Origin: Actinomycetota bacterium
GTDB taxonomy: Bacteria > Actinomycetota > Actinomycetes > Actinomycetales > Microbacteriaceae
Length of the DNA: 50,153 bases
Direction: 5' to 3'
NCBI GenBank assembly: GCA_030840335.1
Contig: JAUZFR010000050.1
Location: forward strand, 1 to 50,153
This document shows positions 1 through 50,153 of this stretch, piece after piece; the stretch's first letter is position 1, and each line of letters opens with the position of its first letter. The position numbers and the translations under genes are program-made. Below the pieces are notes generated by a model. It was not told where the DNA came from, made no database searches, and saw nothing but the letters and a program-made list of their open reading frames with translations.

Positions 1-160
1 CGAGGATGGTGCCCTTGACGAACGGCACGCCCTCGGGCACGAACGATGCGTGACCGCTCGACAAGTCGTCGATGACGACGGTGTCGATTCCCGCGGCACG
101 CAGGGCGCGGACGATGTGTGCGCCGATATAGCCGGCGCCACCGGTTACAAGCCAGGTCAT
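1..160 (-). CDS. galE: UDP-glucose 4-epimerase, N-terminal part (runs off the left edge)
   Basis: Reverse-strand translation from 160: MTWLVTGGAGYIGAHIVRALRAAGIDTVVIDDLSSGHASFVPEGVPFVKGTIL, a Rossmann GGAGYIG motif typical of GalE. Confidence 0.9.
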   Translation of the reverse strand, partial: MTWLVTGGAGYIGAHIVRALRAAGIDTVVIDDLSSGHASFVPEGVPFVKGTIL

Positions 161-340
161 GGCTCAACGCTACCGGCTCTTGCTTTGGTGTTTCGATGGA
201 CCGGCTTGGCGCTGGCTTGGCTCGGTTCGTCTGGCGCGGCTCGGTGGCTTGGCGGGATTGGATCGTGTTGCGCGTTTCTGCCAGTGCTGGCAGCATGGCC
301 TTGTTCGGGTACTTTCTGCCACCATCATCCGGAGGTCTTC

Positions 341-1294
341 ATGCTTCGCAAAGTCGTGCTTCTCGCCATCCCCGGCGTCGCACCGTTCGAGTTCGGGGTC
401 GTGTGCGAGGTGTTCGGCATCGATCGCTCCGACACCGGTGGCCCCAGGTTCGACTTCACGATTGCAACCGCCGACCCGGGCCCCGTGCGCACCAGCCTCG
501 GCTACGACATGGTCATCCCCGCGGGGCTCGAAATTGCAGGAGATGCTGACCTGATTGCCGTTCCCGCGCACTCCATCGACACAATCGACCATCGATTCCT
601 TCAAATTCTGCAGGAGGCGGAGGCGCGCGGGGCGTGGATCCTCAGCGTGTGCAGCGGGGCTTTCGCGCTCGCCCAGGCGGGCATCCTCGACGGCCGGCGA
701 TCGACCACACACTGGATGCATACCGACCGGCTTGCACGCGAGTACCCGCGCACTACCGTCGACCCGGATGTGCTGTTCGTCGAAGACCGTCACGTCGTCA
801 CGAGCGCGGGCACTGCGGCCGGGATCGACGCCGCACTGCACATTGTGCGGGAAGAGTTCGGCGCGGCGGCCACGAATGTGATCGCGCGACGGATGGTGAT
901 CCCGCCGCAGCGGGACGGCGGCCAGGCGCAGTACATCCAATCTCCGGTGCAGGACAGCTGCAGCGATTCGCTGGCCTCAGTCTCCGAATGGATGCTCGAC
1001 AACCTCAGCGAGGACCTCACCATCGATCTCGTGGCTCGCAAGGCGCTCATGTCGTCGCGGACGTTTGCGCGCCGTTTTCGTGCCGATATGGGGACTACGC
1101 CCGCCGCGTGGCTAAACCGGCAGCGCATCCTCAGGGCGCAGCAACTGCTCGAACTCACCGATCGCGGCCTCGAGACCATCGCACAGGAGACCGGCTTCGG
1201 GACTGCGGCCGTCATGCGGCACCACTTCATGAAGGTCTTGCAGATCACACCGACCCACTACCGCCGCACCTTCGGCGAGCGGGTCCTCCACTGA
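341..1294 (+). CDS. GlxA-like transcriptional regulator (DJ-1/PfpI domain plus AraC-type HTH)
   Basis: ATG at 341 after GGAGG; MLRKVVLLAIPGVAPFEFGVVCEVFG...SVCSGAFALAQAGILDGR...LARKALMSSRTFARRFRADMGTTPAAWLNRQRI. Confidence 0.93.
   Translation: MLRKVVLLAIPGVAPFEFGVVCEVFGIDRSDTGGPRFDFTIATADPGPVRTSLGYDMVIPAGLEIAGDADLIAVPAHSIDTIDHRFLQILQEAEARGAWILSVCSGAFALAQAGILDGRRSTTHWMHTDRLAREYPRTTVDPDVLFVEDRHVVTSAGTAAGIDAALHIVREEFGAAATNVIARRMVIPPQRDGGQAQYIQSPVQDSCSDSLASVSEWMLDNLSEDLTIDLVARKALMSSRTFARRFRADMGTTPAAWLNRQRILRAQQLLELTDRGLETIAQETGFGTAAVMRHHFMKVLQITPTHYRRTFGERVLH
528..610. repeat. Paired inverted-arm site, copy E (degenerate), inside the GlxA-like gene
   Basis: Left CGAAATTGCAGGAGAT (529), right ATTCCTTCAAATTCTG; GCAGGA 536 to TCCTTC 602 spans 67 bp, the same as the canonical copies. 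Confidence 0.7.
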
Positions 1295-1307
1295 TCGGCC
1301 ACATCCC

Positions 1308-1390
1308 CCGAAAATGAAGGAGTTCGTGGCCGCTATGCCAGCGAAGCGCCGTTCAGCGGGCCATCTCGCGCGGATCTCCTTCGTTTTCGG
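1308..1390. repeat. Paired inverted-arm site, copy A
   Basis: CCGAAAATGAAGGAG ... GGATCTCCTTCGTTTTCGG; 83 bp frame, cores 1316-1382 span 67 bp. Confidence 0.93.
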
Positions 1391-2319
1391 TTAAGGGAGC
1401 GCGGCAGGGACGGATGCCGTTGCCGTCGCGCAATGAGCTCGAGGTCGTCGCGGCGAGCGCGCTGGATCGCGGCGAGGCATCGCGGCCAGTCGGAGTAGAG
1501 CTGCCGGTACGTGTAGCGCTGCACTGAGTTGCCCAGGATGGCCATCGTCGTGTCCCGATCGTGGTCGTTCTCGTAGGTGCTCGCGCCCTCACCCGTCCAC
1601 TCCGGGTCGTGCTGTCCGCCGTCCACCTCGACGTAGACATGCGGCGAGACGCGCCCGTCGAGGCGACCCACACCATCCACTCGGGGTTGCGACTGCCAGG
1701 GCACGCGCGCATCCGTCAGCCAGAGACGTACGAACGTCTCGCCGTGCGAATCATCCAGCGCGCAGACGAGTTCGCGCCACTTCTGAACGCGCTGCGGTGC
1801 CTTCGCGAAGACAGCATCCATTCGTGCGGGCGGCCACCCTTTGTAGCGCGCGACCGCGGAGCAGCAGGCGACGGCGATGTCACGCGGCTCCGTCGCCAGC
1901 ACAAGCAGTAGCGCCTCGTCGAGTGACACGCGCCACACTGCGGGGTCGGTTGAGTACCGCGGCGGACCCGTCCAGTGCGTTATCACAGGCTCGTCATCGG
2001 ACAAGCGCTCGTGCCGAGACAACGGGCTGCGCAGCCGACAGGCACCGCGCGGCACACACACGTCGATGGCCGTCCGCTTGGGCACCCGAAGTCCATAGGT
2101 TTCGATCGCCGCGATACCGGTCAGTCGACCGCCGACCCGCACGGCGAGAATGGCGGTCGGGGGTGCATCGGGTACCGAATACCAGCCGTGCCGCACGCGA
2201 AAAATCCGACCGTTGGCGAGTTCCGCCCGGATGTGCGCGTCGAAATATCCGATCCGCAACAGATCCCGCCGGCGAAGGAAGCCACCGCGGGCGCGGATGG
2301 CGCGGGCGATCGGATGCAT
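1333..2319 (-). CDS. Hypothetical protein: AbiEi-like N-terminal wHTH region plus DUF559/Vsr-like nuclease-fold C-terminal region
   Basis: MHPIARAIRARGGFLRRRDLLRIGYFDAHIRAELANGRIFRVRHGWYSVPD ... VYVEVDGGQHDPEWTGEGASTYENDHDRDTTMAILG. Confidence 0.75.
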   Translation of the reverse strand: MHPIARAIRARGGFLRRRDLLRIGYFDAHIRAELANGRIFRVRHGWYSVPDAPPTAILAVRVGGRLTGIAAIETYGLRVPKRTAIDVCVPRGACRLRSPLSRHERLSDDEPVITHWTGPPRYSTDPAVWRVSLDEALLLVLATEPRDIAVACCSAVARYKGWPPARMDAVFAKAPQRVQKWRELVCALDDSHGETFVRLWLTDARVPWQSQPRVDGVGRLDGRVSPHVYVEVDGGQHDPEWTGEGASTYENDHDRDTTMAILGNSVQRYTYRQLYSDWPRCLAAIQRARRDDLELIARRQRHPSLPRSLNRKRRRSARDGPLNGASLA

Positions 2320-2414
2320 GCGTCCAGACTCGCTCGCCCGTCGCGCCCGCGGGGCCGCCCGTCGCCATCCGGGGACTCCGCGGCTCCAGCCCGCGCGGTG
2401 GAGGACCGGGGCAT

Positions 2415-2497
2415 CCGAATTTGAAGGAGATCCGCGCCGTCAACCCGACGAACGACCGAAAGGGGTCACCGCCCAATGAGTTCTCCTTCATTTTCGG
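2415..2497. repeat. Paired inverted-arm site, copy B (intergenic)
   Basis: CCGAATTTGAAGGAGATCC ... TTCTCCTTCATTTTCGG; cores 2423-2489 span 67 bp. Confidence 0.93.
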
Positions 2498-2827
2498 TCA
2501 GCCACCTGGGCGACGCCGAAGAAGCGCCGGGTCAGCGATCGAGCGAGCGCAACAGGGCAGTCACCACGGGAGCTACCTGCGCGACGGATATTGCCGAGCC
2601 GTAGGGGCAGCACAACGAGGTTGACGAGCTGGCCGCCCTTCTCTGCCGGGTCAGTCCAAACACAGTGAAGACCGCGCAAGGGCCAGAACGACGATCGTCG
2701 CCGCAATCGCGCTCCGGATGCGACACCAGGCGTTTGACTGCGTCATGGACATGGGCGTCACGCTATCCGAGGCTGCGCCCGGTTCTCATCATCCGCCCAG
2801 ATGATGGCGCGTAACGATTCATACCCG

Positions 2828-3973
2828 TCATTGCCGCACGCCCGATGCAACGAACAGCATCCCGTCGCCGTCGATTGTCCACGGGCTCTCATCCGCAGAC
2901 ACGAACGCCGCCTCGCCCCGAGCGAGGGTGTGCCCCCCGCTGGACGTCCGAAATTGAAGGAGTCCCGCTAGGCAGAGCGCGATGGAATCGTTTTCGAACG
3001 CAAGAACTGTCGGATCTCCTTCATTTTCGGTACCCCCACGGAGGAGGACCGTCAGGGTGAAATCGGGGACGTCGGGACGGAAGACGGAGACGCCAGGGGC
3101 GGGGTGCTCGGGGGCCAGGATGGGCACCGGGAGGGGGGTGAAGTCGAGCACGGAGAGCAACTCGGGCACGTCGACGTACTTGGGGGTGAGTCCGCCACGC
3201 AGCACGTTGTCGGAGGCGGACATCAACTCGATGCCGAGCCCTCGCAGGTAGGCGTGGATGTTGCCGGCCGGCAGATACAACACCTCCCCCCGCGAGAGCA
3301 CGACGCGATTCATCAGCAGTGAAATCAGGATGCCGGGGTCGCCCGGGTAGGCCGCAGCCAGCTCCCCAACGGTCTCGAATTCGAGCCCTGAAACGGAAGC
3401 GGCGAGCGCCACCACCCGCTCGATCAGCTCATCAACTCCGTCGCCCCGCGTCATGATCCACTCGAACACCGCGGGCAGCGAAGCGTCATCCACCAGCCGC
3501 GACAGCAGGTCATCGACGAGCGGATCCGATCCAACCGAAGCAAGCAGGGCGCGTGTCGCGATCACCGGCCGGAACCCGCACAGCGCGTGATACTCCTCGC
3601 TCAGGGCGTAGACCAGTTCGGGCTTGTGCAGCGGGTCCTTATAGTTGCGAGACGGCGCATCCAGCGGCACACCCACGGCATTCTCCCGCTCGAAACCCTC
3701 ACGCGCCTGCTCGAGGTTCGGATGCGCCTGCAGCGACAGAGGCGCGTCCGCGGCGAGCACTTTGAGCAGGAACGGCAGCGTCGTTACCCGGTCGAGCGTC
3801 GCGGCTCCGCCAGCGGATGACGGGTCGACGACCACACTCGGGGAACCCGGATGCGTGCCCAGCCAGAGCTCGGCCTCCGGCCCGCCCGACGGCTCGCGTC
3901 CGAGCAGCGACGAGATCGCCGTTCGCGACCCCCAGGCGTAGTCGCGGGGCGTATTGGTAATGCCTACAAACAT
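2828..3973 (-). CDS. manA: Mannose-6-phosphate isomerase, class I
   Basis: MFVGITNTPRDYAWGSRTAISSLLG...LPFLLKVLAADAPLSLQAHP...HKPELVYAL...LYLPAGNIHAYLRGLGIELMSASDNVLRGGLTPKYVDV; start chosen at 3973. Confidence 0.95.
   Translation of the reverse strand: MFVGITNTPRDYAWGSRTAISSLLGREPSGGPEAELWLGTHPGSPSVVVDPSSAGGAATLDRVTTLPFLLKVLAADAPLSLQAHPNLEQAREGFERENAVGVPLDAPSRNYKDPLHKPELVYALSEEYHALCGFRPVIATRALLASVGSDPLVDDLLSRLVDDASLPAVFEWIMTRGDGVDELIERVVALAASVSGLEFETVGELAAAYPGDPGILISLLMNRVVLSRGEVLYLPAGNIHAYLRGLGIELMSASDNVLRGGLTPKYVDVPELLSVLDFTPLPVPILAPEHPAPGVSVFRPDVPDFTLTVLLRGGTENEGDPTVLAFENDSIALCLAGLLQFRTSSGGHTLARGEAAFVSADESPWTIDGDGMLFVASGVRQ
2948..3030. repeat. Paired inverted-arm site, copy C, inside manA
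   Basis: CCGAAATTGAAGGAG ... GGATCTCCTTCATTTTCGG; cores 2956-3022 span 67 bp. Confidence 0.92.
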
Positions 3974-4096
3974 CCGGTTCTCCCCGTCGCGCATCTTTAG
4001 ACCAAAGTACCAATCGACAGGGGGCGCCCAAGCTCGCCGACCTAAGCTTCCAGAGGATATCGACAAGCCACTTATCGAGAAGCAACGGAGCATTGC

Positions 4097-5275
4097 ATGT
4101 CATTCGAGCTACTGTCCAGTGATTTCTACGGATACGAAGACGCACTGAGCGACCAGGAAAAGGCCGTCATCATGCGCCTTCGCGAATACCTCGAGACCGA
4201 GATCCGTCCGCTCGTCAACGACCACTGGGCGAAGGCCGAGTTCATCTACCCCGCGGTGCAGGGCCTCGCCGATCTCGGACTCTTCGGCCTGCCATGGGAG
4301 GAGACGCAGCCGTTCGCGAACTCGGCCATCTTCCGTGGCTGGGTCGCCCTCGAGCTGGGCCGTGTCGATGCGAGCGTTGCCACGCTGGTCGGCATGCAGA
4401 ACGGTCTCGTGATGGGGTCGATCGCTGTCGCCGGCTCAAAGGAACAGCGCGCCGAGTGGCTGCCGAAGTTCGCGAGCGGCGAGCTGCTCGGGGCGTTCGC
4501 ACTCACCGAACCGCTCTCTGGCTCGGACTCCGCGCAGGGCCTCCAGACAATCGCGACCCGCGATGGCGACAACTGGGTGCTCAACGGCGCCAAGCGCTGG
4601 ATCGGCAATGGCTCAATCAGCGATGTCACCATCGTCTGGGCAAAGAGCGCGGAGGACGGACAGGTCAAAGGATTCATCGTCCCCACGAGCACGACCGGCT
4701 ACAAGGGAACCCGCATCGAGAACAAGCAGGCGCTGCGCATCGTGCAGAACGCAGACATCACCCTCGACAACGTCGTCGTCCCCGAGGCGAACCGCCTGCA
4801 GAACGGCAACTCGTTCCGCGAAACCGCCGCCGTGCTGCGCCTCACCCGTGCGGAGGTGGCCTGGGCCGCTGTTGGCAACTCGATCGGCGCGTACGAGGCC
4901 GCCGTGAGGTACGCGGGCGAGCGCATCCAGTTCGGCAAGCCGATCGGCGCCCACCAACTCGTGCAGGAACTCCTCGCAAAGAGCCTTGGCAACATCACCT
5001 CGTCGATCGGCGTCGTCACGCAGGTCTCGAAGATGCTGGATGAGGGCAAGCAGCGCGACGAGCACTCGGCTCTCGCCAAGGAATTCACGACCAGCCGGAT
5101 GCGCGAAACCGTCGCGTGGTGCCGCGAACTGTTCGGCGGCAACGGCATCGTGCTCGAGAACGATGTGATCCGTCATTTTGCCGACGCCGAAGCGATCTAC
5201 AGCTACGAAGGCACCCGAGAGATGAACACTCTGATCGTCGGAAGGGCTATCACGGGCCACGCCGCGTTCGTATAG
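4097..5275 (+). CDS. Acyl-CoA dehydrogenase (glutaryl-CoA dehydrogenase-like)
   Basis: FALTEPLSGSDSAQGLQTIATRDGDNWVLNGAKRWIGNG...YEGTREMNTLIVGRAITG. Confidence 0.93.
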   Translation: MSFELLSSDFYGYEDALSDQEKAVIMRLREYLETEIRPLVNDHWAKAEFIYPAVQGLADLGLFGLPWEETQPFANSAIFRGWVALELGRVDASVATLVGMQNGLVMGSIAVAGSKEQRAEWLPKFASGELLGAFALTEPLSGSDSAQGLQTIATRDGDNWVLNGAKRWIGNGSISDVTIVWAKSAEDGQVKGFIVPTSTTGYKGTRIENKQALRIVQNADITLDNVVVPEANRLQNGNSFRETAAVLRLTRAEVAWAAVGNSIGAYEAAVRYAGERIQFGKPIGAHQLVQELLAKSLGNITSSIGVVTQVSKMLDEGKQRDEHSALAKEFTTSRMRETVAWCRELFGGNGIVLENDVIRHFADAEAIYSYEGTREMNTLIVGRAITGHAAFV

Positions 5276-5285
5276 CCTCGTTCTC

Positions 5286-6644
5286 ATGATCGATGGCCGT
5301 GGGGAGCGCGGTTCATCGCGCGCCCTCCGGTGGTTTGTCGCGTTCGCATTCTTCACCGTGCTCGCGGGCGATGCGTTCCGCTATTCGATCACCTGGTATG
5401 GCTGGATCGCCGTAGTACTGGCGACCAGTGCCGTCATGCTCGTGCTCCTGGTGCGAAATCGCCGGGAGTGGCGTTTCAACGGGCTGCCGTACCCTCTCAT
5501 CGCATTCCTCGTGCTTACGGTGCTGTCGATCGCGTGGTCGAACTACCGCGTGTTCTCGGTCATCGGAGCATTCAGTACGATTATCACCGCCCTCGCAGCC
5601 GTGACGATCGCCGTGCTGCTCTCGCGCACAGAGATCCTGTGGGCCCTCGGCATGGCGCTTCGATTCGTGCTCGGGCTCTCGCTTCTGTTCGAATTCGTCG
5701 TTGCGGTGTTTGTGCGCCACCCGATCTTGCCGTGGTGGGCGAACTACGGCACGGAGAAGATCCATCCCGCCGACTACTGGTCGCGCGATCTCCTGTTCGC
5801 CGGGGACCGCATTCAGGGCATCGTCGGCAACTCGAACCTTCTCGGATTCGTCGCCCTGCTGGGGCTGATCGTGTTCTCGATCCAGCTGGCAACACGTTCG
5901 GTCAGGCTCGGCTGGGGATTCCTCTGGCTGGCCGTCGCCATCGCGACGATCGCGCTGACCCGCTCGGCGACCGTGATCGTCGCGCTTGTCGCGGTTGCGG
6001 TGGTCGCGATCATCCTCGTGCTGGTGCGCCGCATGCGAACCGCACACGGCCGGCGCGGCGTCTACATCGGCTCGGCTGTCGTCGTCGCGCTGGGCGTCGT
6101 CGGCGCGATCGTCTACCGCGGCCAGTTGCTCGCGCTCCTGAACAAGAGCAGTGACCTCACCGGTCGCACCGACATCTGGGCCGAAGTCATCCGCCTCGCC
6201 CGCGAGCGCCCGGTGGCCGGCTGGGGCTGGATCAGCTACTGGTACCCCAACGTGCATCCGTTCGACAATCATTCCGCGTTCGTCAAGGGCGGGGTGCAGC
6301 TACTGCAGGCACATGACGCCTGGCTGGATGTCTGGTTCCAGCTCGGCGTGATCGGACTCATCGTCTTCGGGGCCCTGGTGCTGTCCACGGTCGTGCGGGC
6401 GTGGATCGCCGCGGTCGATCCACCCATGCGCGCGACCGATCAGCCGACACCCTACTCAGCGCTGACGCTTCTGCCGATTCTGGTGCTCGTTGCGCTCCTC
6501 GCCCAGAGCCTCGCGGAGAGCCGCCTGCTCATCGAGTACGGGATGTTGCTGCTGTGTCTCTTCGCGGTCAGCACCAAGCGCGACCTGCTCGATACGGGCA
6601 GGCTCGCGGATGCCTCGCAGAGTGAGGGGCGTCAAGCCCGATGA
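5286..6644 (+). CDS. O-antigen ligase/polymerase-family membrane protein
   Basis: Multi-TM protein with Wzy_C-like segment GNSNLLGFVALLGL ... GRTDIWAEVIRLARERPVAGWGW. Confidence 0.85.
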   Translation: MIDGRGERGSSRALRWFVAFAFFTVLAGDAFRYSITWYGWIAVVLATSAVMLVLLVRNRREWRFNGLPYPLIAFLVLTVLSIAWSNYRVFSVIGAFSTIITALAAVTIAVLLSRTEILWALGMALRFVLGLSLLFEFVVAVFVRHPILPWWANYGTEKIHPADYWSRDLLFAGDRIQGIVGNSNLLGFVALLGLIVFSIQLATRSVRLGWGFLWLAVAIATIALTRSATVIVALVAVAVVAIILVLVRRMRTAHGRRGVYIGSAVVVALGVVGAIVYRGQLLALLNKSSDLTGRTDIWAEVIRLARERPVAGWGWISYWYPNVHPFDNHSAFVKGGVQLLQAHDAWLDVWFQLGVIGLIVFGALVLSTVVRAWIAAVDPPMRATDQPTPYSALTLLPILVLVALLAQSLAESRLLIEYGMLLLCLFAVSTKRDLLDTGRLADASQSEGRQAR

Positions 6645-7918
6645 CCGGTAATCGCCCGGGCACAAAGAGGCTGGATGCGATACTCGAGTTCGTTGGGACG
6701 CCGCGATTTTCGGCTGCTCTCTCGACGGCCATCATCGGCGCGGCCTTCTTCTCCTTCCTTCTGAAGAACCTGATCGGCTGGGCCGGGCTGTTCGCGATTC
6801 TCGCCGGCCTGGTCGCTTTTGCTGCGTTGTCCCTGATCGGCCAGCGCGACATCCTCGAGTGGCGCGGATTCCTGCCGTTCTCCCTGCTCGCGTTCCTCGG
6901 CTGGTCGGCGATTTCGATCATCTTCAGCCAGTACCAGTGGGCCTCACTTGGCGGCATCGCGTACCAGTTCGCGTTCGCGCTGCTCGGCGTGTACGTCGCG
7001 CTCGCACGGGACTTCATCCAGATCGTGCGCATTGTCGGCAACGTCCTGCGAGCGGTCATCGGCGTGTCGCTCGTCGCGGAGCTCGTGGTCGGCGTCCTGC
7101 TCGACACGTCGTTTCCTTTCCTCGGAATTCTGGGGCGTCTCGGTGCGGGTGGCCCCATCCAGGGCGTGATGGGCACACGTAACCAGCTCGGGTTGGTCGC
7201 CCTGCTCGCTCTCGTAACGTTCGGCACTGAAGTTCTGACGCGATCGATCAATCGCACGATCGGAATCGCGTCGCTCGTGTTCGCGAGCTTCACCATCCTG
7301 CTCAGCCAGTCGCCCGTCAACCTCGGAGTACTGGCAGTGCTCGGCATCGCCTCCCTCGGTCTCCTCGGTCTTCGGCGCGTATCGGTCGAATCCCGTCGCT
7401 ACTGGCTGTGGGGCCTCGGCACGGCGGCAATCGTCGCACTCATCATCCTCTTTGCCGCTCGCGACCGGGTGCTCGCGCTCCTCGGCGCAACCGGCGACTT
7501 CAAGTACCGCCTCGGCCTCTGGAACAACCTCTTCCCGTTCATCCAGCTGCGTCCGCTGCAGGGCTGGGGATGGGTGGGGCAGTGGCCGCCGGATATCGTG
7601 CCGTTCGGCGCGATCGACCCGTCGATCGATCACCTTTCCGCTCTCAACGCCTATCTGGATGTCTGGTTCCAGCTCGGCGTAATCGGCCTGATCGCGTTTC
7701 TACTGTTCGCGGCGCTCGCGATCGTGCGCGCCTGGGTCCTCGCGACGCAGAAACGCAGCCGGGTATTCGTCTGGCCCGCGCTCGTGCTGGTCGCGCTCAT
7801 CGCCACGTCAACCGCCGAGAGCGGGGTGCTGATCGAATGGGGCTGGCTCATTCTGGTCGTCTGCTCTGTGAAGGTCGCCCAGCACCTGCGCTGGCGTCAA
7901 CCGCTCACTTCGGAGTAA
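6641..7918 (+). CDS. O-antigen ligase/polymerase-family membrane protein, tandem paralog
   Basis: Overlaps the previous gene (ATGA); GTRNQLGLVALLAL ... YRLGLWNNLFPFIQLRPLQGWGWVGQW; shares LDVWFQLGVIGLI with its neighbour. Confidence 0.85.
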   Translation: MTGNRPGTKRLDAILEFVGTPRFSAALSTAIIGAAFFSFLLKNLIGWAGLFAILAGLVAFAALSLIGQRDILEWRGFLPFSLLAFLGWSAISIIFSQYQWASLGGIAYQFAFALLGVYVALARDFIQIVRIVGNVLRAVIGVSLVAELVVGVLLDTSFPFLGILGRLGAGGPIQGVMGTRNQLGLVALLALVTFGTEVLTRSINRTIGIASLVFASFTILLSQSPVNLGVLAVLGIASLGLLGLRRVSVESRRYWLWGLGTAAIVALIILFAARDRVLALLGATGDFKYRLGLWNNLFPFIQLRPLQGWGWVGQWPPDIVPFGAIDPSIDHLSALNAYLDVWFQLGVIGLIAFLLFAALAIVRAWVLATQKRSRVFVWPALVLVALIATSTAESGVLIEWGWLILVVCSVKVAQHLRWRQPLTSE

Positions 7919-7936
7919 TGCGAGAAGTGCGACCGG

Positions 7937-8902
7937 TCAGGCCAGGTGGTCGCGCTTGATCCCGTACTGAAGTTCTTTGATGCGCTCGAGCGACTCTTCG
8001 AGAAGGATCCGGTTGGTGCGCTGAAGGTCAGCAAGCACTCCGAGCGCAAACGACAGCAGCGAGCCGACCAGGAACGCGACACCCAGGATCAGGGACTGCA
8101 AATGGGCGCCGGGGAATTCGGGCTGCGCGGCCAGCAGGATGAGGTAGCGCACGAATGGGATCAGCGCGCCGATGAGCATGACCGATCCGACGATCGCGAA
8201 GAAGCCGAACGGCTTGAACATGATGTAGCTGCGCAGGATCGCTTCGGCCGACTTGAAGACGTGTTGCGGCGTGCTCTTGAAGAGTCGCGATTCGCGGGTC
8301 TTCGCGTTGGTATCGACGGGAATGCTCGCGATCTTGAGCCGCTTGTTGCCGGCCTGGATGATCGTCTCCATGCAGTAGCTGAACTGGGTCACGACGTTCA
8401 ACCGGATCAGGGACTCTTTCGAATACGCGCGGAACCCGCTGGCGGCATCCGGCAGTTTGGTATCTGCGGCCAGATTGACGACCTGGCTGCCAATGCGCTG
8501 CAGCTGCTTCTTCGCCCAGGAGAAGTGCTCGATCTTGTGGGTCTGGCGGTCGCCGATCGCGATGTCGGCTTCACCGGCGAGCAGCGGCGCCAGCAGGTCC
8601 GGGATGCGGTCCTGCGGGTACTGGTTGTCGCCATCCGTGTTGACCACGATGTCGGCACCGTGAGCGAGCGCGTAGTGCACGCCGTCACGGAATGACCGCG
8701 CGAGCCCCATGTTTCGCGTGTGGTGCACAAAGTGGGTCACGCCGTGTGCGCGCGCAACCTCGAGCGTGCGGTCGGTCGAACCGTCGTCGATGATGAGGAT
8801 GACGAGCTCGTCGACTCCCTTGATCTTCTTCGGGATGCTCGAAAGCACTGCGGGAAGGGTCTCCTCCTCATTGAGGCAAGGGACCTGGACGAATACCTTC
8901 AT
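7937..8902 (-). CDS. Glycosyltransferase family 2, DPM-like, with C-terminal TM segments
   Basis: MKVFVQVPCLNEEETLPAVLSSIPKKIKGVDELVILIIDDGSTDRTLEVARAHG...NTDGDNQYPQDRIPDLLAPLLAGEADIAIGDRQ. Confidence 0.9.
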   Translation of the reverse strand: MKVFVQVPCLNEEETLPAVLSSIPKKIKGVDELVILIIDDGSTDRTLEVARAHGVTHFVHHTRNMGLARSFRDGVHYALAHGADIVVNTDGDNQYPQDRIPDLLAPLLAGEADIAIGDRQTHKIEHFSWAKKQLQRIGSQVVNLAADTKLPDAASGFRAYSKESLIRLNVVTQFSYCMETIIQAGNKRLKIASIPVDTNAKTRESRLFKSTPQHVFKSAEAILRSYIMFKPFGFFAIVGSVMLIGALIPFVRYLILLAAQPEFPGAHLQSLILGVAFLVGSLLSFALGVLADLQRTNRILLEESLERIKELQYGIKRDHLA

Positions 8903-8903
8903 G

Positions 8904-9665
8904 TCACTCCTCGAAGCTGGTGCTCAACGCGCTCAGCCCATTTTCGGTGTTGCCGTCGAAGATGACGTTGCCGTGGTCGAGCACGATGACACGATCGCAC
9001 ATCTCTCGGATCTGTTCGGCGGAATGGCTGACCAGCACGATCGTGCATCCCTCCTGCTGGAATTGTCGGATCTTGTTCATGCACTTCTGCTGGAATGCCT
9101 CGTCGCCGACCGCGAGAACCTCATCGACGAGCAGGATGTCCGGATCGACGCTCACGGCGATCGCGAACGCGAGTCGCACGTACATTCCGGACGAGTAGAA
9201 CTTCACCTGGGTCTCGATGAATTCGCCGATCCCGCTGAATTCGACGATTTCGTCGAACTTGCCGGCCAGCTGCTTGCGCGTGAGACCGAGAATCGAGCCG
9301 TTCATGAAGATGTTCTCCCGACCGGTGAGGTCCGGATGGAACCCCGCGCCGAGTTCGAGCAGCGCCGCGATCTGGCCGCGCCGCTGAATCACCCCGGTCG
9401 TCGGTCTGATGATGCCGCCGATGACCTTGAGCAGTGTGCTCTTGCCCGATCCATTGTGACCGATGAGTCCGACGGTCTGGCCCGCGTGGATCTCGAGATT
9501 GAGGTCGTGAAGGGCGAGAAAGTCATCCTTGTGCTTGTTCGACCTCCCGAAGTTGACGATGCGTTCCTTCAGCGACTTCTCCTTGCGGATCACAAAGCGC
9601 TTCGAGAGTCCGGCCATCCGGATGACTAAGGGTGCGTCTTTCAGGACGGGAATCTTCGCCGCCAC
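8904..9665 (-). CDS. Polysaccharide/teichoic acid ABC exporter ATP-binding protein (Wzt/TagH-like, no C-terminal glycan-binding domain)
   Basis: Walker A GHNGSGKSTLLKVIGG; TGRENIFMNG; Walker B DPDILLVDEVLAVGDEAFQQKC; 253 aa. Confidence 0.93.
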   Translation of the reverse strand: MAAKIPVLKDAPLVIRMAGLSKRFVIRKEKSLKERIVNFGRSNKHKDDFLALHDLNLEIHAGQTVGLIGHNGSGKSTLLKVIGGIIRPTTGVIQRRGQIAALLELGAGFHPDLTGRENIFMNGSILGLTRKQLAGKFDEIVEFSGIGEFIETQVKFYSSGMYVRLAFAIAVSVDPDILLVDEVLAVGDEAFQQKCMNKIRQFQQEGCTIVLVSHSAEQIREMCDRVIVLDHGNVIFDGNTENGLSALSTSFEE

Positions 9666-10621
9666 TAGATCTCCTGCGCGAAGTTGCCCTGAAGGCGCGT
9701 AAACAGGCGGTGGGCGAACCAGAGGAAGACCAGTCCGACGACGATTGCGATGATCAGCCGCAGGTCGAGGTCGGCCGGATAGTTGTGGCTCAGCGGGATA
9801 TGCGACTTCGCGAGGCTGGTCTCCACCCCGTGTCCGTGGAGCCAGGTACCGCGCTGGAAGGCGACGACCGCGATTGTGATGGGGTTCAGCAGGTAGAGCT
9901 GGTACAGCCAGGTTCCGACTCCCGCGGCATCACTGCCGGCCACCGAACGGAAGGCATAGACGACGGGCGATGCCCAGAACAGCAGAACGACCATGACGTC
10001 AACGAGGTACTGCACGTCGCGCAGGTAGACGTTGAGGGCGGACAGGACGAGCGCGAGCGCGGTGCCGAAAATCGCCACCACCAGCACGGCAGGGATGATG
10101 TACAGCGAATCCCAGTTGACCGGCACCTGGCCGAACACGATCATGGCCACGAGCAGCACACCGAACTGGATGCAGAAGTTCAGCAGCGCCGACCCGACGG
10201 ACGCCAGCGGGAATACCTCCCGCGGCATATAGACCTTCTTGATCAGCGCTGCGTTCTGCAGGATCGACATTGTCGACGAGGTCAGGATGTCTGCGTACAG
10301 CCCCCAAATGGTGAGGCCGGCGAACACGAAGATGGCGTATTCGGGTGTGTTCCGTGAAGCGCCGAGGATCTGGCCGAGCGCGAAGTAGTAGACGAGCAGC
10401 ATCGTGATCGGCTTGATGAGCGTCCACAGGAACCCGAGCGCCGAGTCTTTGTAGCGGTTCTTGAGCTCCCGCCGCACCAGGATTCCCTGGAGCTCACGAC
10501 GCTTCCAGAGCTCACGGAGATCGTTGATTGTGCCCCGGAAAAACCCACCGGGCCCACTCGCGAGGGTAATCAGCGGTTGAGCGGCCAGGCGCTCTGCCCG
10601 TTGTCTCGCGATATCAGTCAC
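9665..10621 (-). CDS. Polysaccharide ABC-2 exporter permease (Wzm/TagG-like)
   Basis: LWKRRELQGILVRRELKNRYKDSALGFLWTLIKPITMLLVYYFALGQ...YAIFVFAGLTIWGLYADIL. Confidence 0.93.
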   Translation of the reverse strand: MTDIARQRAERLAAQPLITLASGPGGFFRGTINDLRELWKRRELQGILVRRELKNRYKDSALGFLWTLIKPITMLLVYYFALGQILGASRNTPEYAIFVFAGLTIWGLYADILTSSTMSILQNAALIKKVYMPREVFPLASVGSALLNFCIQFGVLLVAMIVFGQVPVNWDSLYIIPAVLVVAIFGTALALVLSALNVYLRDVQYLVDVMVVLLFWASPVVYAFRSVAGSDAAGVGTWLYQLYLLNPITIAVVAFQRGTWLHGHGVETSLAKSHIPLSHNYPADLDLRLIIAIVVGLVFLWFAHRLFTRLQGNFAQEI

Positions 10622-12066
10622 GGAGAGCCATCATAATTCACCATTGCGTCCCAGACGTCGTCGGCGTACTCTGCCCAGCTTCGCGGCCTGCGCGCCGAGG
10701 CCTCCGCAGCCAGCCGCTTGTGCAGTTCCTCGTCTACGAGCAGTGATCGGACGCCTTCGGCGATCGCTTCGTCATTGCGCGGATCGACCAGCACGCATCC
10801 GCCGGCTTCGGCAATCTCGGCCATGCTTCCGAAGTCGGAGGTGACGACGGGCGTCCCGGCGCCGAGCGATTCCGCAACCGGCAACCCGAACCCCTCGTTC
10901 AGCGACGGGAACACGGTCAGGCGTGCCAGGCGATAGGCCCACCACAGCTCGCCGTCGGGCAGGCCGGAGATCGTCTGCACCGGCCGACCCGCGGCTCGCA
11001 GCCTCGATACCTCGTTGTCGAACTCCTCGCTGTTCCAGGCGTTGCCTCCGATGAAGGCGAGGCTGAACCGGTGACCGGCCACCCAGAGCAGTTCGGCCGC
11101 GTGCAACACGGCGAGGTGATTCTTTCGGGGCTCGTGGCTTCCGACGCAGAGCACGAGGGGCAGGTCGTCGACCAGCATCCTTGCGCGGGCGGCGACTTCG
11201 AAACGGGGCTCGGCGGGCTGAGCCGTGGATGCGAGCTGTACCGTGACGATGTCGGGGCCGTCGATTCCGGCTGACGACAGCATCGCCTTCCAGCCGCGGT
11301 ATTCCGTGGCTGCGGCCTCCGAAATCGTCGCGACAATGTTCATCCGGGAGGCGGCCGCGAGGTACTTGGCGAACACTCCCGGCATGCGCGGTCCCGTTGT
11401 CTCCGCGGTCGTGAGCGGGATGGCGTCATTGCCGATCATGCCGGTGCGGGTGCCGGAGTATGCCGCGAGCGCCTGGATGCGGCTGGCTCGGGCAGGCTCG
11501 TTGAGCGACTCCGCGAGAACATAGGTGCCGCCCCATGGCACGATTGGACCGCGGCGGAACAGCCCGCGCCTGCGGCGCGCTTCGAAGGCATCCGCGTCGA
11601 TGCGCAGTAGCTGGGTTCGCGAGGTCGACCATCCAACCAGCTGCACCGAGTCGCGTTCGAGCCATTCGAGCGCCACCGACCGGGCAACACGTTGAACGCC
11701 CGTCATCAGGGTGCTGGTGGCGGACTCCTGGATGTCGAGCAGCACGGCATCCGTCACGACGGTTGCCGGCCGGTCGAACCACTTCGACGGACGTCGCCGA
11801 CGCGCACGCAACTGGGCGACGAGTTGCCCGAGCCCGTTGTGGCGCGCGAGCCGCCGAGCGGCTTCGACCTCGTCCGAGGTTGGCAGTTCACGTCCGAGCA
11901 CAGCGAGCACGAGCCAGGTTTGCTCGAGCGATGGAGTGGGAATGCCTTCGGCGAGCTGGCGCCGGCACCCGCCCTCGGTCGCGGCGGGCATGATGTTCGG
12001 CAAAAGAGCGCGCACCAGCGCACGGGCGCCGGTGCCGAGCGTGGTGAGTTCAGCCCGACGGGTCAT
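10618..12066 (-). CDS. Glycosyltransferase family 1/4 with N-terminal extension
   Basis: LVLCVGSHEPRKNHLAVLHAAELL...FPSLNEGFGLPVAESLGAGTPVVTSDFGSMAEIA; start set at MTRRAELTTLG (12066). Confidence 0.9.
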   Translation of the reverse strand: MTRRAELTTLGTGARALVRALLPNIMPAATEGGCRRQLAEGIPTPSLEQTWLVLAVLGRELPTSDEVEAARRLARHNGLGQLVAQLRARRRRPSKWFDRPATVVTDAVLLDIQESATSTLMTGVQRVARSVALEWLERDSVQLVGWSTSRTQLLRIDADAFEARRRRGLFRRGPIVPWGGTYVLAESLNEPARASRIQALAAYSGTRTGMIGNDAIPLTTAETTGPRMPGVFAKYLAAASRMNIVATISEAAATEYRGWKAMLSSAGIDGPDIVTVQLASTAQPAEPRFEVAARARMLVDDLPLVLCVGSHEPRKNHLAVLHAAELLWVAGHRFSLAFIGGNAWNSEEFDNEVSRLRAAGRPVQTISGLPDGELWWAYRLARLTVFPSLNEGFGLPVAESLGAGTPVVTSDFGSMAEIAEAGGCVLVDPRNDEAIAEGVRSLLVDEELHKRLAAEASARRPRSWAEYADDVWDAMVNYDGSP

Positions 12067-13547
12067 TCGGATACCTCGTGGACGTCCGCCCACAGGGACG
12101 CCGCGTAGTCGGCCCAGGTCGCGTTCGTGCGCGCGCGGGCCTCGGCGACAAGCCGCGCGTGCACGGCATCGTCGGTCAGCACGGCGCGCAGTTTCGCCGC
12201 GATGTCGTCGTCGTCCCGGGGATCGACCAACAGGCATCCGCCGTCTCGCGCGATCTCCGCGGTGCTGCCGTAGCGAGTCGTAATGACGGGAGTGCCGGTC
12301 GCGAGCGCTTCAGCGACGGGCAGGCCGTAACCCTCCTGCAGCGAGGGGAACACGACGACGCGCGCGTCCGCGTAGGCCTGCGCGAGCACGGCGTCGGAAA
12401 CCCGCCGACCAACCCGCACCGAGCGCCCTTCTCGTTGAAGCCGACGCACTTCGCGGTCGAACTGTTCGAGGTACCAGGAGTGTCCGCCGCCGATCACCAG
12501 CAGCTCGAACGTGATTCCTTCATCCCACAGCAACTGGGCGGCACTGAGTACCCCGCGCTGGTTCTTGCGCGGTTCGACGCTGCCGACCATCAGGACGAGT
12601 GGTAAGGCACGGTCGGCCGACGGTACCGTCACGTCGGCGGAGGCGACATCGACGGGCAGCACGACCGCGCTCACCCGCGGCCCGGTGAGGCCCTGTGCCG
12701 GCAAAGCGGAGACGAACCCGGCGAACTCCTCCGCCGTGGTCTCGCTGATGCAGGCAATGAGCGAAGAGTATTTGACGACTTCCAGGTAGTGGGCGAACCG
12801 GTCGGACTCCTCATCCACCACGCTGTCCGCGCTGACAACAGGGATGGCGTCGTAGCCGACCAGAACCAGTCGGTTGCCCGAGTAGCGGCCGAGGGCGGCC
12901 TGGCGTTCGAGCAGTTCGCCGGACGGAACCTCGGGCAGCACGATCGTGCCCTGCCACGGGATCAGGAGCCTGCCGTCGGGCACGTCCGGTGCCGGTGGTG
13001 TGCTGGAGGTCCACGAGACGACGAGGTCGCGCTGGCCCGGGGTGAGATCGCGATACCCGGTTACGTCTCGCGACCACGCGACGAGAACGGGATCCTGCTC
13101 ACGATCCCAGTGCGGCATGGTGTTACGCACGACCCGCTGGATGCCCGTGTTATGCACGTGAGTCGCGCAAAAGTCGACATCGACGACGGTCCCGCCGACG
13201 ATGACGACGGCGTCCAGATCGTCGTCGCGCTGTGCGGATGCAGTGCGGGCGACGCCCGCGAGGACGGCCGCGAGCGCCGTCCCCGGTTTCGCGGTGCGCA
13301 GATCCCGGCGAATCGCGACGACCTCGGCCTGTGTCGGGTACCCGCCCGCAACGGCCGTCGCGAGCAGCCAGATGCGGGCGTCCGCAGGATCGGATGCGAC
13401 ACTGTCGGCGAGTGCTGCAAGGAGCGAGCCTGCGCTTTCGGAGAACTCTGAGCCCGACGCGTCGAGATCGGGGGCGAGATACGGGGCTACCGCGACCAGC
13501 CGACGGTGAAGCGAAGAGACACCGACGGCAACGTCCACAGCCGTCAC
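12063..13547 (-). CDS. Glycosyltransferase family 1/4 with N-terminal extension, tandem paralog
   Basis: LVLMVGSVEPRKNQRGVLSAAQLLWDEG...FPSLQEGYGLPVAEALATGTPVITTRYGSTAEIA; GTG start overlapping the upstream stop. Confidence 0.88.
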   Translation of the reverse strand: MTAVDVAVGVSSLHRRLVAVAPYLAPDLDASGSEFSESAGSLLAALADSVASDPADARIWLLATAVAGGYPTQAEVVAIRRDLRTAKPGTALAAVLAGVARTASAQRDDDLDAVVIVGGTVVDVDFCATHVHNTGIQRVVRNTMPHWDREQDPVLVAWSRDVTGYRDLTPGQRDLVVSWTSSTPPAPDVPDGRLLIPWQGTIVLPEVPSGELLERQAALGRYSGNRLVLVGYDAIPVVSADSVVDEESDRFAHYLEVVKYSSLIACISETTAEEFAGFVSALPAQGLTGPRVSAVVLPVDVASADVTVPSADRALPLVLMVGSVEPRKNQRGVLSAAQLLWDEGITFELLVIGGGHSWYLEQFDREVRRLQREGRSVRVGRRVSDAVLAQAYADARVVVFPSLQEGYGLPVAEALATGTPVITTRYGSTAEIARDGGCLLVDPRDDDDIAAKLRAVLTDDAVHARLVAEARARTNATWADYAASLWADVHEVSE

Positions 13548-13828
13548 TTGCGAGTGACCAGACGCCGCAGGCGGTAGAACACGGTCGCCCAGAAGCGGTT
13601 TGCGCCGTCGCGTCGGAGTACCAGGAGGGCCGTTTGGGCGAGGCGAATCGGGCGGGTGATGCGCCACGACAGCGAGCGCTCCACGACGAGCGGGATCGTG
13701 CCGCCATACCGGATGAGCCGCACCCACTCTTCGACTTTCTCATCCTGAAGCGCGGCGAGCTTGCCCGCGAGCGCCGTCTCGGCGGCGGAAGCGCGGGAGG
13801 CCGGTCGGGTCGCGGGATTCACCCCCAC
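13544..13828 (-). CDS. Small hypothetical protein (94 aa)
   Basis: MGVNPATRPASRASAAETALAGKLAALQDEKVEEWVRLIRYGG...; translationally coupled to the following glycosyltransferase. Confidence 0.65.
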   Translation of the reverse strand: MGVNPATRPASRASAAETALAGKLAALQDEKVEEWVRLIRYGGTIPLVVERSLSWRITRPIRLAQTALLVLRRDGANRFWATVFYRLRRLVTRK

Positions 13829-13882
13829 ATCCTAAGCAGTGGCGCGGAAGCTAGGGTAACTAGGGGTCAGAAGGGATCGGGC

Positions 13883-15958
13883 GTGATCGAAGTAGCCATG
13901 GCAGTCGCCGTGACGGGGATTCTCTTCCTTTTCGTCGGCATTCCCTTCGCCAGCGCGCTTCGCGACCCCGACGAGGGCTGGATCGCGTGGCTCACGGATG
14001 CCGCCGGTTACGGTGTGGTTTACCTCACGCTCGCGATCACCGCGTGGAACTGGTTCGGCATTCCCGCCATCATCCTCGCGGCCCTCATTCTCGCGGCGTT
14101 CGCGGTCTTCGCGGTCCGACGGCGGGTGGGGTTCCCGCGCCGAGGTCGGGTGAAACCGAGGCGGAGCCTCGTGATCGTCTGGGTGCTGGTCGTAATCGTC
14201 GCGATTGCGTTCCGACTGCACGACTCGACCTTCCTGCCGTGGGTCGGGGACATGGGCGCGTACGTGAACTGGGCGAACGAGTTGCTGCGCACCGGACACC
14301 TCGCGGCGAGCTGGCCGCCGATCTACTCGGTGTTCCTGTCGGTCGGCGGCGCGATCTTCGGCCCCGCCGGAACGACCGCGGCGATACCGTTCACGGGATT
14401 CCTCCTGATTGCGGTCGTCGCCCGGCTGCTGACGCGGCTGAAGCTGAACCCCTGGATCGTCGTCGGCATCGCCGGCGCGCTCGCGTTGAACATCCATGCG
14501 ATCTGGTACAGCTACTTTCCGAGCAGTGAATCGCTGAACGCGCCGGTGTTCATCCTGTGGTTGTCGCTGTTCCTGTCAGTGCTGACGGCCCCGCGGAAGC
14601 TTCTGCCGGCCGCCCTGGTCATGAGCTTCCTCGTCATGCTGGACCTCTGCCTCCTCCGCGCCAGCGGCAGTTTCCTGCTCGTCCCGCTTCTGCTTCTCGT
14701 CGTGTTCGCGACGATCCTCGGCGCCTGGCGCCGGTGGGCCCCGCGCATGTGGGCGTTCTTCTTCGCCACCCTCGCGGCCGCCGAAGTCGGCATCTGGTAC
14801 GGCGTCAAGTTCATCCACAGCTATTTCGTCACGACACAGGTGCAGCAGCAGCTGCCCGCTCGCGCCTACGACCTGCTCCACCAGCTCGGTCTCCTCTCGC
14901 CAAACTTCCAGCTGGTCGCCGCTCTTCTTTTCGTTCTGGTCCTCGCCGCGGCGGGGTACTACTGGGCGGTTCGCGCGTCGCGCAAGCAGAGCGAGCGCGG
15001 CTTGCGGGCATCCGGCGTGCTCGCCCTCATCGCGGCGATTGCGCTGGCGCTCGCCGTCATACTCGAGGCCGCGGTTGGCGCCAATATCTGGTTCATCCTC
15101 CTGCGGATGGGCCTCTGGCTCGTGGTGCTCGCGATTGCGGCGCTCGTCATCATCTGGCGGCGCCGCGACGTCGGCCCGCAGTCGGCGCTTGTCTTCCTCG
15201 CAGCGGCGACGGTGCTGCTGCTCATCGCGTTCCAGACGCATCGGCTCGGTAACAATCGCCCGCACGCGTTCTTCCTCTATTGGGATCGCTACCTCGTGAG
15301 CGAGGTGTTGCCTGCTCTCGTGGTTCTCGCCGCGATTGGGGCGTCTCTGCTGCTGCCGATCATCTCGGCGTGGTGGCGACGACGCAACCCGGAGGTGCCG
15401 GGTGGGGCGCGTTTGCGATCCATGGCACCGGCGCTTGCGACGGTGGTCGCGGTGATTCTCACGGCGCTGCCGAGCATCCCGATCCTCACCCTCGAGGCCG
15501 AGGACACCTACATGGCCGGGGCCGACACATTCACCTCGAAGCTCATGTCATTCACAAAACCGGATGACACGCTGCTCTGGGCGGGAACCTCGACGGCCAG
15601 GGCGCCGGGCTTCTTCTTTCCCAACGAGTGGATGGCGTTCGCCGTACCGATGACGCGCAGCTTCGGCTACTCGTTCGTGAACGTGCGGCAGGGGCACAAC
15701 GATTTCCGGCCCGACGAAGTGCCGTCCGCTGGCGAACTCGCGGCGGACGTCGACAAGCACGGCACCGTGTACGTCTATGAGGTGCAGAAGGCATCGGGGG
15801 AGCCGCTCGACCAGCGGCTCGCGACGAGCGGACTGAAGATCGTCCAGGTGGGCGAGGCAACCAGCGACATCAGCCTGCTGCAGCAGCGCCCCCAGCTTCA
15901 GCACTGGACCCACGCGAAGATCCACGTCGTCGTGTGGGAAGTCTCAACGAACGGCTAG
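13883..15958 (+). CDS. Large multi-TM membrane protein, GT-C/GT39-like
   Basis: VIEVAMAVAVTGILFLFVGIPFASALRDPDEGWIAWL...FLPWVGDMGAYVNWANELLRTGHLAASWPPIYSVFL; start GTG 13883 or ATG 13898. Confidence 0.75.
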   Translation: MIEVAMAVAVTGILFLFVGIPFASALRDPDEGWIAWLTDAAGYGVVYLTLAITAWNWFGIPAIILAALILAAFAVFAVRRRVGFPRRGRVKPRRSLVIVWVLVVIVAIAFRLHDSTFLPWVGDMGAYVNWANELLRTGHLAASWPPIYSVFLSVGGAIFGPAGTTAAIPFTGFLLIAVVARLLTRLKLNPWIVVGIAGALALNIHAIWYSYFPSSESLNAPVFILWLSLFLSVLTAPRKLLPAALVMSFLVMLDLCLLRASGSFLLVPLLLLVVFATILGAWRRWAPRMWAFFFATLAAAEVGIWYGVKFIHSYFVTTQVQQQLPARAYDLLHQLGLLSPNFQLVAALLFVLVLAAAGYYWAVRASRKQSERGLRASGVLALIAAIALALAVILEAAVGANIWFILLRMGLWLVVLAIAALVIIWRRRDVGPQSALVFLAAATVLLLIAFQTHRLGNNRPHAFFLYWDRYLVSEVLPALVVLAAIGASLLLPIISAWWRRRNPEVPGGARLRSMAPALATVVAVILTALPSIPILTLEAEDTYMAGADTFTSKLMSFTKPDDTLLWAGTSTARAPGFFFPNEWMAFAVPMTRSFGYSFVNVRQGHNDFRPDEVPSAGELAADVDKHGTVYVYEVQKASGEPLDQRLATSGLKIVQVGEATSDISLLQQRPQLQHWTHAKIHVVVWEVSTNG

Positions 15959-16803
15959 TGGAAGAACTCTCGACGCACGAAGAGTCCCAGGCGCAGCCCC
16001 CAGCGAACCGGCGCCAGCCACCATCCGGTGTACTTCTTGTCGAGGTAGCGGCGAGCGCTCTCGTGGTGAACCTTGCGCATGAAGTCGGCCTGCCGACTCG
16101 TCGAATGCGCGCCACTGTGGATGATGACGGCCCCCGGTACGAAGACTGAGCCCCAGCCGAGCTTCGACAGGCGGAACGCGAGATCCACGTCTTCGAAGTA
16201 CATGAAGTAGCCCTGATCGAAGCCGCCGACCAGCGCAAACGCCTCCGGACGAACCAGAAGGCACGCGCCCGAGAGCCAGTCGACACTCTGGTCTTCGCCG
16301 AGTGAGGTGTCGCGGAACCGGTGGTACCGGCGCGTCCACGGGTTCGAAGGCCAGATGTTCGCGAACATGCCGTGGCCGACCCCCGTGCGAATCGAGGGAA
16401 ACGCGCGCGCGGACGGATAGACGACTTCATCGGGCGCGATGATCCGCGGCCCGAAAATCGCCGCCTTCGGATGCTGGTCGGCGCCGGCGAGCAGGGCGTC
16501 GAGGCTACCGGGGGTGAACCGCACGTCGGGGTTGGTGACCAGGAACCAGTCGTAGTCGCGATCGATCGATGCAACGAGCCTGTTGACGCCTCCGCCGTAA
16601 CCGAGGTTCTCCCCGCTTGCGACGAAAGTGCGGATGCCCTTCATCGACGACAACGCCTCGATTTCATCGGCGTCGCCACTGTTGTCGATCACGAGCACGT
16701 CGATGGTGTGGTCGGCACCATGCGCCGTCTCGATGCTCTCCATCAGCGGCGGCAGTTCGCCCGAGGAGTGGTAGGCGACCACAAGCACAGCAACCGAGGC
16801 CAT
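15955..16803 (-). CDS. Glycosyltransferase family 2 (rhamnosyltransferase-like)
   Basis: MASVAVLVVAYHSSGELPPLMESIETAHGADHTIDVLVIDNSGD...NLGYGGGVNRLVASIDRDYDWFLVTNPDVRF...SGACLLVRPEAFALVGGFDQGYFMYFEDVDLAFRL. Confidence 0.92.
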   Translation of the reverse strand: MASVAVLVVAYHSSGELPPLMESIETAHGADHTIDVLVIDNSGDADEIEALSSMKGIRTFVASGENLGYGGGVNRLVASIDRDYDWFLVTNPDVRFTPGSLDALLAGADQHPKAAIFGPRIIAPDEVVYPSARAFPSIRTGVGHGMFANIWPSNPWTRRYHRFRDTSLGEDQSVDWLSGACLLVRPEAFALVGGFDQGYFMYFEDVDLAFRLSKLGWGSVFVPGAVIIHSGAHSTSRQADFMRKVHHESARRYLDKKYTGWWLAPVRWGLRLGLFVRREFFH

Positions 16804-16804
16804 C

Positions 16805-17986
16805 TCAGGCTCCCGCCGCGGCCGCGAAGATGGCCTGGTGCGTCGCCGCGCTCGCATCCCACCCGAACTCGGCGGCCCTCGCGATTCCCGCGCGCGATCG
16901 TGCCGCTCGGTCGGAGTCGTCGAGAAGGAGTTCGATGATGCGTGCGGCGATCGCCGCGGCATCCGGCTCCGTGTAGGCCGCAACATCCCCGCCGACCTCC
17001 GGGAGCGCGAGAAGTCGTGTCGTCACGACGGCAGTGCCACTGGCCATTGCCTCGAGCACGGGAAGACCGAATCCCTCGCCGACACTCGGATACGCGATGA
17101 CGAGCGCTCCGCCCAGAAACCCCGCGAGCTGGTCGTTCGGCACGAAGCCCAGCCGGGAGATGCGCTCGCGCACGGGCGACCCGTCGACGGCGGCGTCGAT
17201 GGTGGTATCCCAGCCCTTGCCGCCCGCGAGCGCGAGAACCAGGTTCGGATACTTCTGCGAAACAAGTGGATTCGCGGCAATCGTGCCGAACGCCGCGATC
17301 AGTGCGCTGACGTTTTTGCGAGGTTCGAGCGTGCCGAGGAACCCGATCCAGTCGTCGACGCCGACGAGGTCGCGGGCTCGCTGGATCTCGGCACCGCCTG
17401 GTTCATGGAAGGTCGCGGCGTCGACGCCGTGGTAGGCAACGTGCACCCGATCCGGATGTGCCCCTGCCCACCGGACGAGTTCAGACGCCGTCGCATTGCT
17501 CGGCACGATGAGTGCGCGCGCACGACGAAGCGAGAACCGAATCCAGCTGCGGAAGAAGATTCGCTTGCCCCTGCCGTGGAGCTCCGGATGCGAGAAGAAC
17601 GTCGCATCGTGCAGCGTCACCACCACGGGCAGCCGAGTCAGCACCGGCATCGTGTAGTGCGGCGAAAACAGGAGGTCAGCGCCCTCCCGTCGCGCCAGCC
17701 TGGGGAGGCCGAACTGCTCCCAAAGCAGACGAGTCGGTCGGCGCACGATCGCCGCACGAGGAACGACCACTCGAGCACCGGGCACACCAGCGGCCAGCCA
17801 TGCCGCATCCCGGCGCTGGGCGACGATCGTCAGTCGACAGCCCGCGGCGTCGAGCGCGGGCAGCAGGTGCTCGAGATACCTGCCGACGCCGCCGCGATTG
17901 CGGGGGATCGCCGTCGCATCGACAAGAACATGGGGGTGGCGGGTCAAGGAAAATGCTTTCGAGAGGCCGACTTCGGCTGTGGGCAT
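16805..17986 (-). CDS. Glycosyltransferase family 4
   Basis: VDATAIPRNRGGVGRYLEHLLPALDAAG...FLGTLEPRKNVSALIAAFG...YPSVGEGFGLPVLEAMASGTAVVTT. Confidence 0.92.
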   Translation of the reverse strand: MPTAEVGLSKAFSLTRHPHVLVDATAIPRNRGGVGRYLEHLLPALDAAGCRLTIVAQRRDAAWLAAGVPGARVVVPRAAIVRRPTRLLWEQFGLPRLARREGADLLFSPHYTMPVLTRLPVVVTLHDATFFSHPELHGRGKRIFFRSWIRFSLRRARALIVPSNATASELVRWAGAHPDRVHVAYHGVDAATFHEPGGAEIQRARDLVGVDDWIGFLGTLEPRKNVSALIAAFGTIAANPLVSQKYPNLVLALAGGKGWDTTIDAAVDGSPVRERISRLGFVPNDQLAGFLGGALVIAYPSVGEGFGLPVLEAMASGTAVVTTRLLALPEVGGDVAAYTEPDAAAIAARIIELLLDDSDRAARSRAGIARAAEFGWDASAATHQAIFAAAAGA

Positions 17987-18024
17987 GACCTAACGAGAGT
18001 ACCCCGTGCCGATAGGCTGACCGC

Positions 18025-19008
18025 ATGACTCGGGCGTTCATCACAGGGGTAACCGGACAGGATGGCTACTACCTCAGCAAACTGCTTCTCGAAAAGGGTT
18101 ATGAGGTATTCGGCCTGGTTCGAGGTCAGAACAACCCGAAGATCGAGTTCCTGCAGACCGAGCTTCCCGAGGTGAAGATTCTCACCGGCGACCTCATGGA
18201 CACCTCGAGTCTCATTCGGGCCCTTAACGCGAGTGAGCCAGACGAGTTCTACAACCTCGGTGCGATTTCCTTCGTCGCCTACTCGTGGGAGAACGCCTCT
18301 CTGACCACCGATGTCACTGCCAAGGGCGTGCTCAATGCGCTCGAGGCCACCCGCATCTACGCGGGCGACGACATCTCGAAGGTGAAGTTCTACCAGGCCT
18401 CAAGCTCCGAGATGTTCGGCAAGGTGCAGCAGGTTCCGCAGACCGAGTCGACGCTCTTGTGGCCGCGGTCGCCGTACGGGGTCGCGAAGGTCTTCGGCCA
18501 CTACATGACGATCAACTACCGCGAGTCTTACGGAATGCACGCGTCGAGCGGGGTTCTCTTCAACCACGAGTCGCCCATGCGCGGCCCGGAATTCGTCACG
18601 AGAAAGATCAGCCTCGCCGTCGCTCGCATCGCCCTCGGAATCCAGGACACCCTGTCGCTCGGCAACCTCGACGCGCAGCGAGACTGGGGATTTGCGGGCG
18701 ACTATGTCGACGCGATGTGGCGCATGCTCCAGCAGCCCGAGGGCGGCGACTATGTCATCTCGACCGGTCAGACCCACTCGGTGCGTGACTACCTCGAAGT
18801 TGCCTTCGAGCACGTCGGAATCGCCGACTGGAAGAAGCACGTCTTCCAGGACCCGGCGTTCCTCCGACCCGCTGAAGTCGACCTGCTGGTCGGCGACGCG
18901 ACCAAAGCGCGATCGACGCTCGGCTGGGCCCCAAAGGTGGAATTCGCCGACCTGGTTCGGATGATGGTCGACGCTGATCTGCAACGCCAGCGAGCCCTGC
19001 TCGGCTGA
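18025..19008 (+). CDS. GDP-mannose 4,6-dehydratase-like
   Basis: [34 protein letters not shown]...[20 protein letters not shown]...[23 protein letters not shown]...[21 protein letters not shown]. Confidence 0.92.
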
Positions 19009-19021
19009 GCATTCGGCTCCC

Positions 19022-20008
19022 ATGCGCACGGCACTCATTACCGGGATCACCGGGCAGACGGGCAGTTACCTGTGCGATCAGTTGCTTGAGGCGGGCTGGC
19101 GGGTTCACGGCATGGTGCGGGACGCCGACGACCTCGAACCGGAGTTTCGACGGCGATCCCCCGGCGCCGAGCTGCACCACGGTGAACTGGCTGACCCACA
19201 GTCCCTGAAGCGCGTGGTCGCCAGCACCCGGCCGACCGCGATCTTCAATCTCGGCGGCCTCACCTCTGTCGCGCAGTCCTTCGAACAGCCCGAGCTAACC
19301 GCCCGGATCACCGGGGTCGCGGTGGCGGTTCTGCTGGACGCCGCGCTGGCCCTGCATCACGAGACCGGCGAGCGCGTCTCGTTCGTCCAGGCTTCGAGCG
19401 CCGAGATGTTTGGCGCTGCGACTGAGATTCCGCAGAACGAGTCGACGCCCATTCGACCCGTCAGCCCGTACGGCGCCGCCAAGGCGTACGCGCACCACCT
19501 CGTCGGGGTCTATCGCGGCCTCGGACTCGCCGCGACAAGCTGCATCCTGTACAACCACGAATCGCCCCGGCGTCCGCCACAGTTCGTCACTCGAAAGATC
19601 ACGGCGGGAGTCGCACGCATTGCCGCAGGACTGGGCGACTCGCTGACGCTCGGCAATCTCGACGCGGCTCGCGACTGGGGCTGGGCGCCCGACTATGCCC
19701 GCGCGCTCACGCTGGCCGCCGAGGGTGATCCGGGCGACTACGTGATCGCGACCGGCGAGGCACACACCGTCAGGGACTTCGTCGACGCCGCCTTTGCCGC
19801 GGCCGGGATCTCCGACTGGAGCCACCTGGTTCGGCAGGATCCGGCTTTCCTTCGACCGCAGGATGCGCCGACACTTGTCGGCGACGCGACGCTCGCCCGG
19901 CGCGTGCTCGGCTGGTCGCCAAGCGTCGAATTCGGGGAGATCGTCGCGCGAATGGTCGCGGCCGACACGGCGATTCTGTCCGCGAATCCCCCAACTCACC
20001 TAGACTGA
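19022..20008 (+). CDS. GDP-mannose 4,6-dehydratase-like, tandem divergent paralog
   Basis: [32 protein letters not shown]...[20 protein letters not shown]...[23 protein letters not shown]...[20 protein letters not shown]. Confidence 0.9.
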
Positions 20009-20077
20009 GCCCCACAATTGGCTCTGTGCCTTACCGCCTCTCCCGAACAGAGCGCCACTAGACCGATTGATTGAGCC

Positions 20078-21856
20078 ATGTTGAAAATGCCAGCCGTACC
20101 TCGTTCGCGCACCCGCTGGGTCGCAGCGCTCCTGGTTGGAGTGCTCGTCGGGGGCATCCTTACCCTTGTTGCTCCACCGGCCGTGCAGCCTGCGGCGGCC
20201 GCGGACCTCACCGCGTTCGATCCGGGGCTCATCATTACCGACGACATCTTCTTCAACGGTCGCGGGATGAGCGCGTCACAGATCCAGTCCTTCATCCGCG
20301 GCAAAGACCCGACGTGCAAGTCGTTCACCGATGGTGGCACGCACTACACCTGCCTCGCCGACTACGCGATGAAGACCACGACGCAAAAGGCCGACGTGAA
20401 CTGCGGAGGGTACACGGGCCACACCAGCGAGACCGCGGCCACGATCATCGCCCGCGTGGCCGTGGCGTGCGGCATCAACCCAGAAGTCCTCCTCGTTGTC
20501 ATGCAGAAGGAACAGGGCCTCATCACCGGGGGCGCCCGCAACAGCCTGATCTATCGCAAGGCGATGGGATATGGCTGCCCCGACTCCAGCGTGTGCGACA
20601 CCAAGTACTACGGGTTCTTCAACCAGGTGTACCGATCGGCGTGGCAATTCGAGCAATACCGTCACTTCCCGCAGAACCACACGATCCAGGCCGGTCGCAC
20701 AATCGCGATCCAGTACAACCCGAAGTCGTCCTGCGGAACCAAGAACGTCTACATCCGCAACCAGGCCACCGCGGGCCTCTATATCTATACCCCGTACGTT
20801 CCCAATTCGGCCGCGCTGAAAGCCGGATACGGGCTCGGTGACAGCTGTTCGTCGTACGGCAACCGCAATTTCTTCAACTACTTCACCGACTACTTCGGTA
20901 ATCCCGCCAACCGGCTCAAGAACCCGGGCATCGAGATCGGACGCGGCACGCCGTACTGGACCGCGGGCACGACCGGCGGGGTGAGTTTCTCCGCCTACAA
21001 CTCGGGAACGTACGCGCACAGCGGCTCTCGGTACATGCGCATCTCGACGACGAAACCGGGCGCTCGGGTCAAGCAGACGGTGTTGTACAAGAGCACGGTC
21101 AACGGCATCTACTCCGGTGGAATCTGGCTGCGGGCGTCCACAACCGGCGCGGTGGTCAACGGCTCCGTCAACCTCTGGGCGGATGGCGGAGGCTCGACCG
21201 AGAAAGTGAGCCAACCGTTTGCCGTCACCTCCAGCTGGGTGTTCGTGTCCACCGATCTCACCGTGCTGAAGCCCGGTCACACCGACCTTCGACTGTTCGT
21301 GGAGGTCGACTCGCCCAAGCAGTACCTGCGCATGGACGACGGAACCCTGTACTACTCGGGCACTTATATCCCGCCGCAGGTTCCCATGGTGAACAACGGG
21401 CTCGTGAACCCCGGATTCGAATCGACGCCCGGAACAACGGGCTGGGTGCCGGGCACCGACTCGACACCGGCCTACGACGTCAACCGCTCGACTACTTATG
21501 CCCACACGGGCAGCGGCTATCTGCGATTCAATACCGCGACCGCCGGCGCGCGAATCAAACAGACGGTCGTTCACACGACCGCGGCGGGCGAGTCCTACGA
21601 CGGTAACCTGTGGCTGCGGTCATCCGCCGACACCTCGATCACCGGCCAGCTCCTCGTGTATGCCGCTGGCGGCAGTGCCGCAATTGAATCCGTTTCGGTG
21701 CCGTTCAGCGTGGGTCCGACGTGGACCGACGTCAAGGCAACACTGCCGCTCTCTGTTGCCGGACACACGGAGCTGCGATTCGTGCTGCAGGTCGATACAA
21801 CGGGCCAGTACCTGCGCGCCGACGACGCTGTGTTGCGCCTCACCCCGGCTCCGTGA
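20078..21856 (+). CDS. Secreted protein: N-terminal conserved domain plus two tandem CBM-like repeats
   Basis: Signal peptide-like N terminus; AATIIARVAVACGINPEVLLVVMQKEQGLITG; two copies of NPGxE...YAH[ST]GS.Y[ML]R...GAR[VI]KQTV. Confidence 0.8.
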   Translation: MLKMPAVPRSRTRWVAALLVGVLVGGILTLVAPPAVQPAAAADLTAFDPGLIITDDIFFNGRGMSASQIQSFIRGKDPTCKSFTDGGTHYTCLADYAMKTTTQKADVNCGGYTGHTSETAATIIARVAVACGINPEVLLVVMQKEQGLITGGARNSLIYRKAMGYGCPDSSVCDTKYYGFFNQVYRSAWQFEQYRHFPQNHTIQAGRTIAIQYNPKSSCGTKNVYIRNQATAGLYIYTPYVPNSAALKAGYGLGDSCSSYGNRNFFNYFTDYFGNPANRLKNPGIEIGRGTPYWTAGTTGGVSFSAYNSGTYAHSGSRYMRISTTKPGARVKQTVLYKSTVNGIYSGGIWLRASTTGAVVNGSVNLWADGGGSTEKVSQPFAVTSSWVFVSTDLTVLKPGHTDLRLFVEVDSPKQYLRMDDGTLYYSGTYIPPQVPMVNNGLVNPGFESTPGTTGWVPGTDSTPAYDVNRSTTYAHTGSGYLRFNTATAGARIKQTVVHTTAAGESYDGNLWLRSSADTSITGQLLVYAAGGSAAIESVSVPFSVGPTWTDVKATLPLSVAGHTELRFVLQVDTTGQYLRADDAVLRLTPAP

Positions 21857-21918
21857 TGCACCTCCCGCGTCCCTTCGGTGGTGGCAAACGCGCATTGGGC
21901 TACGGCTATATTTAACCA

Positions 21919-23703
21919 ATGCCATCCCCCAAACGCCCCAGGTTAGCCGCGCTCAGAAGCGGCGGTGGCAAGAAGTGGATCCTCATTGGGCTGACCGTGA
22001 TCGCGGTTATTCTCTACGCATACTCGGCCTGGATCTCACGCTATAACCTCAGCAATATCGACGGTGTTTCCTACATGTCGATCGCTCGCCAGTACGCAGA
22101 GGGCCTTACCTCGTACGCCCTGAACGCGTACTGGTCACCGTGGGTCAGCTGGCTCATGGCCCCGCTCATCGCCTGGGGTTTAACTCCCGTAGCGGCGTTC
22201 ATGTGGGTCAACTTCCTGGCGAGTTCGCTCGCCACGGTTCTCGGCACGTTCTACATCTGGCGCCGCACCGATCGACGGTTCATCCCCGCGCTGATCACGT
22301 TCATCTCGATCTTCTCGCTGTTCATCGCGCAGCTTCCCACCATCACCCCTGACGGCTGGGTGGTCACCTGGACCATCCTGTTCGGCATGCTGCTGACCTG
22401 GCTCGACGACCGACTTCGACCCGGCAGCATCCGTGACCGCATTCTCGGCGGCGTACTCATCGGCGCCACCGGCGTGCTCGGCTACCTGATCAAGCAGTAC
22501 CTGATCCCCGTGTTCTTCGTCACCCTCATCATCTGGCTGATCGTGCGGATGGTTTCGGATCGCAAGGAGGCGAAGCAACTCCCGCTGCGCGAGAAACTGA
22601 AGCGCTGGGGCATCCTCCCCGGGGTGGCGCTCGTGACGATCATCCTTGTTGCCGGACCGTGGGTGGCCGCGCTCAGCATCAAGTACGGCCAGCCCACTAT
22701 CGGCACCTCATTCGCCGTCAACATCGGGCAGAAGTTCAACCCGGATGGAACTTCCATCGTCGGAGGCCCGCTGGATCTGCCCGCGCCGCCCAACAAGCAC
22801 GCGGTCGCCTACGGCGAAGACCGGGGAGTCGCTGCCGCCGAGAATGGCGGCACGTTCCAGTCGAACTCGACCCTGTTCCAGCGAGCGAAGTACTACTTCG
22901 ACCAACGCGTCTCGGCATTCCCGTATTACCTGATCAAGGTGCAGTCGCTCACGGTCTTCGGATTCCTGATTGTCGTGTCGTTCTTTATCGCGCTCGCCTT
23001 TGGTTGGATCCATCGCAAGAACCATCGTGACGCCGTGACGATCGGCATCCTCTGGATGGTGTATTTCGCCGGCTATGCCGCGATCACGTCGGTCATCAGC
23101 GGTGGCGGCAATGCCCGCTATTACTGGCCGCTCCTGCCGCTCGGCACGATGCTGTTCTCGCTTCTGCTTCCTAACTTCTGGCACTCGGTCGCCGGGAAAT
23201 TCGGCGGATGGCGCAAGGCGCTCGCGATCGTGCTGATCGCCCTTGTCCCGCTCACCGCAATCGCCGAGAACGCGCTCGGTCGGCCGTTCCCGTTCAGCAA
23301 CATCCGTTCATCCTCGGGCATCGGGTATTTCACCATTCCGCCGATCGCGCCGGCGCCCTATGACCTGTCGAACCAGATCAGGGCGGATGGCGTGATCCCG
23401 AAGGACGCCCGCATTGTCGGTACCAACTACCGCATGACGGTGCGCGTCGGGTACTACCTCGGCGACCAGGTGTACGGCACGTCCGGGCACGATTACGACA
23501 TCTCGAATCCGGCGTTCCAGTCGGTGCTGTCGAAGAACGGCATCAACTACTTCATCACCTACACCCCGGTCGGCTCGAAGAGCCAGAACGCCGGCGATTA
23601 CGCCACGATCGTGAAGGAATATCGACAAGACATCGCCTGTTCCGACACGAAGAGTCCTGCCGTCGTGCCGTGCAAGATCCGCATCTGGCACATCAGCGGC
23701 TAG
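21919..23703 (+). CDS. Multi-TM glycosyltransferase-like membrane protein (GT-C type)
   Basis: IDGVSYMSIARQYAEGLTSYALNAYWSPWVSWLMAPLIAWG plus many TM segments. Confidence 0.75.
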   Translation: MPSPKRPRLAALRSGGGKKWILIGLTVIAVILYAYSAWISRYNLSNIDGVSYMSIARQYAEGLTSYALNAYWSPWVSWLMAPLIAWGLTPVAAFMWVNFLASSLATVLGTFYIWRRTDRRFIPALITFISIFSLFIAQLPTITPDGWVVTWTILFGMLLTWLDDRLRPGSIRDRILGGVLIGATGVLGYLIKQYLIPVFFVTLIIWLIVRMVSDRKEAKQLPLREKLKRWGILPGVALVTIILVAGPWVAALSIKYGQPTIGTSFAVNIGQKFNPDGTSIVGGPLDLPAPPNKHAVAYGEDRGVAAAENGGTFQSNSTLFQRAKYYFDQRVSAFPYYLIKVQSLTVFGFLIVVSFFIALAFGWIHRKNHRDAVTIGILWMVYFAGYAAITSVISGGGNARYYWPLLPLGTMLFSLLLPNFWHSVAGKFGGWRKALAIVLIALVPLTAIAENALGRPFPFSNIRSSSGIGYFTIPPIAPAPYDLSNQIRADGVIPKDARIVGTNYRMTVRVGYYLGDQVYGTSGHDYDISNPAFQSVLSKNGINYFITYTPVGSKSQNAGDYATIVKEYRQDIACSDTKSPAVVPCKIRIWHISG

Positions 23704-23796
23704 GTGTGCTGCTCGCCGGCCACCCGCAATTTCCCCAGTAATTCCGCTGAGACACAGGTCGGCCGACCGCCACCTACGCCGTGACCTGGTACCGAG

Positions 23797-24780
23797 CTAG
23801 GCGGGGGTTTCGACCTCGTCGGCATCCTTCAGCGGATCCGGCCGCTTGAGGATCAGCATCGTTGCGCCGGTGACCGCAAAGAACAGCGCGTCGACCGCGA
23901 TGCTCCAGACGCGCGTCACAACAACGACGAGTGCCGCGATCTCACCCGGCATTACCACCGAGAGAAGCACGCCAAGGATGATCTCGCGCACGCCGAGGCC
24001 ACCCGGTGAGAAGATCGCGAGCATGCTCGCCGCGGAGGCAAGGCTCGTGACTCCCACGACGAACAGGATGTCGCCCGGCTTGATTCCCGGATAGATCGAC
24101 GCCGAGATGAAGTAGTAGGAGACGCCCGCAATGATCGCGCCACCGACGTAGAGTCCGGCGCTCGCGAGCATTGTTGCCGCGCTCGGGAACAGTTCCTTGT
24201 CGAGTGGCGGACGACGGATGACTCGCAGCGCGACGTTCACGATCCGCTCGAACACGGGTGGGATCAGCGCGATGACGCAGAGAACGAACGCGACGATGAT
24301 CCCGACGCGGTACCCAATCGGCAGGGCGTTCGTGCGGGGGTCGACGAGTACGAGCAGGAGGCCGATAGCGAGAGTTGCCGCGATCTGCAGTGCGCCCTCG
24401 AGGAGCCCGCTGACGCCGAGTCGAGCGCGGGAGATGCCGAGCTTTGACGCGAAGTACACCTTGCCGACGATCCACGTCGCAGCGCCCGGGATGTAGCGGC
24501 CCAGCCACGACTTCGCGTAGACGTAGGAGAGTTGCACGTATTTTCCGCGCAGCGAACCCGCGCCGAGCCTGCGCAGAAGGAAGAACCAGATGCCGACTCC
24601 CCAGTAGCGGAAGCCGAGGCTCAATACCGTCGCGATCAGCAGGAAGCCGACGTTGAAATGGGCCTTGCCGAGCTGGTTCCAGTCGATGCCGCGGATATAC
24701 AGCACGAGAAAGACGGCGAGCAGCACGTAGAAAGCGATCGGAATCGCGCGGGCGAGGATCTTCTTCGTGCGGGGAGTCAT
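23797..24780 (-). CDS. Lysylphosphatidylglycerol synthase TM region-like (UPF0104/AglD family)
   Basis: MTPRTKKILARAIPIAFYVLLAVFLVLYIRGIDW...SLASAASMLAIFSPGGLGVREIILGVLLS. Confidence 0.87.
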   Translation of the reverse strand: MTPRTKKILARAIPIAFYVLLAVFLVLYIRGIDWNQLGKAHFNVGFLLIATVLSLGFRYWGVGIWFFLLRRLGAGSLRGKYVQLSYVYAKSWLGRYIPGAATWIVGKVYFASKLGISRARLGVSGLLEGALQIAATLAIGLLLVLVDPRTNALPIGYRVGIIVAFVLCVIALIPPVFERIVNVALRVIRRPPLDKELFPSAATMLASAGLYVGGAIIAGVSYYFISASIYPGIKPGDILFVVGVTSLASAASMLAIFSPGGLGVREIILGVLLSVVMPGEIAALVVVVTRVWSIAVDALFFAVTGATMLILKRPDPLKDADEVETPA

Positions 24781-26048
24781 GCGATCTTCGCCGCCGCGAG
24801 TCCCTCGGCGAAACCGACTTCGAGGTCGTGAGACATGGTCGCGAGCGCCGCACTTAACTCGCGCCTGACGTCATCCGATTCGGCGACGAGTCGGTCCAGC
24901 GACGCCACGAGGGAGTCGACAGCCCCGTCATCGAGAATCGAACCGATCGGGGCACTGTAGCGCTGCATCCCGATCTGCTCGAAATACAGGCGCCCCTTGT
25001 CGACGTAGTAGAGCACGTACGACGGCACGTTTGCCATGGTGGCGAGGATGGCGGAGTGCAGTCGCGAGGCCACGAAGAAACGCAGCTGGCCCATCACGCC
25101 CGCGTAGTCGTTGGATGAGAACGTGTCGGAAGCGAGGATGCGCGTGCGGTCCCCGTGCTTCATCAGGGCGATCACGCTTTCGGCGAATTCCGCGTCACCC
25201 TCCGAGGCATCCATGTGCATCGGGAAGAACACGATGCCGGCATCGTGACGGTCGATCAGCCGATCCGCCAGCTCGGCGACGCGGGCACGATACACGACGA
25301 GTTCCGGTGAATCCGCTCCCTCGGCCTGGTCGTATCCCTTGCGGTACTTGGCAGGAAGGAATCCGGCCTGCTTGTAGTGAAACCAGCGCCGAAGCCCGAA
25401 GCCAATGGCATTCCTGAGGAACGCGGCGTCGATGTCGGATGTGTCGACCAGTCGACGCTCGAGGCCCGAGTCGAATTCGGACGGCGTGCCCATGACCGCC
25501 GGGTCGAACGACGCGACGATGGGACGCTTCGCACCCCACGACAACAGCTTCGTCTTCGACTCATCGTCACGTGTGATGAAAGCGCGCGTGCGATTGACCG
25601 TGCGACGGATCAGCCGTTTGCTGCTCGCGGCGCTCGTTGGACCTATGCCCTGGAATGCGCCGACGATGTTGCGGTTCACGACGCTGAGGGCGGTGATCTT
25701 CACGAACCAGTAGACGAGGCCCAGCCGGTTCGTGTAATCCTTCATGATCTCGCCGCCACCCCACAGCACCACGTCCGAGCGTCGAGCGAGACGAAGCAGC
25801 GCAAACCACTGCGAGAGATTGGTGCTGTACGGCGATTGTGGCAGAAACTCGATGCCGAACCACTCGCGATCGCGTTCGGGGAACTGCGAAAGCGACCAGA
25901 TTTCCGCGTCGGGCCAGCGACGACGAACCAGCTCGATCAGGCCAACTAGAATGGCTCGGTCGCCGCGATTCTTTGGTGAGTCGCTGTTGTGAATCAGTAT
26001 CCGCAAATGCCCGCGTATCCTGTCTTGGTTGATTCGTTCGCGAAACAA
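24777..26048 (-). CDS. Polysaccharide pyruvyl transferase family protein
   Basis: ILIHNSDSPKNRGDRAILVGLIELVRRRWPDAEIWSLS...DVVLWGGGEIMKDYTN...RLHSAILATMANVPSYVLYY. Confidence 0.9.
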   Translation of the reverse strand: MFRERINQDRIRGHLRILIHNSDSPKNRGDRAILVGLIELVRRRWPDAEIWSLSQFPERDREWFGIEFLPQSPYSTNLSQWFALLRLARRSDVVLWGGGEIMKDYTNRLGLVYWFVKITALSVVNRNIVGAFQGIGPTSAASSKRLIRRTVNRTRAFITRDDESKTKLLSWGAKRPIVASFDPAVMGTPSEFDSGLERRLVDTSDIDAAFLRNAIGFGLRRWFHYKQAGFLPAKYRKGYDQAEGADSPELVVYRARVAELADRLIDRHDAGIVFFPMHMDASEGDAEFAESVIALMKHGDRTRILASDTFSSNDYAGVMGQLRFFVASRLHSAILATMANVPSYVLYYVDKGRLYFEQIGMQRYSAPIGSILDDGAVDSLVASLDRLVAESDDVRRELSAALATMSHDLEVGFAEGLAAAKIA

Positions 26049-26144
26049 GTCGGGAACCTAAGGCTTTCGTCCCCGCGACGATAACGGCCGAACTGAGGGA
26101 CCCGTCCAGCATATCTTGCCGAATTATCGAACTCCGGAGGTCAC

Positions 26145-27347
26145 ATGAGGCAGGCCTCGCCCAAGCGACTCGTTGTGCTGGCGTCGACCTTTCCCGTCAC
26201 TCTGGATGATGGAATCCCCGCTTTCGTCTTCGACATCGCCGACGAAGAGGCCCGCGAGTTCGACGTGACCGTACTCACCCCCCGGGTTCCGGGCTCGGCC
26301 GCACGCGAGACGATCGGCAACGTTTCGGTCATCCGCTTTCGTTACTTCTTCCGCCGCTGGGAAGACCTGGCCGATGGCGCCATCCTCGACAATCTCAAGC
26401 AGAAGAAGTCCCGGTGGCTGCAGGTCGGGCCCCTCGTGCTCGCGCAAATGGTCGTTCTCCGACGCCTCATCCGAACCCTGAAACCGGATGCGATTCACGC
26501 GCACTGGGTTATCCCGCAGGGACTCAGCGCGTTTGTCGTCGGGCGCCGCGTCCCACTGCTCGTCACCACGCACGGTGGCGATATCTACGCCCTGAACAAC
26601 CCGCTCGTGCTCGCAGTCAAGAAGCGAGTGCTCCGTCGTGCCGCAAGCGTCTCGACGGTCAACGCCGAGATGGTTCGCCGCCTCGAAGGCTGGGGAATCG
26701 ACGCGGCGAAAATCCACATGCTGCCGATGGGTGTACCGCTCAACCAGGCCGCCGCGGCCAAGACCGGTCGCGAGAACCAGCCCGGCCGCCTTCTCGTCGT
26801 CGGACGCCTTGTGGAGAAGAAGGGGATCACGATTCTGCTGGATGCGCTGCGCAGCCACGTGGCGACCCCGGGCTGGTCATTGACGATCGTCGGCGACGGA
26901 CCGATCCGCGAAGCACTCGAAGACCAGGCGAAAGGCCTGCCCGTCAAATTCCTGGGCCAGCTCAGTCGTGACGAAGTTCTCAGGGAGATGGCAATAGCAT
27001 CGATTCTCGTGCTCCCCTCCATTTCAGCGAGTTCGGGCGACCAGGAAGGGCTTCCGGTTGTTCTGCTCGAGGCTGCCGCCATGGGCGCGGCAATCGTGGC
27101 GTCTGATCTTCCCGGTATCAACGAAGCGTTGACCGACGGAAAGACCGGCCTCCTCGTGCCACAACAGGATCCGCAGGCCCTTGGCGCCGCAATCGACCGG
27201 CTCCTCGCGGATGAGCCGCTCCGCGCCGGCATTGGCGCAGCGGCGGCAGTGCGAGCGAACGACTACTCCCTCACGTCGATTGGCCTTCGGTACCGCGATG
27301 TCGTGCGGAACATGGCCCTCGATGGCAATGTTCGGACCCGTGGCTAG
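26145..27347 (+). CDS. Glycosyltransferase family 4
   Basis: HAHWVIPQGLSAFVVGRRVPLLVTTHGGDIYAL...LLVVGRLVEKKGITILLDAL...GDQEGLPVVLLEAAAMGAAIVASDLPGINEAL. Confidence 0.93.
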   Translation: MRQASPKRLVVLASTFPVTLDDGIPAFVFDIADEEAREFDVTVLTPRVPGSAARETIGNVSVIRFRYFFRRWEDLADGAILDNLKQKKSRWLQVGPLVLAQMVVLRRLIRTLKPDAIHAHWVIPQGLSAFVVGRRVPLLVTTHGGDIYALNNPLVLAVKKRVLRRAASVSTVNAEMVRRLEGWGIDAAKIHMLPMGVPLNQAAAAKTGRENQPGRLLVVGRLVEKKGITILLDALRSHVATPGWSLTIVGDGPIREALEDQAKGLPVKFLGQLSRDEVLREMAIASILVLPSISASSGDQEGLPVVLLEAAAMGAAIVASDLPGINEALTDGKTGLLVPQQDPQALGAAIDRLLADEPLRAGIGAAAAVRANDYSLTSIGLRYRDVVRNMALDGNVRTRG

Positions 27348-29493
27348 CGCCCCAGAGTCGGCAACGCTGCCGCGGAGCTCGGACAGCCCGCTCGTCGCGC
27401 CGAGAGACCTGCGTCCGGAAATCCAGGCGCTGCGCGCGATAGCGGTGCTCGGTGTCGTCACCTATCACCTCTGGCCGCACGTCGTTCACGGCGGCTTCAT
27501 CGGCGTCGACATATTTTTCGTCATCTCCGGGTTCCTCATTACCTCGCACCTGCTTCGCGAAGTGGCGAAGACCGGCAGGATCAAGCTCGCCTCGTTCTGG
27601 GCGCGTCGAGCGCGACGCCTCCTCCCCGCGAGCCTTCTGGTCATCGCCGCCAGCTTCCTCGCGACGATCGCCTTCGCTCCCGCGAGCCTCTGGGACCAGT
27701 TCGACTCTGAATTCGCCGCGAGCGCGCTCTATGTGCAGAACTGGCTCCTCGCGTTCAACAGCGTCGACTACCTGGCGGCCGACAACGCCGCGTCGCCCGT
27801 GCAGCACTACTGGTCGCTGTCGGTCGAAGAACAGTTCTACGTCGTCTGGCCGCTCCTGATCCTGGCCGGCATCGGCATCGCCGCCCTCGTCAGCAGGGTT
27901 TCCAGGCGCACTGCCATCGCCGTTGTGCTGACGGTCGTGACCGGTGCCTCCCTGATCTACTGCGTGCTGCTCACACACTTCGACCCGGCGCCGGCGTACT
28001 TCGTGACGACAACCCGCGCCTGGGAGTTCGGGCTGGGCGGGCTGCTCGCGCTGCTGCTCGAGAAGCCGCGACCGGGCAACCCCGTGCTGCGCGCCGTGCT
28101 GTCCTGGGTAGCACTCGCCGTCATCGTGCTCACAAACTTCTACTACACCTCATCCATCTCGTTCCCCGGATATCGCGCACTCCTCCCAACAGTTGCGACC
28201 GCACTCGTGATCTACGCGGGCGTGCCGGATGTGCGATGGGCGCCTTCGCGCCTGATGGGACTCCGGCCTGTGCAGTGGCTCGGCGACATCTCGTACTCGT
28301 TCTACCTGTGGCACTGGCCCCCAATCATCCTTCTGCCCTTCGTCTTCGACCACGGCCTGACCTGGATCCAGCGGATCCTCATCCTGGTCGCGTCGATCGT
28401 GCTCGCCTGGCTGACGAAGCGATTCGTCGAAGATCCGGTGCGTCGAGCCAGGTGGCTGAACCGTCGAACCCCGTACCTGACTCTCGCGCTGACCGCCGTG
28501 ACGATGATCGCAATCGTGGTGTCCACGACAACCGCGTCGACGGTCAAGGATGCGCAGATCGCGAGCACGATCGCGCAGAACAAGTCGCTCACACGCTCGG
28601 GCACGGACTGTCTCGGTGCAGCAGCGGTCGCGCCGGACAATCAGCCGTGCGTGAACCCTTCGCTCAAGGGCAAGCTCCTGCCCGATGCCGCCGCCGGAGA
28701 GCGCGACTGGGTGATCCCCCCGGACCGACACTGCCGCACGGGCGTTTACAGCCCTAAGGTGCTGTTCTGCACGTTCCTCAAGCCGACCTCTCAGACGAAC
28801 CCCATCCGCATCGCGCTCGTCGGAGACTCGCACGCCGAGCAGTGGCTGCCGGCCGTCCAGATCATCGCGAAGCAGCACGGCTGGGGTCTTGATACCTACC
28901 TCAAGGGCGGATGCCCGTTCTCCACGGTCGAGCGCGCCGACAATGAGAGCACCTCCCTCGGCTCCTGCGCCACCTGGAACAACACAGTCATGCAGCGACT
29001 GGCTGCAAACCCGTACTCGCTCATCATCACCTCAGAGGTCACCGGGTCGACCTTCGTGACAAATCCGGGCGAGACGAGCCAGGAGGCCGGGGTGCGCGGT
29101 CTCGTCGCCCAGTGGGACAAGGTCCAGGCCATGGGAACCGAGGTCGTTGCGATCCGGGACGGGCCATCGCTGCCGCGCAGCGTTCCCCAGTGCCTGAGTG
29201 GTCTCCACGGCGACGTGGCGGCGCAGGTGGGAGTTTGTGCGGGCAAGGAGGCCACCGCGCTGCATCCGGATCCGCAGGTCAAGGCGGCACAGGAGTCCGG
29301 CGCGGGCCTCATCGACCTCACCGAGTTCTTCTGCCAGCACTCGATCTGCCCCGCGGTCATCGGATCGGTCGTCGTATACCGGGACAATGCCCACCTCGGT
29401 GGAACCTATTCGCGCAGTCTCGCCCCGTACCTGGGCCGTCAACTGACCGCCTATCTGGCCGACCACCCGCTAAAGTCCCATCCGAGCAGCTGA
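27322..29493 (+). CDS. Acyltransferase 3 with C-terminal SGNH domain (OafA-like)
   Basis: [49 protein letters not shown]...[24 protein letters not shown]. Confidence 0.93.
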   Translation: MAMFGPVASAPESATLPRSSDSPLVAPRDLRPEIQALRAIAVLGVVTYHLWPHVVHGGFIGVDIFFVISGFLITSHLLREVAKTGRIKLASFWARRARRLLPASLLVIAASFLATIAFAPASLWDQFDSEFAASALYVQNWLLAFNSVDYLAADNAASPVQHYWSLSVEEQFYVVWPLLILAGIGIAALVSRVSRRTAIAVVLTVVTGASLIYCVLLTHFDPAPAYFVTTTRAWEFGLGGLLALLLEKPRPGNPVLRAVLSWVALAVIVLTNFYYTSSISFPGYRALLPTVATALVIYAGVPDVRWAPSRLMGLRPVQWLGDISYSFYLWHWPPIILLPFVFDHGLTWIQRILILVASIVLAWLTKRFVEDPVRRARWLNRRTPYLTLALTAVTMIAIVVSTTTASTVKDAQIASTIAQNKSLTRSGTDCLGAAAVAPDNQPCVNPSLKGKLLPDAAAGERDWVIPPDRHCRTGVYSPKVLFCTFLKPTSQTNPIRIALVGDSHAEQWLPAVQIIAKQHGWGLDTYLKGGCPFSTVERADNESTSLGSCATWNNTVMQRLAANPYSLIITSEVTGSTFVTNPGETSQEAGVRGLVAQWDKVQAMGTEVVAIRDGPSLPRSVPQCLSGLHGDVAAQVGVCAGKEATALHPDPQVKAAQESGAGLIDLTEFFCQHSICPAVIGSVVVYRDNAHLGGTYSRSLAPYLGRQLTAYLADHPLKSHPSS

Positions 29494-29528
29494 GATCGCG
29501 CCGATATCTGACGTGAGAAACACCTGAC

Positions 29529-31646
29529 GTGACAAACACAGTGACGACCTCAAGCGAGCACGATTCCGGAGTGCCCGCCAAAAGTGAGGTGCGCCCCGAG
29601 ATCCAGGCCCTTCGGGCGATCGCGGTCGGTGGGGTCGTCGTGTTCCACCTGTTCGCGGGCATCCTGCCCGGCGGCTACATCGGTGTCGACATCTTCTTCG
29701 TCATCTCCGGGTTCCTGATCACCTCTCACCTGCTGCGCGAGGTGGCTCGAACCGGGCGCATCGCGCTCCCGTCGTTCTGGGCCCGGCGAGCGAGGCGACT
29801 GCTGCCGGCCAGCCTGCTGGTCATCGTTGTCAGCCTGATCGGCACCATCCTGATCGCGCCGCAGAGTCTCTGGCCCCAGTTCCTGCAGGAATTCGCCGCG
29901 AGCGCGACCTACGTGCAGAACTGGCTGCTCGCGGGCAACTCGGTTGACTACCTCGCCGCCGACAACAGCCCCTCGCCGGTTCAGCACTACTGGTCGCTGT
30001 CTGCGGAGGAACAGTTCTACCTCGTCTGGCCGCTGCTCATCCTGCTCGGAATCGCGATCACGCGTCTCACGAAACGCATCTCCCGCCGCGCAGCGATCTT
30101 CGGCGTACTCGCGGTGATCACCGCCGCGTCTTTTGCCTACTGCGTCTATCTCACCTGGGACGACCCGGCGCAGGCCTACTTCATCACGCCCGTTCGCGCG
30201 TGGGAGTTCGGCCTCGGCGGGCTGTTGTCCTTCGCGCCGCGCCTGCTTGCCGTCGATGGCAAGGATGTCTGGTGGCGCACGCCCCTCGCCTGGCTCGGCT
30301 ACCTCGGATTGCTCGCATCCCTGCTGCTGATCACGTCGTCAACACCTTTCCCTGGCTGGGTCGCGCTCGCACCGACACTCTCGACGGCCGCAGTCATCTA
30401 TGCGGGCGCGCCGCTCGCGCGCTGGGCGCCGACGAGACTCGCGGGCCTTCGGCCGGTGCAGTGGTTCGGCGACATCTCCTACTCGCTTTACCTCTGGCAC
30501 TGGCCGCCACTCATCCTGCTGCCCTTCCTGTTCAATGTGCAGGCGCTGTCCAGGACACAGCGGATCATCCTGCTGGTCGTCGTTATCGGCCTTGCTGCTC
30601 TCACGAAGGTCGCCGTCGAAGATCCGGTGAGGAAATCACGCTGGCTCACGACCAGAAGACCGAGAATGACGCTCGGATTGACGGCCGGAGCGATGGTCGT
30701 GGTTGTCGGCGCCAGCTTCGGAGTCATCGGCCTCCAGTACTCGACGATCGACAGTTCCATCCGGGAGGCGCAGCAGCTCGTCGCATCCGGCGCGCCGTGT
30801 CTTGGCGCGGCTGCCGTCGATCCGGCTCATCAGCCCTGCGATAACCCTGCGTTGAACGGCATCATCGTCCCCGACCGCGCCGCCGGCCTGAAGGACGGGG
30901 TTGTACCGCCTGGCATGAACTGCCGGGCCAACGTCTCCAGCACCCAGGTGGTGAGCTGCGAGATCACCTCGGGGTCGAAGAAGTCGATCGCCCTGGTCGG
31001 CGACTCGCACGCAGAGCACTGGATACCCGCTATCACGCAGATCGCGAAGGCGCGAGGCTGGCGATTCGACACCTACCTGAAGGGTGGGTGCCCGTTCTCT
31101 GCAACCGCGCGCGCCGACAACGCCTCAACAGCGAAGGGCTCCTGCGCGGTGTGGAACAAGTCCGTGCTGGCAATCCTCGCCAAGAAGCACTTCGATATCG
31201 TCGTCACGTCCCAGGTCTCGGGAACAACGTTCGTTACGAAGCCAGGTGAGACCAGCAAGGCGGCCGCGATCCGAGGGCTCGTTACCCAGTGGAAAGCGGT
31301 GGAGAAGGATGGATCCGTCGTCGCCGCAATCCGGGACGACCCTCACATGCCGTTCAATGACTCGAGCTGTTTGTCGGCTCTCGGCGGCAAACTCGTGCAG
31401 CTGGAGGCGAAGTGTGAGGCGCCCGCGTCGGCGCTCCTTGACGATCCGCAGATCGACGCCGCGAAACAGTCGGGCGTCGGCCTCATCGACCTCAGCGCAT
31501 TCTTCTGCCAAAACGGGGTGTGCCCGGGCGTCATCGGACACGTCGTCGTCTACCGCGACACATCGCACATGGGCGGTACGTACTCGCGCACCCTCAGCCC
31601 GTACCTCGCGAAACAGCTCGACGCGATCGTGGCCCGCGCGCGTTAG
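29529..31646 (+). CDS. Acyltransferase 3 with C-terminal SGNH domain, tandem paralog
   Basis: [49 protein letters not shown]...[27 protein letters not shown] start. Confidence 0.93.
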
Positions 31647-32503
31647 TCGAGCAGTCGCCGAAGGTAGTCGCCGTAGCCGCTCTTGACGAGCGGGGCGGCG
31701 AGGGCTGCCAGTTGCGCATCCGAAATCCAGCCCTGCCTCCAGGCGGCTTCTTCGATGCAGCCGATCTTGTAGCCCTGTCGGTGCTCGACCACGCGCACGA
31801 ACTCGGTCGCCTGCACCATCGAGTCGACGGTTCCGGTGTCGAGCCAGGCGGTGCCGCGATCGATCTTCTCGACGCGCAGTTGCCCGCGCTCGAGGTAGAC
31901 CGCATTGACATCGCTGATCTCGTACTCGCCGCGCGCGCTGGGTGTGATCGTGCGAGCGATCTCGACGACCGCGTTGTCGTAGAAGTAGAGGCCGGGGACG
32001 ACGAAGGAACTCTTCGGGTGCTCCGGCTTCTCCTCGATGCTCAGCACGCGGCCGTCTTCGGCGAATTCGACGACGCCGTAGCTGGTGGGATTCGACACCT
32101 GGTACGCGAAGATGAGGGCGCCGGACACGTCCGAATGAGCGAGCAGGCTCGAACCGAAACTCTCGCCGTGGAAAATATTGTCACCGAGCACGAGCGCGAC
32201 CGAGTCGTCGCCGATGAAGTCGGCCCCGATGACAAAGGCCTGCGCCAGCCCGTTGGGGGCGTCCTGGGTCGCCCAGGAAAGCGAGATGCCGATCTCGCTG
32301 CCGTCACCCAGCAGGCGCTGGAAGCCGGGGGCGTCATCCGGGGTCGTGATGATGAGGATGTCGCGGATACCCGCCGCCATCAGCGTCGACAGCGGGTAGT
32401 AGATCATCGGCTTGTCGTAGATGGGCACCAGCTGTTTCGAGATGCCCTTGGTGATCGGATGCAGGCGCGTGCCGGAACCGCCGGCCAGGATGATGCCCTT
32501 CAT
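31643..32503 (-). CDS. rmlA: Glucose-1-phosphate thymidylyltransferase
   Basis: [55 protein letters not shown]. Confidence 0.97.
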
Positions 32504-32506
32504 GAC

Positions 32507-33127
32507 TCAGAAGCCTAGGGCCGCGGCCGCGGCGTAGGTTGCGAGGCTGGCGTCCCAGGTCGGCAGCAACCCGGCTTCTCGTGCTGCCGTGAGCGTTGGC
32601 GCCGCCGCATCCTGTGCCGACAGGATCAGCTCGCTCGACGGCAGCGGAAGGTCGAGGCCGATGTCCGCGGCGAGCGGCGAAAGCCCGTGTTCCCGATCGG
32701 GGCGATAGACGTCGTTGGTGAGATAGCTCACGGTGACGGTCTCGCTCGTGACGACGAAGAGGTGGCCGAGCCCCTCGGAAAGAAAGACTGCTTTGCGGTT
32801 CTGGTCGTCGAGTTCGACCGAGTCCCAGGTTCCGAAGGTCGGCGATCCAACCCGGATGTCGACGACGAAATCGACCACGGAACCGACCACAACCGTGAAA
32901 TATTTGGCTTGCCCGGTTGGCGGCTCGTTCACTTCTGCGTAGTGGATGCCTCGTGCAACGCCGTGCTTCGAGACCGAGATGTTGCCCTGCCGAAGCAGGA
33001 ATGCGCGGCCGGTCGCTTCGGCGAGAAGGTCGGCGCGATAGGACTCGAGAAATACCCCTCGATCATCTCCGCGCAGGATCGGCGAAATCTCGTAGGCATG
33101 GGGCACGGCAAGCTCTCGGATGTCCAC
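32507..33127 (-). CDS. rmlC: dTDP-4-dehydrorhamnose 3,5-epimerase family
   Basis: VDIRELAVPHAYEISPILRGDDRGVFLESYRADLLAEATGRAFLLRQGNISVSKHGVARGIHYAE...; GTG start at 33127. Confidence 0.93.
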   Translation of the reverse strand: MDIRELAVPHAYEISPILRGDDRGVFLESYRADLLAEATGRAFLLRQGNISVSKHGVARGIHYAEVNEPPTGQAKYFTVVVGSVVDFVVDIRVGSPTFGTWDSVELDDQNRKAVFLSEGLGHLFVVTSETVTVSYLTNDVYRPDREHGLSPLAADIGLDLPLPSSELILSAQDAAAPTLTAAREAGLLPTWDASLATYAAAAALGF

Positions 33128-33163
33128 GGTCGAGATTCTATCGAAATGGCGCGGTAACACCCG

Positions 33164-34168
33164 ATGAGTAGACTCGCGGGCGTGAAGATTCTCGTGACAG
33201 GCGGCGCCGGATTCATCGGTTCGAACTTCGTTCGCCGCGTTCTGACCGACACCTACCCGACACTCACAGGGGCCGACGTTGTCGTGCTCGACGCCCTCAC
33301 CTACTCCGGCAACCGAGCCAACCTCGACCCCGTCGCCGACTCGGATCGCCTCACCTTCGTGCACGGAGACATCACTGACGAGCCGCTCCTCGACGAACTG
33401 ATGCCGGGGATTGATGCCATCGTGCATTTCGCCGCCGAGTCGCACGTCGACCGCTCCGTGCGGGACGCGTCACCCTTCATTCTGACCAACGTTCTCGGAA
33501 CCCAGCGCCTCTACGACGCGGCGGTTCGTCACGGGATTGCGCGGGTCGTGCATGTGTCGACGGATGAGGTGTACGGCTCGATCGACGTCGGCTCCTGGAG
33601 CGAAGACCACCTGCTCGAGCCCAATTCGCCATACGCGGCGTCCAAGGCCGCAAGCGATCTCGTTGCTCGCGCCTGGTACCGCACGCACGACCTCAACGTC
33701 TCGATCACGCGCTGCTCGAATAACTACGGGCCGTACCACTTCCCCGAGAAGGTCATCCCGCTGTTCATCACCAACCTGCTCGACGGCGCCACCGTTCCGC
33801 TCTACGGTGACGGGGAGAACGCGCGCGACTGGCTGCACGTGGATGACCACTGCCGGGCCATCTCGCTCGTGCTTGCCGGGGGCCGCGCCGGGCAGGTCTA
33901 CAACATCGGCGGGGGCACCGAACTGACCAACCGCGAGCTCACCTCCCTGCTGCTCGACGCCACGGGACGCGACTGGTCATCGGTCGTCGCGGTGGCCGAC
34001 CGCAAAGCCCACGACCGCAGGTACAGCGTCGACATCACGAAGATCTCCACCGAGCTCGGCTACGAACCCCAGGTCGGGTTCGAGGAAGGCCTTGCTGCCG
34101 TCGTCGAGTGGTACCGCAACAATCGTGACTGGTGGGAACCGCTCAAAGCCCGAGCCGCGCTGTCATGA
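33164..34168 (+). CDS. rmlB: dTDP-glucose 4,6-dehydratase
   Basis: KILVTGGAGFIGSNFVRRVL...VHFAAESHVDRSV...VSTDEVYGSI...SPYAASKAASDLV...NNYGPYHFPEKVIPLFI. Confidence 0.97.
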   Translation: MSRLAGVKILVTGGAGFIGSNFVRRVLTDTYPTLTGADVVVLDALTYSGNRANLDPVADSDRLTFVHGDITDEPLLDELMPGIDAIVHFAAESHVDRSVRDASPFILTNVLGTQRLYDAAVRHGIARVVHVSTDEVYGSIDVGSWSEDHLLEPNSPYAASKAASDLVARAWYRTHDLNVSITRCSNNYGPYHFPEKVIPLFITNLLDGATVPLYGDGENARDWLHVDDHCRAISLVLAGGRAGQVYNIGGGTELTNRELTSLLLDATGRDWSSVVAVADRKAHDRRYSVDITKISTELGYEPQVGFEEGLAAVVEWYRNNRDWWEPLKARAALS

Positions 34169-35022
34169 CCCGCTGGCTGATCACCGGGGCCTCGGGGATG
34201 CTGGGTCAGGACCTCGGGGCCGAGCTCGCCGGCGAGGAGGTCACGGCGCTCACGCACGCCGATCTCGACATCACGGATTCCGCGGCCGTTGCGGCCGCCG
34301 TAGGCGGCCACGACGTGGTCGTGAACCTGGCGGCGTTCACCCGCGTGGATGACGCGGAGACCGAGGTCGACGCCGCGACAGCGGTGAACGCGACCGGCGC
34401 TGGCAACCTCGCAGCAGCGTCCCGCGCGGCCGGAGCGAAATTCATCCAGCTCTCCACTGACTACGTCTTCGACGGTCGGGCGACGACTCCCTACGCCGAG
34501 GATGCGCCGCTGAATCCGCTGTCGGTGTACGGGCGCAGCAAGGCCGAGGGCGAGCGGCTCGCCGTCGCCGCGCATCCGACCGGAACAGTCGTGCTGCGCA
34601 CAGCGTGGCTGTACGGTGCGCACGGCGACAACTTCGTTGCAGCCATGCTGCGCCTCGCGGCTGCGCATCCGCAGGTGTCGGTGCTGACCGACCAGCGCGG
34701 ACAACCGACCTGGACCGTCGACCTCGCGCGCCGCATTGTCGACGTCGTGAAGGCGAATGCCCCCGCTGGCATTTACCACGCGACCAACTCCGGTGCGGCA
34801 AGCCGTTTCGAGTTCGCGCGCGAGATCTTCGCACTGGCTGGTCTTGATCCGTCCCGGGTGGTGCCTGCCGAGGGCGATAGCTTCGTGCGTCCCGCTCCGC
34901 GACCCGCCTACTCCGTGCTCGGTCACGATCGCTGGGCTGCCGTCGGCCTGCCGCCCATGCGTCCGTGGCAGGATGCGCTGTCGGCCGCGGCCGCCGCAGG
35001 GATGCTCGGACACGCATCCTGA
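34165..35022 (+). CDS. rmlD: dTDP-4-dehydrorhamnose reductase
   Basis: MTRWLITGASGMLGQDLGAEL...VNLAAFTRVDDAE...LSTDYVFDGRATTPYAEDAPLNPLSVYGRSKAEGE. Confidence 0.95.
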   Translation: MTRWLITGASGMLGQDLGAELAGEEVTALTHADLDITDSAAVAAAVGGHDVVVNLAAFTRVDDAETEVDAATAVNATGAGNLAAASRAAGAKFIQLSTDYVFDGRATTPYAEDAPLNPLSVYGRSKAEGERLAVAAHPTGTVVLRTAWLYGAHGDNFVAAMLRLAAAHPQVSVLTDQRGQPTWTVDLARRIVDVVKANAPAGIYHATNSGAASRFEFAREIFALAGLDPSRVVPAEGDSFVRPAPRPAYSVLGHDRWAAVGLPPMRPWQDALSAAAAAGMLGHAS

Positions 35023-35064
35023 TAAACTTGGCGCTCGTCGACAACCGCTGACCCAAGGGAAATC

Positions 35065-36204
35065 ATGACCACCCTGCGCGTGATCGTCGACCAGATCCTT
35101 GCTCCGGTTCCGGGTGGGATCGGCCGCTACGCAGAAGAACTCACGCGCGCGCTCATCGTCACGGCTCCCCGTGACTGCATCGTCGAGGGCATCGTCTCCG
35201 CCTCAACCGAACCCGAGTACGAGACGCTCGCAGCGCGGCTTCCCGGGCTCGCACACCTCTACAAGTCGCCGCTCGCGCGCCGCGAGCTCTCCCTCGCCTG
35301 GCAGCACGGTTTCACGGTTCTGCCGGGCAAAGGCATGGTGCACGCGACCAGCATGCTCGCGCCCCTCTACCGTCACGATCGCCTGAACGGCGCCGGCAAT
35401 CAAACCGCGATTACCATCCACGATGTAGTGCCGTGGACGAACCCGGAGACCCTCACCTCCCGCGGGGTCAGCTGGCACAAGGCGATGGCTGCGCGCGCAT
35501 ACAAGTACGCCGATGCCGTTGTCGTTCCCACCCACGCCGTCGCGGGACAGCTGGCCGAGATCATCGACTTCGGCGACCGCGTACGGGTGATCGGCGGCGC
35601 GGTGAGCTCCCACCTGGCGCTGCCCAGCGACGCCGAGGCGCGCGCCATCGAACTGGAACTGCCGCCGCGCTACCTGCTGGCCGTTGGCACGCTGGAGCCG
35701 CGCAAAGGACTCGAGCCGCTCATCCGGGCGCTCGCTCGCCCCGAGACGGCGGATCTTCCGCTGCTGATCGTCGGGCCGGAGGGCTGGGGCGACGTGAACG
35801 TCGCCTCCATCGCCGCCTCCGCCGGGCTGGCGGACGGCCGCGTACGCACGGTCGGATACCTCAGCGACGCAAACCTGGCCGTCGCGCTTTCCCGCGCAAC
35901 CGCCTTCGTCTTTCCCAGCATCGCCGAAGGCTTCGGCCTTCCCGTTCTCGAGGCGATGAGCCTCGGCACACCCGTCATCCATTCGGATGTTCCGGCACTG
36001 ATCGAAGTCGCCGCCGACGCCGGCATCGTGGTCGAGCGCGAGGATGCCGCCGGCTACCCCGAGCGCCTCGCCGCCGCGATCGGATCGGTCGCGTCTGACC
36101 CGGCGCTCGCCGAGCGTCTGCGGTTTCAGGGCATCGATCGCTCGCACGCGTTCAGCTGGCGGACATCCGCCGAGAAGGTCTGGCAGCTGCACGCCGACCT
36201 GTAA
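35065..36204 (+). CDS. Glycosyltransferase family 4
   Basis: VDQILAPVPGGIGRYAEELTRAL...LLAVGTLEPRKGLEPLIRALA...FPSIAEGFGLPVLEAMSLGTPVIHSDVPALIEVA. Confidence 0.92.
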   Translation: MTTLRVIVDQILAPVPGGIGRYAEELTRALIVTAPRDCIVEGIVSASTEPEYETLAARLPGLAHLYKSPLARRELSLAWQHGFTVLPGKGMVHATSMLAPLYRHDRLNGAGNQTAITIHDVVPWTNPETLTSRGVSWHKAMAARAYKYADAVVVPTHAVAGQLAEIIDFGDRVRVIGGAVSSHLALPSDAEARAIELELPPRYLLAVGTLEPRKGLEPLIRALARPETADLPLLIVGPEGWGDVNVASIAASAGLADGRVRTVGYLSDANLAVALSRATAFVFPSIAEGFGLPVLEAMSLGTPVIHSDVPALIEVAADAGIVVEREDAAGYPERLAAAIGSVASDPALAERLRFQGIDRSHAFSWRTSAEKVWQLHADL

Positions 36205-36205
36205 G

Positions 36206-36278
36206 CACTAATTGCGCCCGCACGAACCAATTGCGCGTGCGCGACCGACAGCAATTGTTCCGCAGGGCAGCAATCGCG
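36206..36278. repeat. Short intergenic cluster of direct and inverted AATTGC/GCAATT motifs
   Basis: ctAATTGCGCccgcacgaaccAATTGCGCgtgcgcgaccgacaGCAATTgttccgcagggcaGCAATCGCGG between convergent genes. Confidence 0.6.
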
Positions 36279-36283
36279 GCGTG

Positions 36284-37660
36284 CTAGGGCTTCGGCGTGG
36301 GGCTCGTCGTCGGAATGACGAGCGCGCTCGCGACTAGCTGGCGGATTTTTGCGAAGTTGGGGTTCGGTTCGAAGACAGCAGGGGGCACGAGCTCGAGCTG
36401 GGCTATCTTCTGCTTGCGGGCCTGGCCGCCGAGATCCACGAATCGGCCGAGCATGACCTGGGGAATGTCGGTCTTGACGACCTGTTTTCCCGCATTCGCG
36501 ATCGCCTCGAATTTGGTCAGCACTACGCCGGGCTGGAACTGGGACAGCAGGGCGGTCTGCACCTGGCGTTGTCGCGCCATCCGGTCGTAGTCGCTCGTTC
36601 CGTGACGCGACCGCGCATACCACTGCGCGACGTACCCGTTCATGTGCTGCACGCCCGGATAGATCCACTTGTGCGTACCGATCGGCTGCCCGTTCGCATC
36701 GATCCCGCCGCCAATCGGCAGCTTCTCCGTGACGTCGATCGTGATACCGCCGAGCGCATCGATGAGGTCGGAGAAACCCTCCATGTCGATGAGGGCGTAG
36801 TACTGGATGGTGATTCCGAGGACGCCCTCGACGGCATCCTTCGTGGCTTCGATGCCCGGCTGGCTGCTGTCCTTTGCAGCGTTCGGATACAGGCTCGGAT
36901 GAGCCTGTGCGTAGGTATACAGGAAGCTGATCAGACAGTTGTCCCCGCAGTTGTAACCCTGCGGATACGGCCCGTACAGCGGCGAACCCTTGACGAACGG
37001 CACCTTCTGCATGTTGCGCGGGATGCCGATCAGCGTCGTCGCGCCGGTCGTCGCGTTGATGCTCGCCACCGAGATGCTGTCGGGACGGAGGCCGACGCGA
37101 TCCGGGCCGGCATCACCGCCGAGCAGCAGCACGTTGTAACGACCGTTGATGGGATCTGCGTATTGCTTGGTACTGGAGAAGATCGAGCCGATGGTGGAGC
37201 GAGAGACCCCCGCGACATAAGCGCCGTAAGCGCTGGATCCCGCCGTGACCACCAGCAGCAGCACGGAGAACGCCGCGACGAGAGCCCGCGCGCCCGGCGC
37301 CGTCTTGATCAGCCTGGCAAGGCGCAGAGTGTCGAGCGTGAGGATGATCCACAGCACCACGTAAAACGCGAGGACCAACTGTACGGCGGTGAGGGTAATC
37401 GGATTGGAGACAAAGGTGACAACCGTCGCTGTCGGCACGAACAACCAGGCGGCCAGGGCGAGAATCGCCAGGATCCAGGACAGCAGCGTCGCGCCGAGTC
37501 CGAAACGGCCGAGTCGGCGACTGCCCGCCAGCACCTGCGCGGAACCGGGAATCAGTACGTTCAGAATCACGAGCCACCAGGCCCGCTTGGTCATGATGCG
37601 CGGCGACGAGACATCCGGCTTTCGAACCGGTGTCGCGCTTCCGACGTAGCCCTGGCTCAT
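36284..37660 (-). CDS. LytR-CpsA-Psr (LCP) family glycopolymer transferase
   Basis: [47 protein letters not shown]...[11 protein letters not shown]-like [41 protein letters not shown]. Confidence 0.95.
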
Positions 37661-38160
37661 AGCTTCGTCTGCAGTGCGGCGTTCTTCGCAGCGACGGTGC
37701 TCTCGAGCGACGACGCGAACGCGGCAAGCTTTGTCGCGAGTGCGGCATCCGAAACCGACAGGATTCGCACGGCCAGGATGCCCGCATTGCGTGCGCCTCC
37801 GATGGAGACGGTCGCGACCGGCACTCCGGCCGGCATCTGGACGATCGACAGCAGCGAATCGAGTCCGTCCAGCTTTGCGAGCGGCACTGGAACGCCGATG
37901 ACGGGAAGGGTGGTGACGGATGCGAGCATGCCCGGCAGGTGAGCCGCGCCGCCTGCCCCAGCGATGATCACGCCGATGCCGCGACCCGCGGCTTCACGGC
38001 CGAAAGCGATCATCCGGTCGGGTGTGCGGTGCGCCGAAACGACCTCGACCTCGAACTCGACGCCGAACTCAGCAAGTGCCTCGGCGGCAGCCTGCATTAC
38101 CGGCCAATCGGAGTCCGAGCCCATGACGACAGCAACGCGGGATATTGGCATGCTGACCAT
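37657..38160 (-). CDS. purE: 5-(carboxyamino)imidazole ribonucleotide mutase
   Basis: [70 protein letters not shown]. Confidence 0.97.
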
Positions 38161-38168
38161 GGTAGGTC

Positions 38169-39269
38169 TCAGCGCTCAAAGAACCCCGAAGCGGCACGCG
38201 CCTGATACACGACCTCATCGAGGTCATCGCCGATTGCCGTGACATGCCCGACCTTGCGGCCGGGGCGGGGCTGCTTTCCGTAGTCGTGAAATTTCACCGT
38301 CGACTGGTCGGCGAGGGCGGCTGGATAACGGTTGGTGATCGGTCCGCCGAGCACGTTGACCATCACGCTCCAGTCGCGGTGGGATCCGGTCGCGCCGAGG
38401 GGCAGGTCGAGTACCGCCCGGAGGTGCTGTTCGAACTGGCTGGTTCGGGAACCGTCGATAGTCCAGTGGCCGGTGTTGTGCGGGCGCATGGCCAACTCGT
38501 TGATCACCAGGCGCTCGTCAGTCGTTTCAAACAGCTCTACTGCGAGCACTCCGGTGACGTCGAGTTGTTCGGCGACGATGGTCGCGATGTCTTCGGCGAG
38601 GTCGGCAATTGCGCCGGCCGAGCGCGGCGCAGGCGCGATCACCTCGGCGCACACGCCGTCACGCTGGACGGTCTCGACCACGGGCCATGGCACGAGTTCA
38701 CCAGATGGCCGCCGCGCGACGACCTGCGCGAGCTCGCGGCGGAAGGCGACCAGCTCCTCGACGAGCAGGGGGCCGCCGTCGGCAAGCCAGTCATCCGCTC
38801 CGTCCGCGGTGCGCACCACGCGCACGCCCTTCCCGTCGTAACCACCGCGAGGGGTCTTCACGACGGCGACATCCCCGTGCGAAGCAAGAAATTCGCCAAG
38901 ATCGGCGGCGTTTTCGATGCGAGCCCAGTCCGGCACGGGGAGGCCGAGAGCCGACAGGCGCTCGCGCATGACCAGCTTGTCCTGTGCAATGGCCAGCGCA
39001 GCCGGCTTTGGATGAACGGCGATCCCGGTCGCGACGAGCTGCTGCAGCACATCCTGCGGCACGTGCTCGTGGTCGAACGTGATCACATCCAACCCCTCTG
39101 CAAAACGAAGGACTGTGGCCGCATCCGTGTAGTCACCGACCATTGTGGAGGCGATTTGAGCGGAACTTCCTTCAATTTCTGCAAGCACTCGCAGATCGAT
39201 TCCGAGGGCGATCGCGGGCGGAATCATCATCCGGGCAAGCTGTCCGCCGCCAATTACTCCGACCTTCAC
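38169..39269 (-). CDS. purK: 5-(carboxyamino)imidazole ribonucleotide synthase
   Basis: [38 protein letters not shown]...[10 protein letters not shown]...[24 protein letters not shown] start 39269 preferred over ATG 39353. Confidence 0.95.
39099..39181. repeat. Paired inverted-arm site, copy F (degenerate), inside purK
   Basis: AAAACGAAGGA ... TCCTTCAATTTC; cores 39107-39173 span 67 bp. Confidence 0.68.
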
Positions 39270-39379
39270 GAGCCGCACTTCCTTCGAGAGTTGTCGGGCC
39301 TTCTTCAGGAAACCGACGAGTTGCGGCGGATAGAGTTGAGCCGCTTCACCCATTGTCGTCCATTCACCAGGCGGTTCGC

Positions 39380-39916
39380 ATGCGCACTTTGATTGCCCAG
39401 TTCGCGCGATTCGGCGCGGTTGGAGCAGTCGGGCTCGTCGTGGATGTCGGGTTGTTCAACCTTCTGCGGGTAACAATCCTCACGCCCGAGGAAGTGCACG
39501 GCGGCCCTGTGTGGGCGAAAGTCATCTCGACCAGCGTCGCGATCCTCGTCAACTGGATCGGCAACCGCTATTGGACCTTCCGCAAGGAGGTGCGCCGCCA
39601 TCCGGTCTCCGAGGGCATCGAGTTCGTCGTGGTCAGCCTCGGCGGCATGGCAATCGGACTCGGATGCCTGTGGATCTCGCACTACGTGCTCGGCTACACC
39701 TCACAGCTGGCCGACAACATCTCGGCCAATGTGATCGGACTGGTGCTCGGCACGCTGTTCCGCTTCACGCTCTACCGGCTCTGGGTCTTCAGCCCCGGCC
39801 GGAACACCGCACCGCTACGGGCGACCGAGGCTGCGGTACACCCAGCCGGCATCGCGCCACAGCTTCGGGTCGAGGCAGTTGCGCCCGTCGAGGATGACCT
39901 GACCGTTCGTCCCTGA
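39380..39916 (+). CDS. GtrA family membrane protein
   Basis: MRTLIAQFARFGAVGAVGLVVDVGLFNLLR...ATSVAILVNWIGNRYWTFR-like (STSVAILVNWIGNRYWTFRKEV)...ANVIGLVLGTLFRFTLYRLWVF. Confidence 0.93.
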   Translation: MRTLIAQFARFGAVGAVGLVVDVGLFNLLRVTILTPEEVHGGPVWAKVISTSVAILVNWIGNRYWTFRKEVRRHPVSEGIEFVVVSLGGMAIGLGCLWISHYVLGYTSQLADNISANVIGLVLGTLFRFTLYRLWVFSPGRNTAPLRATEAAVHPAGIAPQLRVEAVAPVEDDLTVRP

Positions 39917-41182
39917 CAGGTCGGCTGGCGTCAGCTCGCGGTACTGCTTCCACTCCGTCAGGACAACTACCGCGTCGGCTCCAGCCGCAGCCTCGATCGC
40001 CGATTCGACATAGTCAAGCTCAGGATGCAGGCGGCGCGACGTTTCGATCGCCTCCGGGTCGGTCGCAACGACGATCGCCCCTTCGGCTCGAAGCCTTGTT
40101 GCGACGTCGAGCGACGGGGAGTCGCGCACATCGTCGGAGTCCGGCTTGAACGCGAGTCCGAGAACGGCAACGTGTTTGCCGTCCAGCGAGCCGCCGAGAG
40201 CCTCGCGAGTCAGCTCGACCATGCGATCGCGGCGACGCAGGTTGATCGCATCCACTTCGCCGAGGAACGCGAGCGACTTGCCGAGCCCCAGCTCCTCGCC
40301 CCGGGCGCGGAACGCACGGATGTCCTTGGGCAGGCAACCCCCTCCGAACCCGAGTCCGGAGTTCAGGAAGCGACGACCGATTCGCGCGTCGTGACCGATC
40401 GCGTCGGCCAGCTGCGTGACATCCGCGCCAGTCGCCTCGGCGATCTCGGCCATGGCGTTGATGAAGGAGATCTTGGTGGCGAGGAACGCGTTCGCAGAAA
40501 CTTTGACGAGTTCTGCGGTCGCGAAGTCGGTCACGATACGCGGGGTGTCCCGCGCGAGCGCGACCTCGTAGACGCTGTCGAGGATGGCGGTAGCCCGCTC
40601 CCCCGCTTCTCCCGCGGGCACGCCGTACACGAGACGATCCGGTCCCAGGGTGTCCTTGACCGCAAATCCCTCGCGCAGGAACTCGGGGTTCCAGGCCAGC
40701 GACGCATCAGCGGGGGCGGTGTCCACGAGGGCAGCGAGACGAGCGGCAGTGCCCACTGGTACGGTCGACTTTCCGACGACGAGCGATCCGTCACTCAGGT
40801 AGGGAAGCAGGCTGGTCACGGCAGCATCGACGTAGGTGAGGTCGGCGGCGTATTCGCCCTTCTTCTGCGGGGTTCCGACGGCGATGAAGTGAACATCCGC
40901 GTCGGCGACTTCCGACATGTCGGTCGTGAACCGCAGGCGGCCTGACGCGTTCGCCGAGGCCAGCAGTTCGGGAAGTCCCGGCTCGAAGAACGGCGCGTGT
41001 CCGGCTTCCAGCGCATCGATCTTCGCGCGGTCGACGTCGACGCCGATTACCTCGTGGCCAAGCTCAGCCATACACGCAGCGTGTACGGCACCGAGGTAGC
41101 CGCAGCCAATCACAGAAATCTTCAACTCAACCGCTTTCGTTCGGGACAGTTCGGCGTGAAATGCGCTGACGCCGGAAACCAT
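39815..41182 (-). CDS. ugd: UDP-glucose 6-dehydrogenase
   Basis: LKISVIGCGYLGAVHAACMAELGHEVIGVDVDRAKID...NSGLGFGGGCLPKDIRAF...AVLGLAFKPDSDDVRDSPSL; start may be TTG 41125. Confidence 0.94.
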   Translation of the reverse strand: MVSGVSAFHAELSRTKAVELKISVIGCGYLGAVHAACMAELGHEVIGVDVDRAKIDALEAGHAPFFEPGLPELLASANASGRLRFTTDMSEVADADVHFIAVGTPQKKGEYAADLTYVDAAVTSLLPYLSDGSLVVGKSTVPVGTAARLAALVDTAPADASLAWNPEFLREGFAVKDTLGPDRLVYGVPAGEAGERATAILDSVYEVALARDTPRIVTDFATAELVKVSANAFLATKISFINAMAEIAEATGADVTQLADAIGHDARIGRRFLNSGLGFGGGCLPKDIRAFRARGEELGLGKSLAFLGEVDAINLRRRDRMVELTREALGGSLDGKHVAVLGLAFKPDSDDVRDSPSLDVATRLRAEGAIVVATDPEAIETSRRLHPELDYVESAIEAAAGADAVVVLTEWKQYRELTPADLSGTNGQVILDGRNCLDPKLWRDAGWVYRSLGRP

Positions 41183-41206
41183 CCTAGGAAGCTCCGAGCT
41201 CGCTCA

Positions 41207-41743
41207 CTAACGCGTGCCCCAGATCGTCGTCTCGTCCGACGGTCGCGAGGCTTCCTGCTGTCGACGGGTCGCCACCGAATTCTGGCTCGATTCCATGAGG
41301 TCGTGCAGTACCTCCTGCACGAGATCCGCGCTGGGCACGTCCCGCAGCACCACCGGATGATCGAGCCCCGTGTTGATCTGGATGTCGCCGCTGCCGAACG
41401 CGCTCTGCAACCCGTTCTTGCGCACGGTCACGTCGTATCCGCGACTGTGCAGCAGTTCCTGTCGCACCCGCACCAGGAAGCCGCTCCGCAGCACGATCCG
41501 TCGAGTTGTGAGCGTGTAGTTGCGGCCCAGCCAGGCGAACAACGGGATCAGCCACAGGAGCAGCACCGCGAGCGCGGCTCCCAACAGCACGCTGGCGTTC
41601 TGCCAGTCCTCCGGGAAGCGGCCGTAAAGGTACCCGACGGCTCCCGCTGTTGCGATGAGCGCGAGGCTCGGCCAGAACATCGCTCGTCCGTGAGGACGCA
41701 GGCGAGCAACGACGCTCTCTGTTACCTGGCCATCACCGGACAT
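41207..41743 (-). CDS. PH (bPH) domain-containing membrane protein
   Basis: ESVVARLRPHGRAMFWPSLALIATAGAVGYLYG...YTLTTRRIVLRSGFLVRVRQELLHSRGYDVTVRK. Confidence 0.87.
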   Translation of the reverse strand: MSGDGQVTESVVARLRPHGRAMFWPSLALIATAGAVGYLYGRFPEDWQNASVLLGAALAVLLLWLIPLFAWLGRNYTLTTRRIVLRSGFLVRVRQELLHSRGYDVTVRKNGLQSAFGSGDIQINTGLDHPVVLRDVPSADLVQEVLHDLMESSQNSVATRRQQEASRPSDETTIWGTR

Positions 41744-41746
41744 GTG

Positions 41747-42565
41747 TCATTCATACCGCAGGTGGGTCACGTCGCCCGCGGCGACAGCCTGAATCTCGCC
41801 GTTTGCGCCGCTCAGAACCTCGAGCCGACCGGACGCGTCGAGCGCCTTCGCGACACCAGTGAGGGTCGTACCGCCGGGAAGCTCGACGCGCACATCCTGA
41901 CCGAGCGTGCTGCACACCCTGGCGACCTCGGACAGGATGCCGCTGCCGCGCGCATCCGCACCCCCGGCAAGAAACCGTCCGAGCAGCTCAGCGAGGAATT
42001 CGAGGTATCCGCCGAGCACGGCGTCGACCAGTTCGGCACCCGCTGCGCCGGTCCCCGCTCCAGCGACGCCCGCGAGCGCCAGCGAGGTAGCCGTCGGCAC
42101 CGGCAGGTCGTCTTCGCCCAGCGTGAGGTTGACGCCCGCGCCGATGATGACGCCGTTCCCGGAGGGCAGCAGTTCGGCCAGGATGCCGCACACCTTGCGC
42201 CCGTCGATCAGCACGTCGTTGGGCCACTTCAGGGTCGTGCGGGCGTGTCCAACGAGCGCGTCGATGGCGCGGGTCATCGCGGTGCCGGCGAGCAGCGGCA
42301 GCCATCCGAGATTCTCGATTCCGACGGGCTCGCCCGAGGGGAGAAGCGGGCGGATCAGCACCGACACGGCGAGGGTCTTCCCCGGGGGCGCGATCCACGA
42401 TCTCCCGAGGCGTCCACGACCGGCGGTCTGGCTGAGCGTCAGGAAAACCGAGAGAGTGGGCTCGTCCGGGTCGGCGGCGAGGGCGGCAAGCGAGTCGTTC
42501 GTCGAGACGGCCTCGGCTACATAGCGAAGGCGGGCGGCACTGTTTTCGGCGCGGGGAAGCTCCAT
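41747..42565 (-). CDS. birA: Biotin-[acetyl-CoA-carboxylase] ligase
   Basis: VSTNDSLAALA...SQTAGRGRLGRSWIAPPGKTLAVSVLIRP...LKWPNDVLIDGRKVCGILAEL...IGAGVNLTL. Confidence 0.95.
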   Translation of the reverse strand: MELPRAENSAARLRYVAEAVSTNDSLAALAADPDEPTLSVFLTLSQTAGRGRLGRSWIAPPGKTLAVSVLIRPLLPSGEPVGIENLGWLPLLAGTAMTRAIDALVGHARTTLKWPNDVLIDGRKVCGILAELLPSGNGVIIGAGVNLTLGEDDLPVPTATSLALAGVAGAGTGAAGAELVDAVLGGYLEFLAELLGRFLAGGADARGSGILSEVARVCSTLGQDVRVELPGGTTLTGVAKALDASGRLEVLSGANGEIQAVAAGDVTHLRYE

Positions 42566-42609
42566 TTGGCCGAGCCTATCCGACCCAAAATACCGGCTAA
42601 GTTGAATCC

Positions 42610-43368
42610 ATGTCCTCGGCCAGTTCCCGCGCCGACGCGTGGGGTCGAGTTGTCGTCATCATGCCGACCTACAACGAGATCGACAACGTCGAGCGGGTCG
42701 TCCGTCATCTCATCGATACCATTCCTCACGTGGACGTTCTCATCGTTGACGATGCGAGCCCCGACGGCACGGGCGCAACGGCGGACGCCCTCGCTGCCGA
42801 TCCGCGCATCCACGCCCTCCATCGCGCCGGAAAACACGGGCTGGGCACCGCGTACGTCGAGGGATTCACCTGGGCGAACGCGCGCGGCTACGAGGTCGTC
42901 GTCGAAATGGATGCCGACGGGTCACATCCCGCGGAAACTCTCCCGGCGATGCTCGACGCGCTCGTGTCCGGAGATCCGCGGCCCGGGCTCGTCATCGGCT
43001 CGCGCTGGGTGCCGGGCGGATCCGTGGTGAACTGGCCGAAGTATCGACTGTGGCTGAGCCGGATTGCCAACCGATACGCAAAGTCCGCCCTTCGGCTTCC
43101 CGTCGAGGATGCAACAGGTGGCTTTCGCGCGTACCCCATCGGGATCGCCAGCCAGATCGCATCCACAGTGGATTCGCGCGGCTACTCATTCCAGATCGAG
43201 ATGGCATTGCGAGTGCACGATACGGGCCTGCCGATCGTCGAGGTACCGATCCAGTTCCTCGAGCGTCAGGCCGGTCACTCGAAGATGAGCAGAAGCATCG
43301 TGGTCGAGGCGATGGCTCGCGTGACGGTCTGGGGAATCCAGTCGCGGTTGCGCCGCCGCCGGCCCTGA
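42610..43368 (+). CDS. Polyprenol monophosphomannose synthase-like GT2
   Basis: [72 protein letters not shown]...[17 protein letters not shown]. Confidence 0.94.
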
Positions 43369-43453
43369 ACGGTCGGAGTGCAAAGGAGACCTTCGCTTTC
43401 TGGAGGTTTCCGACAACGGTCTGGGCCTACAGGTGTTGGGTAGGCTAATTCGG

Positions 43454-45052
43454 ATGACTCCCGACAACGCGATCCCAGACATGTACACGACGGCCGGGAA
43501 GCTCGCCGACCTCAAGCTGCGCTACCACGAAGCCGTGACGGCCAGCGGTGAAGCCGCCATCGAGAAGCAGCACTCCAAGGGCAAGAAGACAGCGCGCGAG
43601 CGAATTGCCCAACTGCTCGACCACGGATCGTTCGTCGAGATCGACGAGTTCGTGCGCCACCGCACCCACGCGTTCGGCATGGAGAAGAACCGGCCGTACG
43701 GCGATGCCGTCGTTACGGGCACCGGCACAATTCACGGTCGACAGGTCGCGGTGTACTCGCAGGACTTCACCATCTTCGGCGGCTCGCTCGGCGAGGTCGC
43801 TGGCGAGAAGATCATCAAGGTCATGGATCTCGCGCTCAAGACCGGCGTTCCGATCATCGGCATGCTCGACTCTGGCGGAGCGCGCATCCAGGAAGGCGTC
43901 GTCGCGCTCGGCAAATACGGCGAGATCTTCCGCCGCAACACGCAGGCCTCCGGAGTCATCCCTCAGATCTCGATCATCATGGGCCCGGCCGCGGGCGGCG
44001 CGGTGTACTCCCCCGCGCTGACCGACTTTGTGATCATGGTCGACAAGACGAGCCAGATGTTCGTGACAGGCCCCGACGTCATCAAGACCGTCACCGGTGA
44101 AGACGTCGGCATGGAAGAGCTCGGCGGCGCGCTCACCCACAACAAGATCTCGGGCGTCTCGCACTACCTCGCGAGCGACGAGGATGACGCTCTCGACTAC
44201 GCGCGCACGCTTCTGAGCTTCCTACCCGACAACAATCTCGCAGAGCTGCCGGTCTATGAGAGCGAAGCCGACCTCGAGATCACGGATGAAGATCGCCGAC
44301 TGAACACGATCATCCCCGATTCGCCGAACCAGCCGTATGACGTCAAGACCGTCATCGAACACATCGTCGACGACGGCGACTTTCTCGAGACGCAACCCCT
44401 CTTCGCCCCGAACATCGTCGTCGGATTCGGTCGGGTCGAGGGCCGATCAGTCGGCGTGATCGCCAACCAGCCCAACGCCATGGCGGGAACGCTCAACATC
44501 GAGGCCGGCGAAAAAGCAGCGCGGTTCGTTCGGTTCTGTGACGCATTCTCGATCCCGATCCTCACGCTGGTGGACGTGCCCGGCTACCTGCCCGGTACCG
44601 ACCAGGAGTGGACGGGCGTCATCCGTCGAGGCGCAAAGCTGCTGTACGCGTACGCGGAGGCGACTGTTCCGCTGGTGACCGTCATCACGCGCAAGGCATA
44701 TGGCGGTGCCTACATCGTGATGGGCTCCAAGCAACTCGGCGCCGACCTCAACTACGCGTGGCCCACCGCGGAAATCGCCGTCATGGGCGGGCAGGGCGCC
44801 GTCAACATCCTCTACCGCAACGAGATCAAGGCCGCAGAGGCGGCAGGCGAGGATGTCGCGGCCGTGCGGACGAAGCTGGCGAACGAGTACACCTATAACG
44901 TCGCATCCCCGTTCCTGGCCGCCGAGCGCGGCGAACTCGACGGAATCATCGAGCCCGCCGCGACACGCATCGCCGTGGTGAAGGCACTCCGCGCGTTGCG
45001 CACCAAGCGGTCGAGCCTGCCGCCGAAGAAGCACGGGAACATCCCGCTGTGA
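43454..45052 (+). CDS. accD: Acyl-CoA/propionyl-CoA carboxylase beta subunit
   Basis: [77 protein letters not shown]...[29 protein letters not shown]. Confidence 0.96.
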
Positions 45053-45279
45053 CCGACAGTGAAGAGACCGTCGCTGCCGACATCACCGTGCTTTCCGGTG
45101 GCCCGGATCCTGTCGAACTCGCGGCCATCACCGCGGTGCTCGCTGGCGTACTCGACGAACTCGCTGAAGAGCAGGGACGACGCCAGCTTGCCGGTCCGTC
45201 GGCATGGGAGCGCAGCCAGCGCGGGCTCCGGCAGACCGTGACGCCCGGGCACGGTCAATGGCGCGGATTCTCCGCCTGA
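45049..45279 (+). CDS. accE: Acyl-CoA carboxylase epsilon subunit
   Basis: Small ORF coupled to acc[34 protein letters not shown]...[11 protein letters not shown]. Confidence 0.85.
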
Positions 45280-45433
45280 CGGCACCTCAGGCGTCGCGTC
45301 AGGGAGTTACGTGATTTCACCGCTTAACCGCTTCAACGTCCACGTGATTCTTCGGATACCAAAGACTGGAACGGTCAAATCCACTGATTCCGAAGCCGAT
45401 TGCTACGTAACAGATCGTTCTACTCCCAGCGCA

Positions 45434-45449
45434 CGGAGGATATCCTCCG
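45434..45449. repeat. Perfect 16-bp palindrome CGGAGGATATCCTCCG
   Basis: Read directly; enclosed by ACTCCCA (45422) and TGGGAGT (45482). Confidence 0.85.
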
Positions 45450-45524
45450 CCAGAGGTCGAATGTACCCCGTTTTTCGTCGTTGGGAGTGCCAAAAATCGC
45501 GTAGTTTCGGGGTCAGATCGACAT

Positions 45525-45579
45525 GGGGGACGAGAATTGTCCCCCGGTTGTCCCCCTAAATGACGACTTTTTTCGGGGG
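45525..45579. promoter_or_regulatory. Mutually exclusive G/C-tract hairpins (attenuator-like)
   Basis: GGGGGAC(45525-31)/GTCCCCC(45539-45), versus CCCCC(45552-56)/GGGGG(45575-79) enclosing TTTTTT. Confidence 0.4.
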
Positions 45580-45594
45580 TAAGTTCCGGCAGTA

Positions 45595-45622
45595 TTGATC
45601 GTGCTAGGTGTCTCTCTATGAG
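45595..45622 (+). promoter_or_regulatory. Possible promoter TTGATC-N16-TATGAG
   Basis: -35/-10-like hexamers immediately upstream of three hairpins. Confidence 0.3.
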
Positions 45623-45629
45623 TTACACC

Positions 45630-45762
45630 ACCAGATCATTGGCCGACTAGGGTAAGCGGGCCAATGACTTGGGGGCGGGTCAGGGCGATATTCGGGTTGT
45701 CGCCCTGACCCGGGTTTTAGCGAAGGACCGGAGATCAGCTGAAAAGCGCTCCGGTCCTTCTG
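45630..45762. ncRNA. Candidate structured RNA/terminator cluster: three consecutive hairpins
   Basis: TCATTGGCC/GGCCAATGA (45636-44/45659-67); GGGTCAGGGCGA/TCGCCCTGACCC (45677-88/45700-11); GAAGGACCGGAG/CTCCGGTCCTTC (45722-33/45749-60). Confidence 0.45.
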
Positions 45763-45785
45763 CTGTTAACGCCCATCCGCTGTTC

Positions 45786-45868
45786 ACGAAAATGAAGGAG
45801 ATCGGCGCGCGCGGTGACGTCGAAGTGCCCTTCGGGCAGCATCCGACGAAGATCTCCTTCAATTTCGA
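45786..45868. repeat. Paired inverted-arm site, copy D (intergenic)
   Basis: ACGAAAATGAAGGAGATC ... GATCTCCTTCAATTTCGA; cores 45794-45860 span 67 bp. Confidence 0.93.
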
Positions 45869-45931
45869 TAGGACGCAGGGAGGGGGCGCCACCTGGCGGG
45901 CGGTTGCGGGGTCGGGAACGAGCGAGGCGGC

Positions 45932-46969
45932 TCAGGCCACCGCGCGCGGTATCTCCAGCCAGAGGGCGACCTCGTCGTCCTCGAGGGACTCCTGGCCGAG
46001 GGCACTGGCGGAACCGTCGCCGACGGTGCGGAGTCCGACGACGGTGATGGCGACATCCGACCCCTCGGGAACGGTGCGAGCGATCACCTTGTCGGCGTCA
46101 GTCCCGGCAAGAGCCTGGGCGAGCCGATTCAACACTCGCTCGAGATCGAAGTCGGAAAGGTCGTCAAGGCCGCCTTCGTCGAGGAGCGTGACGGTGGCCC
46201 CGCGACGCCTGGCAACCATGACTTCATCGCGCACCGCGTCGTTCAGGAGCTTGCGCCCGCGGATCTCGTCACGGATGGCACCTTCGAGATGCAGGCACTC
46301 CTGCCGCTGCTCATCGGTGAGCCTCCCGTTGGATGCCTCGATCTCACGCAGCATCTCCAGCGCCATGGTGCTGGTCTGGCCGAGCCGGAACTGGCGCTCG
46401 AAGACGTGTGCCTCCTGTGCGGCCTGCCAGTCTGTTGCCTCGCGTTCGGCGAGCGCGAAGCGCTGCGCATCCCGCGTCGCCTTTGCCATACCCGAGCTGA
46501 GGATGTGAGACACACCGACCCACACGACGCTTCCGATCACGCCGATGCCGCCGAGCGCGCCTGGGCCCGCCCAGAGGATGGTCTGTACGACCAGGAATCC
46601 GACCCCGATCCACGCGAAGGTGTGTCGCCGACGCGTCGAGGTGATCGTCATCAGCGTGCCGACTGCGGCCACGTACCAGGTCGCGTATCCGTTCGACTTG
46701 GTTGGGTCGAGTTCGTGCGTCACCAGCAGCGGCAGCGCGACGACGACCGCCAGGTTGAAGGCGGCCATCCACATCGGCATCCTCGTTGGACCGAACGGCA
46801 GCAGGCTCAGAGTGGTCGCCGCCGCGTACAGCGCCATCGCGATGAAGATCGGCCCCGGCGAGAACGGGATGTGCTGAGTGAGGGAGTACGTCGCGAGAAC
46901 CAGGTGGTAGGCCGAGAACAGCGCCCCCATACCGACGATGAGATAGCGGGGAATGCCGATGTTGATCAT
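45932..46969 (-). CDS. Membrane sensor-like protein, kinase-related, without clear ATP-binding motifs
   Basis: TM segments then QFRLGQTSTMALEMLREIEASNGRLTDEQRQECLHLEGAIRDEIRGRKLLNDAVRDEV; coupled to the next kinase. Confidence 0.6.
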   Translation of the reverse strand: MINIGIPRYLIVGMGALFSAYHLVLATYSLTQHIPFSPGPIFIAMALYAAATTLSLLPFGPTRMPMWMAAFNLAVVVALPLLVTHELDPTKSNGYATWYVAAVGTLMTITSTRRRHTFAWIGVGFLVVQTILWAGPGALGGIGVIGSVVWVGVSHILSSGMAKATRDAQRFALAEREATDWQAAQEAHVFERQFRLGQTSTMALEMLREIEASNGRLTDEQRQECLHLEGAIRDEIRGRKLLNDAVRDEVMVARRRGATVTLLDEGGLDDLSDFDLERVLNRLAQALAGTDADKVIARTVPEGSDVAITVVGLRTVGDGSASALGQESLEDDEVALWLEIPRAVA

Positions 46970-48306
46970 TTCGCGTCATCCGCTCCGCGACCGAACGAGT
47001 CCGGGGTGAGTTGCCGTGACCCCAGCAGATCGTTTCCGAGCAGTTCTGACGCGAGTTCGTCCGCAGGGCCTCTGACCGGCTCCTCGAGCGTCGGCCAGCG
47101 CAGGGTGACCGTTGTGCCCGTGGACGGTGAGGATGCGATCTCCGCGCTGCCGCCCGAGTTCGCAATCCGCTCGATGATGGACACCCGAACTCCGATACGT
47201 TCGGACTTCACTGTGTGAACGGAAAAGCCGCTTCCGGTGTCGCCGACCACAACCTCGATACCTCCGGGACGCGCGGCCTTCATGGTCACCCACCTCGCCA
47301 CCTCGTTGCCACCGGCGTGCTGGACACTGTTGACCATCGCCTGCACCGCCGCGGCATACACAGCGTCGCCCGCCGTGACGGGAATCGCGCCGGAGCCGAC
47401 ATCGCGCACGCGAAGTTCGAACGGCAACGCCATGCCCTTGGCGGCCTCCACGATCTTCTTCGAGATCGCACGGAGCCGAATTGTCGTGCCGTCATCCGGC
47501 TGTACAAGCGCGGCGTCGTGAAGATGCCCGATGGCGTTGCTGGCCATGGTGCCGGAGAGGTCCATCGCCTCCGGCGTGAACGCACGAGCGGCGGACAGGA
47601 GCGTGGTGAGCACGCTGTCGTGCACGATCGAGTCGACCTGCACCCGCTCGACCTCAGTGGCGTGTTGCCGCACGGCATGACCGTAGCGGTCCAGTGCGGT
47701 GCCCTGCGCGACATCCACGTTGGAGGCGGCCTGGCGCAGCATCGTCACGATGATCATGACGGCGCCACCCAGGATTATGGCGTAGATCGAGTCAAGAACG
47801 GCCTGCGGTACCGGTGTGCCGCCACCGGCGGGCGTTATCCGGATGATGCCATAGATCGCCGGCACCGCGAACAGGTAGATCGCCGCGAGACGCGTTGAGA
47901 AGGCGATGGCCGCCGTCGCTGTGCCAACCGTGAGCAGGAAGTACAGCCAGTAGTTGTCTGTGCCCGTGTGCGGATGCACCACGGCAAACGGCCAGCTGAC
48001 GAGGGCAATGACATACACGCCCGCCACAAGCGCGTGCGAGCCCCGCACCCAGCGCCGGATGATCGAGAACGCGAGCGCCGCGACAACAGCCAGGAACAGG
48101 GCGATGACGATCGCCGCGATCCAGATCGGGTTCGCCTCGTGAGCCTGCGCCATGAGCGACGGAACGGTCTGCGCGCCGAAGACCAGGCCAGAGGACGCGA
48201 CCGAACGCGAGATAACAACCTCGACCTGCTTGCGACTGATCGGGTTCCGCGGCTGTTTGAGCTGGGGCGCGCTCCCCTGCGCCGTTCTAGACGGCATCCC
48301 CGCCAT
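46966..48306 (-). CDS. Sensor histidine kinase
   Basis: TM region, VDSIVHDSVLTTLLSAAR, then HATPase-like MVNSVQHAGGNEVARWV...GIEVVVGDTGSGFSVHTVKSERIGVRVSIIERIANSGGSAEIASSPSTGTTVTLRWP. Confidence 0.88.
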   Translation of the reverse strand: MAGMPSRTAQGSAPQLKQPRNPISRKQVEVVISRSVASSGLVFGAQTVPSLMAQAHEANPIWIAAIVIALFLAVVAALAFSIIRRWVRGSHALVAGVYVIALVSWPFAVVHPHTGTDNYWLYFLLTVGTATAAIAFSTRLAAIYLFAVPAIYGIIRITPAGGGTPVPQAVLDSIYAIILGGAVMIIVTMLRQAASNVDVAQGTALDRYGHAVRQHATEVERVQVDSIVHDSVLTTLLSAARAFTPEAMDLSGTMASNAIGHLHDAALVQPDDGTTIRLRAISKKIVEAAKGMALPFELRVRDVGSGAIPVTAGDAVYAAAVQAMVNSVQHAGGNEVARWVTMKAARPGGIEVVVGDTGSGFSVHTVKSERIGVRVSIIERIANSGGSAEIASSPSTGTTVTLRWPTLEEPVRGPADELASELLGNDLLGSRQLTPDSFGRGADDAK

Positions 48307-48991
48307 CCGGATCTAGTCCGGGCAGAATTCCGTCTTCGACAGCGCGACGCAGCAAGTCGACCTTTGTGGGCGCCGGACGACCGACTTCCACGTACTTCAC
48401 GCGGATGCGGTCAAGATACTCGCGGGCGGTCGAATAACCGATGCCGAGCTGCTCCGCAGCCAGCTTGAGGGGCAAACCGGATGCGTAAAGATGCAGGATT
48501 TCTCGCTCACGACGCCCAAGCTGGGCTTTCGAGAAGTCGCGGTCAGCGTCGATCGCGGTTGCCCATTCGAGGTTATTGAGAACTTCCCCGCGGGCGACCG
48601 TGGCGGCGGCCTGCAGTACGGTTCGGGTCGCGGACGACTTGGGGATGACGCCGGCGGCGCCGGCAGCGAGGGCCTCGCGGACACTGGCAACGCGGTCGGC
48701 GATGCTGTGGACAAGCACTGCTGAGCCGATTGCCTGCACCCGCTTGACGTTGTCGGTGACCGTAGAACCGTCGCCCAGCGACAGGTCGAGGACCACGACA
48801 TCCACCTCTCGGCCGCTCAGTCCGCTGATGAGTTCGTCGACGGTTGCGGCGGCAAGAACGAAGTCGTAGCCCTCGTCAAGGAAGGCGGCCTTCAGCCCGA
48901 GGCGCACCGACTCGTGATCGTCAACGACCGCGACGCGCACGCCGCTTGGGCGAGCATCCGTCTCGGCCGCATGCGAGGTTGTCTGCACCAT
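48287..48991 (-). CDS. Response regulator, NarL/LuxR family
   Basis: VRVAVVDDHESVRLGLKAAFLDEGYDFVLAAATVDELISGLSGREVDVVVLDLSLGDGS...LGRREREILHLYASGLPLKLAAEQLGIGYSTAREYLDRIRVKY. Confidence 0.92.
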   Translation of the reverse strand: MVQTTSHAAETDARPSGVRVAVVDDHESVRLGLKAAFLDEGYDFVLAAATVDELISGLSGREVDVVVLDLSLGDGSTVTDNVKRVQAIGSAVLVHSIADRVASVREALAAGAAGVIPKSSATRTVLQAAATVARGEVLNNLEWATAIDADRDFSKAQLGRREREILHLYASGLPLKLAAEQLGIGYSTAREYLDRIRVKYVEVGRPAPTKVDLLRRAVEDGILPGLDPDGGDAV

Positions 48992-49075
48992 GCTTGTTCC
49001 TGTCTCCCCTGGCGTCTGCTTCCGCCGACTCAATGGTACTGGGAACCGGCTTGAACGAGCCGATAGAGTCTGCAC

Positions 49076-50153
49076 ATGCGAAACCGTTTTGCGTTTTGCG
49101 CCATCGTCGCCGTCGCGGCGATACTCGGATTGGCGGGCTGTTCGAGCGACTCCAGCGACGAAGCCCAGGAGCGAATCGACAGCTTCGCAGTCGATTACAC
49201 CCTTTCCGCAGGCGGCCTCGTGCATGTGATCGAGACGATCGACTACGACTTTGGTTCGAACCACAGACACGGGATCGACCGGTTCCTCGACTCGCGATTC
49301 CTCGCCACGGGGGGTCAGGACCGCGTGTACAAATATTCGCACCTGCGCGTGTCGAGCCCCACGGGAGCCTCCGCGCTGTTTTCGACCGGCCTCCAGACCG
49401 CCCTGCAGATTCGCATCGGCAACTCCAACGCGACGACGAGCGGTAAGCAAACCTACGTTCTGCACTACGACGTGACCGGGGCGCTGAATCGAACGACGCC
49501 ATCGAATGGCACCGCCCTCGACGAGTTCTACTGGAACGCCACCGGCATCGGGTGGGACGTGCCGATCGACAAGACGACGGTCGCAGTGCATGGGCCGGCT
49601 GACGTTTCCCTGGTCGCCTGCGCTTCCGGACCGGCAGGGTCGACGACGAAGTGCGCGGTAGCCGCATCCAGAGGATCGGAGGCGACCTTCGGCGCCGGAC
49701 CGCTCTCGATCCGACAGGGGCTTACCATCGACACGGCGTGGCCGAGCGGCACGTTTGCGGCGACGGCTCCGATCCTCGAAACTCATCTGCCCTACGACGC
49801 GCCGATTGTCCTTGGCGGATCGAACGATGGACCCGACCCCTTCTGGACACCGTGGAACTGGGGACTCGGTCTCGGCCTGATGCTGGGCATCCCGTTTGCA
49901 TTCGGCATCTTCGTCATTTCGCGGCGGCGGGACGAGGAACTCGCGGGCGAGGCGGTTGTGGTCGAATACCAGCCGCCGGGCGGGGTTCCGGTCGGCGCGG
50001 CGAACACACTGCTCACCAAGGCACGAAAGAACGTCGACATCACCGCGACCCTCGTCGACCTCGCCGTACGCGGCTATCTGACGATAGAAGAGGTCCCCGG
50101 TGGAAAGCGCGGCCGCGCAAAGGACTACAAACTCAATTCGACGCCAGACAAAG
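49076..50153 (+). CDS. DUF2207-like membrane lipoprotein (runs off the right edge)
   Basis: MRNRFAFCAIVAVAAILGLAGCSSDSSDEAQERIDSFAVDYTLSAGGLVHVIETIDYDFGSNHRHGIDRFL...; lipobox LAGC. Confidence 0.85.
   Translation, partial: MRNRFAFCAIVAVAAILGLAGCSSDSSDEAQERIDSFAVDYTLSAGGLVHVIETIDYDFGSNHRHGIDRFLDSRFLATGGQDRVYKYSHLRVSSPTGASALFSTGLQTALQIRIGNSNATTSGKQTYVLHYDVTGALNRTTPSNGTALDEFYWNATGIGWDVPIDKTTVAVHGPADVSLVACASGPAGSTTKCAVAASRGSEATFGAGPLSIRQGLTIDTAWPSGTFAATAPILETHLPYDAPIVLGGSNDGPDPFWTPWNWGLGLGLMLGIPFAFGIFVISRRRDEELAGEAVVVEYQPPGGVPVGAANTLLTKARKNVDITATLVDLAVRGYLTIEEVPGGKRGRAKDYKLNSTPDK

Follow-up and report, generated by a model that had tools for sequence, protein, structure and literature searches.

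The question raised by this locus is whether an inverted pair of short, near-perfect arms within a housekeeping gene is the trace of an inserted mobile body, or whether native codons of the gene have been brought to the sequence of the arms. In the window, i.e. the whole analysed stretch of 50,153 nucleotides, such a pair lies in manA (2828 to 4093, minus strand; TIGR00218), which encodes mannose-6-phosphate isomerase. This pair, named copy C (2948 to 3030; no strand is assigned to it or to the other copies), has inverted arms of 15 bp each, CCGAAATTGAAGGAG (2948-2962) and CTCCTTCATTTTCGG (3016-3030), the 13-bp cores of which show a spacing of 66 bp, and its interior, TVLAFENDSIALCLAG, consists of native manA codons. 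The first-pass annotation had described a near-perfect arm pair encoding TENEGDP and LLQFR of ManA, and this was confirmed by the coordinates and the translation. The codons under the arms are rare, with a GC3 of 0.17 and 0.33 versus 0.81 for the rest of manA.

The ManA protein of the window was aligned with 28 others from the Microbacteriaceae and their order. The interior of copy C aligned with the native DSIALC-AG in all five same-genus relatives, which argues that no 83-bp body was inserted there and bears out the earlier claim of a native interior; none of these five lacked the whole segment. At the gene-3' arm native residues are replaced with the length unchanged compared with same-genus ManA, and in the region of the gene-5' arm the protein is five codons longer than its same-genus counterparts, such as that of G005. 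The annotation's statement that there is no obvious insertion thus holds for an 83-bp body, but not for these five extra codons.

Further copies are present in the window. Copy A (1308 to 1390; arms CCGAAAATGAAGGAG and CTCCTTCGTTTTCGG) overlaps the 3' end of a nuclease gene and encodes the RKRR tail of its product, which is invariant in six orthologues, and copy B (2415 to 2497; arms CCGAATTTGAAGGAG and CTCCTTCATTTTCGG) lies on the upstream side of the same gene. Copy D (45786 to 45868) is intergenic, between convergent genes. An in-place copy at 39101 to 39179 lies in purK, itself on the minus strand, and the same codons are occupied in four other genera. A weak copy with 2 and 3 core mismatches (530 to 608) is located inside a regulator gene of the araC/GATase type; its length equals that of 10 out of 19 relatives, the rest differing in a variable inter-arm loop. 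Elsewhere in the window, two tandem acyltransferase-type genes (27321-31646) are ~73% identical in DNA sequence over several stretches.

The arms are not chance matches, since the core GAAAATGAAGGAG, with at most one mismatch, occurred 28 times in the 3.09-Mb genome versus once for the reversed control. In the window's genome (G000), 14 pairs were found in the regions around single-arm matches, 11 of them at a spacing of 66 bp. There were 32 pairs in G005 and 49 entries in G034 (47 of them at 65-67 bp), and nearly all of the 95 pairs listed for the three genomes had a spacing of 65-67 bp, 66 bp being usual. A survey of 400 Microbacteriaceae genomes revealed the same arm class in 11, with up to ~47 copies, and a scan across genome contigs found the exact pair in four genomes only, all Microbacteriaceae. 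Sampled congeners of carriers had no pairs, except for G000 and G005, which belong to one genus, and a 9-mer recurrence scan for diverged pairs found no repeated arm of the copy C type in the manA regions of non-carriers. According to a simple gene-calling model, most copies of G005 and G034 are intergenic although non-coding sequence represents 11-14% of the DNA examined; many copies are flanked by convergent genes or located within genes. In G306, 10 of the 21 pairs are within 20 kb of the nuclease gene, versus 0.39 expected.

Some additional features of these copies were noted. Several directly abut short tandem repeats, before or after them (L318 ~2262-2430, L160 and L319), and in one case the first unit overlaps the end of the element, as if slippage or repair recurred at the edge of the site. 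In G005 several copies are close to contig ends, and one copy forms the end of both contig C75 and contig C123, which suggests that the assembly breaks in the element region. In two genera, one of them represented by G000 (C82:431), an FGGY-type sugar kinase gene bears a copy whose interior matches. Two other ideas were discarded: an organisation around the terminus or origin, as GC skew around the G306 clusters showed no consistent sign change at the dense cluster, and a viral origin, as the single IMG/VR pattern match, on a phage contig of 35% GC, was judged to be due to chance.

Copy C is not the only copy residing on native codons. In an alignment of PurK from 29 genomes, G000, G034, G139, G306 and G336, which represent five genera, have both arms on native codons and show no indel, and most sister species have ordinary GC-rich codons at these positions. 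The purK of G174 contains a partial copy, and the right arm in G392 reads TCCTGCGTTTT, the arm class of that genome itself. On the PurK tree the genomes with the in-place copy are scattered among non-carriers, so that the copy must have been either lost or gained more than once. Whole copies are also found as in-frame inserts, two in the manA of G306 and one in that of G073. Different copies occupy the same loop of mutM in G000 (C54) and G005 (C16), and from their sequences they too look like in-frame inserts. At an orthologous intergenic site the element is present in G162, and G099 lacks both the element and flanking DNA.

The inserts in manA and this last site would fit MITE-like, non-autonomous bodies of 83 bp mobilised by an unlinked transposase, copy C then dating from an old insertion and its interior having become ManA-coding, and so would the common interiors, ending near the arms, of several neighbouring copies. 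We nevertheless regard this explanation as unlikely: the ManA and PurK interiors are native and without a body-sized indel, which for the in-place purK copies speaks against it, interiors are mostly unrelated in sequence between copies while the arms stay near-perfect, and no clear target-site duplication was seen when the flanks were read by eye. The annotation had proposed that the unit is the arm pair and not an 83-bp mobile body; copy C and the in-place purK copies agree with this, but the bodies inserted in the manA of G306 and G073 do not.

Although mostly unrelated, the interiors share a periodicity of A/T of 10.0-10.25 bp, observed in five genomes and in the pooled pairs of other arm classes (P<=0.002 each), and this ~10.2-bp phasing resembles that of DNA bent around a protein. 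The unit under constraint is thus the arm pair with its fixed spacing and phased interior, and ~83-bp bodies insert too. A stem could form from the two arms, which are complementary to each other, and in some copies, e.g. in G162, the palindrome extends inward, as would be expected of a transcribed or single-stranded hairpin, either a true REPIN or an RNA motif, in which the two arms pair. However, neither covariation nor excess complementarity across the dyad, beyond composition, was detected in the interiors, a ~10-bp A/T phase is a property of the double helix, and Rfam gave no match at E<=1 in positions 1-5000 of the window. Moreover, a search for the RAYT domain Y1_Tnp (PF01797), which gave matches in five control genomes, gave none in 15 genomes comprising all 11 carriers, several of which are incomplete assemblies, and four others. 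A hairpin therefore appears very improbable.

The candidate cognate protein, of 328 amino acids, is encoded by the nuclease gene between copies A and B (1333 to 2319, minus strand). The gene is located between araC and manA, ~600 bp from copy C, and its product combines an AbiEi-like winged helix with a DUF559/EDxHD (Vsr-like) nuclease domain. Of the genes in the G306 cluster, it is the one with a homologue in the regions from both G000 and G034; the manA regions examined from non-carriers contained none. An orthologue adjoins pairs in all six copy-rich carriers, G005, G174 and G128 among them. The Pfam matches of the protein to AbiEi_4 and DUF559 fall below the curated cut-offs, and the PADLOC AbiEi profile gave 3.9e-6 for the G306 orthologue and 3.8e-4 for the window protein. 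An AF2 model from four sequences had a pLDDT of 64.5, with a confident nuclease core. In Foldseek this model matched the EDxHD catalytic domain of I-Bth0305I (3r3p; probability 1.00, target TM 0.72, E 3.2e-3), as well as 3hrl (probability 0.97) and the AbiEi antitoxin 6y8q_D (probability 0.96), no match passing E 0.001. Invariant residues among six orthologues are E194, D221, E231, D233, Q236 and H237. No plasmid or phage homologues were found, and no paper in the literature searched mentioned both DUF559 and 'inverted repeat'.

A search for the nuclease family separated 22 genomes scoring >280 bits from a remainder at <=209 bits; six of the 22 orthologues had built the profile, so that their own scores are not independent. 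The low-copy carriers G336, G162, G139, G068 and G182 had no orthologue above the paralogue level, and a cognate role of the protein therefore needs gene loss or missing sequence in these genomes. The flanks at the 22 orthologue loci were scanned for arms of 12 bp with at most one mismatch and a spacing of 58-75 bp, and in most loci a cognate-looking pair was present at each end of the gene. The exceptions were G247, with no pair; G005 and G174, with a pair at the 3' end only, the contig stopping shortly beyond the other end; G143, with one pair in the locus and a second in the wider region; and G013 and G118, whose pairs were weaker or further off. A stricter 14-bp scan, for which the background measured only on non-carrier manA regions was 0.13 pairs per 4 kb, gave none for G005, G247, G073, G013 and G118. 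Ten wider regions were examined for own-class pairs with a spacing of 65-67 bp; nine had them both upstream and downstream of the gene, and the tenth, G027, had only upstream pairs, its downstream pair from the 12-bp scan having spanned the boundary between the DNA stretches examined.

The arm sequence varies with the protein lineage. Six arm classes were distinguished, AAAACGAAGGA, AAAACGCAGGA, AAAACTGAGGA, AAAACGACGGA, GAAAGCGAGGA and AATTCGACGGA, and arm distance tracked protein distance (Mantel r 0.43-0.54, P<=0.001, phylogeny not removed). As the gene lies beside araC and/or manA in nearly all orthologue loci, this co-variation may partly reflect shared species history. Clear pairs, but with other arms, also occurred at seven of eight distant paralogue loci: they flanked the gene on both sides in G416, G218, G300, G364 (the second at 0.9 kb) and G365 and were confined to one side in G162 and G066, and G161 had only weak 12-bp pairs. 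The arms of the paralogue pairs are unrelated, e.g. CCTTCCGAAATCCATGCATTC in G218.

Pairs at the ends of the nuclease gene itself could also be operators, the AbiEi-like protein being a transcription regulator with a scattered regulon and its nuclease domain dead or incidental; AbiEi-type proteins are described as autoregulating via inverted repeats (PMC7319586). Against this, the many copies within genes or between convergent genes are in poor positions for operators, and the six residues named above do not vary among the orthologues compared, so that a regulon of operators seems improbable to us.

We consider it probable that the 1333-2319 protein recognises copy C as one of its sites, and that the paired sites form a REPIN-like population around the nuclease gene, generated by copying and by in-place substitution. 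The neighbouring nuclease is the likely reader of the arm pair, its spacing and its phase. Recognition of the site by the protein is strongly predicted, and we infer binding, bending, cleavage and a force that keeps the arms at consensus. A dimer would place one winged helix on each inverted arm, bend the phased 66-bp interval between them and position its nuclease domains over the interior of the pair. The sites would persist and multiply in the chromosome in a REPIN-like manner around the nuclease gene, new ones arising by two routes: a body of ~83 bp or somewhat longer may be copied into intergenic DNA or variable protein loops, or, as proposed for copy C, araC and purK, substitutions may turn native codons into the arm consensus and leave the interior untouched. 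The arms would be held at consensus by selection or by arm-restricted conversion. If the enzyme cuts its sites, it counts against this proposal that housekeeping genes have kept consensus arms.

These observations point to a bacterial site-and-nuclease system that has not been described before. It is possible, and we suggest this more tentatively, that each actinobacterial DUF559-type winged-helix nuclease, of which a genome has several candidates, is at the centre of a scattered paired-site system of its own, in which native coding sequence can be brought to the arm consensus in place, and sites spread and track the specificity of the protein with no DNA body moved. With the nuclease profile, the Microbacteriaceae genomes listed yielded between 2 and ~65 first-look candidates. 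Such a role would give a function to a large family that has none assigned, and would extend the small set of nucleases linked to dispersed paired sites, with RAYT-REPIN as the other case, by a second and unrelated class of enzyme. Whether sites are maintained by host selection or by self-copying can be tested on the in-place coding copies.

Among known systems, REPINs are described as inverted pairs scattered through the genome, mostly outside genes, at a preferred spacing of 71 bp in the GI class; they occur near a nuclease/transposase gene that is present in one copy and bears its own pair class, and their distribution is patchy and co-diverging (PMC3116915). The pairs reported here are likewise inverted doublets with a preferred spacing and a variable interior, mostly extragenic and beside a nuclease gene. 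They differ in that the protein is of the AbiEi-like and DUF559/EDxHD type, no Y1 enzyme having been found in the genomes searched, that the interior forms no covarying hairpin and that some copies occupy native codons in place. The best fold match of the modelled nuclease domain is the EDxHD homing endonuclease I-Bth0305I (PDB 3r3p), described as a multidomain enzyme that forms a dimer on its target, which spans nearly 60 bp (PMC3943268). Unlike such endonuclease genes, the present gene does not sit within one target and split it; it stands alone near araC-manA, next to intact pairs, and many sites per genome keep the consensus. The N-terminal winged helix of the window protein is similar to that of the AbiEi antitoxin, which is reported to bind 23-bp inverted repeats at one promoter, 3 bp apart (13 bp in Rv2827c), and to bend the DNA (PMC7319586); in contrast to these operators, the arms of the pairs described here are spaced by 66 bp and the sites number in the dozens.
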